Shown here piece by piece: positions 1 through 64,000 of a stretch of DNA of 64,000 bases. The stretch is from assembly GCF_902459735.1 (NCBI RefSeq), contig NZ_CABPRV010000003.1:620001-684000 (forward strand), in the 5' to 3' direction. The notes below the pieces were generated by a model. It searched no databases, was not told where the DNA came from, and saw only the letters and a program-made list of their open reading frames with translations. The first letter of the stretch is position 1; each line of letters opens with the position of its first letter. The DNA is from Pandoraea capi (GTDB taxonomy: Bacteria; Pseudomonadota; Gammaproteobacteria; Burkholderiales; Burkholderiaceae). Position numbers and translations under genes: made by a program.

Positions 1-1
1 A

Positions 2-565
2 GCACTCGCCTTCGTCAACACGCTGCTCGCGACGGCCGCTGCCACGCTGTCGTGGACGGCCGGTGAGTGGATCGGCAAGGGCAAGCCGTCGATGCTCGGT
101 GGCGCATCGGGCGCGGTGGCCGGTCTGGTGGCCGTGACCCCGGCAGCCGGTTTCGTCGGTCCGATGGGCTCGATCGTGCTCGGTCTGCTCGCCGGTGTGA
201 TCTGCCTGTGGGGCGTGAACGGTCTGAAGCGCCTGCTCAAGGCGGACGATGCACTCGACGTGTTCGGCGTGCACGGTGTGGGCGGCATGCTCGGCGCGAT
301 TCTGACGGGCGTGTTCGCAGCACCGTCGCTCGGCGGCACGGGGATCTACGACTACGTCGCCAACGCCGTGGCACCGGATTACTCGATTGCCGGTCAGGTC
401 TGGATTCAGTTCCAGGGCGTGGTGACCACGCTCGTGTGGTCGGGTGTCGTGGCCTTCATCGCCTTCAAGATCGCCGACATCGTGCTGGGTCTGCGTGTGC
501 CGGAAGACGAAGAACGCGAAGGTCTGGACATCACCTCGCACGGCGAATCGGCGTACCACAACTAA
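2..565 (+). CDS. amtB: Ammonium transporter, C-terminal part (partial)
   Basis: This is the last 187 residues of an Amt/Rh ammonium channel; the 5' part lies outside the window. The sequence shows hydrophobic helices and the motif DVFGVHGVGG, which carries the second pore histidine of the AmtB twin-His pair, followed by a glycine-rich helix. The channel sits in the inner membrane, moves ammonium into the cytoplasm and in this family is gated by a PII protein, usually encoded just upstream as glnK. The C-terminal tail ends with a short charged segment, where PII proteins bind in the family. A strong terminator follows about 120 bp downstream, separating it from gshA. The assignment is firm. 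Confidence 0.95.
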   Translation, partial: ALAFVNTLLATAAATLSWTAGEWIGKGKPSMLGGASGAVAGLVAVTPAAGFVGPMGSIVLGLLAGVICLWGVNGLKRLLKADDALDVFGVHGVGGMLGAILTGVFAAPSLGGTGIYDYVANAVAPDYSIAGQVWIQFQGVVTTLVWSGVVAFIAFKIADIVLGLRVPEDEEREGLDITSHGESAYHN

Positions 566-685
566 GACGACGGACCACCGCTTATCGACGGCAATCGTCG
601 GTCAGTCAGGCTTTGCCCCGGTTTCGGCCGGGGCGACAAGAAGGAGTCGCTGGTGGCCGGTCGGACAGCCGTCACCGGCATTGCG

Positions 686-714
686 CGGGCACCCGTTGGG
701 GTGCCCGTTTTTTT
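686..714 (+). terminator. Rho-independent terminator after amtB
   Basis: A 9-bp GC-rich stem (CGGGCACCC / GGGTGCCCG) with a 4-nt loop is followed directly by a run of seven T residues. It closes the amtB transcript. Confidence 0.9.
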
Positions 715-926
715 GTCTGCGGTTTTTGCGCACGTGATGGCGGTGCGGGGGCTTCCCCGCTTTCCACACCTTCCGCGCTTGTGATTCGCGATCCCGCCCC
801 CATCTCCTCTCATCGCAGCATTGCATCGGACCTCCCCGGCCGGTGCCCCTTCCAGGGGCATGGCAAACGGCGGGGGCGTCTGGCGGATGCTCTACAATCG
901 ATATTCCATCTGGATATGAGAGAAGC

Positions 927-2216
927 ATGGTTCCGCATCTCGTCACGGCCCTGAAAGGCCCCTTGCTCGACCTGGAAAAGAAGATTCTCGATGCGACGCC
1001 CGCCATCGAGCGCTGGTTCCGGCTCGAGTGGCAGGAGCACACGCCACCGTTCTACTGCTCGGTCGACCTGCGAAATGCCGGCTTCAAGCTCGCTCCCGTC
1101 GACACCAATCTCTTCCCCGGTGGCTTCAACAATCTCGCGCCCGAGGTGCTGCCGCTCGCCGTGCAGGCCGCAATGGCCGCGATCGAGAAGATTTGCCCCG
1201 ACGCGAAGAATCTGCTGCTGATTCCCGAACGACATACGCGTAACTCGTTCTATTTGCAGAACATCGCGCGTCTGTCGACGATCATGCGTCACGCCGGGCT
1301 GAATGTGCGTCTGGGCAGTCTGTCGGACGACATTACCGAGCCGACGACCATCGAGTTGCCAGACGGTCAGCACGTCGTCATCGAGCCGCTGGAACGCACG
1401 CCGCGCCGTCTGGGGCTCAAGAACTTCGATCCGTGCTCGATTCTGCTCAATAACGACCTGTCGGCCGGCATCCCGCCGATTCTCGAGGGGCTGCACGAGC
1501 AATATCTGCTGCCGCCGCTGCACGCGGGCTGGGCGATGCGTCGCAAGAGCCAGCACTTCTCGGCGTACGACGACATCGTCAAGAAGTTCGCCAAGATGAT
1601 CGACGTCGACCAATGGATGCTCAATCCGTACTTCGCGAAGTGCGAAGGGATCGACTTCGACGAGGGGGTCGGTGAGGAGAAGCTTGCCGATACGGTCGAT
1701 GCGGTGCTCAAGAAGATCAACAAGAAGTATCGCGAGTACGGCATCACCGAGAAGCCGTTCGTCGTGATCAAGGCCGATGCCGGCACCTATGGCATGGGCG
1801 TGATGATGGTGCACGACGCCGCTGAGATCAAAAACCTGAACCGCCGCGAGCGCACCAAGATGAGCGTGGTGAAGGAGGGCCTCGAAATGCACGATTTCAT
1901 CGTGCAGGAAGGGGTCTACACGTTCGAGCGCATCAACGAAGCCGTGGCCGAACCCGTCGTCTACATGATCGATCGCTATGTGGTCGGTGGCTTTTATCGT
2001 GTGCACACCGGACGCGGTACCGACGAGAACCTGAACGCCCCCGGCATGCACTTCGTGCCGCTCGCGTTCGAGCACACGGCGCTGCCCGACGTGCACGCCA
2101 AGCCTGGTGCCGCGCCGCCGAACCGCTTCTATATGTATGGCGTGGTGGCGCGTCTCGCGCTGCTGGCGGCGTCGGTCGAACTTGAACGCACCGATCCGGA
2201 CCCGGAAACCTACTGA
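927..2216 (+). CDS. gshA: Glutamate-cysteine ligase
   Basis: The 429-aa protein catalyses the first step of glutathione synthesis, ATP-dependent joining of L-glutamate and L-cysteine, in the cytoplasm. It belongs to the ATP-grasp-like glutamate-cysteine ligase type found in betaproteobacteria and Acidithiobacillus rather than the E. coli type. Recognisable stretches are VDTNLFPGGFNNL near residue 50 and KADAGTYGMGVMMV near residue 285. I chose the ATG at 927 because AGAGAAG lies just before it and the protein then begins in the usual way; the reading frame stays open further upstream without a good ribosome site. A TACAAT hexamer at 893-898 may be the -10 element. gshB follows after an intervening regulator gene. 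Confidence 0.93.
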   Translation: MVPHLVTALKGPLLDLEKKILDATPAIERWFRLEWQEHTPPFYCSVDLRNAGFKLAPVDTNLFPGGFNNLAPEVLPLAVQAAMAAIEKICPDAKNLLLIPERHTRNSFYLQNIARLSTIMRHAGLNVRLGSLSDDITEPTTIELPDGQHVVIEPLERTPRRLGLKNFDPCSILLNNDLSAGIPPILEGLHEQYLLPPLHAGWAMRRKSQHFSAYDDIVKKFAKMIDVDQWMLNPYFAKCEGIDFDEGVGEEKLADTVDAVLKKINKKYREYGITEKPFVVIKADAGTYGMGVMMVHDAAEIKNLNRRERTKMSVVKEGLEMHDFIVQEGVYTFERINEAVAEPVVYMIDRYVVGGFYRVHTGRGTDENLNAPGMHFVPLAFEHTALPDVHAKPGAAPPNRFYMYGVVARLALLAASVELERTDPDPETY

Positions 2217-2397
2217 TCGCGTGATGGCGTCATGGCTCGATAGCGTCATGACGCATTGAACCGGGCGCGGCGAGTGACAACTGGCCGCGCTCTTTCGGTT
2301 TCGGCGTCTCTTTGAGAAGTTTCTGAATTTGATGCGAGGCTGTGTCCGCGTGGCGGATGCCTCGTGCGCGTCTCGTCCCGAGAGGCGAAAAGAAAAA

Positions 2398-2431
2398 GAC
2401 GCCCGGCTGGCCCCCCGACTAGCCGGGCGTC
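2398..2431. terminator. GC-rich hairpin after gshA, probable terminator
   Basis: An 11-bp perfect stem (GACGCCCGGCT / AGCCGGGCGTC) encloses a 12-nt loop. An A-rich run lies on the left and ACATTT on the right, so it could act in either direction. It sits in the 475-bp gene-free interval 2217-2691; the rest of that interval holds only the palindrome at 2604-2627. Confidence 0.6.
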
Positions 2432-2603
2432 ACATTTACCGGCCGCCTCATGCAACGGTCGGAAATCGGGGCTTTCCTGGGCGGTCCCCCCCGCAAACTG
2501 GCTCCCTGCGCATCCCCTTCACGCTTCGGATCGGTGTACTGTGCCGGTCCGTCGTCCGGTTCGCATCAGCGATGAAGCGATGATGCGACCGATCGACGCC
2601 CTC

Positions 2604-2627
2604 GACATCCCCCGAACGGGGGATGTC
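2604..2627. promoter_or_regulatory. 24-bp perfect palindrome upstream of a regulator gene
   Basis: The inverted repeat GACATCCCCC-GAAC-GGGGGATGTC has two perfect 10-bp arms. It ends 64 bp before the chosen start of the LuxR-tailed regulator and is not followed by a T run, so an operator, perhaps for autoregulation, seems likelier than a terminator. This role is inferred from position only. Confidence 0.45.
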
Positions 2628-2691
2628 CGTCAGTGTTGAAGTGGAATAAGAAATTTCCTCGAAATTGCCTTTGGCCAGGAGCGACTTGCGA

Positions 2692-3969
2692 ATGCAGGGC
2701 GACTTGCGCACACGCCTTCGTCAAATCCATCAATTGCCGATGCCTGTCATCGGCTATCTGCCGCTGTGGCTGGAAACGCTGCGTCTTTGGCTCGATGCCG
2801 ACGGCGTGGCGGCGCTCTGGTGCCATGCGCAGGAGGGCACCTCCGCCGTGAGTGAGGACGGATCGACGGATGCCACCTGCTGGTACGCCCCGCAGGCGCC
2901 GCTGGCCGCGTGCGAGCGGTTGGCGGCCAGCGGGTGGACCATGCCGTCTGTGGCCGAACTGCAACACGCGCTCCCGCAGGGGCGAGTGATGTCCACTCAC
3001 CAGCGCCAGGGCCGGGCGGGCGCCGTGGGGGCCGGAGAGGCCGGGGCGGCCTTATTGCCGCGTCCGGCGGCGCTGGCCGCGTGCCTGCCAGACGGCGATT
3101 TGCTCGACGTCTGTCTGCTGCCTGCACAACGTATCCCGGACACGCCGCCGCCGTACCAGGATGTCGCCCCCATCGGAGCATTGCGGCTGCTGGTGTCGAG
3201 GCGGCGTGAGCATCCGCGATTCACGTCGCGAGAAATCGCCGCGTTCGAGACGGCCGCCGCCGGGTTCGCTACGGTGCCGGAGCGTGCGCCATTCCCAACA
3301 TTTCCAACATTTCCACCGCATGCCGCGATGACGTCCGCCGTACCGGACCCCGGTCCGGAAGTGTCCGACGCCATCGGGGCCGACATCACGGGCACGCTGG
3401 TCTGGCATCGCCGCCAGCCGGAGTGGGCCGATCCTGCGGCACTGGCACTCATGCGCCGGGTCTGGCGTCTCGTGCCGGGGCGTGCATGGCCCGATGCCTG
3501 CGTCGTGGTGCAGGCATGCCAGCGTCTGGCCGACGAGCTCATGCTCCACCCGTGCGACGCCCCGCCAGCCGGCGCGCAGGTGTGCGCCTCGGTGCCGGTG
3601 CCAGGGGGAACGCTGCATCTGCACGCCACCCATTTGTGCGGGATGGGGGGCAGTGCGACCGAACGCGTGCGCATCGCGCTACATCTTGCCGTACCGCCGG
3701 CCGTCCGATTGCTGCAGCGGCTATGGGAGACAGCGCTCACGCCTGTGCAGCGGGAGATTGCCATGCGCCTGCTCGCGGGCCAGTCGCGCACGCAAACGCG
3801 CGAGGCGTGCGCCATCGGCGTCCAGACGCTCAAGACACACCTGTCGCTCATGCGCGCGCGCCTGGATCCGGTGCGCGATGCGTCGCTGTTGCTCGGATTG
3901 GGCGGGCAGGGTGTGGTCGGTGGGTGGCAACGGGGGGCGACGACGGCCGTAAACGCCGGCCGGACGTGA
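2692..3969 (+). CDS. LuxR-family-tailed DNA-binding protein, unknown sensor part
   Basis: The 425-aa protein ends in a helix-turn-helix of the LuxR/GerE type: LTPVQREIAMRLLAGQS starts near residue 350 and is followed by a recognition-helix-like stretch GVQTLKTHLSLMRARL. The first 340 residues show no domain I can name. They are rich in Ala, Pro and Cys, have no membrane segment and contain a short FPTFPTF repeat. The protein is probably a cytoplasmic transcription factor whose ligand is unknown. The ATG at 2692 is preceded by AGGAG ten bases upstream; an in-frame TTG at 2665 is less likely. It sits between the two glutathione genes on the same strand, with a palindrome upstream, so a link to thiol or redox control is possible but unproven. 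Confidence 0.7.
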   Translation: MQGDLRTRLRQIHQLPMPVIGYLPLWLETLRLWLDADGVAALWCHAQEGTSAVSEDGSTDATCWYAPQAPLAACERLAASGWTMPSVAELQHALPQGRVMSTHQRQGRAGAVGAGEAGAALLPRPAALAACLPDGDLLDVCLLPAQRIPDTPPPYQDVAPIGALRLLVSRRREHPRFTSREIAAFETAAAGFATVPERAPFPTFPTFPPHAAMTSAVPDPGPEVSDAIGADITGTLVWHRRQPEWADPAALALMRRVWRLVPGRAWPDACVVVQACQRLADELMLHPCDAPPAGAQVCASVPVPGGTLHLHATHLCGMGGSATERVRIALHLAVPPAVRLLQRLWETALTPVQREIAMRLLAGQSRTQTREACAIGVQTLKTHLSLMRARLDPVRDASLLLGLGGQGVVGGWQRGATTAVNAGRT

Positions 3970-4080
3970 TTTGCGCGTCGACGCACTGCGCAGCGACAAA
4001 ACGACGGCTCGGCTAGAATAGATGCCTGTCGCCGCAGCTTGCGGTGTGTGCATCCGAACCCCCAAGACTCCCGCCGATCG

Positions 4081-5019
4081 ATGCAGATTCTCTTTATCGC
4101 CGACCCGCTCGACCAATTCAAGATCTACAAGGACACCACGTTCTCGATGATGCGCGAAGGTGCGCGTCGCGGGCACCGCATCTTTGCATGCGAGCCGCAC
4201 GAGATGGCGTGGCAAGGCGCGACGGTCGATGCGCGTGTGAAGGAAATTCGTCTGACGGGCGATGCCGACGCCTGGTACGAAGTCGTGGAGACGCGCGTTG
4301 CCGCGCTGACCGAATTCGACGCCGTGCTCATGCGCAAGGACCCGCCGTTCGACATGGAGTACATCAACTCCACGTGGCTGCTGGAGATCGCTGAACGTGC
4401 CGGCGCGCGCGTGTTCAACAAACCGAGCGCGATTCGTGACCATTCCGAAAAGCTGGCGATCGCCGAATTCCGGCAGTTCGTGGCGCCGACGCTGGTGACG
4501 CGCGATGCAGGGCGTCTGCGCGCCTTCCACGCCGAACATGGCGACGTGATCTACAAGCCGCTCGACGGCATGGGCGGTACGGGCGTGTTCCGCATCGGCC
4601 CGGACGGCCGCAACCTCGGCGCCGTCATCGAGATGCTCGGCGAGAACGGCGCCCGTTCGGTGATGGCGCAACGCTTCATTCCCGACATCAAGCTGGGTGA
4701 CAAGCGCGTGCTCGTGATCGGCGGCAAAGTGGTGCCGCATTCGCTCGCGCGTATCCCGCAGGGCAACGAAGTGCGCGGCAACCTCGCAGCAGGTGGCCTC
4801 GGCGAGGCGCGCGATCTGTCGGCGCGCGATCGTGAGATCGCAGAGTCGCTGGCGCCGGTCCTCTGGCAACGCGGCTTGCTGCTTGTGGGGTTGGACGTGA
4901 TTGGCGATTACCTTACGGAAGTGAACGTCACGAGTCCGACGTGCTTCCAGGAAATCACGGATCAAACCGGTTTCGACGTGCCGAAGATGTTCATCGACGC
5001 GCTGGAACTGGCCGTCTGA
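4081..5019 (+). CDS. gshB: Glutathione synthetase
   Basis: The 312-aa ATP-grasp enzyme joins gamma-glutamylcysteine and glycine to complete glutathione in the cytoplasm. Diagnostic segments are MRKDPPFDMEYINST near residue 85, NKPSAIRDHSEKL near residue 115, the glycine-rich KPLDGMGGTGVF near residue 160 that closes over ATP, and the metal-binding EVNVTSPTC near residue 280. Length is typical of bacterial GshB. The ATG at 4081 gives the standard N-terminus MQILFIADP; an upstream in-frame start would add residues not seen in the family. It shares strand and pathway with gshA, separated by one regulator gene. Confidence 0.96.
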   Translation: MQILFIADPLDQFKIYKDTTFSMMREGARRGHRIFACEPHEMAWQGATVDARVKEIRLTGDADAWYEVVETRVAALTEFDAVLMRKDPPFDMEYINSTWLLEIAERAGARVFNKPSAIRDHSEKLAIAEFRQFVAPTLVTRDAGRLRAFHAEHGDVIYKPLDGMGGTGVFRIGPDGRNLGAVIEMLGENGARSVMAQRFIPDIKLGDKRVLVIGGKVVPHSLARIPQGNEVRGNLAAGGLGEARDLSARDREIAESLAPVLWQRGLLLVGLDVIGDYLTEVNVTSPTCFQEITDQTGFDVPKMFIDALELAV

Positions 5020-5111
5020 CGGACATTGGGGTCGCGCGGCGGTAATCCCGTTGGTAGCGGCCCCTAACCTGATGAAATTTCAGGATTAATTCGGGATTTT
5101 GGCGCGCCTGC

Positions 5112-5117
5112 TAAAAT
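5112..5117 (+). promoter_or_regulatory. Possible -10 element for the PTS genes
   Basis: TAAAAT lies about 80 bp before the PTS IIA gene. I see no clear -35 hexamer, but an imperfect dyad (CCTGATGAAATTTCAGG) sits at about 5069-5085. Confidence 0.35.
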
Positions 5118-5198
5118 AAGAATCCCAAAATCGACAGGTTCGCGTTCGTCGTTGTGTTTGTATCCCGAACACTCGCGGCGCCCGGCGCGCCTAGCATC

Positions 5199-5612
5199 AT
5201 GGCTGGAATTCTGATCATTGCCCACGCACCGCTGGCTTCGGCACTTCGCGAGTGCGTTTCGCATATCTACGGCGGTTGTCCGTCGCGCATCAGCGCGATC
5301 GACGTTGTCCCTGACCAGGACACCGCGGCGCTCGTAGACGTCGCCAAAGAACGCCTCGCGCAACTGCGCGAAGAGAACGGCGTGCTGGTCCTGACCGATC
5401 TGTTCGGGGCGACGCCGTCGAACGTGGCGGCGCAACTGGTAGGACCGAAAGTGCGTGTGCTCGCAGGGGTGAACCTGTCGATGCTCATCAAGGCGGTGTG
5501 CTATCGCTCGGTGCCGCTCGACACGCTGGCGGAGAAGGTGCTTTCGGGCGGATCTAAAGGTATTCTGGAAGTCGGCGCGGGTGCGCCGGCCACACACACT
5601 ACGTCACACTGA
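5199..5612 (+). CDS. PTS EIIA component, mannose family
   Basis: The 137-aa protein matches the EIIA-Man fold: it begins MAGILIIAHAPLA, where the histidine at position 9 is the phosphate-accepting residue, and contains the DLFGATPSN motif near residue 65. It receives phosphate from HPr. No IIB, IIC or IID partners are nearby, so in this organism it is probably regulatory rather than part of a sugar transporter, as described for similar betaproteobacterial sets. It is the first gene of a run with ptsH (3-bp gap) and ptsI. The ATG at 5199 gives the canonical start; longer in-frame starts add residues without family precedent. Confidence 0.9.
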   Translation: MAGILIIAHAPLASALRECVSHIYGGCPSRISAIDVVPDQDTAALVDVAKERLAQLREENGVLVLTDLFGATPSNVAAQLVGPKVRVLAGVNLSMLIKAVCYRSVPLDTLAEKVLSGGSKGILEVGAGAPATHTTSH

Positions 5613-5615
5613 AAC

Positions 5616-5885
5616 ATGCTTCGACAAGAAACGACGATCGTAAATAAATTGGGCTTGCACGCCCGGGCATCCGCAAAGCTGACGCAACTGGCGGCGAAAT
5701 TTCAGAGTGAGGTCTGGCTGACCCGTAACGGTCGGCGTATCAATGCGAAGAGCATCATGGGCGTCATGATGCTGGCGGCGGGGATCGGCTCGAAGGTCGA
5801 AGTCGAGACCGAAGGCTCGGACGAAGCGCAGGCCATGCAGGAAATTCTCGACCTGATCGCGAACAAGTTCGGCGAAGGAGAGTAA
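5616..5885 (+). CDS. ptsH: Phosphocarrier protein HPr
   Basis: This 89-aa protein carries phosphate between enzyme I and EIIA proteins. The active-site histidine is in LGLHARA (about residue 15), and the regulatory serine region AKSIMGVMML (about residue 46) is intact, so control by an HPr kinase remains possible; that kinase gene is not in this window. Length and spacing of the two sites match the HPr family. It sits 3 bp after the EIIA gene and 99 bp before ptsI, which indicates one transcript. Confidence 0.96.
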   Translation: MLRQETTIVNKLGLHARASAKLTQLAAKFQSEVWLTRNGRRINAKSIMGVMMLAAGIGSKVEVETEGSDEAQAMQEILDLIANKFGEGE

Positions 5886-5984
5886 CGCCCGGCCGTGTTT
5901 TCGCCGCACCCCCGCGCACTGTCGCCGAAGACAGAACACACAGATTTCGGTCGAATCACCCGCCTCTGAACTGGGGAGACTTCC

Positions 5985-7721
5985 TTGTCTTTCACCCTGC
6001 ACGGCATTCCCGTTTCCCGGGGCATCGCGATCGGACGCGCGTATCTGCTCGCGCCCGCCACGCTCGATGTCCCGCACTATCTGCTCGATCCCAGCCAGAT
6101 CGACGATGAGGTCGCGCGCTTCGAAAGCGCCCAGGCAACCGTCCAGCAAGAACTCGACACGCTCAAAGCGGAGTTGCCGGACGACGCCCCGGGCGAGATG
6201 GGCGCGTTTCTCGACGTTCACTCCCTGATCCTCAACGACACGCTGCTCGTCGATGCCGTGGTCAAGCTCATTCGCGAGCGTCGCTACAACGCGGAATGGG
6301 CGCTCACGACGCAGCTCGACGTTCTCGTTGCGCGTTTCGAAGACATCGAAGACGAATACCTGCGCGAGCGCCGTGCGGACATCGAACAGGTGACCGAGCG
6401 CGTGCTCAAGGCGCTCGCCGGTGCCCCCGGTATCCGCCATGTGGTGGACGAGACGCCGCGCGACGACATGATCGTCGTGGCCCGCGACATCGCGCCCGCC
6501 GACATGCTGCAATTCAAGTCGCAGACGTTCAAGGGCTTCGTCACGGACCTCGGCGGCAAGACGTCGCACACGGCCATTGTCGCCCGCAGCCTGGGTATTC
6601 CGGCGGCGGTCGGCGTCGCGCAGGCCAGCCTGCTCATCAAGCAGGACGACGTGATCATCATCGACGGCGATCACGGCATCGTCATCGTCGATCCCGCGCC
6701 GATCGTGCTCGAAGAGTACAGCTACCGGCAAAGCGAGCGTGCGCTGGAAGAGCGTCGTTTGCAGCGCCTGAAGCATTCGCCTGCGCAGACCATTGACGGT
6801 ACGCACATCGAGTTGCTCGCCAACATCGAACTGCCGGAAGACGCCAAGACCGCGGTGGCGGCCGGTGCTGTCGGCGTGGGGCTGTTCCGCACGGAATTCC
6901 TCTTCATGAACGAGGAGGAAGCGCCCGAGGAAGAGGCCCAGTTCGAGGCCTACAAGCGCGCGGTCGAATCGATGCAGGGCTTGCCGCTCACAATCCGGAC
7001 CATCGACGTGGGGGCTGACAAGCCGCTCGACAGTCACGAGACGTACGAGACCGCGCCGAATCCGGCGTTGGGACTGCGTGCTATTCGCTGGAGCCTGTCC
7101 GAGCCGCGTATGTTCCTGACGCAACTGCGGGCGATTCTGCGGGCGTCGGCGTTCGGCAAGGTGCAGATTCTGTTCCCGATGATCGCGCATGCGCAGGAAA
7201 TCGATCAGACGCTCGAACTCGTGCGTGAGGCCAAGGCGCAGCTCGATGCTGCGGGTCTGCTCTACGACCCGAACGTCAAGCTTGGGGCGATGATCGAAGT
7301 GCCCGCCGCTGCGCTCACGGTGCCGATGTTCCTCAAACGGCTCGACTTCCTGTCCATCGGCACGAACGACCTGATCCAGTACACGCTGGCGATCGATCGT
7401 GCGGATAACGCTGTGGCGCATCTGTACGACCCGCTGCATCCGGCGGTCCTTCGTCTGATCGCCATGACGATTCGCGAGGCGCACGCATTCGGTGTGCCGG
7501 TCGCGGTTTGCGGAGAGATGGCGGGGGATCCGACGGCGACCCGTCTGCTGCTCGGCATGGGGCTGCGCGAGTTTTCGATGCACCCGAGCCAGTTGCTTCA
7601 GGTCAAGCAGGAGATCCTGCGGGCGCACCTGCCGGATCTGGAGCGCCCGGTGCAGGAGCTGCTCGCGGCGACCGAACCGGAAGAAATGCAGGCGGCGCTG
7701 GCCCGTTTGGCGGTGGCCTGA
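5985..7721 (+). CDS. ptsI: PTS enzyme I, phosphoenolpyruvate-protein phosphotransferase
   Basis: The 578-aa enzyme takes phosphate from phosphoenolpyruvate and passes it to HPr. The phosphohistidine lies in GGKTSHTAIVARS near residue 190, after the HPr-binding helical domain. The PEP-binding barrel includes GLFRTEFLFM near residue 295 and the catalytic cysteine region CGEMAGDP near residue 505. The start is TTG at 5985, supported by GGGGAG six bases upstream; no better ATG exists in frame. A terminator follows at 7764. With EIIA and HPr it forms a complete phosphorelay without a sugar permease, which suggests a signalling role. Confidence 0.96.
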   Translation: MSFTLHGIPVSRGIAIGRAYLLAPATLDVPHYLLDPSQIDDEVARFESAQATVQQELDTLKAELPDDAPGEMGAFLDVHSLILNDTLLVDAVVKLIRERRYNAEWALTTQLDVLVARFEDIEDEYLRERRADIEQVTERVLKALAGAPGIRHVVDETPRDDMIVVARDIAPADMLQFKSQTFKGFVTDLGGKTSHTAIVARSLGIPAAVGVAQASLLIKQDDVIIIDGDHGIVIVDPAPIVLEEYSYRQSERALEERRLQRLKHSPAQTIDGTHIELLANIELPEDAKTAVAAGAVGVGLFRTEFLFMNEEEAPEEEAQFEAYKRAVESMQGLPLTIRTIDVGADKPLDSHETYETAPNPALGLRAIRWSLSEPRMFLTQLRAILRASAFGKVQILFPMIAHAQEIDQTLELVREAKAQLDAAGLLYDPNVKLGAMIEVPAAALTVPMFLKRLDFLSIGTNDLIQYTLAIDRADNAVAHLYDPLHPAVLRLIAMTIREAHAFGVPVAVCGEMAGDPTATRLLLGMGLREFSMHPSQLLQVKQEILRAHLPDLERPVQELLAATEPEEMQAALARLAVA

Positions 7722-7763
7722 CCGAGAAGCGGAAAGCTGGCTTTCGCGTTACGCGAAACGAGA

Positions 7764-7799
7764 AGCGGACGGTCCTTTACAGGGCCGTCCGCTTTTTTT
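7764..7799 (+). terminator. Rho-independent terminator after ptsI
   Basis: The stem AGCGGACGG / CCGTCCGCT is followed by seven T residues. It ends the PTS transcript just before the convergent moeB gene. Confidence 0.88.
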
Positions 7800-7852
7800 G
7801 TGATCGAAATTTGGGGGGCTGCCGAGCGCATCGTCGGCCATTTCCCATGCCG

Positions 7853-8605
7853 TCAGTGGCGCTGTCCGCAGACTTTGCACTCCGGATTGCGGGCACAGTG
7901 CATGGTGTGCCAACTCATCTTGCGCCCGTCGAGCATCTGGAGACGCCCCACGAGCGGCGTGCCGACGCCGGTAATCAGCTTGATCGCCTCGGCGGCCTGC
8001 ATGCTGCCGATGATGCCCACGAGCGGTGCCAGAACGCCCATCGTGGCGCATGCCTGTTCGGGGAACGGCTCGTCGGCGGGGAAGATGCATTCATAGCAGG
8101 GCGACGCGTCGTTACGCACGTCGAACACGCTGATCTGTCCGTCGAAGCGCAGGGCGGCGCCGGAGACGAGCGGCACGCCAGCCGCCACGCAGGCACGATT
8201 GACCGCGTGACGTGTGGCGAAGTTATCCGAGCCGTCGAGCACAACCGTGGCGTCGCGCGCGATCGCCGTGAGCCGGGCTTCGTCCACACGCTCGTTGATG
8301 ACGTCGACAACCACGCCCGGATTGATCTGTGCAATGCGCGCCCGCCCGGATTCCACCTTGGGCTGGCCCACACTTTGGGTGTCGTGAAGGATCTGGCGTT
8401 GCAGGTTGGTCAGATCGACGACATCGTCATCGATCAGCGTGAGGCGTCCGACGCCGGACGCCGCCAGATAAAGCGCTGCCGGTGAGCCGAGACCGCCGGC
8501 GCCGACGATGACCGCATGCGCGGCGAGCAGACGCTCCTGTCCCTCGATACCGAGTTCGTCGAGCAGGATATGGCGGGAGTAACGCAGCAACTGATCGTCG
8601 TTCAT
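7853..8605 (-). CDS. moeB: ThiF/MoeB-type sulfur-carrier adenylyltransferase
   Basis: The 250-aa E1-like enzyme adenylates the C-terminal glycine of a sulfur-carrier protein (MoaD or ThiS) for molybdopterin or thiamine synthesis. It shows the nucleotide motif VGAGGLGSPAA near residue 35, the Arg-containing NLQRQILH near residue 70, the Asp of DGSDNFATR near residue 125 and zinc-ligand cysteines in SPCYECIFP and the C-terminal CARNPECKVCG. The ATG at 8605 gives the standard start MNDDQLLRYSRHI; an upstream TTG adds four residues. It stops short of a rhodanese domain, so it is the short MoeB form. It is transcribed in the same direction as ctpA, downstream of it. Confidence 0.88.
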   Translation of the reverse strand: MNDDQLLRYSRHILLDELGIEGQERLLAAHAVIVGAGGLGSPAALYLAASGVGRLTLIDDDVVDLTNLQRQILHDTQSVGQPKVESGRARIAQINPGVVVDVINERVDEARLTAIARDATVVLDGSDNFATRHAVNRACVAAGVPLVSGAALRFDGQISVFDVRNDASPCYECIFPADEPFPEQACATMGVLAPLVGIIGSMQAAEAIKLITGVGTPLVGRLQMLDGRKMSWHTMHCARNPECKVCGQRH

Positions 8606-8627
8606 CGCAACACGCAAAGGGATAAAA

Positions 8628-8657
8628 AAACCGTGCCGGCTTTCGCGGGCACGGTTT
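8628..8657 (-). terminator. Terminator after ctpA (leftward)
   Basis: The stem AAACCGTGCC / GGCACGGTTT has a T run on the minus strand, directly after the ctpA stop codon and before moeB. Confidence 0.8.
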
Positions 8658-8675
8658 GTAGTGTAAAGCGGATGC

Positions 8676-10232
8676 TTACTTCTTGTCCGTCGGCTTGGCC
8701 GGTACGACGGTGTCCGTCTTCGGATCCGTCTTGGCGCCAGCGGCGGGCGTTGCGGCCTTGGAAGCGTCCTTCGGCAGCGGGCCGGCGTTCGCTTCCAGAC
8801 GCGACTTCGTGCGCTGGACCGGCTCGCCCTTGATCTGGTGCACCGCCTGCTGGAGCATGAAGTCGTCGGCGCTGCCCAGATCCGGCAGGCGTTCTTCGCG
8901 TTCCTTCTTGCGCTCTTCCGGCGTCTTCTTCGCGTTCTCTTCTTCGAGGCGGCGCAGTTCTTCCAGGCGGCGGGCTTCGCGGGCGTCGATTTCCTTCTGC
9001 TCGTCAGGCGTTTGCGTGTTGTGCAGGTGGTTCTGATAATCGATTTCGCGCGTCACCAGCACGTCGTCCGGATCGCCCTTCGGATTCTGGTCGACCGGCA
9101 CGTCCGGCTTGATACCGATGGACTGGATCGAGCGGCCGCTCGGCGTGTAGTAGTACGCCGTGGTCAGACGCAGCGCGGTATCCGGCGACAGTTGGCGCAC
9201 GGTCTGCACCGAGCCCTTGCCGAACGTCGTCTTGCCCATGATCGTGGCGCGCTTCGAGTCTTGCAGTGCGCCTGCCACGATTTCCGAAGCCGACGCCGAG
9301 TAAGCGTTCACCAGCACGACCATCGGCACCGTCTTCCAGAACGGCGCTTCACCCTTGAGCGGATCTTCCGGGCTGGCCGACAGACGGTAGTTGTCGAAGG
9401 TGGCATCGTACGTTTTCTTGGCGTCTTCGATCTGACCGTTGGTCGACACGACCACGGCGCCTTCCTTCAGGAACGCGGCGGACACGCCGACGGCCGACTG
9501 GAGAATGCCGCCGCCGTTGTTACGCAGGTCGAGGATCAGCCCCTTGAGCGGCTGGTCCTTGGCCAGTTCCTGGAGCTTCTTGGCCAGATCCGGCACGGTG
9601 CGTTCCTGGAAGCTCGTGATACGGACGTAGCCGATACCCGGTTCCAGGATCTTGCCCTTGATGCTCTGCACGCGAATCTCGGCACGCACGATGGAGACCG
9701 GGAACGTGCGTTCTTCCGACTTGCGGAAGATCGTCAGCGTGACCTTGCTGCCCGGGGCGCCACGCATGCGCTTGACCGCCTGGTCGAGCGTCATGCCGCG
9801 TACGGGCTTGTCGTCGATGCGGGTGATCAGGTCGCCCGGCTTCAGGCCGGCCTTGAACGCCGGGCTGTCTTCGATGGGGGAGATCACCTTCACGAGACCG
9901 TCTTCCTGCGAGATCTCGATGCCGAGACCTGCGAAGCGGCCGCGCGTCTGCTCCTGCAGTTCCTTGTATTCGTCCTTGTCGAGGTACGACGAGTGCGGAT
10001 CGAGGCTCGACACCATGCCCTTGATGGCTGCGGTCAGCAACTTCTTGTCGTCGACCGGCTGCACGTATTCGCGCTTGATCTGACCGAACACTTCGGCGAG
10101 CAGACGAAGCTGTTCGAGCGGCAACGGTGTGGTAGCGCTTTGTGCGGAAGCCTGAGAGAACGCGAGGGTGGCTGCCGCACCGGTCGCAAGGCCCAGCACG
10201 ATCAGGCCGATGTGTTTGAGGGTTTGGCGCAT
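8676..10232 (-). CDS. ctpA: Carboxy-terminal processing protease, S41 family
   Basis: The 518-aa protein is a periplasmic tail-specific serine protease. An N-terminal hydrophobic segment (residues 1-30, ending near FSQASAQ) is a signal sequence. A PDZ domain spans roughly residues 100-175 with the GLGIEI carboxylate-binding loop. The catalytic domain has the nucleophile serine in AYSASASE near residue 310 and the lysine in TTFGKGSVQT near residue 335, the Ser/Lys dyad of the family. The last 120 residues are charged and Lys/Glu-rich, then Ala/Pro-rich, longer than in E. coli-type relatives. I chose the ATG at 10232 because an extension to 10376 would put 48 residues before the signal peptide. 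Confidence 0.93.
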   Translation of the reverse strand: MRQTLKHIGLIVLGLATGAAATLAFSQASAQSATTPLPLEQLRLLAEVFGQIKREYVQPVDDKKLLTAAIKGMVSSLDPHSSYLDKDEYKELQEQTRGRFAGLGIEISQEDGLVKVISPIEDSPAFKAGLKPGDLITRIDDKPVRGMTLDQAVKRMRGAPGSKVTLTIFRKSEERTFPVSIVRAEIRVQSIKGKILEPGIGYVRITSFQERTVPDLAKKLQELAKDQPLKGLILDLRNNGGGILQSAVGVSAAFLKEGAVVVSTNGQIEDAKKTYDATFDNYRLSASPEDPLKGEAPFWKTVPMVVLVNAYSASASEIVAGALQDSKRATIMGKTTFGKGSVQTVRQLSPDTALRLTTAYYYTPSGRSIQSIGIKPDVPVDQNPKGDPDDVLVTREIDYQNHLHNTQTPDEQKEIDAREARRLEELRRLEEENAKKTPEERKKEREERLPDLGSADDFMLQQAVHQIKGEPVQRTKSRLEANAGPLPKDASKAATPAAGAKTDPKTDTVVPAKPTDKK

Positions 10233-10645
10233 ATAGGCGTGGAATTTCCCGGAATTTTGGGGCGCACCCCAATGGGCGCGCGCACTTTGGCGAAGTATAA
10301 CCGTTTGCCCGCAGGCGGGACATTGCCCATTCGACAGGTAGTTTTCCTGAGTGGTTCTACGAAAAGTTCCATTCAATGCGACGTTGTGACGCGAATTTCG
10401 GCGAACGTCGCCCGATAGTGCGCGGCATTGGCCGTCGGGACGCGGCTTGCGAGGTTTCGGAAAGTCTCAGGCGAAAGCCGCCGGCAGGGTGGGGAGCGTG
10501 TTACCGCGTATTACGCCGCGCGGGGCGGGCATGGCAACGCATAGGGAGTTTCCCGGGGCGCTCGACGTGGATGGCGGGAAGATGGCGTGGCTGTCAGGTG
10601 CGACGACCCGCTCGGGGCGCCGTCGTCGCGGACCTTGCACGATGC
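10233..10645. other. 413-bp gene-free interval between gpmA and ctpA
   Basis: No plausible gene on either strand. A TATACT hexamer on the minus strand at 10298-10293 could be a ctpA promoter -10. The short motif at 10537-10555 (ACGCATAGGGAGTTTCCCG) recurs with one change at 27375-27393 upstream of the oxidase operon. Confidence 0.5.
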
Positions 10646-11392
10646 TTACTTCGACTTGCCTTGCGCGGCGACAGCGGCCAGTGCGCCGGCAATCTTTTCC
10701 TGATCGCCGAGGTAGTAGTGACGGATCGGCTTCAGCTCGGCGTCCAGTTCATACACGAGCGGCGTGCCGTTCGGGATGTTCAGGCCGGCGATATCGTCGT
10801 CCGAAATATTGTCGAGGTGCTTGATGAGCGCACGCAGCGAGTTGCCGTGGGCGGCCACGAGCACTTGCTTGCCGGCGCGCACGGCCGGCGCGATCGACTC
10901 GTTCCACAGCGGCAGCACGCGCGCCACCGTGTCCTTCAGGCACTCGGTGAGCGGGATTTCTTCGCGCTTGAGCTTGGCGTAGCGCGGGTCGTTGAACGAA
11001 CTGCGTTCGTCGTTCTCGGCCAGCGGGGGCGGCGGCGTATCGTAGCTGCGACGCCACACGTGGACCTGATCGTCGCCATACTTCGCGGCCGTCTCGGCCT
11101 TGTTCAGGCCGGCGAGCGCACCGTAGTGACGCTCGTTGAGACGCCAGCTATGCACCACCGGGATCCACATCTGGTCCATGGCGTCCTGCACGTGCCACAG
11201 CGTGCGGATGGCCCGCTTGAGCACCGAGGTGTAGGCGAGATCGAATTTGAAACCGGCGTCGGAGAGCAGCTTGCCGGCCTGAGCGGCTTCGGCAACGCCC
11301 TTTTCGGTCAGGTCGACGTCGACCCAGCCGGTGAACCGGTTTTCTTTGTTCCACGTCGATTCGCCGTGGCGGATAAGAACGAGCTTGTACAT
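10646..11392 (-). CDS. gpmA: 2,3-bisphosphoglycerate-dependent phosphoglycerate mutase
   Basis: The 248-aa glycolytic enzyme interconverts 3- and 2-phosphoglycerate in the cytoplasm. The catalytic histidine is in LVLIRHGES (residue 8) and the second histidine is in [11 protein letters not shown] near residue 183. The segments NRFTGW near residue 19 and [11 protein letters not shown] near residue 115 are typical of the cofactor-dependent enzyme. The ATG at 11392 gives the usual start [10 protein letters not shown]; the TTG six bases upstream is less likely. It is transcribed away from the rhodanese gene, with a divergent promoter region between them. Confidence 0.96.
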
Positions 11393-11627
11393 GAGCAAAC
11401 TTCAGTCAGAGTAGGAAAGCGGGGGCAGCCGACAGGGGGCGAGGGCGGGTCGTCGCACCGGCCGCCGCCAGGCCCGGTAAGGGTTTGGCATGGCGTTCCC
11501 GGAGACGTTCGGCGCTCGAAAAAAGCCGCAGCCGACGTCCGGCGCAACGATTGGCAACGACACCCGTCGGCGCAATCACGGAATATTTTATAATGATCGG
11601 ATTCTTTTGATTATTTTCAGGTGGTTT

Positions 11628-12035
11628 GTGAAGTTCTTTGCCGATTACACCAACCTTGCGCTGATCGCCATCGCCCTCGTTTCGGGCGGCATGCTGGCCT
11701 GGCCGGTATTCAAGCGCGGCGGTCGCGGTCTGTCGACCATGGAAGCGACCCAGCTCATTAACCGCAAGGGCGCCGTGGTGCTCGATGTCCGTACGGCAGA
11801 AGAATTTGCCACCGGCCACCTGCCATCCGCGCGCAACGTGCCGCTCGACGACGTCGAACAAAAGGTCGCGGGCATCATCAAGAATAAGGCTGCCCCGGTA
11901 CTTATCGTGTGCAAGAGCGGTCAGCGTTCGGCGCGCGCTCAGACGCTGCTTCGCAATCTTGGTTATGCTGAGTCGTTCAGCCTCCAGGGCGGTGTCGCCG
12001 CCTGGCAGGAAGCCGGCCTGCCGGTCGTCAAGTAA
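11628..12035 (+). CDS. Membrane-anchored rhodanese-like sulfurtransferase
   Basis: The 135-aa protein has one N-terminal membrane helix (about residues 7-24) followed by a single rhodanese domain. The catalytic cysteine lies in VCKSGQRS near residue 95, and DVRTAEEFATGHLPSA is the entry motif of the fold. It may move sulfane sulfur or act in redox chemistry; the exact substrate is unknown. I chose the GTG at 11628 because AGGTGG precedes it and the membrane helix then starts cleanly. The gene is first in a run with grxC, secB and gpsA, an order common in beta- and gammaproteobacteria. TATAAT at 11588-11593 may be its -10. Confidence 0.88.
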   Translation: MKFFADYTNLALIAIALVSGGMLAWPVFKRGGRGLSTMEATQLINRKGAVVLDVRTAEEFATGHLPSARNVPLDDVEQKVAGIIKNKAAPVLIVCKSGQRSARAQTLLRNLGYAESFSLQGGVAAWQEAGLPVVK

Positions 12036-12052
12036 TCCAGGAGTTGCAAGTC

Positions 12053-12313
12053 ATGCCGAAGATCGTGATGTATAGCACGCAAGTGTGCCCGTACTGCCAG
12101 ATGGCGGAACGTCTGCTGCGCCAGCGTGGGGTTCAGGAAATCGAGAAGATCCTGATCGACAAGGAACCCGCCCGCCGCGAAGAAATGATGACGCGTACGG
12201 GGCGTCGCACCGTACCGCAAATTTACATCGACGAGCGTCATATTGGCGGTTACGACGATCTTTCGGCGCTCGATCGTGCCGGTGGACTCGTGCCGCTCTT
12301 GCAAGCTGCCTGA
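12053..12313 (+). CDS. grxC: Glutaredoxin 3
   Basis: The 86-aa thiol oxidoreductase uses glutathione to reduce disulfides in the cytoplasm. The dithiol active site CPYC is at about residues 11-14, the cis-proline lies in TVPQIYID near residue 55, and GGYDD near residue 70 helps bind glutathione. The ATG at 12053 is preceded by CCAGGAG; an in-frame TTG three codons upstream is less likely. It lies 17 bp after the rhodanese gene and 65 bp before secB. Both glutathione-making genes are also in this window. Confidence 0.96.
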   Translation: MPKIVMYSTQVCPYCQMAERLLRQRGVQEIEKILIDKEPARREEMMTRTGRRTVPQIYIDERHIGGYDDLSALDRAGGLVPLLQAA

Positions 12314-12378
12314 TACCGCCTGCAAAATAGGCGCCCAGCCGCGTGACTGCGCGGCTGTCTTCATTCCAAGGAAACGAA

Positions 12379-12885
12379 ATGTCCGACCAGAATCAGCCGT
12401 TTTTCAGCATCCAGCGCGCTTACCTGAAAGATCTGTCGCTCGAGCAGCCGAATTCGCCCGCGATCTTCCTCGAGCAGGAGATGCCGACCGTTGAAGTGCA
12501 GTTGGACGTGGCGGCAGAGCGCCTGGCCGAAGAAATCTTCGAAGTCGCCGTGATCGCCACCGTGACGGCCAAGATCAAGGACAAGGTCGCTTTCCTGGTC
12601 GAAGGCAAGCAAGCGGGCATCTTTGAAATCCGTAACGTGCCGGTCGAGCAGCTCGACCCGCTCATCGGCATTGCCTGCCCGACGATCGTCTACCCGTATC
12701 TGCGTGCGAACGTGGCCGACACGATCAGCCGTGCCGGCTTCCAGCCGATCCATCTGGCGGAAGTGAATTTCCAGGCGCTCTACGAGCAACGTCTGGCACA
12801 ACTGGCCGAGCAACAAGCCGCCAACGGCGAGACGCCGGCCCCGGGCATCGTGATGCCCGACGGCTCGTCCGCTCAGACTCACTAA
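12379..12885 (+). CDS. secB: Protein-export chaperone SecB
   Basis: The 168-aa tetrameric chaperone keeps precursor proteins unfolded and delivers them to SecA. The sequence shows the family start [18 protein letters not shown], the conserved [17 protein letters not shown] near residue 50 and the [17 protein letters not shown] helix near residue 110. The C-terminal tail is longer and more polar than in E. coli and lacks clear zinc ligands. The ATG at 12379 has AAGGAAA upstream. It sits between grxC and gpsA, a conserved arrangement. Confidence 0.97.
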
Positions 12886-12948
12886 GCGCTTGCGCTTCAT
12901 CGACGCCGTGGCCGGCTCCGAGCCGGCGATGGCGTCGAGGTCCCCGTC

Positions 12949-13968
12949 ATGAAGATTGCCGTATTCGGCGCAGGTGCCTGGGGCACCGCGATGGCGAGTC
13001 ACATGGCCGCACGCCATGACGTTGTCCTGTGGGCGCGCGATGCTGCGCTCGTGGCGCAATTGGCCGCCTCTCACGAGAATTCCGCTTATCTCCCCGGCTC
13101 CCCGTTGTCCCCCCGTCTGCGATTCGAATCCGACTTCGCGACGGCGATGGCGCACGGCTCGGGTGAGCACGCCTTGTGTGTGGCTGCCGTACCCGTTGCG
13201 GGTCTGCGTGCGCTGGCAGGGCACATGGCGCAGGCGCCCAATGCGCCGCAGAACCTGATCTGGCTTTGCAAGGGTTTCGAGGCGGATACCGGCCTGTTGC
13301 CGCATCAGATCGTTGCCGAGGTCTTCCCGGCGGTGGCCGGCGGTTCGTTGTCCGGGCCGAGCTTCGCGCGCGAAGTGGCGCAGGGTCTGCCTGCGGCATT
13401 GACGATTGCGAGCGCCGTACCGTCCCTGTGCGATCTGACGATTGCGGCCTGTCACTTCGGCGCGCTACGCATCTACTCGAGCGACGATCTCGTTGGCGTC
13501 GAAGTCGGTGGCGCCGTAAAGAACGTACTGGCGATTGCCACCGGTGTGAGCGACGGCCTGGGTCTCGGGTTGAATGCGCGTGCCGCGCTGGTGACGCGCG
13601 GTCTGGCCGAGATGACGCGTCTGGGCGTGGCCTTGGGTGGCAAGCCTGAGACGTTCATGGGTCTGGCCGGTCTGGGTGATCTGATTCTGACGGCGACCGG
13701 CGATCTGTCGCGTAACCGGACGGTCGGGTTGCAGTTGGCGTCGGGCAAGTCGCTCGACGAAGTACTCGCATCGCTGGGCCACGTTGCCGAGGGCGTAAGA
13801 TGTGCCCGTGCGGTACGCGATCTGGCGCGCGCCCATGGCGTCGAGATGCCGATTACCGATGCCGTATGCGCGACGCTGTTCGACGGGCTGCCTGCCCGCG
13901 CGGCCGTCGAGGCGCTGCTGCGACGCGATGCCCGCGCCGAGCGCGAGGACGACTCGACTCAGGGCTGA
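12949..13968 (+). CDS. gpsA: Glycerol-3-phosphate dehydrogenase (NAD(P)+)
   Basis: The 339-aa enzyme reduces dihydroxyacetone phosphate to sn-glycerol 3-phosphate for phospholipid synthesis. The N-terminal Rossmann motif [11 protein letters not shown] is at residues 5-15. Further family segments are [15 protein letters not shown] near residue 137, the catalytic lysine region [13 protein letters not shown] near residue 185 and [17 protein letters not shown] near residue 240. The C-terminus is slightly extended with charged residues. It follows secB by 63 bp in the same direction. Confidence 0.96.
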
Positions 13969-14024
13969 TCTTTCTCAGACGACGGTGTCCTGCCGTCGAC
14001 ACTCGCAACAAGGGAGTCCTACCC

Positions 14025-14555
14025 ATGTCGCAAGTTGTCCGTCTTCACGCCTCCCAGGGCGATATCACGCAATCCACGGTCGATGCCATCGTCAACGCCG
14101 CGAACGAATCGCTGCTCGGCGGTGGCGGCGTCGAAGGTGCGATCCATCGGGCTGCTGGCCCAGAACTCCTCGAAGCTTGCCGAAAACTCCAGGGTTGCCG
14201 CACCGGGCAGGCGAAGATCACGCCCGGATTTCGCCTGAAAGCCAAATTCGTCATTCACACGGTCGGCCCAGTCTGGCACGGCGGCGCGCATGACGAGCCG
14301 GCATTGCTGGCCAGTTGCTACCGGGAGAGCCTGCGTCTGGCCGCAGCGAATGGATGCCGACGTGTCGCGTTCCCGGCCATCAGCTGCGGCGTTTATGGCT
14401 ATCCGGCAGAGCTCGCCGTGCCGCTTGCCGTATTCACCGTGCGCGACGCGCTACCGCATTTCCCTGGCATCGAACACGTGGAGTTCGTATGTTTCGATGC
14501 GGCGATGTACGCGGCATACCAACGCGAACTCGCGAGTCAGGACCCGCCGGCGTAG
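14025..14555 (+). CDS. Macrodomain protein, O-acetyl-ADP-ribose deacetylase type
   Basis: The 176-aa protein is a single macrodomain that binds ADP-ribose and probably hydrolyses O-acetyl-ADP-ribose, as YmdB does. It shows [22 protein letters not shown] near residues 20-41, with the catalytic Asn and Asp positions of the class, and the loop ISCGVYGYP near residue 125. The ATG at 14025 has AGGGAG nine bases upstream; the longer open frame reaches back into gpsA. Its 3' end overlaps the convergent trmL gene by 19 bp. Confidence 0.9.
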
Positions 14556-15007
14556 TCTTGCTGACGCCATGCCTCGAACACCACCACGGCGACCGTATTC
14601 GAGAGGTTGAGACTGCGGTTGCCGGGACGCATCGGCAGTCGCACGCGCTGTGTCGTTTCGAAAGTGTCGAGCAATGCCGGGTCGAGGCCTCGCGTCTCCG
14701 AGCCGAAGACGAACCAGTCCCCGGGTGCGAACGACAACTGACCGAACGGACGCGAACCGCGCGTGGTCAACGCGAACATGCGTGTGGGATCGGGCGACTC
14801 CGCCGCCAGAAACGCGGCCCAGTCCCGATGCACCTTCATCTCTGCGTACTCGTGATAGTCGAGACCCGCGCGGCGCATGCGTGCGTCGTCGAGCGGAAAG
14901 CCGAGCGGCTCGATCAGGTGCAGGCGTGCGCCCGTGTTGGCGCACAGGCGAATCACGTTGCCGGTGTTCGGCGGAATTTCGGGGCTGACGAGAACGACGT
15001 TGAACAT
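14537..15007 (-). CDS. trmL: tRNA (cytidine/uridine-2'-O-)-methyltransferase
   Basis: The 156-aa SPOUT-class enzyme methylates the ribose of the wobble base of certain leucine tRNAs using SAM. Motifs are [16 protein letters not shown] at residues 11-26, FGSETRGLD near residue 103 and [15 protein letters not shown] near residue 132, which form the trefoil-knot SAM site. Length is typical of the single-domain TrmL. It lies 14 bp downstream of comF on the same strand, so the two are likely co-transcribed. Confidence 0.94.
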
Positions 15008-15021
15008 GAGCGTTGGGCAAG

Positions 15022-15825
15022 TTAATGAGTGGGCGGCGTGCGCAGTACGACCGCGGCGAGGACGTGGGCTGCGCCTGCACGCTTGAGGGCGGCCGCGGCG
15101 GCATCGCAGGTCGCCCCGGTGGTCATGACGTCGTCGATCAGGACGATACGGCGGGCGTGAACACGCGCGTCAGCGACGAATACGTCACGCAGATTGCGCC
15201 GCCGTTCGTCGCGGGAAAGCCGTCGCTGAGCGGCAGTCGTACGGTCTCTGTGCAGCATTTGCGTACTCGCAGACAGACGCGCCCGGCGTGAGGCCACACG
15301 AGCGAGCTCCCACGCCTGATTGAACCCGCGCGACGCGAGCCGGGAAGGTGCCAGTGGCACGGGCACCAACAATGGCGCCTCGCCGCCGTGATCGTGGCTC
15401 GCCAGAACGTCGCCAAGGCGCTCGCCGAATTCGCGCGCTAACGGCAGAGCACCGCGGTATTTCAGACGAATCATCAAAGTATCGAGCGGTGGCACGTAGT
15501 CTGCGAGCGTCAGCGTCGCATCGAACGCTGGCGGGTGTCGCAGACAAGGGCCGCACAGGATGGTGGTCGGGGTGCGACAAATTGTCGCATTTTCCGGGGC
15601 GAGCCCGGCCGTTCCCTCCGGGCACAACGTCGGCCGCGGCAATGCAATGGCGCACCGGTAGCAACGCGTCGAAGCACCGGGACGCGCAGCGTCGAAGGCA
15701 ACCGCGCACGCCTCGCAGATTTGCCTCGACGCCCGTCGCCGGCAAATGGCGCAGTGATCCGGTAGCGCGATGCGCAACAATCCGCTCGCGAGCCTGGCTG
15801 GCGTCATGAAGGGGAAAGGGGGCAT
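15022..15825 (-). CDS. comF: ComF family phosphoribosyltransferase-like protein
   Basis: The 267-aa protein has an N-terminal zinc-finger-like cysteine set (CAICRRR..CEAC, then CYRC and CGPC) over residues 20-90 and a C-terminal phosphoribosyltransferase fold with VLIDDVMTTGAT near residue 230 and SRGFNQAWELA near residue 165. ComF proteins assist uptake of transforming DNA as cytoplasmic partners of ComFA or PriA-like helicases. The start is uncertain: ATG at 15825, at 15807 or further upstream at 15927 are all in frame and none has a strong ribosome site. The gene is transcribed divergently from the SAM methyltransferase gene. Confidence 0.82.
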   Translation of the reverse strand: MPPFPFMTPARLASGLLRIALPDHCAICRRRASRQICEACAVAFDAARPGASTRCYRCAIALPRPTLCPEGTAGLAPENATICRTPTTILCGPCLRHPPAFDATLTLADYVPPLDTLMIRLKYRGALPLAREFGERLGDVLASHDHGGEAPLLVPVPLAPSRLASRGFNQAWELARVASRRARLSASTQMLHRDRTTAAQRRLSRDERRRNLRDVFVADARVHARRIVLIDDVMTTGATCDAAAAALKRAGAAHVLAAVVLRTPPTH

Positions 15826-16020
15826 GGGCACGGCGGTGAGCGTAAGGGCTTGGCTGAGAGGTGACCGGAGGACGGGCGGACGGGGAATGATTCCCTCTGC
15901 CTCGTGAACCCCATCGGTCGCGTTCATATGGCATCGAGGCACGTGGGGTGGCCGTTTGGCCGTGTCCGATGCATTCCGACAGCAGCGAGTATACTGCCGA
16001 CTCGCCTTTTCGCCTGTCCC

Positions 16021-16941
16021 ATGAAGCCTTCCGACGCTCCCCAAAACCCGTCCCCCGCGTTCTCCGCACGCTTTTTGCGCACCGCATTCGATCGTCGCGC
16101 CCCGAACTGGCAGGACGCCGATTTCCTGATGCGCGAGGTGGCGTCGCGACTGGCGAGCCGACTCGATTACATCAAGCTCAAGCCTCGGCGGGTGCTGGAT
16201 GCCGGTTGTGGCACGGGCGGCGATCTGTTGAACTTCGGCGAGCGCTATCCCGACGCGTATCGCGTAGGGCTGGACGCCTCCTATGCCATGGCGAAGGCCG
16301 CCGCATCGGCGGGCGCGGCCACCGGCTGGCGACGCCTGTTACGCAGTACGCCACCCTACGGCGTGGTGCAGGCCGATTTCTCGGCGCTGCCGTTTGCCTC
16401 ACGCTCGTTTGATCTCGTCTGGTCGAACCTCGCATTGCACTGGTACCGCGAACCGCATCGCGTCATTCCCGAGTGGCACCGCGTATTAAGTACCGATGGT
16501 TTGTTGATGTTTTCGGCCTACGGTCCCGATACGCTGCGTGAGTTGCGTGCTGCGTGGGCGGAAGTCGATGACGTTGCGCATGCGCTTGAGCCCACGGATA
16601 TGCACGATCTGGGCGACATGATGGTGGCGAGCGGATTCGATACCCCGGTGACCGACATGGAACGGCTCACGCTCACGTTCGAATCGCCCGACACACTGCT
16701 GCGTGACGTGCGGCTGCTGGGCGTGAATCCCCAGCCGGAACGTCGCCACGGCCTCACCGGGCGGGCGCGAATTGCGGCGCTGCGTGAGGCGTTGGAGCGT
16801 CAGCGTGGCAGCGATGGCACCATCGCGCTGACGTTTGAACTGGTCTACGGCCACGCCTGGAAGATTCCCGAAAAGACCGATGCCGCCGGTAATGCCGTCG
16901 TGCGTCTTCAGGACATCGGTCGCGGCGGCAGGCCTCGCTAA
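16021..16941 (+). CDS. SAM-dependent methyltransferase, BioC-like
   Basis: The 306-aa class I methyltransferase has the SAM motif VLDAGCGTGGDLL near residue 60, the acidic end of strand two in VGLDASYAM near residue 85 and ALPFASRSFDLVWSNLALHW near residue 125, a pattern typical of BioC malonyl-ACP O-methyltransferases. It may therefore open biotin synthesis, but no other bio gene is nearby and the substrate is not proven. The ATG at 16021 is the first start giving a family-like N-terminus. A TATACT hexamer near 15990 may be the promoter. A strong terminator closes the gene, isolating it from the accessory cluster. Confidence 0.82.
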   Translation: MKPSDAPQNPSPAFSARFLRTAFDRRAPNWQDADFLMREVASRLASRLDYIKLKPRRVLDAGCGTGGDLLNFGERYPDAYRVGLDASYAMAKAAASAGAATGWRRLLRSTPPYGVVQADFSALPFASRSFDLVWSNLALHWYREPHRVIPEWHRVLSTDGLLMFSAYGPDTLRELRAAWAEVDDVAHALEPTDMHDLGDMMVASGFDTPVTDMERLTLTFESPDTLLRDVRLLGVNPQPERRHGLTGRARIAALREALERQRGSDGTIALTFELVYGHAWKIPEKTDAAGNAVVRLQDIGRGGRPR

Positions 16942-16991
16942 GCCGCGCATCAGCCGCCCGGAACCCCCGTCGTCGCAAGGATGACGGTGAC

Positions 16992-17024
16992 GAAATCGGC
17001 GGAATTTCCGCCGATTTCTTTTTC
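16992..17024 (+). terminator. Rho-independent terminator before the accessory cluster
   Basis: The stem GAAATCGGCGG / CCGCCGATTTC with a tight loop is followed by TTTTT. It ends the methyltransferase transcript, so the cluster that follows needs its own promoter. Confidence 0.88.
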
Positions 17025-17057
17025 TACGTCGGCTTTCCTGTTGCCCGTTTTCCCCAC

Positions 17058-17086
17058 ATGTCAGCCGCTGTACGGCGGCTGGACAT
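17058..17086. promoter_or_regulatory. Dyad resembling a lux box, upstream of the cluster
   Basis: The core at 17062-17081, CAGCCGCTGTACGGCGGCTG, is a 20-bp palindrome centred on GTAC with one mismatched pair. The arms extend to ATGT and ACAT with one inserted base. It lies about 275 bp before the first cluster gene. The size and symmetry suit a LuxR-type dimer, and a LuxR-type gene closes the cluster; binding is inferred. Confidence 0.45.
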
Positions 17087-17210
17087 GGCTGTTCGATGCC
17101 TGTCGTCGCATAGCCGCAGCCTGCGTCCTACACGACCATGCAGGTATTCCGCGCGCCGCTGCTTCGCTTAAATATGGCTTCACGGCGTGCATGAACGCGG
17201 GACGAATGTG

Positions 17211-17264
17211 AGATCGATGCGGTATCGATGCGGTATCGATGCAGTATCGATGCAGTATCGATGC
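17211..17264. repeat. Array of 11-bp direct repeats with ATCGATGC core
   Basis: Four perfect-length copies of RGTATCGATGC (17221-17264) follow a degenerate 10-bp copy. The period of 11 bp is about one helical turn, so all copies face the same side of the DNA. The array ends 90 bp before the GTG start of the first cluster gene. The 11-mer GTATCGATGCA also occurs at 22074-22084, just upstream of the carbamoyltransferase gene. Confidence 0.85.
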
Positions 17265-17354
17265 GAGGGGGGATGCCTCTCATCACGAGGTCTGCGCAAT
17301 CCACATCATCCGCGTCATCGTGTCGCCGCTGGGCGAATTCTCGGGAGGTGGGGA

Positions 17355-18449
17355 GTGGGTGATCAGCACGAAACGTCGGCCGTGCCACAGTCAATCGAAG
17401 TTGCGCGAAGCGATCGTCTGCGCGACTTACCGAACCTGCGTGTCGATGCAGAGTTCCTGCGCCCGACGGTCCCGGTATTCACCACGATCGAAGGTCTTTG
17501 CGCCGCATCGGTGTCTCTCAAGATGGAGGGGCTGAACGCGGCGGGGTCGATCAAGCTCAAGACGGCGCTCCAATTGATCGACGATCTCGAAGCGACGCAT
17601 CGGATTCGTGCGGACACTTGCATTCTCGAATCGTCGTCGGGAAATCTCGGCGTGGCGCTCGCGTTGGTATGTGCCAATCGCGGCTATCGCTTTACTTGTG
17701 TGACCGACCCGAATACATCGCGACAGGCGGTGCGAACCATGCAGGCCGCAGGGGCTCGCGTCGTACGCGTCGATCGCCGCGATGCACAGGGCGGATATCT
17801 CGCGACGCGTATCGCATGGATTCGGGAGCAGGTCGCGCGAGACCCGCGTTGTGTCTGGGTCAATCAATACGCGAATCCGGCCAATTGGCGAGCGCATTTT
17901 CGATGGACGGCACCGGAGATCTTCTCGGCATATCCCGACGTCGATCATCTTTTCGTCGGCGCCGGCACGACGGGCACCTTGCTGGGATGTCTGCATTACG
18001 TACGCGCGCATCGCTTGCCGACCCGGGTCGTCGCCGTGGATGCGCAAGGCTCGGTCACCTTCGGTGGCTCGCCGGGGCTGCGTCGTATTCCCGGTCTCGG
18101 CACCAGTTGCCGTCCGCCGCTGTGTGAGCCGCCGGACGCCGAATCTCCCGATGCGATCGTCTATGTCCCCGAGGCCGACACGGTGCGGATGTGCCGCACG
18201 CTGGCACAACGCGGGTTGCTTATCGGCGGGTCCACAGGCAGCGTGTTGCGCGCGGTACAGGTGTCTTCGGCAGAGATTGCCGCGAGCGACACGGTCGTGG
18301 CCATCGCACCGGATATGGGAGACAAATACCTCGACACGATCTACGACCCGGACTGGGTAGCTTCCTGTGTCGAGGGATTCGACAAGGCGTCGGCGTCACC
18401 CGACGTGCCATCGTACGACGTTGAAACGGTTTCGCCCGCGCTGTCATGA
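17355..18449 (+). CDS. SbnA-like PLP enzyme, probable diaminopropionate precursor synthase
   Basis: The 364-aa protein belongs to the cysteine-synthase family of PLP enzymes. The lysine that binds PLP is expected in AGSIKLKTA (residue 67), the phosphate and substrate loop is SSGNLG near residue 100 and the glycine-rich GAGTTGTLLG is near residue 210. With an SbnB-like gene overlapping downstream, the closest functional model is SbnA, which joins O-phospho-L-serine and L-glutamate to N-(1-amino-1-carboxyethyl)glutamate on the way to L-2,3-diaminopropionate. I chose the GTG at 17355 because GGAGG sits six bases upstream. It is the first gene of the cluster and its stop overlaps the next start as ATGA. 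The specific substrate is inferred from gene pairing. Confidence 0.82.
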   Translation: MGDQHETSAVPQSIEVARSDRLRDLPNLRVDAEFLRPTVPVFTTIEGLCAASVSLKMEGLNAAGSIKLKTALQLIDDLEATHRIRADTCILESSSGNLGVALALVCANRGYRFTCVTDPNTSRQAVRTMQAAGARVVRVDRRDAQGGYLATRIAWIREQVARDPRCVWVNQYANPANWRAHFRWTAPEIFSAYPDVDHLFVGAGTTGTLLGCLHYVRAHRLPTRVVAVDAQGSVTFGGSPGLRRIPGLGTSCRPPLCEPPDAESPDAIVYVPEADTVRMCRTLAQRGLLIGGSTGSVLRAVQVSSAEIAASDTVVAIAPDMGDKYLDTIYDPDWVASCVEGFDKASASPDVPSYDVETVSPALS

Positions 18450-19492
18450 ACGCACTTCCGACACCGCAATTTCGCGTATTTACGGGTGAGCAGATCGACG
18501 CAGCCGTTCGCGACGGCAAGCGTGCCATCCTCGCTACCGTCGAAGCCGCGTATCGCGCGCACCACGCCGGACGCACCGTCAATCCGGAGAGTCAGTTTCT
18601 GCGATTCCCGCAGGCGCAGCGCAACCGCATCATCGCCTTGCCTGCACATATTCAAGGCGATAAGAGCGACGACGGCGATGAAAGCGAAGCGATCACGGGC
18701 ATCAAGTGGATATCGAGTTTCCCCGGGAACATCGAACGGGGTGTGCCGCGAGCTTCCGCTGTGCTGATTCTTAACGATGTCGCCACCGGTTATCCGATGG
18801 CGTGTATGGAAGCGAGCATCATCAGTGCGGCACGCACTGCCGCCAGCGCGGTTAGCGCGCTGAGGTGTCTCACGCGAGGCGACGCGGCTCGCGAGCGCCG
18901 TGTGGCGTTTATCGGCGCCGGTGTGATTGCACGTCACGTCGCCGCATGTTTGCCGCTCGCCGAACTGCCGATCGCAGAGGTTGTGGTCCACGACCTGAAT
19001 GCCGGGTACGCGCAAGCACTTGCCACCCGGATCGCAACGCAGGTCGGTCTCGAAACGCGTATCGAAACGTCGTTGGAGCATGCCATCCGGCAATCGGACG
19101 TGATCGTGTTCGCCACCACGGCGGCGTCTCCCCATCTGCACGACCCCGAGTGGTTCTCGCACTGCCCGGTCGTGTTGCATTTGTCGCTGCGCGACCTCGC
19201 GCCGTCGATCGTGCAGGCGTCCTGCAACGTCGTCGACGACATCGACCACTGCCTGCGGGCGATGACATCGCTGCATCTCACGGAAGTCGCCACCGGGCAC
19301 CGGCGCTTCGTCACGACCTCGCTGCCGCATCTGCTGTGCGGAGGAGAAGTGCCCACCCGTGATCGGCCCATTGTCTTTTCACCCTTTGGACTCGGCATTC
19401 TCGATATCGCCGTCGGGCGTTGGGTCTATGAACGCCTCGCTGACCGGCAGGCACCTGTTCCTCGTTTTTACTTTGATTTGCAACGCGCATGA
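18446..19492 (+). CDS. SbnB-like dehydrogenase, ornithine cyclodeaminase family
   Basis: The 348-aa protein has the ornithine cyclodeaminase/mu-crystallin fold. ITGIKWISSFPGN lies near residue 90, the NAD-binding motif VAFIGAGVIARH near residue 155, and the C-terminal half carries VDDIDHC and a family-like SPFGLGILDIAVG. In the siderophore pathway of Staphylococcus, SbnB oxidatively cleaves the SbnA product to L-2,3-diaminopropionate and 2-oxoglutarate with NAD+. The pairing here with an SbnA-like gene, with a 4-bp ATGA overlap on both sides, supports the same job. A true ornithine cyclodeaminase role is less likely because no proline or arginine pathway genes are near. Confidence 0.85.
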   Translation: MNALPTPQFRVFTGEQIDAAVRDGKRAILATVEAAYRAHHAGRTVNPESQFLRFPQAQRNRIIALPAHIQGDKSDDGDESEAITGIKWISSFPGNIERGVPRASAVLILNDVATGYPMACMEASIISAARTAASAVSALRCLTRGDAARERRVAFIGAGVIARHVAACLPLAELPIAEVVVHDLNAGYAQALATRIATQVGLETRIETSLEHAIRQSDVIVFATTAASPHLHDPEWFSHCPVVLHLSLRDLAPSIVQASCNVVDDIDHCLRAMTSLHLTEVATGHRRFVTTSLPHLLCGGEVPTRDRPIVFSPFGLGILDIAVGRWVYERLADRQAPVPRFYFDLQRA

Positions 19493-20967
19493 CCACAGCT
19501 TTCCTTCCCCCTTCCTGCTCCTCCACGTCTTCCTGCGATTCGAATTCGCCTGTCACCGATGGCTTCGCCGACGTCCTCGTCGGGCTGCAATACGGCGATG
19601 AAGGCAAGGCGAAGATTATCGATACCCTCGCCCCGGGGTATGACGTGATCGCTCGCTTTAACGGCGGGGCAAACGCCGGACACACCATCGATACGCCGCA
19701 GGGGCGCATTGCGCTCAAGCAACTCCCGTCGGGGGTCTTTCATCCGCACGCCATGCTGTACATCGGGTCGGGATGCGCTATCAATCCGTGGAAGCTGGCC
19801 GATGAGATCGAGCAATTGCGGCAGATGGGCATCTCGCTCGAGGGGCGTCTGCGAATCAGTGCGCGTGCAGCGCTGGTGCAGCCACATCACATTGCGATGG
19901 ACCGGCGTGGCAGTGAGACGATCGGTACGACGGGAAACGGTATCGGACCTTGCTATGCAGATCGCGCCTTGCGCGTGCGCAACGACACACGCGTCAACCT
20001 GATGCTCGGTGACCTGCTGGGCAACGAGGCGGATACCGTGGTGGCGATGCGGGAAATATTCACTCGCATGATCAATGCGGATGGCGGCACGTCGCCGTGG
20101 GTCGCCGAGATGTCGGACCTGCTGCTGGGTTTGCCGGGCGTGGCAAAACAGCTGCGGGCTTACGTCGAACCGGACCGCGCGTGGCTCACGACGCGTGTCA
20201 AGGCTGGAGCAAAGGTGTTGTTCGAAGGTGCGCAGTCCGTGCTGCTCGATGTGGTCGATGGCAGTCAGCCCTTCGTCACGTCGAGTCATACGGTACCGGC
20301 CTACGCGTATGTCGGCGGAGATCTCTCGCCCAAGTACCACCGGCGAACCATCGGTGTGGCCAAAGCCATCATGTCGCGCGTGGGACGTGGGCCGTTTCCG
20401 TCGGAGCTTGGAGGGGAACGTTCGGCGCAGTACTGTCACGACGCTTCGCAGTCGAAGACCGGTAAGTCCGAGGAGGCGTCGCGCTTCTCTCCGGACAAAC
20501 TGCTGCGTTCGAATGATCCGTTCGACGTGGGAACCGCATTGCGAATGCTGACCGGTGAGTACGGTACAGGAACCGGTCGACCGCGTCGTATCGGCATGCT
20601 GGATCTTGCGCAGTTGAGAGACGTCATCAAGATGCATGCCGTCGATTGTGTTTACCTCAACAAGGTGGATTGTCTGGCCCATTACCTGCACTCCGCCTAC
20701 CAGGGGGTGCCGATGCGTTTGCATCGTGATGTCGTCTCCGGCGACGTCATGCCGGACATCCTGATTTATCCGGGTTTGACCGAGCAGTCGCTGACCCTCG
20801 GGCGTGAGGGGAAAGTGGATGCCGTGATGAACAGCTTCATCGACTTTATCGAACGACACATCGGCGCGCCATTGGCAGGGCTGGGGCTCGGTCCGGAGCG
20901 AGCGAGCCTCGTATCGCTGGCGGAGCATTCACCGAAGCCAGTCGCGACGCTCAGCCCCCATGACTGA
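19489..20967 (+). CDS. Adenylosuccinate synthetase paralogue in a biosynthetic cluster
   Basis: The 492-aa protein is clearly PurA-like: QYGDEGKAK (residues 34-42) matches the GDEGKGK loop with catalytic Asp37 and Lys40, NAGHT (62-66) holds the catalytic His, TTGNGIGP matches the IMP loop, YLNKVD matches the guanine-recognition motif, and GTGRPRRIG matches the aspartate-binding loop. It differs from housekeeping PurA in length (about 430 residues is usual), with a 27-residue N-terminal tail and an insertion of about 35 residues before the aspartate loop, plus several loop substitutions. Normal PurA makes adenylosuccinate from IMP, GTP and aspartate. Here it could be an inhibitor-resistant copy protecting the producer or a ligase in the pathway. 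Its start overlaps sbnB-like by 4 bp and its end overlaps the N-oxygenase gene by 8 bp. Confidence 0.85.
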   Translation: MTTAFLPPSCSSTSSCDSNSPVTDGFADVLVGLQYGDEGKAKIIDTLAPGYDVIARFNGGANAGHTIDTPQGRIALKQLPSGVFHPHAMLYIGSGCAINPWKLADEIEQLRQMGISLEGRLRISARAALVQPHHIAMDRRGSETIGTTGNGIGPCYADRALRVRNDTRVNLMLGDLLGNEADTVVAMREIFTRMINADGGTSPWVAEMSDLLLGLPGVAKQLRAYVEPDRAWLTTRVKAGAKVLFEGAQSVLLDVVDGSQPFVTSSHTVPAYAYVGGDLSPKYHRRTIGVAKAIMSRVGRGPFPSELGGERSAQYCHDASQSKTGKSEEASRFSPDKLLRSNDPFDVGTALRMLTGEYGTGTGRPRRIGMLDLAQLRDVIKMHAVDCVYLNKVDCLAHYLHSAYQGVPMRLHRDVVSGDVMPDILIYPGLTEQSLTLGREGKVDAVMNSFIDFIERHIGAPLAGLGLGPERASLVSLAEHSPKPVATLSPHD

Positions 20968-21922
20968 CATGCCGATCAACAGGGACGCGCCTCCCCATGT
21001 TCCGGATCGTGGCGGCGCGCACGAGACACGCAGGTCGTGGCGGGAGGTCGCGGCCGTCACGCGCGCTACGGCCGAGGCGCCGTTTCCGCCATTGCTGCCG
21101 GGGCATCTGTTCTTCAACGTGTCGCTCATGCCCTACGCCACGCATCCAAAGGTCTGTGAGCGAGGACAGGCAACGCGGCAGCGGCTGAGCGCGTTGCGTC
21201 TCGAGGACTATCTGAACAAGACGGAACGTGTCGAGTTGCATATCGTCAACCGGGCCATCGAGCGGATGCTTGATGTGCCGGGAATGGCGTCCGTAAGCCG
21301 CGACGATTTGCTGGCGATCTATACCGATGAAGGTTTTCACACCTGGATGATGGCGCGGTTTCGGGTGCAGTTGCTTCGCGCGACGGGCTGCGCGCTCATG
21401 CTTCGGCCATCGCGGAGCGTGATGCAGGTGCTGGCGCTGTGTGAGGCGGTGCCGTGGAAGCATCGTGGCGTCGCCCTCGTGGCCGCAGCCATGGTGACGG
21501 AGACGTTGATTACCGGCACGTTGCGTCAGGCCGGTGCGGGTAACGCGATCTATCCCCCGGTGCGTACGTTGCTCGCTGAGCATGGTGCAGATGAGATGCG
21601 TCATCAGGCGGCGTTCGTGCGGTTCGGCGAGGCGTGGGTGCCGTCGCTATCTCGTGACGAACGGAGGGTGCTCGACGAACTGATCCCCGAGTTGTTGTTG
21701 GCCTTTCTTTCGCCCGAGCTGCCAGCATGGCAAGCGCATTTGTGCGAGGTGGGGCTGAGCGCGTCCGATGCCGATCAGGTGTTACGCGAAAGCATCGACC
21801 CGCTGGCGGTCGGGGTCCAGATGATGGAGGCGGCGCTGGTGCCTCGACGACTGTTCGAGCGCCTGGGACTGTCGTGTGCCGAACGGTTTGCGCAGCACGC
21901 GAGTCGCTGGCGGCCGCCTTGA
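20960..21922 (+). CDS. AurF-type diiron N-oxygenase
   Basis: The 320-aa protein fits the AurF family of non-heme diiron enzymes that oxidise amines to hydroxylamines, nitroso or nitro groups. The seven ligands known in AurF have counterparts at the same spacing: Glu92 (in RVELHIVN), Glu124 and His127 (in DEGFHTW), Glu181 (in VTETLI), then His208, Glu212 and His215 (in EHGADEMRH). Overall sequence is otherwise distant, so the substrate cannot be read off; the beta-amine of diaminopropionate or a derivative is my inference. A flavin reductase at the end of the cluster could supply electrons. It starts 8 bp inside the PurA-like gene. A 180-bp gap follows, the only sizeable gap within the operon apart from the 41 bp before the flavin reductase. 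Confidence 0.82.
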   Translation: MTDMPINRDAPPHVPDRGGAHETRRSWREVAAVTRATAEAPFPPLLPGHLFFNVSLMPYATHPKVCERGQATRQRLSALRLEDYLNKTERVELHIVNRAIERMLDVPGMASVSRDDLLAIYTDEGFHTWMMARFRVQLLRATGCALMLRPSRSVMQVLALCEAVPWKHRGVALVAAAMVTETLITGTLRQAGAGNAIYPPVRTLLAEHGADEMRHQAAFVRFGEAWVPSLSRDERRVLDELIPELLLAFLSPELPAWQAHLCEVGLSASDADQVLRESIDPLAVGVQMMEAALVPRRLFERLGLSCAERFAQHASRWRPP

Positions 21923-22102
21923 GGACGCGGCGTGTTCTTTCGTCGCGTCGCGATGCTCGTGAATATCGCCTGGAGACACGCTTTGGAAAGCGCCCACTCG
22001 CGGGCGAGACGACATCGCAGACGACGCAACGCGGCACGAGAGGCGGCGCCGTGAGCGGGACGTCGTCGCCAGTGTATCGATGCAAACGATCAGGAGGGAT
22101 GT
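21923..22102. promoter_or_regulatory. Internal 180-bp gap with a copy of the 11-bp repeat
   Basis: No gene is visible. GTATCGATGCA at 22074-22084 repeats the 11-mer of the array at 17211-17264 and is followed by AGGAGG (22092-22097), the ribosome site for the next gene. A second promoter or operator here is plausible. Confidence 0.4.
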
Positions 22103-23149
22103 GTGACTTGCCATTGGCTTGCCCCCGATTTGACGATGAGCGCGCCGGACTACCGCGCATTGATCGGCGCGGCGCTCGCTTTCAAGCGTCGATATCCGCT
22201 GCATACCGAGGGCGCGCTTCGGAACAGGACGATCTACTTCCTCTTCTACAACGCGTCGCTGCGCACACGCAGCAGCTTTCAGACGGGGTTGGCCAGACTG
22301 GGCGGAAATGCCATCGTGCTCGATCCGCACAATGGCATCTACACGCCCGCGCTCCCGGACGCGGAAATTCCGTACACGACGGAACGGGTGGCCGACGTGG
22401 CGCGCGTGTTGTCGTCATACGGCGATGCGATAGCCATACGTATGTACGGCGCGCCCGCCGGATGGGTCTACGGTGCAGCGCATCGACATCTCGAAGCTTT
22501 TGCCGAATCGAGTCAGGTGCCGATCATCAACATGGAGTGCGATCGCTTTCACCCATGTCAGGCGCTTGCCGACGCGATGACGTTACGGGAGCAATTAGGG
22601 GGGCTGACGGGGCGGCGTCTGTGTATCAGTTGGGCCTATTCGGGGAGTTGGCATAAGCCCGTAGCCGTGCCGCAGAGTCTGTTGCTGGCGGCTGTCAAAA
22701 CCGGCATGGATGTGACGCTGGCGCATCCCACGTCGTTTGCGCTCGACCCGCAGGTGATGATGGCGGCGGAACAATTTGCTGCGCAGACTGGCGCCCGTAT
22801 TCGGGTGACACATGATTTGCGCGATGGAGTCGCCGATGCGCATGCCGTCTATGCCAAGTCGTGGTGCAGTCTCGATCATTTGCCGAAACGTCACGGTGAC
22901 GCCGTTGACGAAGCCGCGATGTGTGATGCGTTCGAGCGGCATCGAGACTGGTGCATCGATGCAGACGTGATGCGCCTTGCCGCACCGGGTGCCGGATATC
23001 TTCATTGTATGCCGGTGGATCGCGGGCAGGAGGTGTCCGACGATGTGGTGGAGGGGGCATCGTCATGGGTGTTCCAGCAGGCGGCGAATCGACTCCACGC
23101 CCAAAACGCCGTGATGGCGCATCTATTGAATCCGGGGTGTCTCGCGTGA
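22103..23149 (+). CDS. Carbamoyltransferase-family enzyme, non-ornithine type
   Basis: The 348-aa protein is a member of the aspartate/ornithine carbamoyltransferase superfamily. NASLRTRSSF (residues 50-59) is the carbamoyl-phosphate motif in the SLRTR form seen in acetyl- and succinylornithine transcarbamylases, FHPCQALAD near residue 145 matches HPxQxxAD, and HCMPVDRGQEV near residue 293 stands where ornithine enzymes have HCLPAFH. It should therefore carbamoylate, or at least bind, an amino compound other than ornithine; diaminopropionate, giving a ureido amino acid, is a natural candidate here. The GTG at 22103 has AGGAGG five bases upstream. Its stop overlaps the next start as GTGA. A resistance role, as for ArgK in phaseolotoxin producers, is an alternative. 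Confidence 0.82.
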   Translation: MTCHWLAPDLTMSAPDYRALIGAALAFKRRYPLHTEGALRNRTIYFLFYNASLRTRSSFQTGLARLGGNAIVLDPHNGIYTPALPDAEIPYTTERVADVARVLSSYGDAIAIRMYGAPAGWVYGAAHRHLEAFAESSQVPIINMECDRFHPCQALADAMTLREQLGGLTGRRLCISWAYSGSWHKPVAVPQSLLLAAVKTGMDVTLAHPTSFALDPQVMMAAEQFAAQTGARIRVTHDLRDGVADAHAVYAKSWCSLDHLPKRHGDAVDEAAMCDAFERHRDWCIDADVMRLAAPGAGYLHCMPVDRGQEVSDDVVEGASSWVFQQAANRLHAQNAVMAHLLNPGCLA

Positions 23150-24450
23150 CGCCGCCGTTCTCGTATCGGTACGCCTGCGTGCGATGTGCCACGCCGCAGG
23201 ACTGGGGAGCGATTCGTTATCGCTGCGAAGTCTGCGGGCAGAACCTTCGCGTGGAACGCAAGACGGATACGGACTCGATTTCTGCTGCCGACATCGTCGA
23301 CGCATTTCGTGCGAGTCAAACGCACGGGATGTGGCGATACGCCGCGCTCCTGCCGGTCGAAGCGAGTTGGGGAAGCCGTTTGCGGGTCGGTGGAACGCCG
23401 ATGGTCGACTGCGGCGAGGATGACGGGGGCAGAGGTGGCAGCAGCCATGCCGGCGGTGGGGTTCGGCTCTGGGTCAAGGACGACTCGCGAAACCCAAGCG
23501 GTTCGCTCAAGGATCGAGCCACCGAACTGGTGCTCGCCGTGGCGAGACGGGCGGGGTGCGCGCAAGCCGTGACGGCGTCCACCGGCAACGCGGGGGCCTC
23601 GCTGGCGTGCATCGCGGCGTCGCAAGGCATGGAGGCGACGGTGGTCGTGCCGGTCAATACGCCGCGAGTCAAACTGGCACAGATTCGTGCTTACGGCGCC
23701 CGGCTGCTTGAGGTCGATGGCACTTACGACGATGCCGTGGAAGTCGCCGAGCGGCTGGCCGCCGATGCTCGCGTGTGTTGCCGCAACACCGGATTCAATC
23801 CGTTCACGCGAGAAGGCAAGAAAACCTGTGCGTTCGAGATTGCCGAGGCTTTCGACTGGCACGTCCCCGATTGGGTCGTCGTGCCAACGGGTGACGGCAA
23901 CATCCTGTCCGGCATCGCTGCGGGTTTTCTCGATCTCTACGCGTTGGGAATCACGTCCGCGGTGCCGCGATTGCTGGCCGCGCAGGCCAGCAGCTCGAAC
24001 AGCATCTCGCAAGACTGGCGGGAGAACGATGAGACTTGTGCGCTGCCTGAAGCGCCGACGGCCGTGACGCCCGATACCGTGGCGGACAGTCTGTCGGTGA
24101 GTCGTCCCAGAGACCACTTTGCGGCGCTGCAGGCGTTGCGCGTCACACGTGGCGCATGCATCGCGCTGGAGGATGCCCGCATCGTCGAGGCGTCGCGTTC
24201 GCTCGCGCAACGCTTCGGTCTATGGTTCGAACCCTCGACCGCCGCGGGATATGCGGCGCTGCATGCGTGCCTCGCAACGGGGCGCATCAAGGTCGGGGCA
24301 CGTGTCGTGTTGCTCGGCACGGGGAGCGGGATGAAATCGCCGCAGGGCTTCGACAGCGTCAGCGCGCAGCCGGTGACGGGGGGCGTCGCGCGGGTGCCGG
24401 AGCGTCCGCCTGCTGAACGACATGCCAACGACCCGAGGGAGCGCACATGA
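23146..24450 (+). CDS. Threonine-synthase-like PLP enzyme
   Basis: The 434-aa protein starts with a small cysteine pair motif (CVRC..CEVC, residues 10-33), as in the zinc-ribbon-like head of some threonine synthases. The PLP lysine lies in NPSGSLKDRA near residue 120, STGNAGAS near residue 145 is the phosphate loop and VPTGDGNILSG near residue 245 is the glycine-rich loop. Family members do beta or gamma replacement or elimination on amino acids; the substrate here is unknown. I chose the GTG at 23146 because it overlaps the previous stop (GTGA); a longer frame from 22951 lies inside the carbamoyltransferase gene. It ends in an ATGA overlap with the oxidase gene. No homoserine or threonine genes are near, so a pathway role is likelier than threonine synthesis. 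Confidence 0.8.
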   Translation: MTPPFSYRYACVRCATPQDWGAIRYRCEVCGQNLRVERKTDTDSISAADIVDAFRASQTHGMWRYAALLPVEASWGSRLRVGGTPMVDCGEDDGGRGGSSHAGGGVRLWVKDDSRNPSGSLKDRATELVLAVARRAGCAQAVTASTGNAGASLACIAASQGMEATVVVPVNTPRVKLAQIRAYGARLLEVDGTYDDAVEVAERLAADARVCCRNTGFNPFTREGKKTCAFEIAEAFDWHVPDWVVVPTGDGNILSGIAAGFLDLYALGITSAVPRLLAAQASSSNSISQDWRENDETCALPEAPTAVTPDTVADSLSVSRPRDHFAALQALRVTRGACIALEDARIVEASRSLAQRFGLWFEPSTAAGYAALHACLATGRIKVGARVVLLGTGSGMKSPQGFDSVSAQPVTGGVARVPERPPAERHANDPRERT

Positions 24451-25460
24451 GACACGTCGTGCCGGACGGACGTGAGCACGTCATCGTCGTCGGTGCGGGC
24501 GTCAGCGGATTGACGACCGCCGTCGCCATGTCCCTCGCGGGGTGTCGCGTCACCATTCACGCGGCGGAGGGCCCGGCGCAGACGACATCGGCGTTAGCGG
24601 CCGCGATCTGGCATCCGTTCTACCAGGCGCCCGATCTTGTCTATCTGGCCCGAGCTCGACATACCTACGAGACGATGCAGCGGCTGTCGACGGATAAGGC
24701 GTCGGGCGTCGGCATGCGATCGCTGACCGAGTATTTCCGTCACGACGCCGGCGCGCCGTGGTGGGCCGATTGCGCGAGGGATCTCAAGCGGTTGCCGGAT
24801 GACGACGTGCCGGCGCGCTTCGCCTGCGCTTACCGGATGGACGTACCGGTGGCCGATACGGGGACTTACCTTCGATACCTGATGCACATGTTCCTCGAGC
24901 TGGGCGGCAATTACGTCCAGCGTCGCGTCGACGATGTGACGAGGCAACTCGGCGAGGCGGACATCGTCGTGAACTGCTGCGGCTACGGCAGCCGTCAGTT
25001 CGGTGACGACGCCTTATCGTTGTCGCGCGCCATCGTCCTGCGTGCCCGCCGTGACGATGCTGTGCGTGGATGCTTCATCGATGACTCGGATCCTGCGGCA
25101 CCCACCTACATCGTGCCGCGATGCGACGACATCGTGTTGGGCGGTACCGCCGATCCGGGGCTGACGTCCACGGTGATCGGGGCGCATCAGATCGAAGACA
25201 TCGTGCGTCGCTGCACCGGGCTATGCGAGGGCGTTGCGGCGTTGCAGGTGATCGACGCGCGTATCGGATTTCGTCCGATGCGTCATGTGCCGCGTGTCGC
25301 GCGTGACGATCAGCATCCGGGGCTGTTCCACAACTACGGTCATGGCGGCGGTGGCTTCACGTTGTCGTGGGGGTGTGCGAACGATGTCCTGCGGCTGGCC
25401 GGTATGACGTCTGCCGATGCGCCACGAACATCCGCAGGCAGCGACGGGGCACGGACATAA
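24447..25460 (+). CDS. D-amino-acid oxidase family flavoenzyme
   Basis: The 337-aa FAD enzyme shows the nucleotide motif VIVVGAGVSGLTTA at residues 12-25 and the D-amino-acid oxidase signature near the C-terminus: GFRPMRHVPRV then HNYGHGGGGFTLSWG near residue 300. The family oxidises D-amino acids, or in some cases glycine or sarcosine, to imino acids with hydrogen peroxide release. In this cluster it could oxidise an amine intermediate or recycle a by-product; the substrate is unknown. There is no signal peptide. It overlaps the preceding gene by 4 bp and is followed after 41 bp by the flavin reductase gene. Confidence 0.86.
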   Translation: MRHVVPDGREHVIVVGAGVSGLTTAVAMSLAGCRVTIHAAEGPAQTTSALAAAIWHPFYQAPDLVYLARARHTYETMQRLSTDKASGVGMRSLTEYFRHDAGAPWWADCARDLKRLPDDDVPARFACAYRMDVPVADTGTYLRYLMHMFLELGGNYVQRRVDDVTRQLGEADIVVNCCGYGSRQFGDDALSLSRAIVLRARRDDAVRGCFIDDSDPAAPTYIVPRCDDIVLGGTADPGLTSTVIGAHQIEDIVRRCTGLCEGVAALQVIDARIGFRPMRHVPRVARDDQHPGLFHNYGHGGGGFTLSWGCANDVLRLAGMTSADAPRTSAGSDGART

Positions 25461-25501
25461 GCAGACGCAGGAAACCAGACGCAGGAACACAGGGAGAACC
25501 G

Positions 25502-26146
25502 ATGGAACTGGACCCGTCGACACTCGACGAAGCGAGCATTTACAACTTCATGATGAGCACGATCCTGCCGCGCCCGATTGCGTGGGTGAGTACCGTCGAT
25601 GATCAGGGGCAATCGAATCTCGCCCCATATGCCTACTTCATGGGCGTGTGCTGTGTGCCGATGACCGTGCTGTTCTGTCCAGTCGTGCCGCCGCCGCCGA
25701 AGCGTAAAAAGGACACGTTGCGCAACATCGAAGTGGTGCCGGAGTTCGTCGTGAACGTGGCCAGCACTTCATGTATCGACGCGGTCAATCTGTCGGCGGC
25801 ACCCTTGCCGGCGGGGGAGTCGGAGTTCGACCTGACGGGGGTAACGCCGGTGCCGTCCTCGCGTGTGCGTCCGCCGCGCGTGAAGGAGGCCGCCGTCGCG
25901 TATGAATGCCGCGTGCGCGACATCATCGAGATCAGTGCTGCGCCGGGTGGGGGATGGGTGGTGCTCGGTACGGTCGTCGCGGCACATGTCGACGATGCCC
26001 TGCTCGATCCCGTCACCTGCCATGTGGATCTGCACGCGCTGCGTCCCGTGGGACGTCTCGGCGGCGGGGCCTTTGTGAACGCGGCGAGCGACACGTTCAC
26101 GTTGACACGCTACAAGACGCTGGCCGATCTGGCGGCTCGCAAGTGA
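25502..26146 (+). CDS. Flavin reductase-like, FMN-binding split-barrel protein
   Basis: The 214-aa protein matches the flavin-reductase-like family: STILPRPIAWVSTVD near residue 17 and QSNLAPYAYFMGVC near residue 36 form the FMN site, and NVASTSCIDAVNLSAA lies near residue 85. Such proteins reduce FMN or FAD with NAD(P)H or bind FMN directly. Here it is a reasonable electron donor for the diiron N-oxygenase, though that partnership is inferred. The ATG at 25502 follows AGGGAGA. It is the last gene of the cluster and its 3' end overlaps the convergent regulator gene by 50 bp. Confidence 0.84.
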   Translation: MELDPSTLDEASIYNFMMSTILPRPIAWVSTVDDQGQSNLAPYAYFMGVCCVPMTVLFCPVVPPPPKRKKDTLRNIEVVPEFVVNVASTSCIDAVNLSAAPLPAGESEFDLTGVTPVPSSRVRPPRVKEAAVAYECRVRDIIEISAAPGGGWVVLGTVVAAHVDDALLDPVTCHVDLHALRPVGRLGGGAFVNAASDTFTLTRYKTLADLAARK

Positions 26147-26978
26147 TGGGCCGGGATGCGGGGGCGAGGTCGTCGTCGAGCAGCCCATAATCGCTGGCCA
26201 ACTTCGCGGCATGGTGTCGGCTCGATACGTCGAACTTGCGCATGACGCTGCGCAGATGGAAGACGACGCCGTGCTCGGAGAGAGTGAGAATGCGTCCGAT
26301 CTCCCACGACGTCTTGCCTCGCGCCACCCATCTCAGGCACTCGCGCTCGCGCGGCGTGAGGACGGGCGCACTGCGACGTGCGGCCTCGCGTTGCACGAGG
26401 CGCCACACCGCTTCGTGGACGTGCGTGGCCAGCGCGACGCCGGCGTGCTTCATCCACGTCTGCATGCAGTCGTGCGTCGTTGCATGCGCGTGAGGCTGAC
26501 GCAGACGCGAAAGCGGCGTGGGCGTGGCAAGCGGCAGCGACGGTGTGCGCCAGGGCGAAGACAGGCTCAACGTTCCCAAGGCGCCGGATGGCGTGTAGAC
26601 CGGATACGTCACGCCGAAGCGCAATCCCGCCTTGCGTTGTTCATCGAGCAGTCGCCGGGTTTCGGGGGACGCATACATCGACGGCTTCCACTCCACCGGC
26701 GTCAGTTGACGTGCGGCCAGGACGAGTGCCGGATCGATGGCGGCGAAGTGTTGCGCGTCGTAGTGCGTTTGCCAGGCCGGCGGAAGATTCGCGAGACGTG
26801 GCGTCGACGTGGTGCCGTCCGGCAACGGAAATTGACCGCGATAGCAGAAGTAGCGCTGTCGCAACGCGCCGCACAGCGAAGGCAGCAACGTGCGCAGCGT
26901 GTCGAAATCGGCGGCTGCCGATAACGCGTTCAGGCCATCGGCAAACGAGCGAGGAGGGAGACGGCGCGTGGCTTGCAT
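26097..26978 (-). CDS. LuxR-type quorum-sensing regulator (no luxI in window)
   Basis: The 293-aa protein has an N-terminal autoinducer-binding domain and a C-terminal LuxR helix-turn-helix (LTPRERECLRWVARGKTSWE, then a recognition helix ending VMRKFDVSS). Residues that contact acyl-homoserine lactones in TraR/LasR are present in order: Trp and Tyr in AWQTHY, Asp-Pro in IDPAL, Trp in PVEWKP and the downstream Gly. It should therefore respond to such a signal, but no synthase gene is in the window. The start is uncertain: ATG at 26978 or 27062. It is convergent with the eight-gene cluster and is its most likely controller. A 26-bp dyad lies upstream at 27088-27113. Confidence 0.85.
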   Translation of the reverse strand: MQATRRLPPRSFADGLNALSAAADFDTLRTLLPSLCGALRQRYFCYRGQFPLPDGTTSTPRLANLPPAWQTHYDAQHFAAIDPALVLAARQLTPVEWKPSMYASPETRRLLDEQRKAGLRFGVTYPVYTPSGALGTLSLSSPWRTPSLPLATPTPLSRLRQPHAHATTHDCMQTWMKHAGVALATHVHEAVWRLVQREAARRSAPVLTPRERECLRWVARGKTSWEIGRILTLSEHGVVFHLRSVMRKFDVSSRHHAAKLASDYGLLDDDLAPASRPITCEPPDRPASCSVST

Positions 26979-27087
26979 GGCATGACGATGTAGGGAACAT
27001 GTTTCGCTTGTAGCATGTGTCTCATGAGCGCGCGCATCGTCGGTTGCTGAGTCGGAGTGCAAGGCGTCGCCGTGCTGTCGCTATCGC

Positions 27088-27113
27088 ACGTCATCGCATG
27101 CTTGGCATGACGT
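27088..27113. promoter_or_regulatory. Inverted repeat upstream of the luxR-type gene
   Basis: ACGTCAT and ATGACGT flank a 12-bp centre that itself begins CGC and ends GGC. The site lies 26-51 bp before the upstream candidate start (27062) and about 110 bp before the chosen one, a suitable place for autoregulation. Confidence 0.4.
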
Positions 27114-27472
27114 CTGCACGACGACAACGCAGCGAACTCGCCGATAACGCAGGGCGCGACATAACGTCGCACGCGAATTCTGCTGCACCGTCTACTGTTG
27201 ATGGATATCGGACGAATCCCGCATCGCAGCGAAGTGCATCGTGCGATGGATGGGCGATGCGATGCGAGTGCAGACGTCGGGAGCGAGTGCAGAGCATCGA
27301 TTTCCGAAGTTGTCGATCAGGGTATTCAGGACACCGCAACGAGTGCCGTCGTGTTGCAATGTGTCAAACCGGCGACGCATAGGGAGTATCCCGTAGTTGC
27401 CCGGCCGCTGGGATTTTTCGCTAGGGGAATTACCGGATTTCCCTTTTGCATCAATGGGTTCAGGAGGATGCT

Positions 27473-27529
27473 ATGGCGCGCCAAATACTCGGTATCAATG
27501 TTGTCGCTTGGAGAATGCGCGTTCTATAA
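27473..27529 (+). other. Possible 18-codon leader ORF
   Basis: ATG at 27473 is preceded by AGGAGG five bases upstream and opens an 18-codon frame ending in TAA. The stop overlaps the -10 hexamer of the oxidase promoter, so if translated it belongs to an upstream transcript. It may be a decayed gene start or chance. Confidence 0.2.
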
Positions 27530-27530
27530 T
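27501..27530 (+). promoter_or_regulatory. Sigma70 promoter for the cytochrome oxidase operon
   Basis: TTGTCG (27501-27506) and a perfect TATAAT (27525-27530) are separated by 18 bp. They lie about 75 bp before the DUF2244 gene that leads the operon. Confidence 0.65.
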
Positions 27531-27603
27531 GCGGCAGTTTGTCGCGGCCCGGACGCATCAAGTTCCCGGCCGTCGGACATGAAAGACCCAAAATGCCCCA
27601 CGG

Positions 27604-28086
27604 GTGACGGCGATGCTCGCAGCCTCTTCTTCCGATGCCGGATCGGTGACGAAGGAATGGACGCACAAGCGTAACTGCGCGACATCGCCGCGCCAGTTTG
27701 TCCTGTTCTACCTGTCGTTGGCCGCCGTTTCATTGGGTGTTGCCTTGATTGCGGCGTGGCGCGGTGGGTGGTTGGTCTTGCCGTTCACAGGCCTGGACTT
27801 GCTCGTGGTGGGCGTTGCGTTCGTCATTCATGCCCGGCATGCCACAGATTACGAGGTCATTCGGTTGTCGCCCGTGAGCCTTGTGGTCGAGCAACGTTCA
27901 GCACAGAGGTTGACGCAATTCGAGTTCAATCCCCGCTGGGTGCGCATCGACATCGAGAAGCCGCCGCGTACGCGCATTGTCTTGCGCTCGGGTAGCCGCT
28001 CGGTCACCGTCGGTGCCTATCTTGCGCCGCATCGCCGCGAAACGTTTGCGCGCGAGCTGCGCCGTTGTCTTGCCCAACAGGCCTGA
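27604..28086 (+). CDS. DUF2244-type membrane protein leading the cox operon
   Basis: The 160-aa protein has two membrane helices (about residues 30-75) in its N-terminal half and a soluble C-terminal part with VEQRSAQRLTQFEFNPRWVR, typical of DUF2244 proteins encoded beside cytochrome oxidase genes in proteobacteria. Its function is not established; a role in oxidase assembly is inferred from position. The start may be GTG at 27604 or ATG at 27613; neither has a clear ribosome site. coxB begins 43 bp after its stop, and the operon promoter lies just upstream. Confidence 0.8.
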   Translation: MTAMLAASSSDAGSVTKEWTHKRNCATSPRQFVLFYLSLAAVSLGVALIAAWRGGWLVLPFTGLDLLVVGVAFVIHARHATDYEVIRLSPVSLVVEQRSAQRLTQFEFNPRWVRIDIEKPPRTRIVLRSGSRSVTVGAYLAPHRRETFARELRRCLAQQA

Positions 28087-28129
28087 GAGAGATGGAGACG
28101 ATCTCGGGCGACCGCCAGGGAGGATTTGG

Positions 28130-29365
28130 ATGGTAATTTTGGGTAAGGAAGCTATGAAAAAAACGAAACACGCCTTGGCGGCTTTCCTTGCGGGCGCCTC
28201 ACTGCTCGCCGGCGCTCCGGCACTGGCGGCGGTCACGGATATGCCGGGGGGGCCGGCCGTCAACGAACTCAACTTCCAGCCGCCGGTCACGAAACTCGCG
28301 GAAGAGCTTCACAGCCTTCACACCATGATGTTGATCATCTGTCTGGTGATCTTCCTCGCGGTGTTCGGCGTGATGTTCTACTCGATCATCAAGCACCGCA
28401 AATCCAAAGGCCATCAGCCCGCGAATTTCCATGAAAGCACCACGGTCGAGGTGATCTGGACGGTCGTACCGTTCATCATCGTGATTCTCATGGCGCTGCC
28501 CGCCACGAAGACCGTCGTCGCAATGAAAGACACCACCAACGCCGACATCACGATCAAGGTGACCGGCTACCAGTGGAAATGGGGCTACGACTACCTGAAG
28601 GGCGACGGCGAGGGCATCAAGTTCCTCTCCACGCTTTCCACGCCGCGCAATCAGATCGACGGCACGGAGCCCAAGGGCAACACGTATCTTCAGGAAGTCG
28701 ACAACCCGATGGTCGTGCCGGTCAACAAGAAGGTGCGTCTGATCACCACGGCCAACGACGTCATTCACTCGTTCTACGTGCCGGCGTTCGGTATCAAGCA
28801 GGACGCCATTCCGGGCTTCGTGCGCGATACGTGGTTCAAGGCGGAAAAGGTCGGTGAGTATCGCGGCTTCTGTACGGAGCTGTGCGGCAAGGAACACGCG
28901 TTCATGCCGGTCGTCGTGAAGGTGGTTTCGGAAGACGACTACAACAAGTGGGTCGACACGCAGAAGAAGGCGATGGCGGCGTCGGCCGACGATCCGACCA
29001 AGACCTACACCGTGCAGGAATTGATGGAGCGCGGCCAGAAAGTCTACGCGTCGAATTGCGCGGTGTGCCACCAGCCGAACGGCAAGGGCGGCGGTGCGTT
29101 CCCGGCGCTCGATGGCGGCAAGATCGTGACGGGTCCGGTGGCTGACCACATCAGCATCGTGCTGCATGGCAAGAATGCGATGCCGAACTGGTCGCATCTG
29201 AATGACGTGGAGCTTGCGGCCGTCATCACGTACGAGCGCAATTCGTGGAGCAACAAGACCGGCGACGTCATTCAGCCGGCGCAGGTGCGCGAAGCGCGCG
29301 GCAACAAGTCGGCCAATGCGGCCGGTGCCGCCGATGCTGCCGTTAGTGCAGCGAAGAACAGCTAA
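28130..29365 (+). CDS. coxB: Cytochrome c oxidase subunit II with fused cytochrome c domain
   Basis: The 411-aa subunit accepts electrons from cytochrome c at its CuA centre. A signal peptide ends near ALAA (about residue 33), and two membrane helices follow (about residues 65-85 and 105-125). The CuA ligands lie in CTELCGKEHAFMP near residue 250, with an upstream His in VIHSFYVPAFG. The C-terminal 100 residues form a cytochrome c domain with the heme motif CAVCH near residue 308, which makes this a caa3-type oxidase. GGGAGG precedes the ATG at 28130; a second in-frame ATG at 28154 with its own AAGGA is a fair alternative. It forms one operon with coxA, ctaG and coxC. Confidence 0.93.
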   Translation: MVILGKEAMKKTKHALAAFLAGASLLAGAPALAAVTDMPGGPAVNELNFQPPVTKLAEELHSLHTMMLIICLVIFLAVFGVMFYSIIKHRKSKGHQPANFHESTTVEVIWTVVPFIIVILMALPATKTVVAMKDTTNADITIKVTGYQWKWGYDYLKGDGEGIKFLSTLSTPRNQIDGTEPKGNTYLQEVDNPMVVPVNKKVRLITTANDVIHSFYVPAFGIKQDAIPGFVRDTWFKAEKVGEYRGFCTELCGKEHAFMPVVVKVVSEDDYNKWVDTQKKAMAASADDPTKTYTVQELMERGQKVYASNCAVCHQPNGKGGGAFPALDGGKIVTGPVADHISIVLHGKNAMPNWSHLNDVELAAVITYERNSWSNKTGDVIQPAQVREARGNKSANAAGAADAAVSAAKNS

Positions 29366-29399
29366 GTCGTTCGACCAGTTCGAAGCAAGGAGATTGGGT

Positions 29400-30992
29400 A
29401 TGAGTTCCATCGCTCACGATCACGTGGCGGGTCACGACGATCACGCGCACGACCATCCGCACGGATGGCGTCGCTGGCTGTTCGCGACGAATCACAAGGA
29501 CATCGGCACGATGTACATGATCTTCTCGTTCGTCATGCTGCTCTCGGGCGGCGTGATGGCGCTGATGATCCGTGCGGAATTGTTCGAACCGGGCCTGCAG
29601 TTCATTCGTCCGGAGTTCTTCAACCAGCTCACCACGATGCACGGGCTGGTGATGATTTTCGGTGCGATCATGCCGGCATTCGTGGGCTTCGCGAACTGGA
29701 TGATCCCGTTGCAGATCGGCGCGTCGGACATGGCGTTTGCGCGCATGAACAACTTCAGCTTCTGGCTGTTGCCGGTCGGCGGCCTGCTGCTGATCTCGTC
29801 GTTCCTCGTGCCGGGCGGCGCCACGGCTGCCGGCTGGACGATGTACGCACCGCTGTCGGTGCAAATGGGACCGGGCCAGGATCTGGCAATCTTCGGTGCG
29901 CACATTCTCGGCGCGTCGTCGATCATGGGCGCGATCAACATCATCGTCACGATCCTGAACATGCGCGCGCCGGGCATGACGCTCATGAAGATGCCGATGT
30001 TCGTGTGGACGTGGCTCATCACCGCCTATCTGCTCATCGCCGTGATGCCGGTGCTCGCCGGTGCGATCACCATGCTGCTGACCGACCGCCACTTCGGCAC
30101 GTCGTTCTTCAACGCAGCGGGCGGCGGCGACCCGGTCATGTACCAGCACATCTTCTGGTTCTTCGGACACCCGGAGGTGTACATCATGATTCTGCCGGCG
30201 TTCGGGATCGTGTCGCAGGTGATTCCGGCGTTCTCGCGCAAGCCGCTGTTCGGCTATAGCTCGATGGTGTACGCCACGGCATCGATCGCGATTCTGTCGT
30301 TCATGGTGTGGGCGCACCACATGTTCGTGACGGGCATGCCGGTCACGGGCCAGTTGTTCTTCATGTACGCGACGATGCTGATCTCGGTGCCCACGGGCGT
30401 GAAGGTCTTCAACTGGGTCGCCACGATGTGGAAGGGCGCGCTCACGTTCGAGACGCCGATGCTCTTCTCCGTCGGCTTCCTCTTCGTGTTCACGATGGGC
30501 GGCTTCACGGGGCTGATCCTCTCGCTCGCCCCGCTCGACATTCAGATGCACGGCACTTACTACGTGGTGGCGCACTTCCACTACGTGTTAGTGGCCGGGT
30601 CACTCTTCGCGTTGTTCTCAGGGTTCTATTACTGGGTACCGAAGTGGACCGGTCACATGTACAACGAGTGGCGAGGCAAATTCCACTTCTGGGGCTCGCT
30701 CATCACGTTCAACGTGACGTTCTTCCCGATGCACTTCCTGGGTCTGGCCGGCATGCCGCGTCGCTACGCCGACTATCCGGCGCAGTTCACGGACTTCAAC
30801 CAGTTGGCCACCATCGGCGCATTCGGCTTCGGCCTGATGCAGGTGTACTTCCTGTTCTGGGTGGCGCTGCCGACGTGGCGCGGCGGCAAGGCGGCGGAAG
30901 CCAAGCCGTGGGATGGTGCAGAAGGACTGGAATGGACCGTGCCGAGTCCGGCGCCGTTCCATACGTTCGAGACGCCGCCGAAGGTGCATTGA
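29400..30992 (+). CDS. coxA: Cytochrome c oxidase subunit I
   Basis: The 530-aa catalytic subunit reduces oxygen to water and pumps protons in the inner membrane. It has about twelve membrane helices. MHGLVMIFG near residue 80 holds a heme a ligand, FWFFGHPEVYIMILPAFG near residue 255 contains the CuB His and the cross-linked Tyr, ending the E-type D/K pathway motif, and AHFHYVLVAGSLFALFSG near residue 390 carries the two heme His residues. The N-terminus is rich in His and Asp (HDHVAGHDDHAHDHPHG), a possible metal-binding tail. AAGGAG precedes the ATG at 29400. Confidence 0.96.
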   Translation: MSSIAHDHVAGHDDHAHDHPHGWRRWLFATNHKDIGTMYMIFSFVMLLSGGVMALMIRAELFEPGLQFIRPEFFNQLTTMHGLVMIFGAIMPAFVGFANWMIPLQIGASDMAFARMNNFSFWLLPVGGLLLISSFLVPGGATAAGWTMYAPLSVQMGPGQDLAIFGAHILGASSIMGAINIIVTILNMRAPGMTLMKMPMFVWTWLITAYLLIAVMPVLAGAITMLLTDRHFGTSFFNAAGGGDPVMYQHIFWFFGHPEVYIMILPAFGIVSQVIPAFSRKPLFGYSSMVYATASIAILSFMVWAHHMFVTGMPVTGQLFFMYATMLISVPTGVKVFNWVATMWKGALTFETPMLFSVGFLFVFTMGGFTGLILSLAPLDIQMHGTYYVVAHFHYVLVAGSLFALFSGFYYWVPKWTGHMYNEWRGKFHFWGSLITFNVTFFPMHFLGLAGMPRRYADYPAQFTDFNQLATIGAFGFGLMQVYFLFWVALPTWRGGKAAEAKPWDGAEGLEWTVPSPAPFHTFETPPKVH

Positions 30993-30994
30993 TC

Positions 30995-31114
30995 ATGGCG
31001 CTCAGTCCTGAACAGCGCGCGAGGAACCTGCGCACCGGGCTGATTCTCGGCTCGGTGGTGCTGGTGTTCTTCGTCGGTGTGATGATCAAGACCAAACTTC
31101 TGGGTGGTATCTGA
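30995..31114 (+). CDS. Small oxidase-assembly protein, 39 aa
   Basis: This short gene lies between coxA and ctaG with 2 bp before it, and its TGA abuts the ctaG ATG. It encodes a basic N-terminus (MALSPEQRARNLRTG) and one membrane helix of about 18 residues ending with KTKLLGG. Small single-helix proteins of this kind are annotated as cytochrome oxidase small assembly proteins at this position in betaproteobacteria. Tight spacing on both sides and a clean hydrophobic helix support it being real. No ribosome site stands out, so it is probably translated by coupling to coxA. Confidence 0.72.
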   Translation: MALSPEQRARNLRTGLILGSVVLVFFVGVMIKTKLLGGI

Positions 31115-31732
31115 ATGGGCGGCCTGCGACGCATCAACGTGCGCACCTTCAGCAAGTTGTTGCTGCTGGTCGCGGTGATGTTCGGCTTCGGATACGCGAT
31201 GGTGCCGTTCTACCGCGCGTTCTGCGATCTCGTGGGCATCAACCAGTTGGGCGATCGCACGACCGAAATCAGCGCGCGCAATTCGCAGGTCGACGAGAGC
31301 CGCACGATTACCGTCGAGTTCGACGCCAACGCGCAGGGACCGCTGCGCTTCAAGCCGGCGAAGAGCAGTCTGACGGTGCACCCGGGGCAGATCGCGACCA
31401 TCGAGTACGAAGTGGCGAATCAGCAGTCGCACGAAGTTCGCGCGCAGGCGATTCCGAGTTACGCCCCTGCACAGGCGGCGAGCTACTTCAAGAAGATCGA
31501 GTGTTTCTGCTTCACGCAGCAGACGCTCAGGGCCGGCGAGGCCAAGGAGTTTCCGGTGGTGTTCGTGGTGGACACGAAGCTGCCCAAGGATGTGAATACG
31601 ATCACGCTGTCCTATACTTTTTTTGATCTCGGCAAGAACGATGCCGATCAGCGCGCGGACGCCCCGACGGGTTCGCAGGTTGGCGAGGTGAACGCAGGAG
31701 CGACAGGAGGAGGCAGGGGCGGCAATGGATGA
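31115..31732 (+). CDS. ctaG: Cytochrome c oxidase assembly protein CtaG/Cox11
   Basis: The 205-aa copper chaperone delivers copper to the CuB site of subunit I. It has one N-terminal membrane helix (residues 13-30) and a periplasmic immunoglobulin-like domain with the copper-binding IECFCF motif near residue 127; the upstream YRAFCDLVG adds the conserved third cysteine. The C-terminal 25 residues are Gly/Ala-rich and probably disordered. Its ATG directly follows the TGA of the 39-aa gene, and its last 8 bp overlap the DUF2970 gene. Confidence 0.95.
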   Translation: MGGLRRINVRTFSKLLLLVAVMFGFGYAMVPFYRAFCDLVGINQLGDRTTEISARNSQVDESRTITVEFDANAQGPLRFKPAKSSLTVHPGQIATIEYEVANQQSHEVRAQAIPSYAPAQAASYFKKIECFCFTQQTLRAGEAKEFPVVFVVDTKLPKDVNTITLSYTFFDLGKNDADQRADAPTGSQVGEVNAGATGGGRGGNG

Positions 31733-31946
31733 CCTGAAGGAGGCGACCCAGCGCAAGCTGTCGTTCGTCCAGACCATCGGTGCGGTGTTCTGGTCGTTTT
31801 TCGGCGTGCGCAAGGGGCGCGATCACGATCGCGACATGGCACAGCTCAACCCTGTGCATCTGATTGTGGCGGGGGTGATCGGGGGCATCCTGTTTGTCGT
31901 GGCGCTGGTGCTGTTGGCGAAGCTCGCCATTCGGCTCGCGACGTGA
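31725..31946 (+). CDS. DUF2970 small membrane protein
   Basis: The 73-aa protein has a short amphipathic head with VQTIGAVFWSFFGVRKG and one membrane helix near the C-terminus (about residues 45-68). DUF2970 proteins occur between ctaG and coxC in betaproteobacterial oxidase operons; their role is unknown. The start lies 8 bp inside ctaG (ATGGATGAC after GGCGGCA), pointing to coupled translation. coxC begins 39 bp downstream. Confidence 0.85.
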   Translation: MDDLKEATQRKLSFVQTIGAVFWSFFGVRKGRDHDRDMAQLNPVHLIVAGVIGGILFVVALVLLAKLAIRLAT

Positions 31947-31985
31947 ATGGCATAGACAAAGAGAACCAAGCCTGGAGAGATAAGA

Positions 31986-32846
31986 ATGAGTGGTCAACAC
32001 CAAACGGCGCCTTACTACTTCGTGCCGGCGCCCTCGCGCCATCCGGTGAGTTGCAGCGTCGGCCTGCTGGTGGTGCTCGGTTCGGCCGCCGCGTGGGTCA
32101 ACGGCCAATCGTGGGCGCCGTGGACAGCGTTGCTCGGCCTGCTGTGGGTGCTGTGGGTACTGCGCGCCTGGTTCGGCGACTCCATCGCGGAGTCGGAGGG
32201 CGGTCTGTATGGGCGACGCATCGACGTGTCCTACCGCTGGGGCATGAGCTGGTTCATCTTCTCCGAGGTGATGTTCTTCGCGGCGTTCTTCGGTGCGCTG
32301 TTCTACGCCCGCACGCTGGCGATGCCGTGGCTCGGCGACCTCGATAACAAGCTGCTGTGGCCTGACTTCACCGCCGTGTGGCCGAACGCCGGTCCGGCGG
32401 GCGTGGTCGATGCGTTCGAGACGATGGGCCCGTGGCCGATCCCGACGCTCAACACGGCGCTGCTGCTGACCTCGGGCGTCACGCTCACGATCTCGCACCA
32501 CGCGTTGCGTGCGAACCATCGTGGCAGCGCGATCTTCTGGCTGTTCGCCACCGTCGTGCTCGGCTTCGTCTTCCTCGGCTTCCAGGCGTACGAATATCAC
32601 CACGCCTACACCGAACTGAACCTGAAGCTGACCTCGGGCGTGTATGGCTCGACGTTCTTCCTGCTCACGGGTTTCCACGGGTTCCACGTGATGCTGGGCG
32701 CGATCATGCTCTCCGTGATGCTGATCCGTCTGATGAAGGGGCACTTCACGCCGGATCATCACTTCGGCTTCGAAGGCGCCGCATGGTACTGGCACTTCGT
32801 GGACGTGGTGTGGCTCGGGTTGTACGTCGTGGTCTACTGGCTCTGA
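31986..32846 (+). CDS. coxC: Cytochrome c oxidase subunit III
   Basis: The 286-aa subunit has seven predicted membrane helices and stabilises subunit I. Typical segments are WFIFSEVMFFAAFFGALF near residue 85 with the conserved Glu, GFQAYEYHHAY near residue 200 and GFHGFHVMLG near residue 225. The C-terminus ends WYWHFVDVVWLGLYVVVYW, a hallmark of subunit III. GGAGAG lies before the ATG at 31986. A terminator follows at 32871, so the structural genes end here; assembly genes resume further on. Confidence 0.96.
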   Translation: MSGQHQTAPYYFVPAPSRHPVSCSVGLLVVLGSAAAWVNGQSWAPWTALLGLLWVLWVLRAWFGDSIAESEGGLYGRRIDVSYRWGMSWFIFSEVMFFAAFFGALFYARTLAMPWLGDLDNKLLWPDFTAVWPNAGPAGVVDAFETMGPWPIPTLNTALLLTSGVTLTISHHALRANHRGSAIFWLFATVVLGFVFLGFQAYEYHHAYTELNLKLTSGVYGSTFFLLTGFHGFHVMLGAIMLSVMLIRLMKGHFTPDHHFGFEGAAWYWHFVDVVWLGLYVVVYWL

Positions 32847-32870
32847 CGTCGATACCGACCTCGCTCTGGG

Positions 32871-32900
32871 ACGCCGCCGGTTTCCGGCGGCGTTTGTATT
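32871..32900 (+). terminator. Terminator after coxC
   Basis: The stem ACGCCGCCGG / CCGGCGGCGT with a 3-nt loop is followed by TTTGTATTT. The next 290 bp up to 33193 contain no gene that I can support. Confidence 0.8.
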
Positions 32901-33193
32901 TCCGCGACGGTTGTCTGACGGATTGCCGGGCGGCCGGTTGATGTGCCGAAACGGGAGACATTGCCGAATAGGCCAGTAGGGGCTTTCAGGGCGATATCGG
33001 CGCAAAGTAGGCGCAATGCGGCCTTATGTCGCACGAGACCGGATGCCCCGAACGTGGCGACGTTGTGCGATGCCTTGCTAGCGTCGAGCGGCGGAATCCG
33101 GCCGAAAGCGGCAAGAACCCGGGAAGGCGGCGAGAGAAAGGGCGAAAGCGAGGATAGGGTGCGGCGATTTGCCGCAGGAGCGTGGCGCGGGAC

Positions 33194-33397
33194 TCAGTAT
33201 CGTATGCCCGTGCTGTGAATCCAGCCCATCCAGTTGGCGAACAGGATGAGCAGGAACAGCGTCACCGACAGGCCGACACGCACCGCCAGCGACTGCACGG
33301 TGCGATTCGATCGGCCCTTGTCCCGCATCATGAAAAACAATGCGGACGCCAGACTGCCGAGAATCAGGACGAAGGCGATGGCAACGATGATGCGCAT
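33194..33397 (-). CDS. Twin transmembrane protein (DUF2909-like)
   Basis: The 67-aa protein has two membrane helices (about residues 3-23 and 40-60) joined by a short basic loop MMRDKGRSNRT. Proteins of this shape, annotated as twin transmembrane or DUF2909, lie beside SURF1 in many beta- and gammaproteobacterial oxidase loci. The function is unknown. It is on the opposite strand to its neighbours; its start codon is 120 bp from that of the SURF1 gene, so the two share a divergent promoter region. Confidence 0.8.
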   Translation of the reverse strand: MRIIVAIAFVLILGSLASALFFMMRDKGRSNRTVQSLAVRVGLSVTLFLLILFANWMGWIHSTGIRY

Positions 33398-33517
33398 GAT
33401 CTGTCCGATGACGGGAATTCGTCATTATCGGGCAACGCATCCGCGCTGGCACGCTGCAATGCAGTGTGGCGCACCGGCGTTGCACTTCATCGAACGACAG
33501 TCGGACAAGGAACGTAC

Positions 33518-34267
33518 GTGTTGAAAACCCTTTTGCGCGGTATGCGGCCGGTGCCGGCGGTGCTGATTCTGCTGGGCGTGATGCTCACCGCAGCGCTCGG
33601 CGTGTGGCAATACCAGCGCGCGCAGATGCGTCTGGCGCGTCAGGCGCAGATCGAGCAGGCCGAACACGCGCCGGTGGTGGCGCTCGGTGCGCAGACGTAT
33701 GCGATAGACGACGTCACGCATCGTCGCGTACGTGTGACGGGGCGTTTTCTGCGCAACCGCGTGGTGTATCTGGATAACCGCCCGCGCAACGAGTTGCCCG
33801 GTTTCTACGTGGTGATGGCGTTGCAGGTGTCGCCGGATCACGTGGTGCTCGTCAATCGCGGGTGGTTGCCGCGCGACTTGCGTGATCGCACGTCGATCAT
33901 GCCGTATGCCACGCCGGCCGGAGACGTCACCATCGAAGGCATTGCTGCGCCCGATCCGTCGCGCGCCTTCGAACTGGGACATGGCGGCTCGGCGGCAGGA
34001 ATGTCGATTCGTCAGAATCTCGATGTGGCGGATTACGCGCGCGAGACCTCGCTACCGCTGCAACCGTTCGTCATCATGCAGACGAACGACACGGGCGACC
34101 ATCTGCTGCGCGACTGGCCAGCGCCGGCGACCGGCGCGGATCGCAACTATGGTTATATGGCGCAGTGGTTCGGCATGTCGCTGATTCTGGCGCTGCTGGG
34201 ACTGCGTCTGGCGTATCGGCGTGGACGCCGGATGCCCACGGCCACCGACGATTTCAAGCGGGCATGA
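33518..34267 (+). CDS. SURF1 family oxidase assembly protein
   Basis: The 249-aa protein has one membrane helix at each end (about residues 10-28 and 215-232) around a periplasmic domain, the SURF1 arrangement. Family segments are GVWQYQRAQ near residue 25, GRFL then VYLDNRPRNELPGF near residue 75, LVNRGWLPRD near residue 110 and NYGYMAQWFGMS near residue 208. SURF1 binds heme A and helps insert it into subunit I. The GTG at 33518 has AAGGA six bases upstream. It begins the assembly block followed by a Sco-like gene, ctaA, ctaB and a Sco gene. Confidence 0.92.
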   Translation: MLKTLLRGMRPVPAVLILLGVMLTAALGVWQYQRAQMRLARQAQIEQAEHAPVVALGAQTYAIDDVTHRRVRVTGRFLRNRVVYLDNRPRNELPGFYVVMALQVSPDHVVLVNRGWLPRDLRDRTSIMPYATPAGDVTIEGIAAPDPSRAFELGHGGSAAGMSIRQNLDVADYARETSLPLQPFVIMQTNDTGDHLLRDWPAPATGADRNYGYMAQWFGMSLILALLGLRLAYRRGRRMPTATDDFKRA

Positions 34268-34290
34268 CGGCATAGGGATACAGGGCAAAG

Positions 34291-34947
34291 ATGAGTGCAG
34301 ACGTGAGGACCGACATGAGTGCCGATGCAAGCGCCGGACGCACCGGCACCCCCGCCATCGACCCGGTGCAGCGACGCCGCGCGCGTCGCATGCTGGTGTT
34401 GCTGTTCGCCGTGTGCGCGGCGCCGGCGGTGGCGGCGTATCTGATGTATTACGTGTTCAAGCCGCAGGGCGGTACGTCCGCCTACGGCAAGCTGATCGAG
34501 CCGCAGCGTCCGCTGCCTGCGCTGGTAGTGCACGACGACGAGACGGGCGAAGACCTCCCGTTGTCGTCGTTGCGCGGCAAGTGGCTGATGATCAGCGCAG
34601 ACACGGCCACCTGTGACGAGAATTGCGTGAGCAAGCTCTTCTATATGCGGCAGATCCGCGTGTTGCAGGGCAACGAACGCACACGCGTGGAAACGCTCTG
34701 GCTGGTGACGGACGGCGCGCCGGTATCGAAGCAGATCGACGGCGCCTATGAAGATACGCGCCGCCTGCGTGCCGATCCGATCGCGCTCGCCTCGTGGCTG
34801 CCGACGCAGGACGGCACCGGCCTGCGCGATCACATCTATCTGGTCGACCCGCTGGGCAACCTGATGATGGCGTTTCCCAAGAACGCGGACCCGGGCAAGA
34901 TCAAAAGCGATCTGTCGCGACTGCTGAAGTGGTCGGGTACGGGTTGA
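34291..34947 (+). CDS. Sco/thioredoxin-like membrane protein of the cox locus
   Basis: The 218-aa protein has one membrane helix near residues 33-55 and a periplasmic thioredoxin-like domain. ATCDENCVSK near residue 105 supplies a CxxxC pair as in Sco copper chaperones, and DHIYLVDPLGNLMM near residue 188 matches the His and strand that follow. It is more diverged than the Sco protein at 37303, without the CPDVCP form. It probably aids thiol or copper handling in CuA assembly. A second ATG eight codons in is possible. It lies between SURF1 and ctaA. Confidence 0.8.
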   Translation: MSADVRTDMSADASAGRTGTPAIDPVQRRRARRMLVLLFAVCAAPAVAAYLMYYVFKPQGGTSAYGKLIEPQRPLPALVVHDDETGEDLPLSSLRGKWLMISADTATCDENCVSKLFYMRQIRVLQGNERTRVETLWLVTDGAPVSKQIDGAYEDTRRLRADPIALASWLPTQDGTGLRDHIYLVDPLGNLMMAFPKNADPGKIKSDLSRLLKWSGTG

Positions 34948-35034
34948 AGGGGGGCGTGCGATCTCACAAGACAGTCCGTGCGCGAGGGCGCGCCGGATAC
35001 GACGAAGAATTGATGCGGAACTGACGTAATACCG

Positions 35035-36231
35035 ATGCTTTACCTTCTGGAACTGGGCTTCATCGGCCTGTGTATCGCCGTGCTGCCGCTGGGCTGGGTG
35101 CTGCTGCGCCGCGACGCCAACAAGTACCGCAAACTGGCCTGGGTGACGACCTTTCTCACGCTCGACCTGATCATGTTCGGCGGTTTCACTCGCCTGACGG
35201 ACTCGGGGCTGGGGTGTCCCGACTGGCCGGGGTGCTACGGCACCTCGTCGCCGTTCGCTGCACACGCCGACATCCACGAGGCGCAGATGCTGCTGCCCAC
35301 GGGCCCGGTGACCTTCGTGAAGGCATGGATCGAGATGATCCATCGCTATTTCGCCATGGCGGTCGGCGTGCTCATCATCACGCTGATGGTGATGGCGTGG
35401 GTCAAGCGCCGCGAACTGAAGCAATCGCCGTGGCTCGCCACGTGGCTGCTGGTGCTCGTGTGTGTGCAGGGGGCGTTCGGTGCCTGGACCGTCACGATGA
35501 AGCTGCAACCCGTGATCGTCTCCATTCACCTGATGTTGGCGCTCACATTGCTGGGGTCGCTGGCGTGGCTGGCATCGCGACAGATGCCGCTGGCGAGCGT
35601 GGCGGCCGATGCCGGGGCGTTGCGCTGGCGCTGGGCGGCGCTGATCGGTCTGGCGCTGCTCGTCTTCCAGATTGCCCTTGGCGGATGGGTAAGTACCAAC
35701 TACGCTGTATTGGCATGTACCGACTTCCCAACGTGTCAGGGGCAGTGGATACCGTCGATGGACTTCCATAACGGCTTCAGGCTGTGGCGAGCCCTGGGCA
35801 AAACCGCCGGGGGCGAGGTGATTCCGATGGACGCGCTCGTGGCGATTCATTGGGCGCACCGCACGTTTGCCGTCGTCGTGGTGCTGTATCTGGCGTGGCT
35901 GGCGAGCGTGCTGCGACGTCATGCCGCGCTCAGAAGGCTCTCAATTCTGGTATTGATACTGGTGCTCGTGCAATTTGCCACGGGACTGTCGAACATCGTT
36001 TTCCAGTGGCCGTTGCTCAACGCCATCGCGCACAACGGCGGGGCGGCGGTCCTGCTGCTTTTGCTCGTCATGTTAAACTACCGCATTCGCGCCGCCCGCC
36101 ATATCGAAGCGGCGCGTGTTGCGTCCGGCCTGATGAATCAGGCAGACCTTCCGGCCCGCCAGCAGTCTCTCTCCGCGGAACCGGCCGCCGCACCGCTCGG
36201 CGCTCCTTCTGCGCCGTCTGGCCCGGCGTAG
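35035..36231 (+). CDS. ctaA: Heme A synthase
   Basis: The 398-aa membrane enzyme oxidises the C8 methyl group of heme O to a formyl group, giving heme A. Eight membrane helices are predicted. The heme-ligand histidines occur in [12 protein letters not shown] near residue 100, VSIHLMLA near residue 165, [10 protein letters not shown] near residue 275 and [10 protein letters not shown] near residue 330. The N-terminal loop has [21 protein letters not shown], a conserved Cys pair, and CTDFPTCQG gives the second pair. The C-terminal 50 residues are Ala/Pro-rich. It is followed 19 bp later by ctaB, the enzyme that makes its substrate. Confidence 0.95.
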
Positions 36232-36250
36232 CGCATTGCCTTCAGAGTGT

Positions 36251-37156
36251 ATGAAAAGCACGACCCTTCCCCATCCGCCGGCTAGCCGTATCGCGCAGTA
36301 CTGGGCGCTGACCAAGCCCCGCGTGACGCAGCTCGCCGTCTTCTGTGCCGTGATCGGCATGTTCCTGTCCACGCGCGGCATGGTGCCGTGGCAGGTGCTG
36401 ATCGGCGGCACCATCGGTATCTGGCTGCTCGCCGGATCGGCCTTTGCCGTGAACTGCCTGATCGAGCAACGTGTGGACGCGCTCATGCGACGCACCGCGT
36501 GGCGTCCGTCCGCGCGCGGCGAGATCGCCCCGTGGCAGATCATCGTCTTCTCGACGATTCTGGGCGCCGCCGGCATGGTGGTGCTCTACACGTTCACCAA
36601 TGCGCTGACGATGTGGCTCACACTGGGCACGTTCGTCGGTTATGCCCTGATCTACACCATCATCCTCAAGCCCTCCACGCCGCAAAACATCGTGATCGGC
36701 GGTGCTGCCGGTGCAATGCCCCCGGCGCTCGGCTGGGCGGCCGCGACCGGCGCCGTGCCGGCCGATGCGTGGATTCTGGTGCTCATCATCTTCGTCTGGA
36801 CGCCGCCGCACTTCTGGGCGCTCGCGCTGTATCGCCGTCAGGACTACGTGAACTCCGGTTTGCCGATGCTGCCGATCACGCATGGCGAGAAGTACACGCG
36901 CCTGCAAATCCTGCTGTACAGCGTGGTGCTGTTCGCCGTGTCGCTGCTGCCGTTTGCGCATCGCATGAGCGGCTATCTGTATCTCGCGTCTGCGGTCGTG
37001 CTCTCGGGCATCTTCCTCGGTTACGCCATCAAGCTGTGGCGCAAGTATTCCGACGAGCTCTCGCGTTCGATGTTCCGCTACTCGATCGTCTATCTCTCGC
37101 TGCTGTTCGCAGCATTGCTGGTCGATCACTACGTGCAGATCTATCTGCTCGGCTGA
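36251..37156 (+). CDS. ctaB: Protoheme IX farnesyltransferase (heme O synthase)
   Basis: The 301-aa membrane prenyltransferase adds a farnesyl group to heme B to make heme O for ctaA. Nine helices are predicted. The prenyl-diphosphate motif appears as [19 protein letters not shown] near residue 60, with Glu in place of the first Asp of the usual N-x3-D-x3-D pattern, and the second motif region includes [16 protein letters not shown] near residue 185. The ATG at 36251 gives the standard length; a TTG five codons upstream is less likely. It is in one block with ctaA. Confidence 0.94.
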
Positions 37157-37302
37157 TCAGGCTTTAGCAAGAACCGGGCGGCGCCGGCTTTCGATCCGCC
37201 CACGCTGCATCACGACGACAGGCGCGTTACGGTATTCTCTGCCGGCGCGCCTGTTGGTTTTTCGGAAGGCGTTTTTTCCATACGTTCTGGGGTCATTCGT
37301 TC

Positions 37303-37908
37303 ATGAATCTTGCTGTCATCTGGTTGCGCCGCGCGATGTTGCTCATGGGGCTCACTGTGCTTCTCGCCGCTTGCGGCAAGGACGGCCCGACGTTCACGAG
37401 TCTCGATATCACCGGCAACAAGGAATTCGCGCAGAACTTCTCGTTGCAGGACCCGCAGGGCAAAACGCGCACGCTGGCCGACTACAAGGGTAAGGCGGTG
37501 GTGATGTTCTTCGGTTACACGCATTGCCCTGACGTTTGCCCGACCACGATGGCCGAACTCAATCAGGTCATGCAGAAGCTCGGCGCCGACGACGCACAGC
37601 GCGTGCAGGTGCTCTTCGTGACGGTCGATCCGCAACGCGACACGCCGGAGTTGATGGGCCAGTACGTGCCGGCGTTCAACCCGGCCTTCGTCGGATTGCG
37701 TCCGGCGGACGATGCTGCGCTCAAGGAAGTCACCAAGTCGTTCCGAGTGGTGGTGAACAAGGTCGAAGGCTCGACGCCGAACAACTACACCATCGATCAC
37801 ACTGCGGGCATTTACGTCTTCGATCCGAACGGACAACTCCGCCTGTTCATGCGTCCGGACGAACCCGTCGACGCGATGGCGAAGGATCTGAAGACGTTGC
37901 TGAGCTGA
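37303..37908 (+). CDS. Sco1/SenC copper chaperone lipoprotein
   Basis: The 201-aa protein begins with a lipoprotein signal ending in the lipobox LLAAC (Cys at about residue 24), so it is anchored in the membrane facing the periplasm. The Sco fold shows GYTHCPDVCPTTMAEL near residue 75 with the copper-binding CxxxC and the copper His in TIDHTAG near residue 167. It delivers copper to, or reduces, the CuA site of coxB. It closes the oxidase assembly block and is followed by a bidirectional terminator facing cydX. Confidence 0.94.
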   Translation: MNLAVIWLRRAMLLMGLTVLLAACGKDGPTFTSLDITGNKEFAQNFSLQDPQGKTRTLADYKGKAVVMFFGYTHCPDVCPTTMAELNQVMQKLGADDAQRVQVLFVTVDPQRDTPELMGQYVPAFNPAFVGLRPADDAALKEVTKSFRVVVNKVEGSTPNNYTIDHTAGIYVFDPNGQLRLFMRPDEPVDAMAKDLKTLLS

Positions 37909-37963
37909 GTTGAACTGAGAGGTTTCGACCCGTGCCGAACAGGGTCGAGCCTCACCGGCCCAT

Positions 37964-37993
37964 AAAAAATCGCGCCCCTTGAGGCGCGATTTT
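37964..37993. terminator. Bidirectional terminator between the cox and cyd loci
   Basis: The stem AAAAATCGCGCC / GGCGCGATTTTT has A and T runs on both flanks. It can end rightward sco and leftward cydX transcription. Confidence 0.85.
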
Positions 37994-38056
37994 TCATTTC
38001 CGGCGTCATGTCTGCTCCGCCCCGAGCACCGCAGCGCCCGAGGCGTATCGTCAGTC

Positions 38057-38173
38057 TCAACTACCTTCCTGACTCCGACGCTCCAGATCGTCGTGCGCTT
38101 CGAACCACATCACGTTGATGATGCCGAACGCGAGCGCGAGGCCAAGGCCGAGAATCCAAGAGAAGTACCACAT
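38057..38173 (-). CDS. cydX: Cytochrome bd oxidase small subunit CydX
   Basis: The 38-aa single-helix protein begins MWYFSWILGLGLALAFG, the CydX hallmark, and ends with a charged tail (EAHDDLERRSQEG). It stabilises the heme groups of the bd oxidase in the inner membrane. AAGGAG lies seven bases before its ATG and it starts 15 bp after the cydB stop, so it is the last gene of the cydPABX operon. Confidence 0.93.
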   Translation of the reverse strand: MWYFSWILGLGLALAFGIINVMWFEAHDDLERRSQEGS

Positions 38174-38188
38174 GTCGCGACTCCTTGA

Positions 38189-39331
38189 TCAGTACATCGT
38201 GTGCGGGTTGTCGTTGACCGTCTCGATCGTCACGCGGCCACGGATCACGCGATACACCCAGCCGGTGTAGAGCAGGATGATGGGCAGGAAGACGATCACG
38301 GCGATCAGCATGATTTGCAGCGTGAGCTGGCTCGACGTGGCGTCCCATACCGTCAGGCTGCTGCCCGGCGCGGTGGCGGACGGCATGACGAACGGGAACA
38401 TCGAGAAGCCGGCGGTGAGAATGATCCCGGCCATCATCAGCCCGGTCACGACGAACGTCCACGCATAGGCGCGGCTCGTGGCAAGCAATGCCGCGAGCAC
38501 GGCGCACAGGCAGGCCACGACCGGCGCGGCGATCATCCACGGATAGGTGTGATAGTTCGTGAGCCACAGCCCCGGCCCGGTGGTGACCTGCTTGAGCAGC
38601 GGGTTGGCCGGCGAATCGGTCGGGCCCATCTGCGTGATGGCGAAGCCGTCGACGTGCGTCGCGACCAGCACCCCCGCCACGAGGAACAGCAGCAGTGTGC
38701 CGAGCGCGGTGAAGCGCATGATGCGTCCGGCGCGCGCCGCCACGACCGGATCGGCCTTCATGCGCAGGTGCGCCGCACCGTGCGTGAGCAGCATCAGCAG
38801 GCTCACCAGCCCGCACAGCAGCGCGAACGGGTTGAGCAGCGCCCAGAACGAACCGGTGTACGTGGAGCGCAGGGTGTTGTCGAACGAGAACGGCAGGCCG
38901 AGCAGCAGGTTGCCGAAGGCCACGCCGAACACTAGCGACGGCACCGTGCTGCCGACGAACAGCGCCCAGTCCCACGACGTACGCCAGCGCGCGCTCGGCA
39001 GCTTGTTGCGATAGTCGAAGCCGACCGGCCGCAGGAACAGCGCGAACAGCACCAGCAGCAGTGCCCAGTACAGGCCCGAGAACGCCGCCGCGTAGACGAG
39101 CGGCCACGCCGCGAACATCGCGCCGCCGGCCGTCACGAACCAGACCTGATTGCCCTCCCATGTGGGGGCGACGGTGTTGATGATGACGCGTCGCTCCGCG
39201 TCGTTCTTGCCGAGGAAGGGCAGCAGCGTGCCGGTGCCCATGTCGAAGCCATCGAAGAAGGCGAAGCCGATCAGCAGCACGCCGATGAGCACCCACCAGA
39301 TCAGCTTGAGTATGGTGTAATCGATCATCAT
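38189..39331 (-). CDS. cydB: Cytochrome bd ubiquinol oxidase subunit II
   Basis: The 380-aa subunit has about nine membrane helices. The segments [20 protein letters not shown] near residue 20 and [23 protein letters not shown] near residue 55 are typical of CydB, as is the C-terminal [13 protein letters not shown]. Together with CydA it forms the quinol oxidase that uses oxygen at low concentration. Two adjacent ATG codons (39331 and 39328) could serve; AGGGAGA is placed well for the first. Spacing is 21 bp from cydA and 15 bp to cydX. Confidence 0.96.
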
Positions 39332-39352
39332 GATGTGGTTTCTCCCTGACGA

Positions 39353-40957
39353 TCAGACCGAAGTGGCCGGACGGTCGCTTGCGATGGCAGACCCGCCGGA
39401 TCCTTGCGTCTCGAAGTGATAGCGGCCGGTGTGCAGCGACGACGGGCCGAGCTTGACGTACTTCACCATCAGGAACATTTCAATGACGAGCAGCGCGGTG
39501 TAGAAGATGATGAATCCCGCGAGGCTCATGTACAGATCGGTAGCCGAGAGCGACGATGTGGAGAGATGCGTCGGCAGAATGCCGGCGATGGTCCACGGCT
39601 GACGTCCCACTTCGGCGACGATCCAGCCGAACTCGGCCGCAAGCCACGGCAGCGGAATCGCCCACACGCACCAGCGCAGGAACCATGCCGAGCGCGGCTT
39701 GAGCAGACGGCGTCGCGCGCACAGCCAGAACGCCCACAGGAACGTGAACAGGAACAGGAAGCCGAGGCCGACCATGATGCGGAACGACCAGAACACGGGC
39801 GCGACCGGCGGAATCGTGTCGTTGGCCGCCATGTGGATCTGTTCGGGCGTGGCGTCGACGACGTTCGGTGTGTACTTCTTGAGCAGCAGGCCGTACCCGA
39901 GATCGTCTTTGTACTTGTCGAACTCGGCACGCACCGCGGGCGACGTATCGCCGCTACGCAGCTTTTCGAGTGCCGCGAACGCCAGCATGCCGCGCTTGAT
40001 GTTGTCCTTGTGCTCGTCGCGCAATTGCGTGAGACCGATCACCGGTGTGTCGACCGAGCGCGTGGCGATCAGACCCATCGCCCAGGGAATCTTCACCGCG
40101 GAGTCGGTGCGCTCTTCCTTCTGATTCGGGAAGCCGAACAGCGTGAACGATGCCGGCGGCTTGGCCGTCTCCCATTCCGCCTCGATGGCGGCGAGCTTGA
40201 CCTTCTGCACTTCACCCGTGGTGTAGCCCGACTCGTCGCCCAGCACGATGACGGAGAGGGTCGAAGCCAGCCCGAAGCCCGCAGCGACCGCGAAGGAGCG
40301 CAACGCGAACGGCACATCGCGACGCTTGAGCAGGTACCACGCGGAGATGCCGAGCACGAACATGGCGGCGGTCACGTAACCGGCCGAGAGCGTGTGTACG
40401 AACTTCACCTGCGCCACCGGGTTGAAGACCACTTCCCAGATGCTGTTGAGCTCCATGCGCATGGTCTCGTAATTGAAGTGCGCGCCGACCGGATTGTTCA
40501 TCCAGCCGTTCGCCACGAGAATCCACAGCGCGGAGAGGTTCGAGCCGAGTGCCACCGCGAACGTCGTCGCCAGGTGGCCGATGCGCGAGAGCTTGTTCCA
40601 TCCGAAGAAGAACAGGCCGACGAACGTCGCTTCGAGGAAGAACGCCATCAACCCTTCGATAGCGAGTGGCACACCGAAGATGTCGCCGACGTAATGCGAG
40701 TAGTACGCCCAGTTGGTCCCGAACTGGAATTCGAGCGTAAGACCCGTGGTCACGCCCATCGCGAAGTTGATCAGGAAGAGCTTGCCCCAGAACTGGGTCA
40801 TGTCCTTGTAGATCTGCTTGCCGGTCATCACGTAGACCGACTCCATGATGACAAGCAGCCACGACAGGCCCAGTGTGAGCGGGACGAACAGAAAGTGATA
40901 CAGCGCCGTTATGGCAAACTGCAAGCGCGAGAGGTCGACGACTTCGCTACTGATCAT
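39353..40957 (-). CDS. cydA: Cytochrome bd ubiquinol oxidase subunit I
   Basis: The 534-aa subunit holds hemes b558, b595 and d. The N-terminal RLQFAITALYHFLFVPLTLG has the heme His near residue 19, EFQFGTNWAYYSHYVGDIFG near residue 75 is strongly conserved, and the b558 His lies in KFVHTLSAGYV near residue 185. The quinol loop after residue 240 is of the longer-than-minimal type. I chose the ATG at 40957, preceded by AAGGTG; a GTG nine bases upstream is possible. Its start overlaps the 3' end of cydP. Confidence 0.96.
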   Translation of the reverse strand: MISSEVVDLSRLQFAITALYHFLFVPLTLGLSWLLVIMESVYVMTGKQIYKDMTQFWGKLFLINFAMGVTTGLTLEFQFGTNWAYYSHYVGDIFGVPLAIEGLMAFFLEATFVGLFFFGWNKLSRIGHLATTFAVALGSNLSALWILVANGWMNNPVGAHFNYETMRMELNSIWEVVFNPVAQVKFVHTLSAGYVTAAMFVLGISAWYLLKRRDVPFALRSFAVAAGFGLASTLSVIVLGDESGYTTGEVQKVKLAAIEAEWETAKPPASFTLFGFPNQKEERTDSAVKIPWAMGLIATRSVDTPVIGLTQLRDEHKDNIKRGMLAFAALEKLRSGDTSPAVRAEFDKYKDDLGYGLLLKKYTPNVVDATPEQIHMAANDTIPPVAPVFWSFRIMVGLGFLFLFTFLWAFWLCARRRLLKPRSAWFLRWCVWAIPLPWLAAEFGWIVAEVGRQPWTIAGILPTHLSTSSLSATDLYMSLAGFIIFYTALLVIEMFLMVKYVKLGPSSLHTGRYHFETQGSGGSAIASDRPATSV

Positions 40958-41321
40958 GGCGGACACCTTGATTTTTGGTGGGGGACTGCGCTTCGACGGC
41001 CTGCGGCCCGATGAGGGCGCGGGCCACGACGTCCGGCGGCAACTGCATGTGTTTGGCCATCGGAGCGTCGAAGAACGCGTGCTTCAGGATGAAGAGGAGT
41101 ACTACCTTGATCGCGAGTACGATCAGGATTTCGAGGGCAAAGCGGGAAGGGCGGGTGCGCCAGCGCCGGATCATCCAGGCCAGTGCGCCGGATGCCGGTG
41201 GGGCGGCGGATGCGGTGGCTGACGTCGATGTCGGTGCGCCGCCTGGAGCGTTGCCCGACGACACGACAGCGGCGGCGGTCGCGGAGAGAGGCTTCGGACT
41301 GCTAGGAGAGTGGGTGTCCAT
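40947..41321 (-). CDS. cydP: Cytochrome bd oxidase putative small subunit CydP
   Basis: The 124-aa protein has a low-complexity Ser/Thr/Ala/Pro head (residues 1-50) and one membrane helix (FALEILIVLAIKVVLLFILK, about residues 60-80) followed by HAFFDAPMAKHM, the pattern of CydP proteins encoded before cydA. Its function is probably a stabilising or assembly subunit; this is inferred from family placement. The ATG at 41321 follows CAGGAG. It overlaps the cydA start by 11 bp, so it is the first gene of the operon. Confidence 0.82.
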   Translation of the reverse strand: MDTHSPSSPKPLSATAAAVVSSGNAPGGAPTSTSATASAAPPASGALAWMIRRWRTRPSRFALEILIVLAIKVVLLFILKHAFFDAPMAKHMQLPPDVVARALIGPQAVEAQSPTKNQGVRHDQ

Positions 41322-41379
41322 CCGTGACGGCTCCTGGCGTCGAAAGTCGTGTGTTGGGAACAGCGTCGACTTTCGGCGC

Positions 41380-41407
41380 ATTTTGCCTTATCGCTTGAAA
41401 ATGTCAA
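41380..41407 (-). promoter_or_regulatory. Candidate promoter of cydPABX
   Basis: On the minus strand TTGACA (41407-41402) is followed after 16 bp by CAAAAT (41385-41380), 60 bp before the cydP start. No proper FNR/Anr half-site pair was found. Confidence 0.5.
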
Positions 41408-41827
41408 ACCGCAGCGCACGGGGGGCGGATGACACGCAGATGACGCTGGTTCGATGCGGATCTGCCGCCACAAGCGTGGCAGATGAGAAGCGGATTCGAG
41501 ACAAGGGTCCGGCGCGGCGAACGGCCCCCGGGCCGTCCTTCGCACGTAGCATGGCCACGTACGATCCGATTCTATCGACGGGTCTCGGGCACGACCTTGC
41601 GATGCATCAAGTCTCGCGCAGATGGCGGGTGAACTTTCGATGGGCAAAAAAAGCCCCGTGAATGTCACGGGGCTTTGTCGGCCTTTATGGGGCTTGGCTG
41701 CCGGCGGTTTTCTGCCGGCGCGGAGCCGGGCGTCGTGTGGCAATTTGTCGCGTGTTGCCTGGGACGTCCCCGACTCGGGTGTTACGCGTGCAACGTGTGC
41801 ATGGTTACACCGTCAGGCGCGCCAGCA
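41408..41827. other. Gene-free interval between rpoH and cydP
   Basis: About 420 bp without a supported gene. It contains only the rpoH terminator at 41650-41676 and sequence with no clear signal. Confidence 0.5.
41650..41676 (-). terminator. Terminator after rpoH (leftward)
   Basis: The 11-bp stem AAAGCCCCGTG / CACGGGGCTTT has seven T residues on the minus-strand 3' side. Confidence 0.85.
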
Positions 41828-42766
<939 letters not shown>

Positions 42767-42801
42767 GTGGTGGACTCCTGGTTAGCCTCTGGGAAAGCAT
42801 T

Positions 42802-42828
42802 TTAGCACTCTCTTTCGATGAGTGCTAA
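42802..42828. promoter_or_regulatory. CIRCE element (HrcA operator) at the rpoH promoter
   Basis: TTAGCACTC-N9-GAGTGCTAA is an exact match to the CIRCE consensus. On the minus strand it overlaps a TAAAAT -10 (42804-42799) and a TTAGCA -35-like hexamer, 36-62 bp before the rpoH start. Confidence 0.95.
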
Positions 42829-42989
42829 AGACGTTAGAACCCTTACCGGGCGGGAAGTTTCCGGTGTCTCGGGGTTTTCCAGCACCCCCCGTCAAACGGG
42901 AGAAGTCACTGGCGCAAACGTAACTCGGATGGTGTAAATTGCAACCCAAGCCGCGAGCGAATAGTGATGGCGAAGACGGGAGGATCAGC

Positions 42990-43373
42990 ATGGCTGGCAA
43001 GCACATTGACGAGGTGCGGCGACGCGAATCGGCGCGCTTCGAGGCGATGATCGACGGCAATATCGACGTGCTCGAAACGCACCTTGCGGATGGTCTGTTC
43101 TACGTCCATTCGAACGGCAAACGCGAGTCGAAAGGCGAATTTCTCAACGCCCTCAGCTCGGGCCGCCGGAAATACGCCGCCATCGATGTCACTTCCCAGG
43201 AGCTACGCGAGTTCGGCGACACGGTCGTTGTGACTGGCAAGCTCGACGTCGAGCTTGAGACCGCGACCGGCTCACTCAACTCCCAGATGATCTACACCGC
43301 CGTGCATGTGCTCGAAGCCGGTGTCTGGCATCTGATCTCGTGGCAGGCGACCCGCATGGCGCCGTCGGACTGA
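42990..43373 (+). CDS. SnoaL/NTF2-like protein of unknown role
   Basis: The 127-aa protein fits the NTF2-like alpha/beta barrel of the DUF4440 type: an opening helix with RRRESARFEAMIDGNIDVLE, then DGLFYVHSNGKRESKGEFL near residue 35 and a C-terminal strand ending GVWHLISWQATRM. Members bind small hydrophobic ligands or act as isomerases or polyketide cyclases; nothing here fixes a substrate. GGGAGG precedes the ATG at 42990. It is divergent from rpoH, with about 160 bp between the coding regions that include the CIRCE site. The 300 bp after it hold no gene. Confidence 0.78.
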   Translation: MAGKHIDEVRRRESARFEAMIDGNIDVLETHLADGLFYVHSNGKRESKGEFLNALSSGRRKYAAIDVTSQELREFGDTVVVTGKLDVELETATGSLNSQMIYTAVHVLEAGVWHLISWQATRMAPSD

Positions 43374-43677
43374 CATCTCCGGCGGCGCTTTTCCATGCTT
43401 CCCATGGATTGCTGCGTCACCCGCCTCTCGCCCGACACGGATCGGGCGTCCTCTCCAAAACAGAAGATTTGATGACTTTCGGGATGAATTGTTCCGAAAA
43501 AATTGGATTGTTCTTGGGTATTTCGCGTTTGCGTCGGAATTCGAGCGAATGGCGTGACGTTGCGGGCGTATTGCGGAGGGAGAGCGGCAGGAAACCTGTC
43601 TCACGTAGCGACGCCAAGCCGCTACGATGGTCGGTATCGTCGATGCCGGGCGCCAGATCGCGCCGCGACGCCGCCGA

Positions 43678-44634
43678 TCACCCTGTGGTCCCGAGGGCCT
43701 GACGAATCACTTCGACTTGACGGGCGATCGGGGCGGGCACCGGAACGTCGCCCGCGAGCACGGCCTCGATCCACCGGGCGGTGGCCGGCGCGTCGGCGGC
43801 AGGGAGCGATGGCGGCGTGCCGGTGGCGCCTTCCTCGGCCGATTGCCACAGACGGTAGGTGCCGTCCGAGAAGCCCTCGATGGCGGTCTGACGCCGGGCG
43901 TCGGCGACAGGTTCGCCTTCGGTGCCGCGAGCGAGCAGCACGCCCGGGGCGGCGCTGTTGGCAGCGTCGGCGAACATCTCGCCCAACGTCTCCCGATACT
44001 CCGGATGGGTGTAGTTCACCAGACGCAGCGCCGGTCCGGCGAACGGTTGCAAGAGCTTGACGACCGTATGCCCGGAATTGCGTACGCCCAGCGGTGCGCG
44101 CATCTCCAGCAGACGCTCCAGCGCGGGCGAGAGCGCGGCGATCGGCAGATAGGCGACGCGCCGGGCGCGAAGTGCCGCTTCGGCTTCGGCGGCCGAGCCG
44201 CATGCGTGATGCCCCAGTTCCGCAAAAATCGCTTGCGTGCCGACGCGATTCACCCCGCTGTGATGTTGCCCGTGGACCAGCACCGGGATGCCCTCGCGTG
44301 CGAGCAACAATGCCAGCAGGGGCGTCAGATTCGGCTGTTTTCGCGCGCCGTTGTAGCTGGGCAGGAGCACGGGAGGCGGCGCGTCGGCCGGTGCCACGAG
44401 CGGCGTGAAGGTGGCATGCGCCGCGTCGAGCATGGCGCGCAGTTCGACGGGGGTCTCGCCCTTGATGCGATACGCGATCAGCACGCCGCCCAGCTCGGCG
44501 GGCGACACGCGTGCTGCGAGGATGGCGTCGAACAGCGTGCGGGTTTCGTCGGCGCTCAGCGCGCGGGCACCCTTGGCGCCACGGGCGATGATCTTGAGCA
44601 GCGGGGCGCAGGCAAATGGGGCAGCGGAGGTCAT
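43678..44634 (-). CDS. ybiB: DNA-binding protein YbiB, TrpD-like fold
   Basis: The 318-aa protein resembles anthranilate phosphoribosyltransferase in fold (ALSADETRTLFDAILAARVS near residue 25, LVHGQHHSGVNRVGT near residue 120, GVRNSGHTVVKLLQPF near residue 175) but lacks the glycine-rich PRPP loop of true TrpD. This matches YbiB, a nucleic-acid-binding relative of the SOS response in E. coli. I chose the ATG at 44634, which starts MTSAAPFACAPLLKII; a longer frame reaches 44688. It is divergent from maiA. Confidence 0.82.
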   Translation of the reverse strand: MTSAAPFACAPLLKIIARGAKGARALSADETRTLFDAILAARVSPAELGGVLIAYRIKGETPVELRAMLDAAHATFTPLVAPADAPPPVLLPSYNGARKQPNLTPLLALLLAREGIPVLVHGQHHSGVNRVGTQAIFAELGHHACGSAAEAEAALRARRVAYLPIAALSPALERLLEMRAPLGVRNSGHTVVKLLQPFAGPALRLVNYTHPEYRETLGEMFADAANSAAPGVLLARGTEGEPVADARRQTAIEGFSDGTYRLWQSAEEGATGTPPSLPAADAPATARWIEAVLAGDVPVPAPIARQVEVIRQALGTTG

Positions 44635-44797
44635 GACGTTTCTGTCGACGTTCGTGGACGGATGCGAGGATGCATCCATCATACGCAATCATGTGTCATC
44701 GGGGCGAGCGCTTGCAGTACCATCTCGGGTTCGGATGCGACGTCTGACGCCGGGCACGGCCCACGCATCTCCCCCATTTCCGCTTTCGAGGTCTGCC

Positions 44798-45445
44798 ATG
44801 TCCACGCTGTACAGCTATTTCCGCAGTTCCGCCGCGTATCGGGTGCGTATCGCTCTGAACCTGAAAGGGCTCGACTACGACACCGTACCGGTGCATCTGG
44901 TGCGCGACGGCGGCGAACAGCTCAAGCCGGCCTACCGTGCGCTCAACGTCAATGCGCTGGTGCCGACGTTCGTCGACGGCGACGTGAACATCCACCAGTC
45001 GCTCGCCATCATCGAGTATCTGGAAGACGTGCATCCCACGCCCGCCCTCTTGCCGGCGGACCCTGTCGCACGTGCACAGGTGCGTGCGCTGGCGCTGGAC
45101 ATCGCGGCCGACATCCATCCGATCGACAACCTGCGCGTGCTGCGTTTCCTCAAGCACGACATGGGCGTGACGGAGGAGCAGAAGAACGCCTGGTACGTGC
45201 ACTGGATCGTGGAAGGCTTCACGGCACTCGAAGCGCGCCTCGCGGCGCAGAAGGCACCGGGCAAGTTCGTGCTCGGCGACACGCCGACGCTTGCGGACTG
45301 CTGCCTCATCCCGCAGATCTACAACGCCAGACGCTTCAAGGTGGACCTCACGCCGTACCCGCGCATTGCGGCCATCGACGCACACTGCGCCACGCTCGAA
45401 GCGTTCCAGCGCGCGGCGCCTGAAGCCCAACCCGACGCAGAGTAA
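44798..45445 (+). CDS. maiA: Maleylacetoacetate isomerase (zeta-class GST)
   Basis: The 215-aa glutathione-dependent enzyme isomerises maleylacetoacetate to fumarylacetoacetate in tyrosine breakdown. The zeta-class signature SSAAYRVRIALNLKG is at residues 10-24, with the catalytic serine, and QSLAIIEYLED near residue 67 binds the gamma-glutamyl part of glutathione. The C-terminal domain has LGDTPTLADCCLIPQIYNARRF near residue 165. No other tyrosine-degradation gene is near, so another substrate is possible. argO follows 16 bp later. Confidence 0.9.
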   Translation: MSTLYSYFRSSAAYRVRIALNLKGLDYDTVPVHLVRDGGEQLKPAYRALNVNALVPTFVDGDVNIHQSLAIIEYLEDVHPTPALLPADPVARAQVRALALDIAADIHPIDNLRVLRFLKHDMGVTEEQKNAWYVHWIVEGFTALEARLAAQKAPGKFVLGDTPTLADCCLIPQIYNARRFKVDLTPYPRIAAIDAHCATLEAFQRAAPEAQPDAE

Positions 45446-45461
45446 GAGAGTACGCAACTCG

Positions 45462-46088
45462 ATGATCGATCCGGCTCTCTGGCGGGGCATGGCGCTTGGC
45501 GCCAGCCTCATCATGGCAATCGGTGCGCAAAATGCGTTCGTATTGCGTCAGGGGATTCTGAAGCGTCACGTAGGCGTGGTGGTGACGGTCTGCGCGATCT
45601 GCGACATGGTGCTGATCGCAGCGGGCGTGGCCGGCATGGGCGGCATCATCGCCGCGTATCCGAGCTTCATCACGATCGTGACGTGGGGCGGCGCGGCGTT
45701 CCTGTTCCTCTACGGCCTGCGCGCGTGGCGTGCGGCGTTTCGTGGCGTGGGGGCGTTGCAGGCGGACGGCAGCAAGGCTGCCACGCAGAACATGACGTGG
45801 CAGCGCGCAGTCGTGCTCGTGCTGATGCTCTCGCTGCTTAACCCGCACGTGTACCTCGACACGGTGATTCTGCTCGGCGGCATCGGGGCGCGCGAGACGG
45901 CGCCCGCCAACTTGTGGTTTGCCGGCGGTGCGATGATCGCGTCCGTGCTCTGGTTCACGACGCTGGGCTACGGCGCGCGGTTGCTCGCACCGCTGTTCTC
46001 ACGCGCTCGCGCCTGGCAGATCCTCGACGGCTTCGTCGGCCTGATGATGTGGGGGCTATGCGCAGGGCTCGTCGCGCAGCAGATGTAA
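45462..46088 (+). CDS. argO: LysE/ArgO family amino-acid exporter
   Basis: The 208-aa inner-membrane protein has six predicted helices. The start SLIMAIGAQNAFVLRQGI near residue 15 and SLLNPHVYLDTVILLGG near residue 128 are the conserved ends of the LysE fold. The family exports lysine or arginine. The gene begins 16 bp after maiA and ends at a strong bidirectional terminator facing ftsY. Whether it moves arginine, as ArgO, or lysine cannot be read from the sequence. Confidence 0.88.
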   Translation: MIDPALWRGMALGASLIMAIGAQNAFVLRQGILKRHVGVVVTVCAICDMVLIAAGVAGMGGIIAAYPSFITIVTWGGAAFLFLYGLRAWRAAFRGVGALQADGSKAATQNMTWQRAVVLVLMLSLLNPHVYLDTVILLGGIGARETAPANLWFAGGAMIASVLWFTTLGYGARLLAPLFSRARAWQILDGFVGLMMWGLCAGLVAQQM

Positions 46089-46107
46089 CGACGGTTGAGG
46101 GATGAAA

Positions 46108-46150
46108 AACGAACGGCCCGCCACGAAAGTGTGCGGGCCGTTCGTTTTTT
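46108..46150. terminator. Bidirectional terminator between argO and ftsY
   Basis: The 13-bp stem AACGAACGGCCCG / CGGGCCGTTCGTT has A and T runs on the flanks, suitable for ending both convergent transcripts. Confidence 0.9.
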
Positions 46151-46195
46151 GCAGGCGCTTGTGCGCTCCGGGGACGCTTATGACGCTGACGACAC

Positions 46196-47704
46196 TTATC
46201 CGAGCAACGCGTCGGCGAATTCGCGTGCCGAGAACGGTTGCAGGTCTTCGACCTTCTCGCCCACGCCGATGAAGTACACCGGCACCGGACGCTGACGTGC
46301 AATGGCCGCCAGAATGCCGCCCTTGGCGGTGCCGTCGAGCTTCGTCACGATAAGGCCGGTGAGCGTCAGCGCGTCGTCGAACGCCTTGACCTGCGCGAGT
46401 GCGTTCTGACCGGTATTCGCGTCGATGACGAGCAGCACTTCGTGCGGCGCGCCGTCGGCGGCCTTGCCCAGCACGCGCTTGATCTTCTTGAGCTCTTCCA
46501 TCAGATGCAACTGCGTGGGCAGACGGCCTGCCGTGTCCGCCATCACGATGTCGATCTTGCGGGCGCGCGCGGCGCTTACGGCGTCGAATACGACGGCGGC
46601 CGGATCGCCGCTTTCCTGTGCGACCACAGCCACGTTGTTACGCTCGCCCCAGATCGCCAGTTGCTCGCGAGCGGCGGCACGGAACGTGTCCCCGGCGGCG
46701 AGCAGCACGGACTGGCCGTAGTGCTGGAAATGCTTGGCGAGCTTGCCGATGCTGGTCGTCTTGCCCGCGCCGTTCACGCCCGCAATCATCACGACCATGG
46801 GGGCTTCGCGGCCCAGCACGAGGCTTTGCTCCAGCGGGCGCAGCAGCTCGACCAGCAGGTCGTGCAGGGCGCGCTTGACCTGTTCGCCTTCCGTCAGACG
46901 CTCGGTCTTGACCTTCTTGCGCAGGGCGTCGAGCAGGAACGTGGTGGCTTCCACGCCCGCGTCGCTCATCAGCAGCGCGCCTTCGAGTTCTTCAAACAGA
47001 TTCTCGTCGACCTTCACGCCGACGAAGATGCCGGTAAGGCCGGCGCTCGTCTTCGACAGACCGGCTTTCAGGCGGGTGAGCCACGAACGCTTGGCGGCCG
47101 GTGCCGGGGCAGGTGCGGCGACGATTTCGCCGATGGCTTCACCTTGAGAATCCTTGACGACCACCGGGGCCGGCGCGGCGGCGGGAGGATCGATGGCTTC
47201 GGCCGCTTCGATCGGGGCGGCGGCTGCAACCGCCTCAGCCGCCTCAGCCGCTTCGACCGGTGCCGGTGTAGGCACAGGTTCAGGCGCCGGTGTTTCCGCG
47301 ATGTGCGGCGTCACGGCGGGTACGGCTTCGATCGGCGCGGCAGGCGTTGGGAAATTAGCCTGAGCCGGCTCGGACGGCGCCGCATTTTCCACGGGCGCCG
47401 CTACGGGAGCCACGGGGGCAGCAGGCGTGGGCTCTGCAACGGGCGGCACGGGCTGAGCGACCGGTGCGGCCTCGACGGCGCGCGTGGCCGGTGTCGGCGC
47501 GGCAGGCTGGACCGGTGCCGTCTCTACGGCCGGGGGCGTGCTTGCCTGCGGCGGCTGTGCGGGCGGCGCTGACGGCGCAGAGGGGGCAGCGGGCGACGCG
47601 ACGGGCGTTTCGGCGTCGGGGGAGGCTTGCGATTCGGTCGGTGCCGGGCTCGTCTCGGCGGCCTTGTTACCGCCCGACTTGAAGCGCTTGAAGAAACTGA
47701 ACAT
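46196..47704 (-). CDS. ftsY: Signal recognition particle receptor FtsY
   Basis: The 502-aa GTPase receives ribosome-SRP complexes at the membrane. The NG domain occupies residues 205-502 with the P-loop AGVNGAGKTTSIGKLA near residue 305, DTAGRLPTQ near residue 390 and the base-recognition TKLDGTAKGG near residue 450. The first 200 residues, where E. coli has an acidic A domain, are a low-complexity Ala/Pro/Glu region with many PAPA and AAEA repeats. The very N-terminus MFSFFKRFK is a basic, hydrophobic membrane-targeting helix. It is divergent from the M16 peptidase genes. Confidence 0.96.
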   Translation of the reverse strand: MFSFFKRFKSGGNKAAETSPAPTESQASPDAETPVASPAAPSAPSAPPAQPPQASTPPAVETAPVQPAAPTPATRAVEAAPVAQPVPPVAEPTPAAPVAPVAAPVENAAPSEPAQANFPTPAAPIEAVPAVTPHIAETPAPEPVPTPAPVEAAEAAEAVAAAAPIEAAEAIDPPAAAPAPVVVKDSQGEAIGEIVAAPAPAPAAKRSWLTRLKAGLSKTSAGLTGIFVGVKVDENLFEELEGALLMSDAGVEATTFLLDALRKKVKTERLTEGEQVKRALHDLLVELLRPLEQSLVLGREAPMVVMIAGVNGAGKTTSIGKLAKHFQHYGQSVLLAAGDTFRAAAREQLAIWGERNNVAVVAQESGDPAAVVFDAVSAARARKIDIVMADTAGRLPTQLHLMEELKKIKRVLGKAADGAPHEVLLVIDANTGQNALAQVKAFDDALTLTGLIVTKLDGTAKGGILAAIARQRPVPVYFIGVGEKVEDLQPFSAREFADALLG

Positions 47705-47875
47705 GGGGTGAAGAACTCGACGTGGGGGCGCGCTATCGGCGTGCGGCTAAGAATTGTCGTGCCATTCGCGTCGCACAAAACGCCCTACAATGGGCGGGTC
47801 GTTGTTTCCGACGCGGGAAATGCGACGTATTTTATCAGACGCGAATCGACGTCCATGACGGGCGAAAGGGGATCC

Positions 47876-49303
47876 ATGACGGGAACCATGCGCTGGCGAC
47901 ACGCCTTTGCCGGACTGGCTCTGGCGGGTGTGATGAGCCTGGGCCATGCCGCCGACACCGTTGGCAACAGCGGCAGCAAGACGACGGACAATACTTCGGA
48001 ATTCACGCTCTCGAACGGCCTGCGGCTGATCGTACGCGAAGATCACCGGGCACCGACGGTCGCCCACGTGGTCTGGTATCGCGCCGGGTCGCTCGACGAG
48101 TTCAATGGCACCACCGGCGTTGCGCACGCGCTCGAACACATGATGTTCAAGGGCACCAAGACCGTCGGTGCGGGCCAGTTCTCGCGACAGGTCGCCGCAC
48201 TCGGCGGCCGGGAGAACGCCTTCACCAGCAAGGACTACACCGGGTACTTCGAGCAGACGGAGAAGTCGCGTCTGCCGGAGATGATGCGTCTCGAAGCCGA
48301 TCGTATGGCCAATCTGACGCTGTCCGCCGACGAGTTCGCCAAAGAGATCCAGGTCGTGATGGAGGAGCGCCGTCTTCGCACGGACGACCAGCCGCGCGCG
48401 CTGCTCTACGAGCAACTGATGGCCACCGCGCTCGTGGCAAATCCGTACCGTCGCCCGATCGTCGGCTGGATGGACGATCTTCAGCACATGACCGTGCAGG
48501 ACACCCGCGACTGGTATGAACGCTGGTACGCCCCGAACAACGCGGTGGTCGTCGTGAGCGGGGATGTGGACCCCGCTCAGGTCAAGACGCTCGCGGAAAA
48601 GTACTACGGTCCGATCAAGTCGCATACGCTGCCCGAGCGTCGGCCGCAGAACGAGCCGGCACAGATCGGGGTGCGTCGTGTGTTCGTGAAGGCGCCCGCG
48701 GAGAACCCGAACGTGATGCTCGCGTGGCGCGCGCCGCGTCTGAACGACGTCGAGAAGGATGACGACGTCTATGCGCTGCAAGTGCTCTCAGCCGTGCTCG
48801 ACGGCTACGGCAATGCGCGTCTGACGAGTCGTCTCGTGCGCGAGCAGCGCATCGCGAACGATGTCGGGGCGAGCTATGACGGCGTGGGTCGCGGCCCGCA
48901 GTTCTTCATCATGGATGCCACGCCTGCGCAGGGCAAAACCCCCGAGCAGATCGAGAAGGCATTGCGCGCACAAGTGGCCGACATCGCAGCGCATGGCGTG
49001 ACGGAAGCCGAACTCAAGCGCGTGAAGGCGCAGGTGATTGCGTCGCAGATCTACAAGCGCGATTCGGTCTTCGGGCAGGCGATGGAAATCGGTCTTAACG
49101 AGATGTCGGGGATTTCGTGGCGTCAGATCGACCGCATGCTGGAGAAGGTGAAGGCGGTAACGCCCGCGCAAGTGCAGGCCGTGGCCGGCAAGTACTTCGG
49201 CGACGAATCGTTGACGGTAGCGACGCTGGTGCCGCAGCCCATCGACGAGGCGACACGCAAGCGCCGCGCCCAAGGGGCGGAAGACCTGAAGAACATGCGC
49301 TGA
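47876..49303 (+). CDS. M16 family zinc peptidase (active subunit)
   Basis: The 475-aa protein has a signal peptide (residues 1-22, ending GHAA) and the inverted zinc motif HALEHMMFKGT near residue 80 (HxxEH), with the downstream Glu in VMEERRLR near residue 155. It is therefore a catalytically competent pitrilysin-type peptidase, probably periplasmic. The C-terminal half is the non-catalytic M16 domain. The ATG at 47876 has AAAGGGG upstream; ATG at 47855 or 47888 are alternatives. It is 12 bp from a second M16 gene that lacks the zinc motif, so the two probably form a heterodimer as in mitochondrial processing peptidase. Confidence 0.88.
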   Translation: MTGTMRWRHAFAGLALAGVMSLGHAADTVGNSGSKTTDNTSEFTLSNGLRLIVREDHRAPTVAHVVWYRAGSLDEFNGTTGVAHALEHMMFKGTKTVGAGQFSRQVAALGGRENAFTSKDYTGYFEQTEKSRLPEMMRLEADRMANLTLSADEFAKEIQVVMEERRLRTDDQPRALLYEQLMATALVANPYRRPIVGWMDDLQHMTVQDTRDWYERWYAPNNAVVVVSGDVDPAQVKTLAEKYYGPIKSHTLPERRPQNEPAQIGVRRVFVKAPAENPNVMLAWRAPRLNDVEKDDDVYALQVLSAVLDGYGNARLTSRLVREQRIANDVGASYDGVGRGPQFFIMDATPAQGKTPEQIEKALRAQVADIAAHGVTEAELKRVKAQVIASQIYKRDSVFGQAMEIGLNEMSGISWRQIDRMLEKVKAVTPAQVQAVAGKYFGDESLTVATLVPQPIDEATRKRRAQGAEDLKNMR

Positions 49304-49315
49304 GAGGGCCACACA

Positions 49316-50755
49316 ATGATGAAAATTTCCGCACTGTTGCGTGCGTTCTCCGTGCCCGCGCGAACGGGATTGATGGCTTCCGTGGCTGCGGGCGCGCTGG
49401 TGAGCCTCGTGCCGCTCACGGCGAGTGCCGCGTTGCCGATCCAGAGCTGGATCGCGCCGTCCGGCGCCAAGGTGATGCTCGTGGAGAGCCGCTCCATTCC
49501 GATGATCGATCTGAATATCGATTTCGACGCCGGTAGCCGTTACGACCCGCCGGGCAAGTCGGGGCTGGCGTTGCTCACGGCCGGGTTGCTCGACTCGGGC
49601 GCTGCGGCGACGGGCGGGCGTCCCGCGCTGAGCGAGGCGCAGATTGCCGACCGTTTCGCCGATGTGGGGGCGATGGAGGGAACGAGCGCCGGACGCGATG
49701 CCGCGACTGTCACCATCCGCACGCTGTCTTCGACGGCCGAGCGTGATGCCGCCGTGAGTACGCTGGCGCAGTTCCTGCAACATCCCACGTTCCCTGACGC
49801 GGTGCTCAAGCGCGAGACCGCACGGCTGTCGTCGGCGATCGCCGAAGCGGACACGAAGCCGGAAGCCATCGCCGAGAAGGCGTTCCGCAGCGCGATCTAC
49901 GGCAGCCATCCGTACGGCGTGACGCCGACGGTCGCCAGCGTGAACGCAGTCAAGCGTGACGATCTGCTGCGCTTCTATCGCGACATGTACAGCCCGAAGC
50001 GTGCCGTCGTCTCCATCGTCGGGGACATCGATCGTGCGCAGGCGGAGAAGCTCGTCGCGCAACTGACCGATGCGATGCCTGCCGGTGTCGTGCCGCCGAA
50101 GATGCCGCCAGTCGCTGCGTTGCGCAGTGCCGTGCAGATCGACTTGCCGCATCCGGCCGAGCAGGCCCACATTGCGACGGGGCAGGCGTCGATGGCGCGC
50201 AGCGACCCCGACTACTTCCCGTTGCTCGTGGGGAATTACGTGCTGGGTGGTGGCGGGTTCGTGTCGCGTCTGACGGCCGAGGTGCGAGAAAAGCGCGGTC
50301 TGACGTATGGCGTGTCGAGCGGGTTCGTTCCGCAGTTGCAGGAAGGGCCGTTCGAGATCAACTTGCAGACGCGTCGCGAGCAGGCGCCGGAAGCCCTCAA
50401 AGTCGTGCGTGAGACGCTGGCCGAGTTCGTGCAGAACGGACCGACCGACGAGGAGATGAAGGCCGCGAAGGACAACCTGACCAACGGGTTCCCGCTGCGA
50501 CTCGACAGCAACCGCAAGCTGTTGGCGAACGTGGCGGCCATCGGCTTCTACAACCTGCCGCTGGACTATCTCGACACGTGGACGAGCAAGGTCGAGGCCG
50601 TGACGGCCGCGCAGGTGAAGGAAGCGTTCGCACGCCACGTGCAGCCGGATCGTCTGGCGACTGTCGTGGTGGGACCGAGCAACGTCTTCGGTGCGGCGAG
50701 CGCCGGTGCTGCCGCACCGAGCGCTACGCCCGTCGCGAACAAGGCGGCGAAGTGA
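49316..50755 (+). CDS. M16 peptidase homologue lacking the zinc motif
   Basis: The 479-aa protein has a signal peptide (cut near ASAALP, residue 40) and the M16 fold, but at the active-site position it reads SGLALLTAGLLDSG instead of HxxEH, so it cannot bind zinc in the usual way. The C-terminal domain shows LGGGGFVSRLTAEVREKRGLTYGV near residue 305, the conserved Arg-Tyr pair of M16 partners. It probably shapes the substrate chamber of the active subunit encoded just upstream. Its C-terminal 20 residues are Ala-rich. A triple 12-bp repeat follows the stop. Confidence 0.88.
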   Translation: MMKISALLRAFSVPARTGLMASVAAGALVSLVPLTASAALPIQSWIAPSGAKVMLVESRSIPMIDLNIDFDAGSRYDPPGKSGLALLTAGLLDSGAAATGGRPALSEAQIADRFADVGAMEGTSAGRDAATVTIRTLSSTAERDAAVSTLAQFLQHPTFPDAVLKRETARLSSAIAEADTKPEAIAEKAFRSAIYGSHPYGVTPTVASVNAVKRDDLLRFYRDMYSPKRAVVSIVGDIDRAQAEKLVAQLTDAMPAGVVPPKMPPVAALRSAVQIDLPHPAEQAHIATGQASMARSDPDYFPLLVGNYVLGGGGFVSRLTAEVREKRGLTYGVSSGFVPQLQEGPFEINLQTRREQAPEALKVVRETLAEFVQNGPTDEEMKAAKDNLTNGFPLRLDSNRKLLANVAAIGFYNLPLDYLDTWTSKVEAVTAAQVKEAFARHVQPDRLATVVVGPSNVFGAASAGAAAPSATPVANKAAK

Positions 50756-50763
50756 CCAGGTCA

Positions 50764-50799
50764 GTGAGCCGCTAAGTGAGCCGCTAAGTGAGCCGCTTA
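50764..50799. repeat. Three 12-bp direct repeats after the M16 genes
   Basis: GTGAGCCGCTAA occurs twice, followed by GTGAGCCGCTTA, then an imperfect ATGAGCAG. The copies begin 8 bp after the upstream stop codon. The function is unknown; replication slippage is the simplest origin. Confidence 0.85.
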
Positions 50800-50885
50800 A
50801 TGAGCAGGTGAGGATGAGGCGCGGTTGCAGGCGATCGCGCGCCATCGCTCCCGGTCGCTCCCCGATGGTTTCCTCATTGCTCCCC

Positions 50886-51767
50886 TCATCGAAGAATCCG
50901 CCGCCGCAGCAATACCAGCGCCACCGCGAAGCCGACCACGGCGTAGATCGCCAGGGCACCGGCGTGCAGCCACGGCTGGTCGATGGCGCGTCCGAGCATT
51001 GCAGGGCGAATCAGCGCCACGGCGTGCGCGAGCGGCAGCCACTCGGTGATGTGACGTGCCGCTGCCGGCAGTTGCGACAAGGGGAAGAATACGCCCGAGA
51101 GCAGCAGCATCGGTGTCATCACGAGTGTTTGATAGAACATGAAGAAATCGTAGCTCGGCGCGAGTGCCGTCATCACCATCGCCAGACTGGCGAACGCCAG
51201 ACCGGCCAGCAGCACTGCGGGCAGTACGACCGCCAGACTCTCGACGCGCGCATAGCCAAGCACACTCGCCACGAACAGAATCGCCACGCCCGAGAGCACC
51301 GCCTTGCTCGCCGCCCAGACCACCTCGCCGAGCACAACGTCGCCGAGCGTGAGCGGCGTGTGCATCAGGGCTTCCCAGGTGCGCTGCACATGCATGCGCG
51401 AGAAGCCCGAATACATCGACTCGAAGCTCGCGGAAAACATCACGCTGGACCCCACGGTGCCTGCGGCCAGAAATGCGATGTACGACGTGCCGTCGACGTC
51501 GCCGACCATCATGCCCAGCCCGAACCCCAGCCCGAAAAGATAGATCATGGGGTCCGCCAGATTGCCGAACATCGAGGCAATGGCGAGCTTGCGCCAGACG
51601 AGGAAGTTACGCCGCCACACGCCCATCCAGGGCGTAACGCCCGGCAGATAGCGCGGGGCGTCGGGCCGCATGCCGCGTGGTGCCGTCGTGCGCGGCGGCG
51701 CTTCGGCCGAGGTCATGGCCGACGTATCGGGGCTCGCCGTGGCCTCGCGTCGATCGTGCTCAGTCAT
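50886..51767 (-). CDS. ABC-2 type exporter permease, NodJ-like
   Basis: The 293-aa protein has six predicted membrane helices after a 50-residue polar head. [15 protein letters not shown] near residue 75 and LFPLSQLP-like [23 protein letters not shown] near residue 230 are typical of ABC-2 permeases of the NodJ/DrrB class. With the ATPase encoded upstream it should export a lipophilic or oligosaccharide-like molecule; the substrate is unknown. Its start overlaps the ATPase stop by 8 bp (ATGACTGA). Confidence 0.86.
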
Positions 51768-52677
51768 CGCGCATCTCCCGTCCGGTGAGCTTAAGGAAGA
51801 CGTCTTCCAGATTGGCGCGCCGGTGCAGATAACGAACGCCGGGTTGGTCGCGCAGGGCGTTCACGACAGGCGCGGCGTCGCGAACGTAGCAGAAGTGCGT
51901 CTCGCCGCTGGTTTCGATGCGCTCGGCGAGGGGGGCCAGGCTCGCGAGCAGCGGCTGGGGAACGTCGCCGAACACTTCCACGACATCGCAACCGATCTCG
52001 CGCGCGACCAGTTCTGGCGGCGTGCCTTCGGCGATCTTGCGTCCGGCATCGATGACACAGAGCCGGTGGCACAGGCGCTCGGCTTCCTCCATGAAGTGCG
52101 TCGTCAGCAGAATCGTCTTCCCCTCGTTCATCAGCGATTTGAGCCGCTCCCAGATCAGATGGCGGGCTTGCGGATCAAGCCCGGTGGTCGGCTCGTCGAG
52201 CACCAGCACGTCGGGGTTGTTGATGAGGGCGCGGGCCAATGTGAGGCGTCGCTTCATGCCGCCCGAGAGTTGTCCCACGCGGGCATCGGCTTTCGATTCG
52301 AGTCGCGCGAAGGCCAGCAGCGCGGGAACGCGTTCCTTGATGTCGGCAGAGGAGAGTCCGAAATAGCGTCCGAAGACGGCCAGATTCTCGCGTACGGTGA
52401 AGTCGGGGTCGAGATTGTCGAACTGGGGGACGACCCCGACGCGCCGGCGGGCTTGCGGTGCCTGTCGCGGCACGGGCAGGCCGCCGAGACGGATCTCGCC
52501 GCTGTCGGGCGTGACCAGCCCGAGCAACATACGTAACGTGGTGGTCTTGCCTGCGCCGTTCGGTCCCAGCAGGCCGAAGCATTCGCCGGGCGCGACACGC
52601 AGCGACAGGTGATCGACCACGGGGCGGCCGTCATAGGCCTTGCATAGCTCGGTTACCTCGATGGCGGCATCGGTCAT
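51760..52677 (-). CDS. ABC exporter ATPase, NodI-like
   Basis: The 305-aa nucleotide-binding protein has Walker [11 protein letters not shown] near residue 40, the Q-loop [16 protein letters not shown] near residue 85, the ABC signature LSGGMKRRL near residue 140 and Walker [13 protein letters not shown] near residue 160. The C-terminal 80 residues are the extension of drug/NodI exporters. The ATG at 52677 gives the typical start; the frame is open to 52872 without family similarity. It is translationally coupled to the permease and divergent from rsmD. Confidence 0.88.
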
Positions 52678-52844
52678 GGTGGGGCGGGCTGTCTCCTGCG
52701 ATGTGGTATGTTTCGCCTCAACAATGTAGCGTGAATTGCCATGATTTTGGATTTTCAGCGTGCGCAACGACGCGCGCGTCCCCATTTTTCCGCCGTCTGT
52801 GGCGTGTCCGATTCCGCTGATCCGGCGGTATTGCGGAGTCCGGC

Positions 52845-53988
<1,144 letters not shown>

Positions 53989-54031
53989 TTCCACGTCGTT
54001 CGCCATGCGTCGTTCGTTGCGACGCAAGGAC

Positions 54032-54069
54032 AAAACCCCGCAGCGTGTTGCCACACTGCGGGGTTTTTT
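54032..54069 (+). terminator. Terminator after coaD
   Basis: The 12-bp stem AAAACCCCGCAG / CTGCGGGGTTTT is followed by TT. Its A-rich left flank would also allow it to end the leftward solute-binding gene. Confidence 0.85.
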
Positions 54070-54136
54070 GTTGCGCGCGCGTTTAAGCGCATTTACTTAA
54101 GTTCGATTACCTAACGCGTTGCGAGCGTCGCAAGCA

Positions 54137-54940
54137 TCAGAAGCCCGTCGGTAACGGTGCCTGCATCCATTTGACCGACATGGCGTTCAGACGACCATCT
54201 GCCTTCGCCTTGTCGATGATCGCGTTCAGCTTCGCCACCATCGCCGTCTCTCCCTTGCCGACGCCGATGTAGCAGGGCGTTTCCTCGACCGGGAATTTCA
54301 GATCGAAGGCGCGTTGCTTGCTCTTCTCGCGCACGGCGTTCGCGACGATGTTGCCCAGCGTGACCAGTTGCACCTGACCGGCCAGATACGACGCCGCCGT
54401 GGCGTTGTTGTCCTCATAGCGCTTGATGCTCGCGCTTTGCGGCGCAACGGCCGTGAGCGCCAGATCCTCGGTCGAGCCACGCGTCACGGCGATGGTCTTG
54501 TTCGCGAGGTCGGCGGGTGTCTTGATGACGATGTCCTGCGGGCCGTACACGCTCTTGGGGAACGGCGCATAAGCCTTCGTGAAATCGATGGCCTTCTCAC
54601 GCTCGGCATTCTTGCCAAGCGACGAAATGACGACGTCGACCTTACCGGTGGTCAGATACGCGATCCGGTTCGTGCTGATGACCGGCACGAGTTCGACTTT
54701 CGCACCGATCTCCTTGCCGATCAGCTCCGCCATGTCGATGTCGTAGCCGTGAACCTTGAGGTCCGTACCGATCGCGCCGAACGGCGGGAAATCCTGCGGG
54801 ATGGCAATGCGGATGACGCCGGTCTTCGCGATGGTTTGCAGCACGTCGGCATGGGCGACGCCCACCAGACTTCCCAGCGACGCAACGACCACCGCTTGCA
54901 GCATCCGGCGACGGCCGGCTTGATGAAGGAACGCACGCAT
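54137..54940 (-). CDS. Amino-acid ABC transporter substrate-binding protein, orphan
   Basis: The 267-aa protein has a signal peptide (residues 1-32, cut near AHA) and a type II periplasmic-binding fold: IRIAIPQDFPPFGAIG near residue 43, GYDIDMAELIGKEIGAKVEL near residue 65 and GKVDVVISSLGKNAEREKAI near residue 98 match family 3 (polar amino-acid) binding proteins. No permease or ATPase gene is adjacent, so it must serve a transporter encoded elsewhere or act as a sensor. The ligand cannot be assigned. Confidence 0.85.
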   Translation of the reverse strand: MRAFLHQAGRRRMLQAVVVASLGSLVGVAHADVLQTIAKTGVIRIAIPQDFPPFGAIGTDLKVHGYDIDMAELIGKEIGAKVELVPVISTNRIAYLTTGKVDVVISSLGKNAEREKAIDFTKAYAPFPKSVYGPQDIVIKTPADLANKTIAVTRGSTEDLALTAVAPQSASIKRYEDNNATAASYLAGQVQLVTLGNIVANAVREKSKQRAFDLKFPVEETPCYIGVGKGETAMVAKLNAIIDKAKADGRLNAMSVKWMQAPLPTGF

Positions 54941-55303
54941 CGATCAAACTCCTTGGCTAAGGCAACAACGAAAAACGAAAAGGGGGCTTGCGTTCCCAAG
55001 TGGGGCGCAGACAACTCCGGTCGTACTGGTACGACCAGTTGCGTTAAATACAAAGCACTAACCGTGCCAGCCGGTTGGGGATGTGGGGGAATGCCGTGCG
55101 ATGGGAGGAAGGCGAGGTCAGTGGGGCATGTGGGGAAGCGCAGCGTGTGACCTCGCAGAAGGCGTCGTCACGATGTTTTGCATGGAACGCCCCCCTTCAT
55201 GCACCAGATCGAACCGGAGGCGGACGAACCGGTGCATGAGGCATCGAATTCAGGTACCCAGGCGCAGACAGCCCTCCTGTCGCGTCAGTCGGTGCCGGGC
55301 CCG
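54941..55303. other. Gene-free interval before a receptor remnant
   Basis: About 360 bp with no supported gene; only short unmatched open frames are present. Confidence 0.5.
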
Positions 55304-55788
55304 TCACATCCTGTAGCTCAGCGTCACCATGCATCGGTTGTCCACCCCACGGCATGCCCTTGGGCGAGGCGTGCGAAAACTGGTACCCCAGCGAGACGGT
55401 CGTGTCGCGCGTCAGAACTGCATCGATCACGCCATACAGCGATTGACGGCGCAGCTTGTCATGATCGAGGAACGAACGCGCATCCTGCCCGACTGCGACG
55501 ATACGCGTCCGGATGTTGCCGCTCGGGGTCAGTGGCGTGGAGATGTCGAGCGCTATGGGGGGCGACATCGGTGCCGATATGGGTATCGTCCGGGACGTCG
55601 TCCGTCGACTGCGAGTAGCCTGGTAGCGGGGCGATCAGCAGTGTCGCGAACGCGGTGCTCAGGGCTGCGGTGAGTCGTCGGGAAGCCGAGTGGCTCGGGC
55701 CGCGTGGGCAACATGGGCGGGCAGCGGGGCGAAGGAAGCGCGGCAGACGTAAGGAAGCACACGGCCTCCGATGCGAAAGGTCGGTCAT
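55304..55788 (-). pseudogene. TonB-dependent siderophore receptor remnant
   Basis: Reading leftward, a start at 55788 gives a basic, then hydrophobic leader (TAALSTAFATLLIAPLPGYSQ) like an outer-membrane receptor signal. After about 90 codons the frame shifts, and the next frame reads DISTPLTPSGNIRTRIV, then YQFSHASPKGMPWGGQP, which match the start of the barrel of FpvA/FecA-type siderophore receptors. Immediately after, another frame gives MVTLSYRM and a stop, like the last beta strand of such receptors. The plug domain and most of the barrel are missing. So the gene has lost at least two internal blocks and cannot work. A Fur-box-like site remains about 140 bp upstream. The family match is from my recognition of motifs, not a search. 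Confidence 0.72.
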
Positions 55789-55924
55789 GAAAACGGATTC
55801 TCGAAAGGGCGGAATGCCGCGCGGGCTTGCGCACCAGGCATTGCGGCGAATGGACACTCGCTGGGCCGGGCGGACACCAGTGACGTGAACCGGCGCCTCA
55901 CACCACGTCGACGGCGTGGTGCGT

Positions 55925-55943
55925 AACGAGAATCATTATTAAT
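55925..55943. promoter_or_regulatory. Fur-box-like site upstream of the receptor remnant
   Basis: The best-aligned 19 bases (from 55922) match the Fur consensus GATAATGATAATCATTATC at 14 positions; the right half AATCATTATT matches 9 of 10. It stands in front of a degraded siderophore receptor gene, which is the expected target. Confidence 0.6.
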
Positions 55944-56057
55944 TTCGCGAGAAGCTTGGGAAATGCCGTCAGACGCCCGCGTGCCGTGCACGGCACGCAC
56001 GGATTCGAGAAACCCTGCGTTCTGTTAGTATTTGCGTAGTTTGTGGTTGAAAAGTAA

Positions 56058-56333
<276 letters not shown>

Positions 56334-56440
56334 GTTCGCTGAGCGAGCTCACGGCGACGGTTTCGGCCTGATTCCCCCGGAAAGCATTCGAGCGGCATTC
56401 CAGCCGCTCGATTCACTTCCGTCTCACGCGAGATACCGGC

Positions 56441-57037
56441 TTATTTCCCCGGTCCCGCGTGCAGACGCATCATCGCCTTTTCCATCTCGCCTTTCACGAC
56501 CAGATCGACGATGTCGAGCGATCGCGACATGGCGTCGTCGATCTCCGCCTGCTCTTCCTTGCGCGGCGGCTTGAGCACGAAGTCGGCGACTTGTTGCTGG
56601 CTGCCGGCCGGTTGCAGCGTGCGAGGATGACCGATGCCCAGGCGCAGGCGCCAGAAGTCGGGTGTCGTCAGATGGGCCGCAATGTCCTTGAGCCCGTTGT
56701 GTCCGCCGGTGCCGCCGCCCCGCTTGAGCCTGACGGTGCCGGGCAGCAGGTCGAGTTCGTCGTGTACGACGAGAATTTCGTCCGGCATGATCTTGTAGAA
56801 GCGCGCGAGCGCGACGACCGATTGCCCGGAGCGGTTCATGAAGGTCTGGGGTTCGAGCAACCACACTTCCTGTCCGGCCACGCGCGCACGCGCCGCGTAA
56901 CCGTGGAAGTTCTTTTGGTTGGTGAGCGAGGCGCCGCTTTGCTGCGCCAATGCGTCGACGAACCAGAAGCCCGCGTTGTGACGCGTCGCTGTATATTCGG
57001 CGCCCGGATTGCCGAGCCCTACGATCAGCTTGATCAT
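56441..57037 (-). CDS. pth: Peptidyl-tRNA hydrolase
   Basis: The 198-aa enzyme releases peptides from tRNAs dropped by ribosomes. [20 protein letters not shown] at residues 2-21 includes the catalytic His20, [13 protein letters not shown] near residue 62 and [18 protein letters not shown] near residue 92 hold the catalytic Asp and the peptide-binding groove, and [13 protein letters not shown] near residue 111 is conserved. It lies downstream of rplY and prs on the same strand, a standard order, but a terminator separates it from rplY. Confidence 0.96.
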
Positions 57038-57086
57038 TTCGGTATCAGGATCTGGGTACGCGCCATCGTGGCATGCGCACCGCCAT

Positions 57087-57120
57087 AAAAAAACCCGCCG
57101 GACATGATGTCGCGGCGGGT
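57087..57120 (-). terminator. Terminator after rplY (leftward)
   Basis: The stem ACCCGCCG / CGGCGGGT has seven T residues on the minus-strand 3' side. Confidence 0.82.
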
Positions 57121-57160
57121 CTTGCGTCCAGCGTCGCCGCTGAAAGCTAACGCGTGAGGC

Positions 57161-57778
57161 TTAGGCAGCCGGCGTTTCGCCTTCAGCCGAAGCAGCCGCT
57201 TCGTCAGCAGCAGCGCCAGCCGGTTGAACGGCTTGTGCGACCACCGGGTTTTCTTGCTCGACGTGCAGCGTCAGCGTCACGCCGGCGGGCAGCTTGACGT
57301 CCTTGGCGTGCACCGTCTTGCCGGCTTCCAGCGTCGACAGGTCGACTTCCAGGAATTCCGGCAGCTTGCCCGGCAGGCAGCTAACGTCCAGTTCGTTCAG
57401 CGTGTGGCTGATCACGTTCGAAGCCAGCTTCACGGCCGGGGCGTTTTCAGCGCCCAGGAAGTGCAGGGGCACCTTGACGTGGATCGGCTTGTTCGGATCG
57501 ACACGTTGGAAATCCACGTGCAGAACCAGTTGCTTGAACGGGTGGTACTGCACATCGCGCAGCAGCACTTGTTCGTTCTTGCCGGCGACTTCCAGGTCGA
57601 GGATCGACGAGTGGAAGGCTTCCTTACGCAGGGCGTGCCACAGCGCGTTGTGATCGAGTTCGATCAGTTGCGGAGCGACGTTCCCACCGTACACGATGCC
57701 CGTGGTCTTACCGGCATTGCGCAGGCGGCGGCTCGCACCCGTACCTTGCAGATTACGCTCAAAAGCGACGACTTTCAT
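57161..57778 (-). CDS. rplY: 50S ribosomal protein L25, general stress (CTC) form
   Basis: The 205-aa protein binds 5S rRNA. The N-terminal L25 domain (residues 1-95) includes [13 protein letters not shown] near residue 20 and [22 protein letters not shown] near residue 72; the C-terminal CTC domain (residues 100-185) follows and the tail is an Ala/Glu-rich stretch. This long form is usual in betaproteobacteria. The ATG at 57778 has AAGGAG upstream. It is 156 bp downstream of prs. Confidence 0.96.
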
Positions 57779-57934
57779 AACAACTCCTTGAACTGCCCGC
57801 GACCAGGCAGCGATTTCTTCCCGAAAATCCCGCGAAAAAACGCAGGTCTCAGGAACAACAAAGGCGGGGATAGGCTCCCCGCCGACAGAACAACGGCGCC
57901 ACACAGGCGCCGTCGCAAAAACTTTACCGAACGC

Positions 57935-58882
57935 TTATTCCGCGAACAGCGACATCACCGAGTCGCCACGACGGATACGCGAGAACGTCTCGGCCAGCAG
58001 GTTCGCGCAGCTCAGCTGGCGAATCTTGCCGCCCTTCGAGTCGTCGCGCAGCGGAATCGTGTCGGTCACGACCACTTCATCCAGCTCCGAGGCGTTGATG
58101 CGCGCTGCGGCACCGCCCGAGAGAACCGGGTGCGTACAGTAGGCGTACACCTTCTTCGCGCCACGTTCCTTGAGCACTTGTGCGGCCTTGCACAGCGTAC
58201 CGGCGGTGTCGACCATGTCATCCATGATGACGCAGGTACGGCCTTCGACTTCACCGATGATGTTCATCACTTCCGCGACGTTGGCCTTCGGACGACGCTT
58301 GTCGATGATGGCCAGATCGCAATGCAGTTGCTTGGCGAGCGCACGGGCACGAACCACACCGCCGACGTCCGGCGACACCACCAGCAGGTTTTCGTGATTC
58401 TGCGCGCGCACGTCCTGCAGCAGCAGCGGCGAAGCGTAGATGTTGTCGACCGGGATATCGAAGAAGCCCTGAATCTGGTCGGCGTGCAGGTCCATCGTGA
58501 TGATGCGTTCGACGCCTGCGATTTGCAGCATGTTGGCCACGACCTTCGCCGAGATCGCCACGCGCGCCGAGCGGGGGCGACGATCCTGACGGGCATAGCC
58601 GAAATACGGAATGGCAGCGGTGATCCGGCCGGCAGAAGCGCGCTTGAGCGCGTCGACCATGATCATCAGTTCCATCAGATTGTCGTTGGTCGGCGCGCAC
58701 GTCGACTGGAGGACGAAGACGTCCTTGCCGCGCACGTTTTCCTGAATTTCGACTTGGATCTCACCATCCGAGAACCGGCTGGCCATGGCTTTGCCGAGCG
58801 GGATACCGAGTGTATCGACGACCGCTTGGGCCAGGGCGGGATTGGCGTTCCCGGTGAATACCATCAGGTTATCACTACTCAT
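57935..58882 (-). CDS. prs: Ribose-phosphate pyrophosphokinase
   Basis: The 315-aa enzyme makes PRPP from ribose 5-phosphate and ATP for nucleotide, histidine and tryptophan synthesis. [20 protein letters not shown] near residue 36, [10 protein letters not shown] near residue 95 (ATP-binding), the metal site [12 protein letters not shown] near residue 128 and the PRPP loop [13 protein letters not shown] near residue 215 are all intact. The ATG at 58882 gives the normal length. A tRNA-Gln gene lies just upstream on the same strand, probably in the same transcript. Confidence 0.97.
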
Positions 58883-58931
58883 CTGGCTACCTGCGGGACG
58901 TTTGGATGCTGAGACTTTACGACAGAGAAAT

Positions 58932-59008
58932 TGGCAGGGGAGGAAGGACTCGAACCCTCGTATGCCGGAATCAAAATCCGGTGCCTTAACCAACTTGGCG
59001 ACTCCCCT
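58932..59008 (-). tRNA. tRNA-Gln (anticodon TTG)
   Basis: The 77-nt gene folds as a full cloverleaf: acceptor stem AGGGGAG / CTCCCCT, anticodon stem CCGGA / TCCGG with loop TTTTGAT giving anticodon TTG, a GGTTCGAGTCC T-arm and an encoded 3' CCA. It lies between ispE and prs. Confidence 0.97.
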
Positions 59009-59062
59009 ACACTAACCGATGCCTTCGCTGCGTCGTAGGAAACGCAACAAAGTAAAACCCTT

Positions 59063-59932
59063 TTACGCGAAGGCGAACATTGGATGTTCGGCCAGGCTGG
59101 TGGTCACTTGACCGATCCAGCGCTCCGGCAATCGCTTGTATGCCGCTTCCGCTTCTGCCTTCGTGTCGAATGCTGCAAACACGCTGGCGCCGGATCCTGT
59201 CATACGTGCAGTGGTGAAGGTTCTGAACCAGTCAATCACAGCAGCGACTTCCGCGTATTCTCGAGTGACAACCGCCTGCATGTCGTTACGGAAGATTTCA
59301 TCCGTTTCGAACACGTTTTCGTTGGCGTGCTCAAGAAAGAACGCCATTGTGACGATCTTCGTATCCCTTGTCAACAGGGGGTCCGTAAATATTTTGTTGG
59401 TGGCGACGTGCGTGCGCGGGTTGACCACGAGGAAATGCCGCTGCGGCAACTCGACCGCCTGCAACTGCTCGCCCAGCCCTTCGGCGAAGGCGTTACGGCC
59501 GAAGACGAAAAACGGCACGTCCGCGCCGAGTCTGAGGGCCAGCGTCTGGAGTTCTTCTCGCGGCAGATCGAGTTGCCACATGCGATTGAGCGCCAGCAGG
59601 GTCGTGGCGGCGTCCGAACTGCCGCCCCCGATGCCGCCACCGGCCGGAAGGCGCTTCTCGATGCCGATATCCACTCCGAAGCGTACGCCGCAGTGCTCTT
59701 GCAGCAAGCGTGCCGCGCGTACAGTCAGGTCGGTCTCCGGGGGAACGCCCGGCAGCGGATTCGTATGCACGATCTGTGCGTCGTCGCGCCGCTCGAAATG
59801 CAGCGTATCGGCCCAATCGATCAACTGGAAGACGGTTTGCAGCTCGTGATAGCCGTTGGGCCGGCGTCCTACGATATGCAGGAACAGGTTCAGCTTGGCC
59901 GGGGCGGGGCAGTCACGCAGGATTTCGTACAT
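59063..59932 (-). CDS. ispE: 4-diphosphocytidyl-2-C-methyl-D-erythritol kinase
   Basis: The 289-aa GHMP kinase phosphorylates CDP-methylerythritol in the non-mevalonate isoprenoid pathway. [22 protein letters not shown] near residue 10 holds the active-site Lys and His, [22 protein letters not shown] near residue 95 is the ATP loop, and [13 protein letters not shown] near residue 248 is the C-terminal GHMP motif. The ATG at 59932 starts [15 protein letters not shown]. The lolB gene lies just upstream on the same strand, and tRNA-Gln and prs downstream. Confidence 0.96.
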
Positions 59933-59991
59933 GGCGTTGCAAAAACAAAAACGACTTGAATGAATTGGGGGGGCGGGCGTTTGTCTGTCGC

Positions 59992-60675
59992 TTATTCGTC
60001 GATCACAAGGCGCACGGCGAGCGGCGCACCACCCACCTCGCGCGACAGATCGACGCGTTTGACGCGCAGCGGCGTGCCGTCGAAATACGCCTGATAGTCG
60101 ATCGTCCAGCCGTCCTGCTTCAGATGCGAGGGACGTTGCGTCTGCGGATCGCGTTCGATGCTTGCCTGCGAGCCCGGCGCTCCCTGCATGCGCAACCAAT
60201 AACGCATGCCGCCGACGGGGAGGGCGAAGCCGAGCGCATCACGCATCACATCGTCGAGACGCGCACCGGTCAAAGGCGCCTTGCCGGGCAGTTCCAGCGA
60301 GGCGCTGCGAGGATTTTCACGCACGATCGCCTGCGTCTGGCCGAGCGGGTCGAGCAACTGGAGCGTCGCATTGTCGCCGCTCTGCTGCCAGTCGAAATTG
60401 CCGTAGGTATTGCGCGGCTCGCCGTTCTGTTCGTAGCGCACCGAGAAGCGGCCGCGATAGTGTTCGACGCTCGCGCCCGCAGTCGGCTCGACCGGCGTGG
60501 GCGGCGCGAGGCTCGCACATCCCGTGGCGACCACGGCAGTCGAACACGCCAGCGCGAGCGTGGCGGCGCGCAACCACTGCGACCACCGTGACCATTGCGA
60601 CCGTTGGGACGATCGCGGCAGCCGGGCCGACAAGGAAGACTTCACCGTCATGAGCATCCCGTGCATTCGATGCAT
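59992..60675 (-). CDS. lolB: Outer-membrane lipoprotein insertion factor LolB
   Basis: The 227-aa lipoprotein receives lipoproteins from LolA and inserts them in the outer membrane. The signal ends in the lipobox VATGC (Cys at about residue 53). The beta-barrel-like body includes [25 protein letters not shown] near residue 72 and the tail [25 protein letters not shown]. The start at 60675 overlaps the TPR gene stop as TAATG, which favours it over internal ATGs at 60657 and 60651. It is followed by ispE, the usual lolB-ispE-prs order. Confidence 0.9.
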
Positions 60676-62594
60676 TACGGTGCGACGTTGTAACGCTTCA
60701 TGGTCGAGCGCAGTGTATCGTCGTCGCTATCGAGCTTGAGGGCTTCGCGCCAGGTCTTGCGCGCTTCGTCCTGCTGGCCCGATTCCCACAGCACCTCGCC
60801 CAGATGCGCGCCGATTTCGGCTTGCGCCTGAATGCCATAGGCGCGACGCAGCAGTTCCAGCGCCTGTTGCTTGTCGCCCAGCCGGTACTTCACCCAGCCG
60901 AGGCTATCCATGATGTACGGGTCTTCCGGCGAGAGCGACGACGCCTTTTGCAGCAGCTTGAGCGCTTCCGGCAAACGCGTATTGCGCTCGGTCAGCGAGT
61001 AGCCCAGCGCGTTGTAAGCCTGTGCATTCTCGGGCTGCGTCGTCATCACGCGGCGCATTGCCTTTTCCATCACGTCGTAGTGCTTGTTCAGTTCGGCCAC
61101 CATGCCGTACTGATAGAGCAGGTCCGCATCGTCCGGATGATCCTTCACTTCGACGGCGAGCAGCTTCTCGGCGTCGTCGTAGCGCTTGGCCTTGACGAGC
61201 AGGTCCGACTCGGCACGCTTGAGCGCGAGCTTCTCGCGCGGGTCGCTCGACTTGATGCCATGCAGCAGCGCGCGGCCTTCGTCGACCTTGCCCTGATCGG
61301 CGAGCAACTGGGCGCGGCCGATCTGCGCGGGCAGATAGGCGTGGCTGTCTTCACGAATCTTCGAGAGCCACTTGTCGGCCGCCGGATAATCCTTGCGGTC
61401 CTGCGCGATTTGCGCGAGGTAGACGTAAGCCTGCGCACCGTCGGTGTTCTGTTGCTCGGCTTCCGTCGCGTACTTCTGCAAATACTGCTCGGCCTGCGCC
61501 GGATGATTGGCGTGCAGGTTGAGCAGCGCCAATGCCATGAGCGTCGACAGTTCGTGCGGGTAGCGCTTCTCGAGCGTCTCGAACTGTTTCTGCGCTGCGT
61601 CGAGCTGGTTGTCCGCCAGCAGCAGCTTGGCGTAGGCGAAGCGGGCTTCCTTGGCGTCCGGATTACGATCGAGGAACGTCTTCAGGCTGGCGATGGCGCC
61701 GCTGCGCTCCGACGGTCCCATCTGTCCATAGAGCAGGGCGGCCGCTTCGTAATCGGGTTTGAGCTTGAGCGCGGTTTCGAGCGAGGTGCGCGCGCCGGCC
61801 GTATCACCGGCGTCGAGTTGCGAACGGGCGATGGCCAGTTGCGCTTCGGGGCGCTGCATGTCGTTCGCCAGCATGCGCTTGAGCGAGTCGATGCCCGTGG
61901 CGCGCTCCGGACTGCGGGCGATCATCTGCTGCAATTCGAGGATGGCCTGACCGCGGCGCGCTTCCGGCACCTTGTTCAGTTCGTCGACGAGCAGCGGTTC
62001 GGCTTCGGCCAGATGACCGGTGCCGACTTCGAGGCTCGCAAGCAGTTGCGACGCCGGACGCCACGTCGGATCGAGCTGATGCCACAGCTTCGCGGCGACG
62101 AGCGCATCGCCGAGCTGGCGCGCACCGAGCGCGATCTCGACGGAACGGCGCGCCATGCGCGGATCCTTCGTCCGGTTGGCCAGTGCGATATAGGTATTGA
62201 AGGCGGGCGCGAGATTGCCTTGTTGCAGGCTCAGTTCGGCGGCCAGCACTTCGAAGACGATCTCGCTGGTGAGCGCGACGTTCGGCAGCTTCTCACGGGG
62301 GACGTTTGCGTTCGGGGCGACGTCTTCGCTATCGACGTCGGCACTCGCACCGCTCGCAGCCTTCGGTGCGCTTGCCTTGGCCGGGGCCGCAGGCGCAGCA
62401 GCCGGCGCCGGCTGTGCGGTCTGGGCCAAGGCGTTCGAAGATGGCAGAAATGCCATGATGGCGCTGGCGCAGGTCACGCTGAGCGCCGTGGCTCCGGCCC
62501 ACGCCCCGCGAGCCAGGGCGCCGCGCAGGCGCAAAACCACGGGTGCCGCAGTCTGGGCAGCGGCAGGAATGGACTGGAATCGGGTGTTCGGCAT
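60675..62594 (-). CDS. Tetratricopeptide-repeat protein
   Basis: The 639-aa protein has an N-terminal hydrophobic segment (about residues 35-57) that is probably a signal or anchor, a low-complexity Ala/Pro stretch (57-85) and then many tandem TPR helices to the end, for example AQAYNALGYSLTERNTRLPEA near residue 530. Such proteins lie next to lolB in betaproteobacteria and are thought to act in the periplasm or envelope, but the partner is unknown. It is translationally coupled to lolB and divergent from mutM. Confidence 0.85.
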   Translation of the reverse strand: MPNTRFQSIPAAAQTAAPVVLRLRGALARGAWAGATALSVTCASAIMAFLPSSNALAQTAQPAPAAAPAAPAKASAPKAASGASADVDSEDVAPNANVPREKLPNVALTSEIVFEVLAAELSLQQGNLAPAFNTYIALANRTKDPRMARRSVEIALGARQLGDALVAAKLWHQLDPTWRPASQLLASLEVGTGHLAEAEPLLVDELNKVPEARRGQAILELQQMIARSPERATGIDSLKRMLANDMQRPEAQLAIARSQLDAGDTAGARTSLETALKLKPDYEAAALLYGQMGPSERSGAIASLKTFLDRNPDAKEARFAYAKLLLADNQLDAAQKQFETLEKRYPHELSTLMALALLNLHANHPAQAEQYLQKYATEAEQQNTDGAQAYVYLAQIAQDRKDYPAADKWLSKIREDSHAYLPAQIGRAQLLADQGKVDEGRALLHGIKSSDPREKLALKRAESDLLVKAKRYDDAEKLLAVEVKDHPDDADLLYQYGMVAELNKHYDVMEKAMRRVMTTQPENAQAYNALGYSLTERNTRLPEALKLLQKASSLSPEDPYIMDSLGWVKYRLGDKQQALELLRRAYGIQAQAEIGAHLGEVLWESGQQDEARKTWREALKLDSDDDTLRSTMKRYNVAP

Positions 62595-62673
62595 AGGGAT
62601 CCACGGCAGGTTTCGAGCGATTGTAGCGCGCCCGATACAATAGAGTCTAAATCCTCAGCAAACGTTCGCAGGC

Positions 62674-63504
62674 ATGCCTGAACTCCCAGAAGTCGAAGTC
62701 ACCCGCCGCGGTATCGCGCCGCACGTGGCGGGCACTCGTATTGCGCGTATCGACGTTCGCAACGGCGCGTTGCGCTGGCCGGTACCCGACGGGCTCGATA
62801 CCCTTTTGCGTGGCGAAACACTCGTCGGCGTGACCCGTCGCGGCAAGTACCTGCTGCTCGAATACGCGCCCGGCTGGCTGCTCGTGCACCTGGGCATGAC
62901 CGGGACGCTGCGCGTCATGCCCGAGCCGATGTCGTTGCCGGCCGCCGGTGTGCACGACCACATCGATCTCGTCTTCGAGCGATGTGCGCTTCGCTATCGC
63001 GACCCGCGTCGTTTCGGCGCGGTGCTCTTCCATCCCCGTTCGGCGGGCGACGTGCTCGCGCATCCGCTGCTCGCCGGTCTCGGCGTCGAGCCGTTGACGG
63101 ACGCCTTCGACGGCGCGCTGCTTTATGCGGGCACACGCGGGCGCACCGTTGCCATCAAGCAGGCGTTGCTCGCAGGCACGATCGTCGTGGGCGTTGGCAA
63201 CATCTACGCCTCGGAGAGCCTGTTCCGCGCGGGTATCAACCCGCGCATGGCGGCAGGCAAGCTGTCTCGCCCGCGCGCCGAGAAGCTGGCGCAGGCTGTC
63301 AAGGTCGTGCTCGCGGCGGCGATCGAGAAGGGCGGCAGCACGTTGCGCGACTTCGTCGGGAGCGACGGCCAGAGCGGCTATTTCCAGCAGGAGTATTTCG
63401 TCTACGATCGTGCCGGTCAGCCATGTCGCGTCTGTGGCACGACGATCCGTCAGATCGTGCAGGGGCAGCGATCCACGTTCTTCTGCCCGCATTGTCAGAA
63501 ATAA
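62674..63504 (+). CDS. mutM: Formamidopyrimidine-DNA glycosylase (Fpg)
   Basis: The 276-aa DNA repair enzyme removes 8-oxoguanine and ring-opened purines. The catalytic Pro2 and Glu3 are in [14 protein letters not shown], the Lys in RRGKYLLL near residue 57 completes the active site, [10 protein letters not shown] near residue 108 flips the base and the C-terminal zinc finger [18 protein letters not shown] is intact. It is followed 93 bp later by mutY, its partner in the GO repair system, on the same strand. Confidence 0.97.
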
Positions 63505-63597
63505 TGCCAGCGTTCGCAGCGAGTTGAGTCGGCGCCATCTGCCCTCATCTTGCGCGTGACGCAACAAAATAGCGCCCCCAAAGCCCCCTATAACCCC

Positions 63598-64000
63598 ATG
63601 AAAGACGCCTCCCACGACATCAAGACCGGCACGCTCGCGGACACCTTCGCCGAGCGCCTGATCGCCTGGCAGGCCGAGCACGGCCGTCATGATCTGCCCT
63701 GGCAGAACACGCGCGACGCCTATCGCATCTGGCTGTCCGAGATCATGCTTCAGCAGACGCAGGTCGCCACGGTGATTCCGTACTACGGACGATTTCTGGA
63801 GCGCTTCCCCGACGTCGCCGCGCTGGCCGGTGCGCCGCAGGACGACGTCATGGCGCTCTGGAGCGGCCTCGGCTACTACTCTCGCGCGCGCAACCTGCAT
63901 CGTTGCGCGCAGGTCGTCGTCGCGGAGCATGGCGGACGTTTCCCGTCCGATCCGCAGACGCTCGCGACACTGCCCGGCATTGGCCGTTCGACGGCCGCCG
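63598..64000 (+). CDS. mutY: Adenine DNA glycosylase, N-terminal part (partial)
   Basis: The first 134 residues of MutY are in the window; the rest lies beyond 64000. WQNTRDAYRIWLSEIMLQQTQV near residue 35 is the family start, with the catalytic Glu in SEIMLQQT, GLGYYSRARNLHRCAQ near residue 90 is conserved and LPGIGRSTAA begins the helix-hairpin-helix that reaches the catalytic Asp. The enzyme removes adenine paired with 8-oxoguanine, the lesion also handled by MutM encoded upstream. The iron-sulfur domain is not visible. Confidence 0.95.
   Translation, partial: MKDASHDIKTGTLADTFAERLIAWQAEHGRHDLPWQNTRDAYRIWLSEIMLQQTQVATVIPYYGRFLERFPDVAALAGAPQDDVMALWSGLGYYSRARNLHRCAQVVVAEHGGRFPSDPQTLATLPGIGRSTAA

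Follow-up and report, generated by a model that had tools for sequence, protein, structure and literature searches.

The window analysed here is a stretch of 64,000 nucleotides from Pandoraea capi. Eight genes, designated A to H, occupy positions 17355-26146 of it, all on the + strand, and open reading frames with their Pfam and NCBIfam matches bear out the positions given in a preliminary description of this DNA. A and B overlap by 4 bp, as do B and C, E and F (GTGA) and F and G; C and D overlap by 8 bp. A gap of 180 bp separates D from E, and G is followed by a gap of 41 bp, because the likely start of H is ATG 25502 and not 25367. The most likely start of F is GTG 23146. To the left lies a methyltransferase gene (15904-16941, +) and to the right, beyond a LuxR-type regulator gene convergent to the cluster, a gene for a DUF2244 membrane protein (27604-28086, +), followed by coxB and coxA. 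These two neighbours are the fixed flanks of the insertion site. A terminator-like stem-loop with a 12-pair stem and a T-tail (16992-17018, +) lies downstream of the methyltransferase gene and ahead of the cluster promoter; it is a pattern match only, and the pattern occurs at two sites in the region against 6.9 in shuffles.

Conservation within the genus

A whole-genome search found gene D in 28 of 32 Pandoraea genomes. All eight genes and the convergent LuxR gene are kept in every one of the 28 loci that bear D (the window and 27 others), always with the methyltransferase gene on one side and the cox operon on the other. Of the four genomes without D, in which D was sought genome-wide, C at 1e-75 and the other genes within locus stretches of 9.9-19.9 kb, three have an empty site with the flanks directly adjacent. 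A tree of the flanking genes implies two changes in cluster presence, read as one gain and one loss, the loss in a 1.2-Mb genome. The cluster genes are under purifying selection, with dN of 0.03-0.23 against dS of 0.73-1.62 in six pairwise comparisons per gene. Split gene matches occur in three loci (C and F in L053, E in L055 and again in L060), and L060 has A and B within a single open frame.

The preliminary description had assigned the genes to a single pathway and suggested a comparison of gene neighbourhoods as a check. The eight families co-occur in 28 of 28 D-bearing loci, with identical order and orientation in 27 of 27 other loci, which together with purifying selection supports that assignment. 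That the genes are a loose set of paralogues without a common pathway is scarcely credible, being already contradicted by the shared order, the overlaps, the selection and the empty site in three genomes.

The sampled genomes from outside Pandoraea, searched with strict cut-offs, yielded no similar cluster. The AurF profile at 1e-15 in 274 genomes of the class, C at 1e-75 in a phylum sample of 398 and E at 1e-70 in an order sample of 389 each retrieved the window's own genome only. At 1e-8, the AurF profile retrieved 27 Pandoraea genomes and three weak matches outside the genus from a family sample of 249. Weak AurF matches were also seen in six of 399 Burkholderiales genomes besides the own one. 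The surroundings of seven of these nine weakly matching genomes (L099 and L101-L106; the other two are G177 and G601) contain no match to A-C or E-H at E 1e-4. Those of L106 contain a match to the LuxR protein at 32%, and those of L101 gave zero matches despite the AurF match in the genome search. A GTDB scan returned 18 loci, all from Pandoraea, with patterns derived from Pandoraea that could miss distant relatives. Among plasmid records, E, F and G have no match of at least 60%, and six records contain AurF-like matches. Two of the six, both from Streptomyces, were inspected and set aside: the AurF-like gene has asnB, MFS and PqqD genes next to it, and the annotation lists no Dap genes.

The enzymes of the operon

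SbnA and SbnB make L-2,3-diaminopropionate (Dap) from O-phosphoserine and glutamate, and SbnA/SbnB-type enzymes also supply the Dap of viomycin and zwittermicin A. Gene A (17355-18449, +; start codon uncertain) encodes an SbnA-like protein, predicted to be the ACEGA synthase of the first Dap step. It scores above the SbnA equivalog cut-off of NCBIfam (TIGR03945, 373 bits against 349.95) and its PLP lysine is conserved in 28 of 28 loci; its best solved relative is SbnA (5d87), and CmnB is among its other solved relatives. Gene B (18446-19492, +) likewise exceeds the SbnB equivalog cut-off (TIGR03944, 377 bits against 326.9) and is predicted to be the ACEGA dehydrogenase that releases L-Dap. With both cut-offs passed, Dap synthesis, as the preliminary description had it, is well founded, and A and B would make Dap from O-phosphoserine and glutamate.

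Gene D (20960-21922, +) encodes an AurF-type diiron protein (PF11583, 65.5 bits against a cut-off of 29.6). The seven-ligand signature of this family, which includes an N-oxygenase-specific histidine (PMC13061610), was matched in D by spacing, and the full set (E89 or E92, E124, H127, E181, H208, E212 and H215) is invariant in 28 of 28 sequences, in keeping with the amine N-oxygenase proposed earlier. D falls far below the cut-off for 4-aminobenzoate N-oxygenase (NF045603, 28.7 against 620 bits). It would oxygenate a Dap nitrogen as far as the hydroxylamine, nitroso or nitro stage, and the resulting amino acid would have the shape of aspartate. The "Dirammox" pathway (dnfABC) was considered because its DnfA is of the AurF type, and rejected: its partners are aminotransferases, a serine hydroxymethyltransferase, a 2Fe-2S protein, a glutamine amidotransferase and a kinase.

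An AurF-type enzyme is also found in the ham cluster for fragin and valdiazen, which is down-regulated in a Burkholderia cepR mutant (PMC5878181), and the present cluster is linked to a LuxR protein. By analogy, the product could be a small hydroxyurea- or hydroxamate-type molecule that binds metal, or a diazeniumdiolate signal resembling fragin and valdiazen. However, no NRPS, cupin, HamA-type protein or siderophore transport gene is present among the eight, and a separate ham-like operon exists elsewhere in the same genome, which makes such a product improbable.

Gene C (19489-20967, +; PF00709) encodes a diverged PurA-like ligase with the adenylosuccinate synthetase fold, which scores below both purA equivalog cut-offs (NF002223, 297 against 402; TIGR00184, 263.8 against 395.55). 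A sister group of C is found in other genera of the Burkholderiaceae, in operons that lack Dap genes; the chemistry of C may therefore not need Dap. In all 12 of the 12 sister loci inspected, the neighbours include an MFS transporter, RidA and an FMN-binding-type Pyridox_ox_2 protein. In an alignment of 12 of the 28 cluster copies with 12 sister copies, D13, K16, N38, H41, T129, R143, Q224, T239, R303, K331 and D333 (E. coli numbering), which we take to be the catalytic, GTP and IMP positions, are kept in 24 of 24 sequences. R143 adjoins a 6-residue insertion. R131 and T300, presumably the amino-acid site, are changed to Asn and Gly in all 24. R131 is the telling change, since the housekeeping PurA of Pandoraea keeps R131 but has Val at 300. 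An insertion of about 36 residues precedes the aspartate loop.

C would be a GTP-dependent ligase in which the oxygenated Dap amino acid takes the place of aspartate and is joined to a partner; less favoured is a role as a stand-in for an inhibited PurA. In the latter case the product would mimic L-aspartate and poison PurA, and the altered site of C would keep purine synthesis going as a self-resistance enzyme. Hadacidin is N-hydroxy-N-formyl glycine. Its inhibitory action is known to compete with aspartate (PMC6136348), a point in favour of self-resistance. The retention of the GTP and IMP residues with a changed amino-acid site fits resistance, as does the tolerance-like company of the sister group. 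Against it, C always lies mid-operon, overlapping both of its neighbours in the window, the long insertion and the loop changes exceed what resistance needs, and the purA equivalog cut-offs are failed. We consider self-resistance a possible but distinctly weaker explanation than ligation.

If the partner of the ligase were IMP, C would join N-oxygenated Dap, for example beta-nitro-L-alanine or N-hydroxy-Dap as aspartate isosteres, to the nucleotide and yield an adenylosuccinate analogue that PurB, which acts next in purine synthesis, cannot process. C would then be a new amino-acid-to-nucleotide ligase. The operon, turned on by an orphan quorum receptor, would use serine, glutamate and IMP to make an antimetabolite of the purine-nucleotide type. 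The sister operons in other Burkholderiaceae would either employ this ligase independently or serve for tolerance. This extension of the ligase model is speculative, and we would not bet on it.

Gene E (22103-23149, +; PF02729 and PF00185) encodes a transcarbamylase of the knotted type (AOTC/SOTC/YgeW group). It carries the carbamoyl-phosphate motifs SLRT, HPCQ and HCMP, with Met at the Leu position, in agreement with the SxRT, HPxQ and HxLP-type motifs of the superfamily. SLRT and HCMP are found in 27 of the 28 aligned sequences, the remaining one being gapped there, and the H, P and Q of HPCQ in all 28. Dap transcarbamylases (DPTCases) are recognised by an HDLP motif and a (T/S)RWQTTG 240's loop (PMC4581275), where E has HCMP and VYAKSW. 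Its closest relatives are knotted-type N-acetylornithine transcarbamylases, but it scores below their cut-off (272.5 against 288 bits), and their residues Glu92, Trp77 and Lys302 are replaced, as judged by eye from the alignment, by Thr, Tyr and Glu. It is far under the YgeW cut-offs (125 against 453 and 123 against 500). Of the carbamoyltransferase acting on Dap that had been proposed earlier, the family is upheld, and direct Dap transcarbamylation is weakened by the published motifs. Since E is of the knotted type without the DPTCase motifs, it would more probably carbamoylate a Dap intermediate that is already N-substituted; a precedent is YgeW, a knotted transcarbamylase that handles a ureido-Dap compound (PMC12507026).

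Gene F (23146-24450, +; PF00291) encodes a threonine-synthase-like PLP enzyme that scores below the threonine synthase cut-off (TIGR00260, 155.7 against 167.1 bits). Its PLP lysine is present in 27 of the 28 aligned sequences; the last has a gap at this position. Gene G (24447-25460, +; PF01266) encodes a D-amino-acid-oxidase-type FAD enzyme, a DAO domain with Y221 and R276, which we take to be the carboxylate site, in 28 of 28 sequences. Gene H (25502-26146, +; PF01613) encodes an FMN protein resembling flavin reductases and 2-nitrobenzoate nitroreductases. F, G and H may contribute PLP, FAD and FMN chemistry on an intermediate, in one order or another.

A knotted-type transcarbamylase, a fold-II PLP enzyme and Dap together recall the reductive uric-acid pathway, and the operon could be catabolic, a nutritional or nitrogen-salvage route through Dap or ureido-Dap like that of YgeW and YgeX, with C and D detoxifying intermediates. 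This is very unlikely: SbnA and SbnB produce Dap instead of using it up, Pfam identifies neither a carbamate kinase nor a YgeY-type peptidase among the eight genes, the best matches of F are threonine synthases and not Dap ammonia-lyase, and it would be out of the ordinary for a catabolic operon to be linked with LuxR3 and to include a diiron N-oxygenase.

A probable LuxR3 solo and the promoter

The LuxR gene (26097-27062, -; Pfam) and the box described below are absent from the preliminary description. The gene lies beside cytochrome oxidase subunits I and II and the membrane protein and encodes the nine LuxR residues, and its location and motifs agree with those of the luxR3 solo described for Pandoraea (Chua et al. 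2019, PMC6691176), with which it shares position, the nine signature residues and restriction to the genus; no difference from it appears in the available portions of that account, and an adjoining biosynthetic cluster is not mentioned there. The same source reports AHL activity in only four of nine Pandoraea type strains. Two LuxI-family matches in the window genome are partial and low, at 37 and 29.6 bits, above a cut-off of 24 bits; 0 of 14 control genomes contain any.

Upstream of A is a lux-box-like imperfect palindrome, TCCTACACGACCATGCAGGT (17126-17145, +), recognisable in 28 of 28 loci. It is followed 22 bp further on by a candidate -10 element, TTAAAT (17168-17173, +), which would place the centre of the box at about -44 of the transcription start. 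TTAAAT is not among the sigma-70 consensus matches of the region; it is present in 27 of 28 loci and replaced by TCTAAT in the outlier, L069. The box has a single exact site in the genome. With up to two mismatches there are 11 sites against 4 for a control pattern, so that near matches are partly background. It agrees at 14 of 20 positions with the letters we take to be those of the V. fischeri lux box, and 6 of 1000 shuffles do as well. In loci whose best match falls on the conserved site, the score is 13-14 of 20, so that the resemblance to the classical lux box is moderate; L055 and L069 have their best match elsewhere. An 11-bp repeat upstream of A, ATCGATGCGGT, was dropped as a regulator site, as TATCGAT is found upstream of A in the window only.

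Transcription would start from this promoter, most likely with the adjacent LuxR3 solo bound at the box. Receptor, site and biosynthetic operon are co-located and are present or absent together, which makes both the LuxR3 target and the product of the genus testable. No described target for this orphan receptor was found in the literature searched, and the authors of the 2025 pandorabactin study regarded those siderophores as the first characterised Pandoraea natural products (PMC12144892). What LuxR3 controls and what Pandoraea makes with it are thus questions that can now be put to the test.

The product and known systems

The best explanation, to which we assign a probability of about 0.55, is that a quorum-sensing-linked Pandoraea operon makes an N-oxygenated, Dap-derived small antimetabolite directed against the aspartate or purine metabolism of neighbours. 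The chemistry after Dap is what we infer from the enzyme families. No NRPS, PKS or transport gene is among the eight (Pfam, NCBIfam), in line with the preliminary description, and a free modified amino acid is a possible product. Points against the best explanation are the lack of an exporter in the cluster, the Dap-free sister operons of C, the low LuxI scores and few AHL-active type strains, and the moderate likeness of the box to the lux box.

The literature searched yielded no account of this cluster. No paper combined diaminopropionate, adenylosuccinate synthetase and a gene cluster, a search on nitroalanine gave unrelated subjects only among the papers listed, and the available part of PMC9355198 has nothing on such clusters.

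In the viomycin and zwittermicin A clusters, Dap is carbamoylated to ureidoalanine (PMC4581275). They resemble the operon in their SbnA/SbnB-type Dap supply and through the relationship of A to CmnB. They differ in that E is knotted and without HDLP and (T/S)RWQTTG, no NRPS or PKS is present, and PurA-like, AurF-like, DAO and FMN enzymes are added. In the L-alanosine clusters of Streptomyces (aln/ala), Dap is the proposed precursor and is N-hydroxylated, hypothetically by an acyl-CoA-dehydrogenase-type enzyme, with the N-N bond attributed to a cupin protein and the nitrogen to CreD/CreE or nitrate-nitrite reductases (PMC11705231). The eight genes include no cupin AlnA, AlnG, acyl-CoA-dehydrogenase-type enzyme, CreD/CreE or nitrate-nitrite reductases by Pfam and NCBIfam.

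The ham, mgo and pvf clusters share with the operon an AurF-type N-oxygenase and quorum-sensing control, but their NRPS-like HamD, HamA and HamE have no counterpart in it, and the identity between D and the AurF protein of the ham-like operon in this genome is about 22%. YgeW of reductive uric-acid degradation has the knotted transcarbamylase in common with E, the ureido-Dap compound being that of YgeW (PMC12507026, PMC4581275), and differs in its catabolic direction and setting. PurA is like C in fold, GTP motifs and IMP residues; C differs by R131N, T300G, its insertions and its sub-cut-off scores and, if it ligates a new amino acid, would represent a new use of the adenylosuccinate synthetase fold.

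A conserved gene unit in Pandoraea

The eight genes lie on the plus strand at window positions 17355-26146, in a host genome of 5.85 Mb, and encode, in order, SbnA-like (A), SbnB-like (B), PurA-like (C) and AurF-like N-oxygenase (D) proteins, a transcarbamylase (E), a threonine-synthase-like PLP enzyme (F), a protein of the D-amino-acid-oxidase type (G) and a flavin-reductase-type FMN protein (H). Neighbouring genes from A to D overlap, by 4 bp at A/B and B/C and by 8 bp at C/D; a gap of 180 bp separates D from E, after which E, F and G are joined by 4-bp overlaps and H follows 41 bp beyond G. A LuxR-type gene (R) on the minus strand (26097-27062) converges on H. The left flank is a methyltransferase gene (15904-16941), and the right flank is formed by a gene for a DUF2244 membrane protein, followed by coxB and coxA. 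A macro-domain protein is encoded at 13800-14555, upstream of the left flank.

Gene D is present in 28 of the 32 genomes of the genus (27/31 counting those of good quality). When the neighbourhoods in the other 27 D-bearing Pandoraea genomes were compared with the window, A-H and R were found in identical order and orientation in every one. Identity of the eight genes to the window ranges from 47% (D of P. terrae) to 94% (H), and that of R drops to 42%. C was absent at 1e-75 from all four genus genomes without D. Three of these have an empty site, in which the methyltransferase gene adjoins the cox genes; in the fourth, a reduced genome of 1.2 Mb, the nine genes and cox were all missing from the 19.9 kb fetched. 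A tree built from the flanking methyltransferase places the three empty-site genomes together on a single deep branch; the reduced genome falls with P. terrae, a position made unsure by its long branch. The distribution of the cluster on this tree requires two changes, which read as one gain and one loss if the midpoint root, a drawing choice only, is followed.

In six pairwise comparisons, every one of the eight genes has a dN (0.03-0.23) far lower than its dS (0.73-1.62), and the residues checked in A, D, E, F, G and R do not vary in any alignment row that reaches them. From the conserved order, the empty sites, the low dN and the invariant residues, it follows that the cluster is a genuine unit under selection.

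The cluster may be impaired in a few strains. Matches to C (two pieces about 1.3 kb apart) and to the ThrC-like protein are split in L053 (genome G415), as is the match to E in L055 and L060. In L060 (G417), the SbnA and SbnB homologues share one open reading frame, possibly a natural fusion.

A GTDB scan returned 18 loci, every one in Pandoraea, with patterns derived from Pandoraea that distant relatives could escape. No similar cluster was found outside the genus among the sampled genomes at strict profile cut-offs, or in plasmid records searched for E, F and G. Only C has close relatives outside the genus, and those lie within a different operon.

Diaminopropionate enzymes and tailoring steps

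The SbnA/SbnB families are established as jointly producing L-2,3-diaminopropionate (Dap). By sequence, A and B belong to them, exceeding the curated cut-offs of both; together with the conserved unit, this bears out the proposal in the preliminary description of a single pathway beginning from Dap. D carries the diiron N-oxygenase ligand set, including the histidine said to distinguish N-oxygenases (PMC13061610), and its closest solved relatives are AurF and 5hyg, which was deposited as an uncharacterised protein. D would oxygenate a Dap nitrogen. A second AurF-type protein is encoded in the window's genome by a ham/mgo-type operon (contig C10, plus strand; L100 5754-11409), together with a DUF3050 protein and an A-T-R NRPS-like protein; such operons were previously reported in Pandoraea (fragin paper, PMC5878181).

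The carbamoyl-phosphate motifs of E are intact, and among solved structures it is closest to N-acetylornithine transcarbamylases, which belong to the knotted group. Alignment showed that E lacks the Dap transcarbamylase motifs published in PMC4581275, so there is no support for the earlier idea of simple carbamoylation by a Dap carbamoyltransferase. Within the knotted group, AOTC and SOTC use N-acylated ornithine, and YgeW handles the 2-ureido group of 2,3-diureidopropionate (PMC12507026). Since E is of the knotted type and lacks the Dap motifs, these substrates suggest that it would carbamoylate an N-substituted Dap intermediate rather than free Dap.

F is closest to threonine synthases, yet falls under their cut-offs. 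The nearest relatives of G are D-aspartate and D-amino-acid oxidases, whose carboxylate-binding Tyr and Arg it retains. The three best solved relatives of H are a nitrilotriacetate monooxygenase reductase component, an FMN-binding protein and a 2-nitrobenzoate nitroreductase.

The PurA-like protein and its sister operon

C from 12 of the 28 cluster copies was aligned with 12 sister proteins against E. coli PurA (L155). All 24 keep the residues that we take to serve GTP binding, IMP binding and phosphoryl transfer. In all 24, R131 is replaced by Asn and T300 by Gly (E. coli reference), and there are insertions of 6 residues near R143 and of about 36 residues ahead of the aspartate loop. The housekeeping PurA of the window genome (L042) retains R131 and has Val at position 300.

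Of 248 genomes, 17 encode a sister protein that shares 48-53% identity with C; 6 of them are Pandoraea and 11 belong to other Burkholderiaceae. Twelve sister loci were examined, from 11 of the 17 genomes and one Caballeronia plasmid, and all have an AraC regulator, RidA, a Pyridox_ox_2 protein, an MFS transporter (more distant in L154) and an alpha/beta hydrolase as neighbours. The window's own genome (G000) encodes its sister protein on the minus strand of contig C1 (53339-54727; L041 8843-10240); the other operons are L107, L141-L147 and L152-L154, and the set as a whole comes from Pandoraea, Caballeronia and other Burkholderiaceae. Because the sister proteins sit in a different conserved operon, the C subfamily also serves a purpose apart from Dap.

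In older enzymology, nitro analogues of aspartate are PurA substrates, and the resulting products inhibit adenylosuccinate lyase. C might be a resistance copy or, as we prefer, a ligase; the product of the cluster would be an antimetabolite.

Regulator and promoter box

R keeps nine signature LuxR residues in 28/28 loci. A 20-bp imperfect palindrome, TCCTACACGACCATGCAGGT, upstream of A is near-invariant in 27 of the 28 and still recognisable in P. terrae; TTAAAT follows it by 22 bp, again in 27/28. Its centre lies about 44 bp upstream of the inferred start site, and the lux box of LuxR-activated promoters is usually placed close to that spacing. The genome contains a single exact copy of the site, and sites with up to two mismatches number 11, versus 4 for a control pattern. 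In 26/28 loci, the site closest to the classical lux box within its 450-bp stretch is this palindrome; among 1000 shuffles of the stretch from the window, 6 matched as well. At up to three mismatches, the palindrome was not found in the four clusterless loci.

An 11-bp tandem repeat, ATCGATGCGGT (4.8 copies, 17213-17265), also lies upstream of A, and a single GTATCGATGC upstream of E (22074-22083); the window holds five exact copies of the 10-mer (0.19 expected). Among the loci, the window alone carries the repeat upstream of A; L043 has one TATCGAT in its D-E gap.

The window's genome has two LuxI-family matches above the cut-off, with low scores, and AHL activity was reported in 4/9 type strains in a published survey (PMC6691176). 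The main text of that paper (Chua et al. 2019) does not mention flavin reductase, adenylosuccinate or diaminopropi, and the cluster next to luxR3 thus seems to have gone unnoted there. LuxR3 would be an activator. R resembles the luxR3 solo, said to be restricted to Pandoraea and missing in P. thiooxydans, in its location, with cox I/II and a membrane protein as neighbours (PMC6691176).
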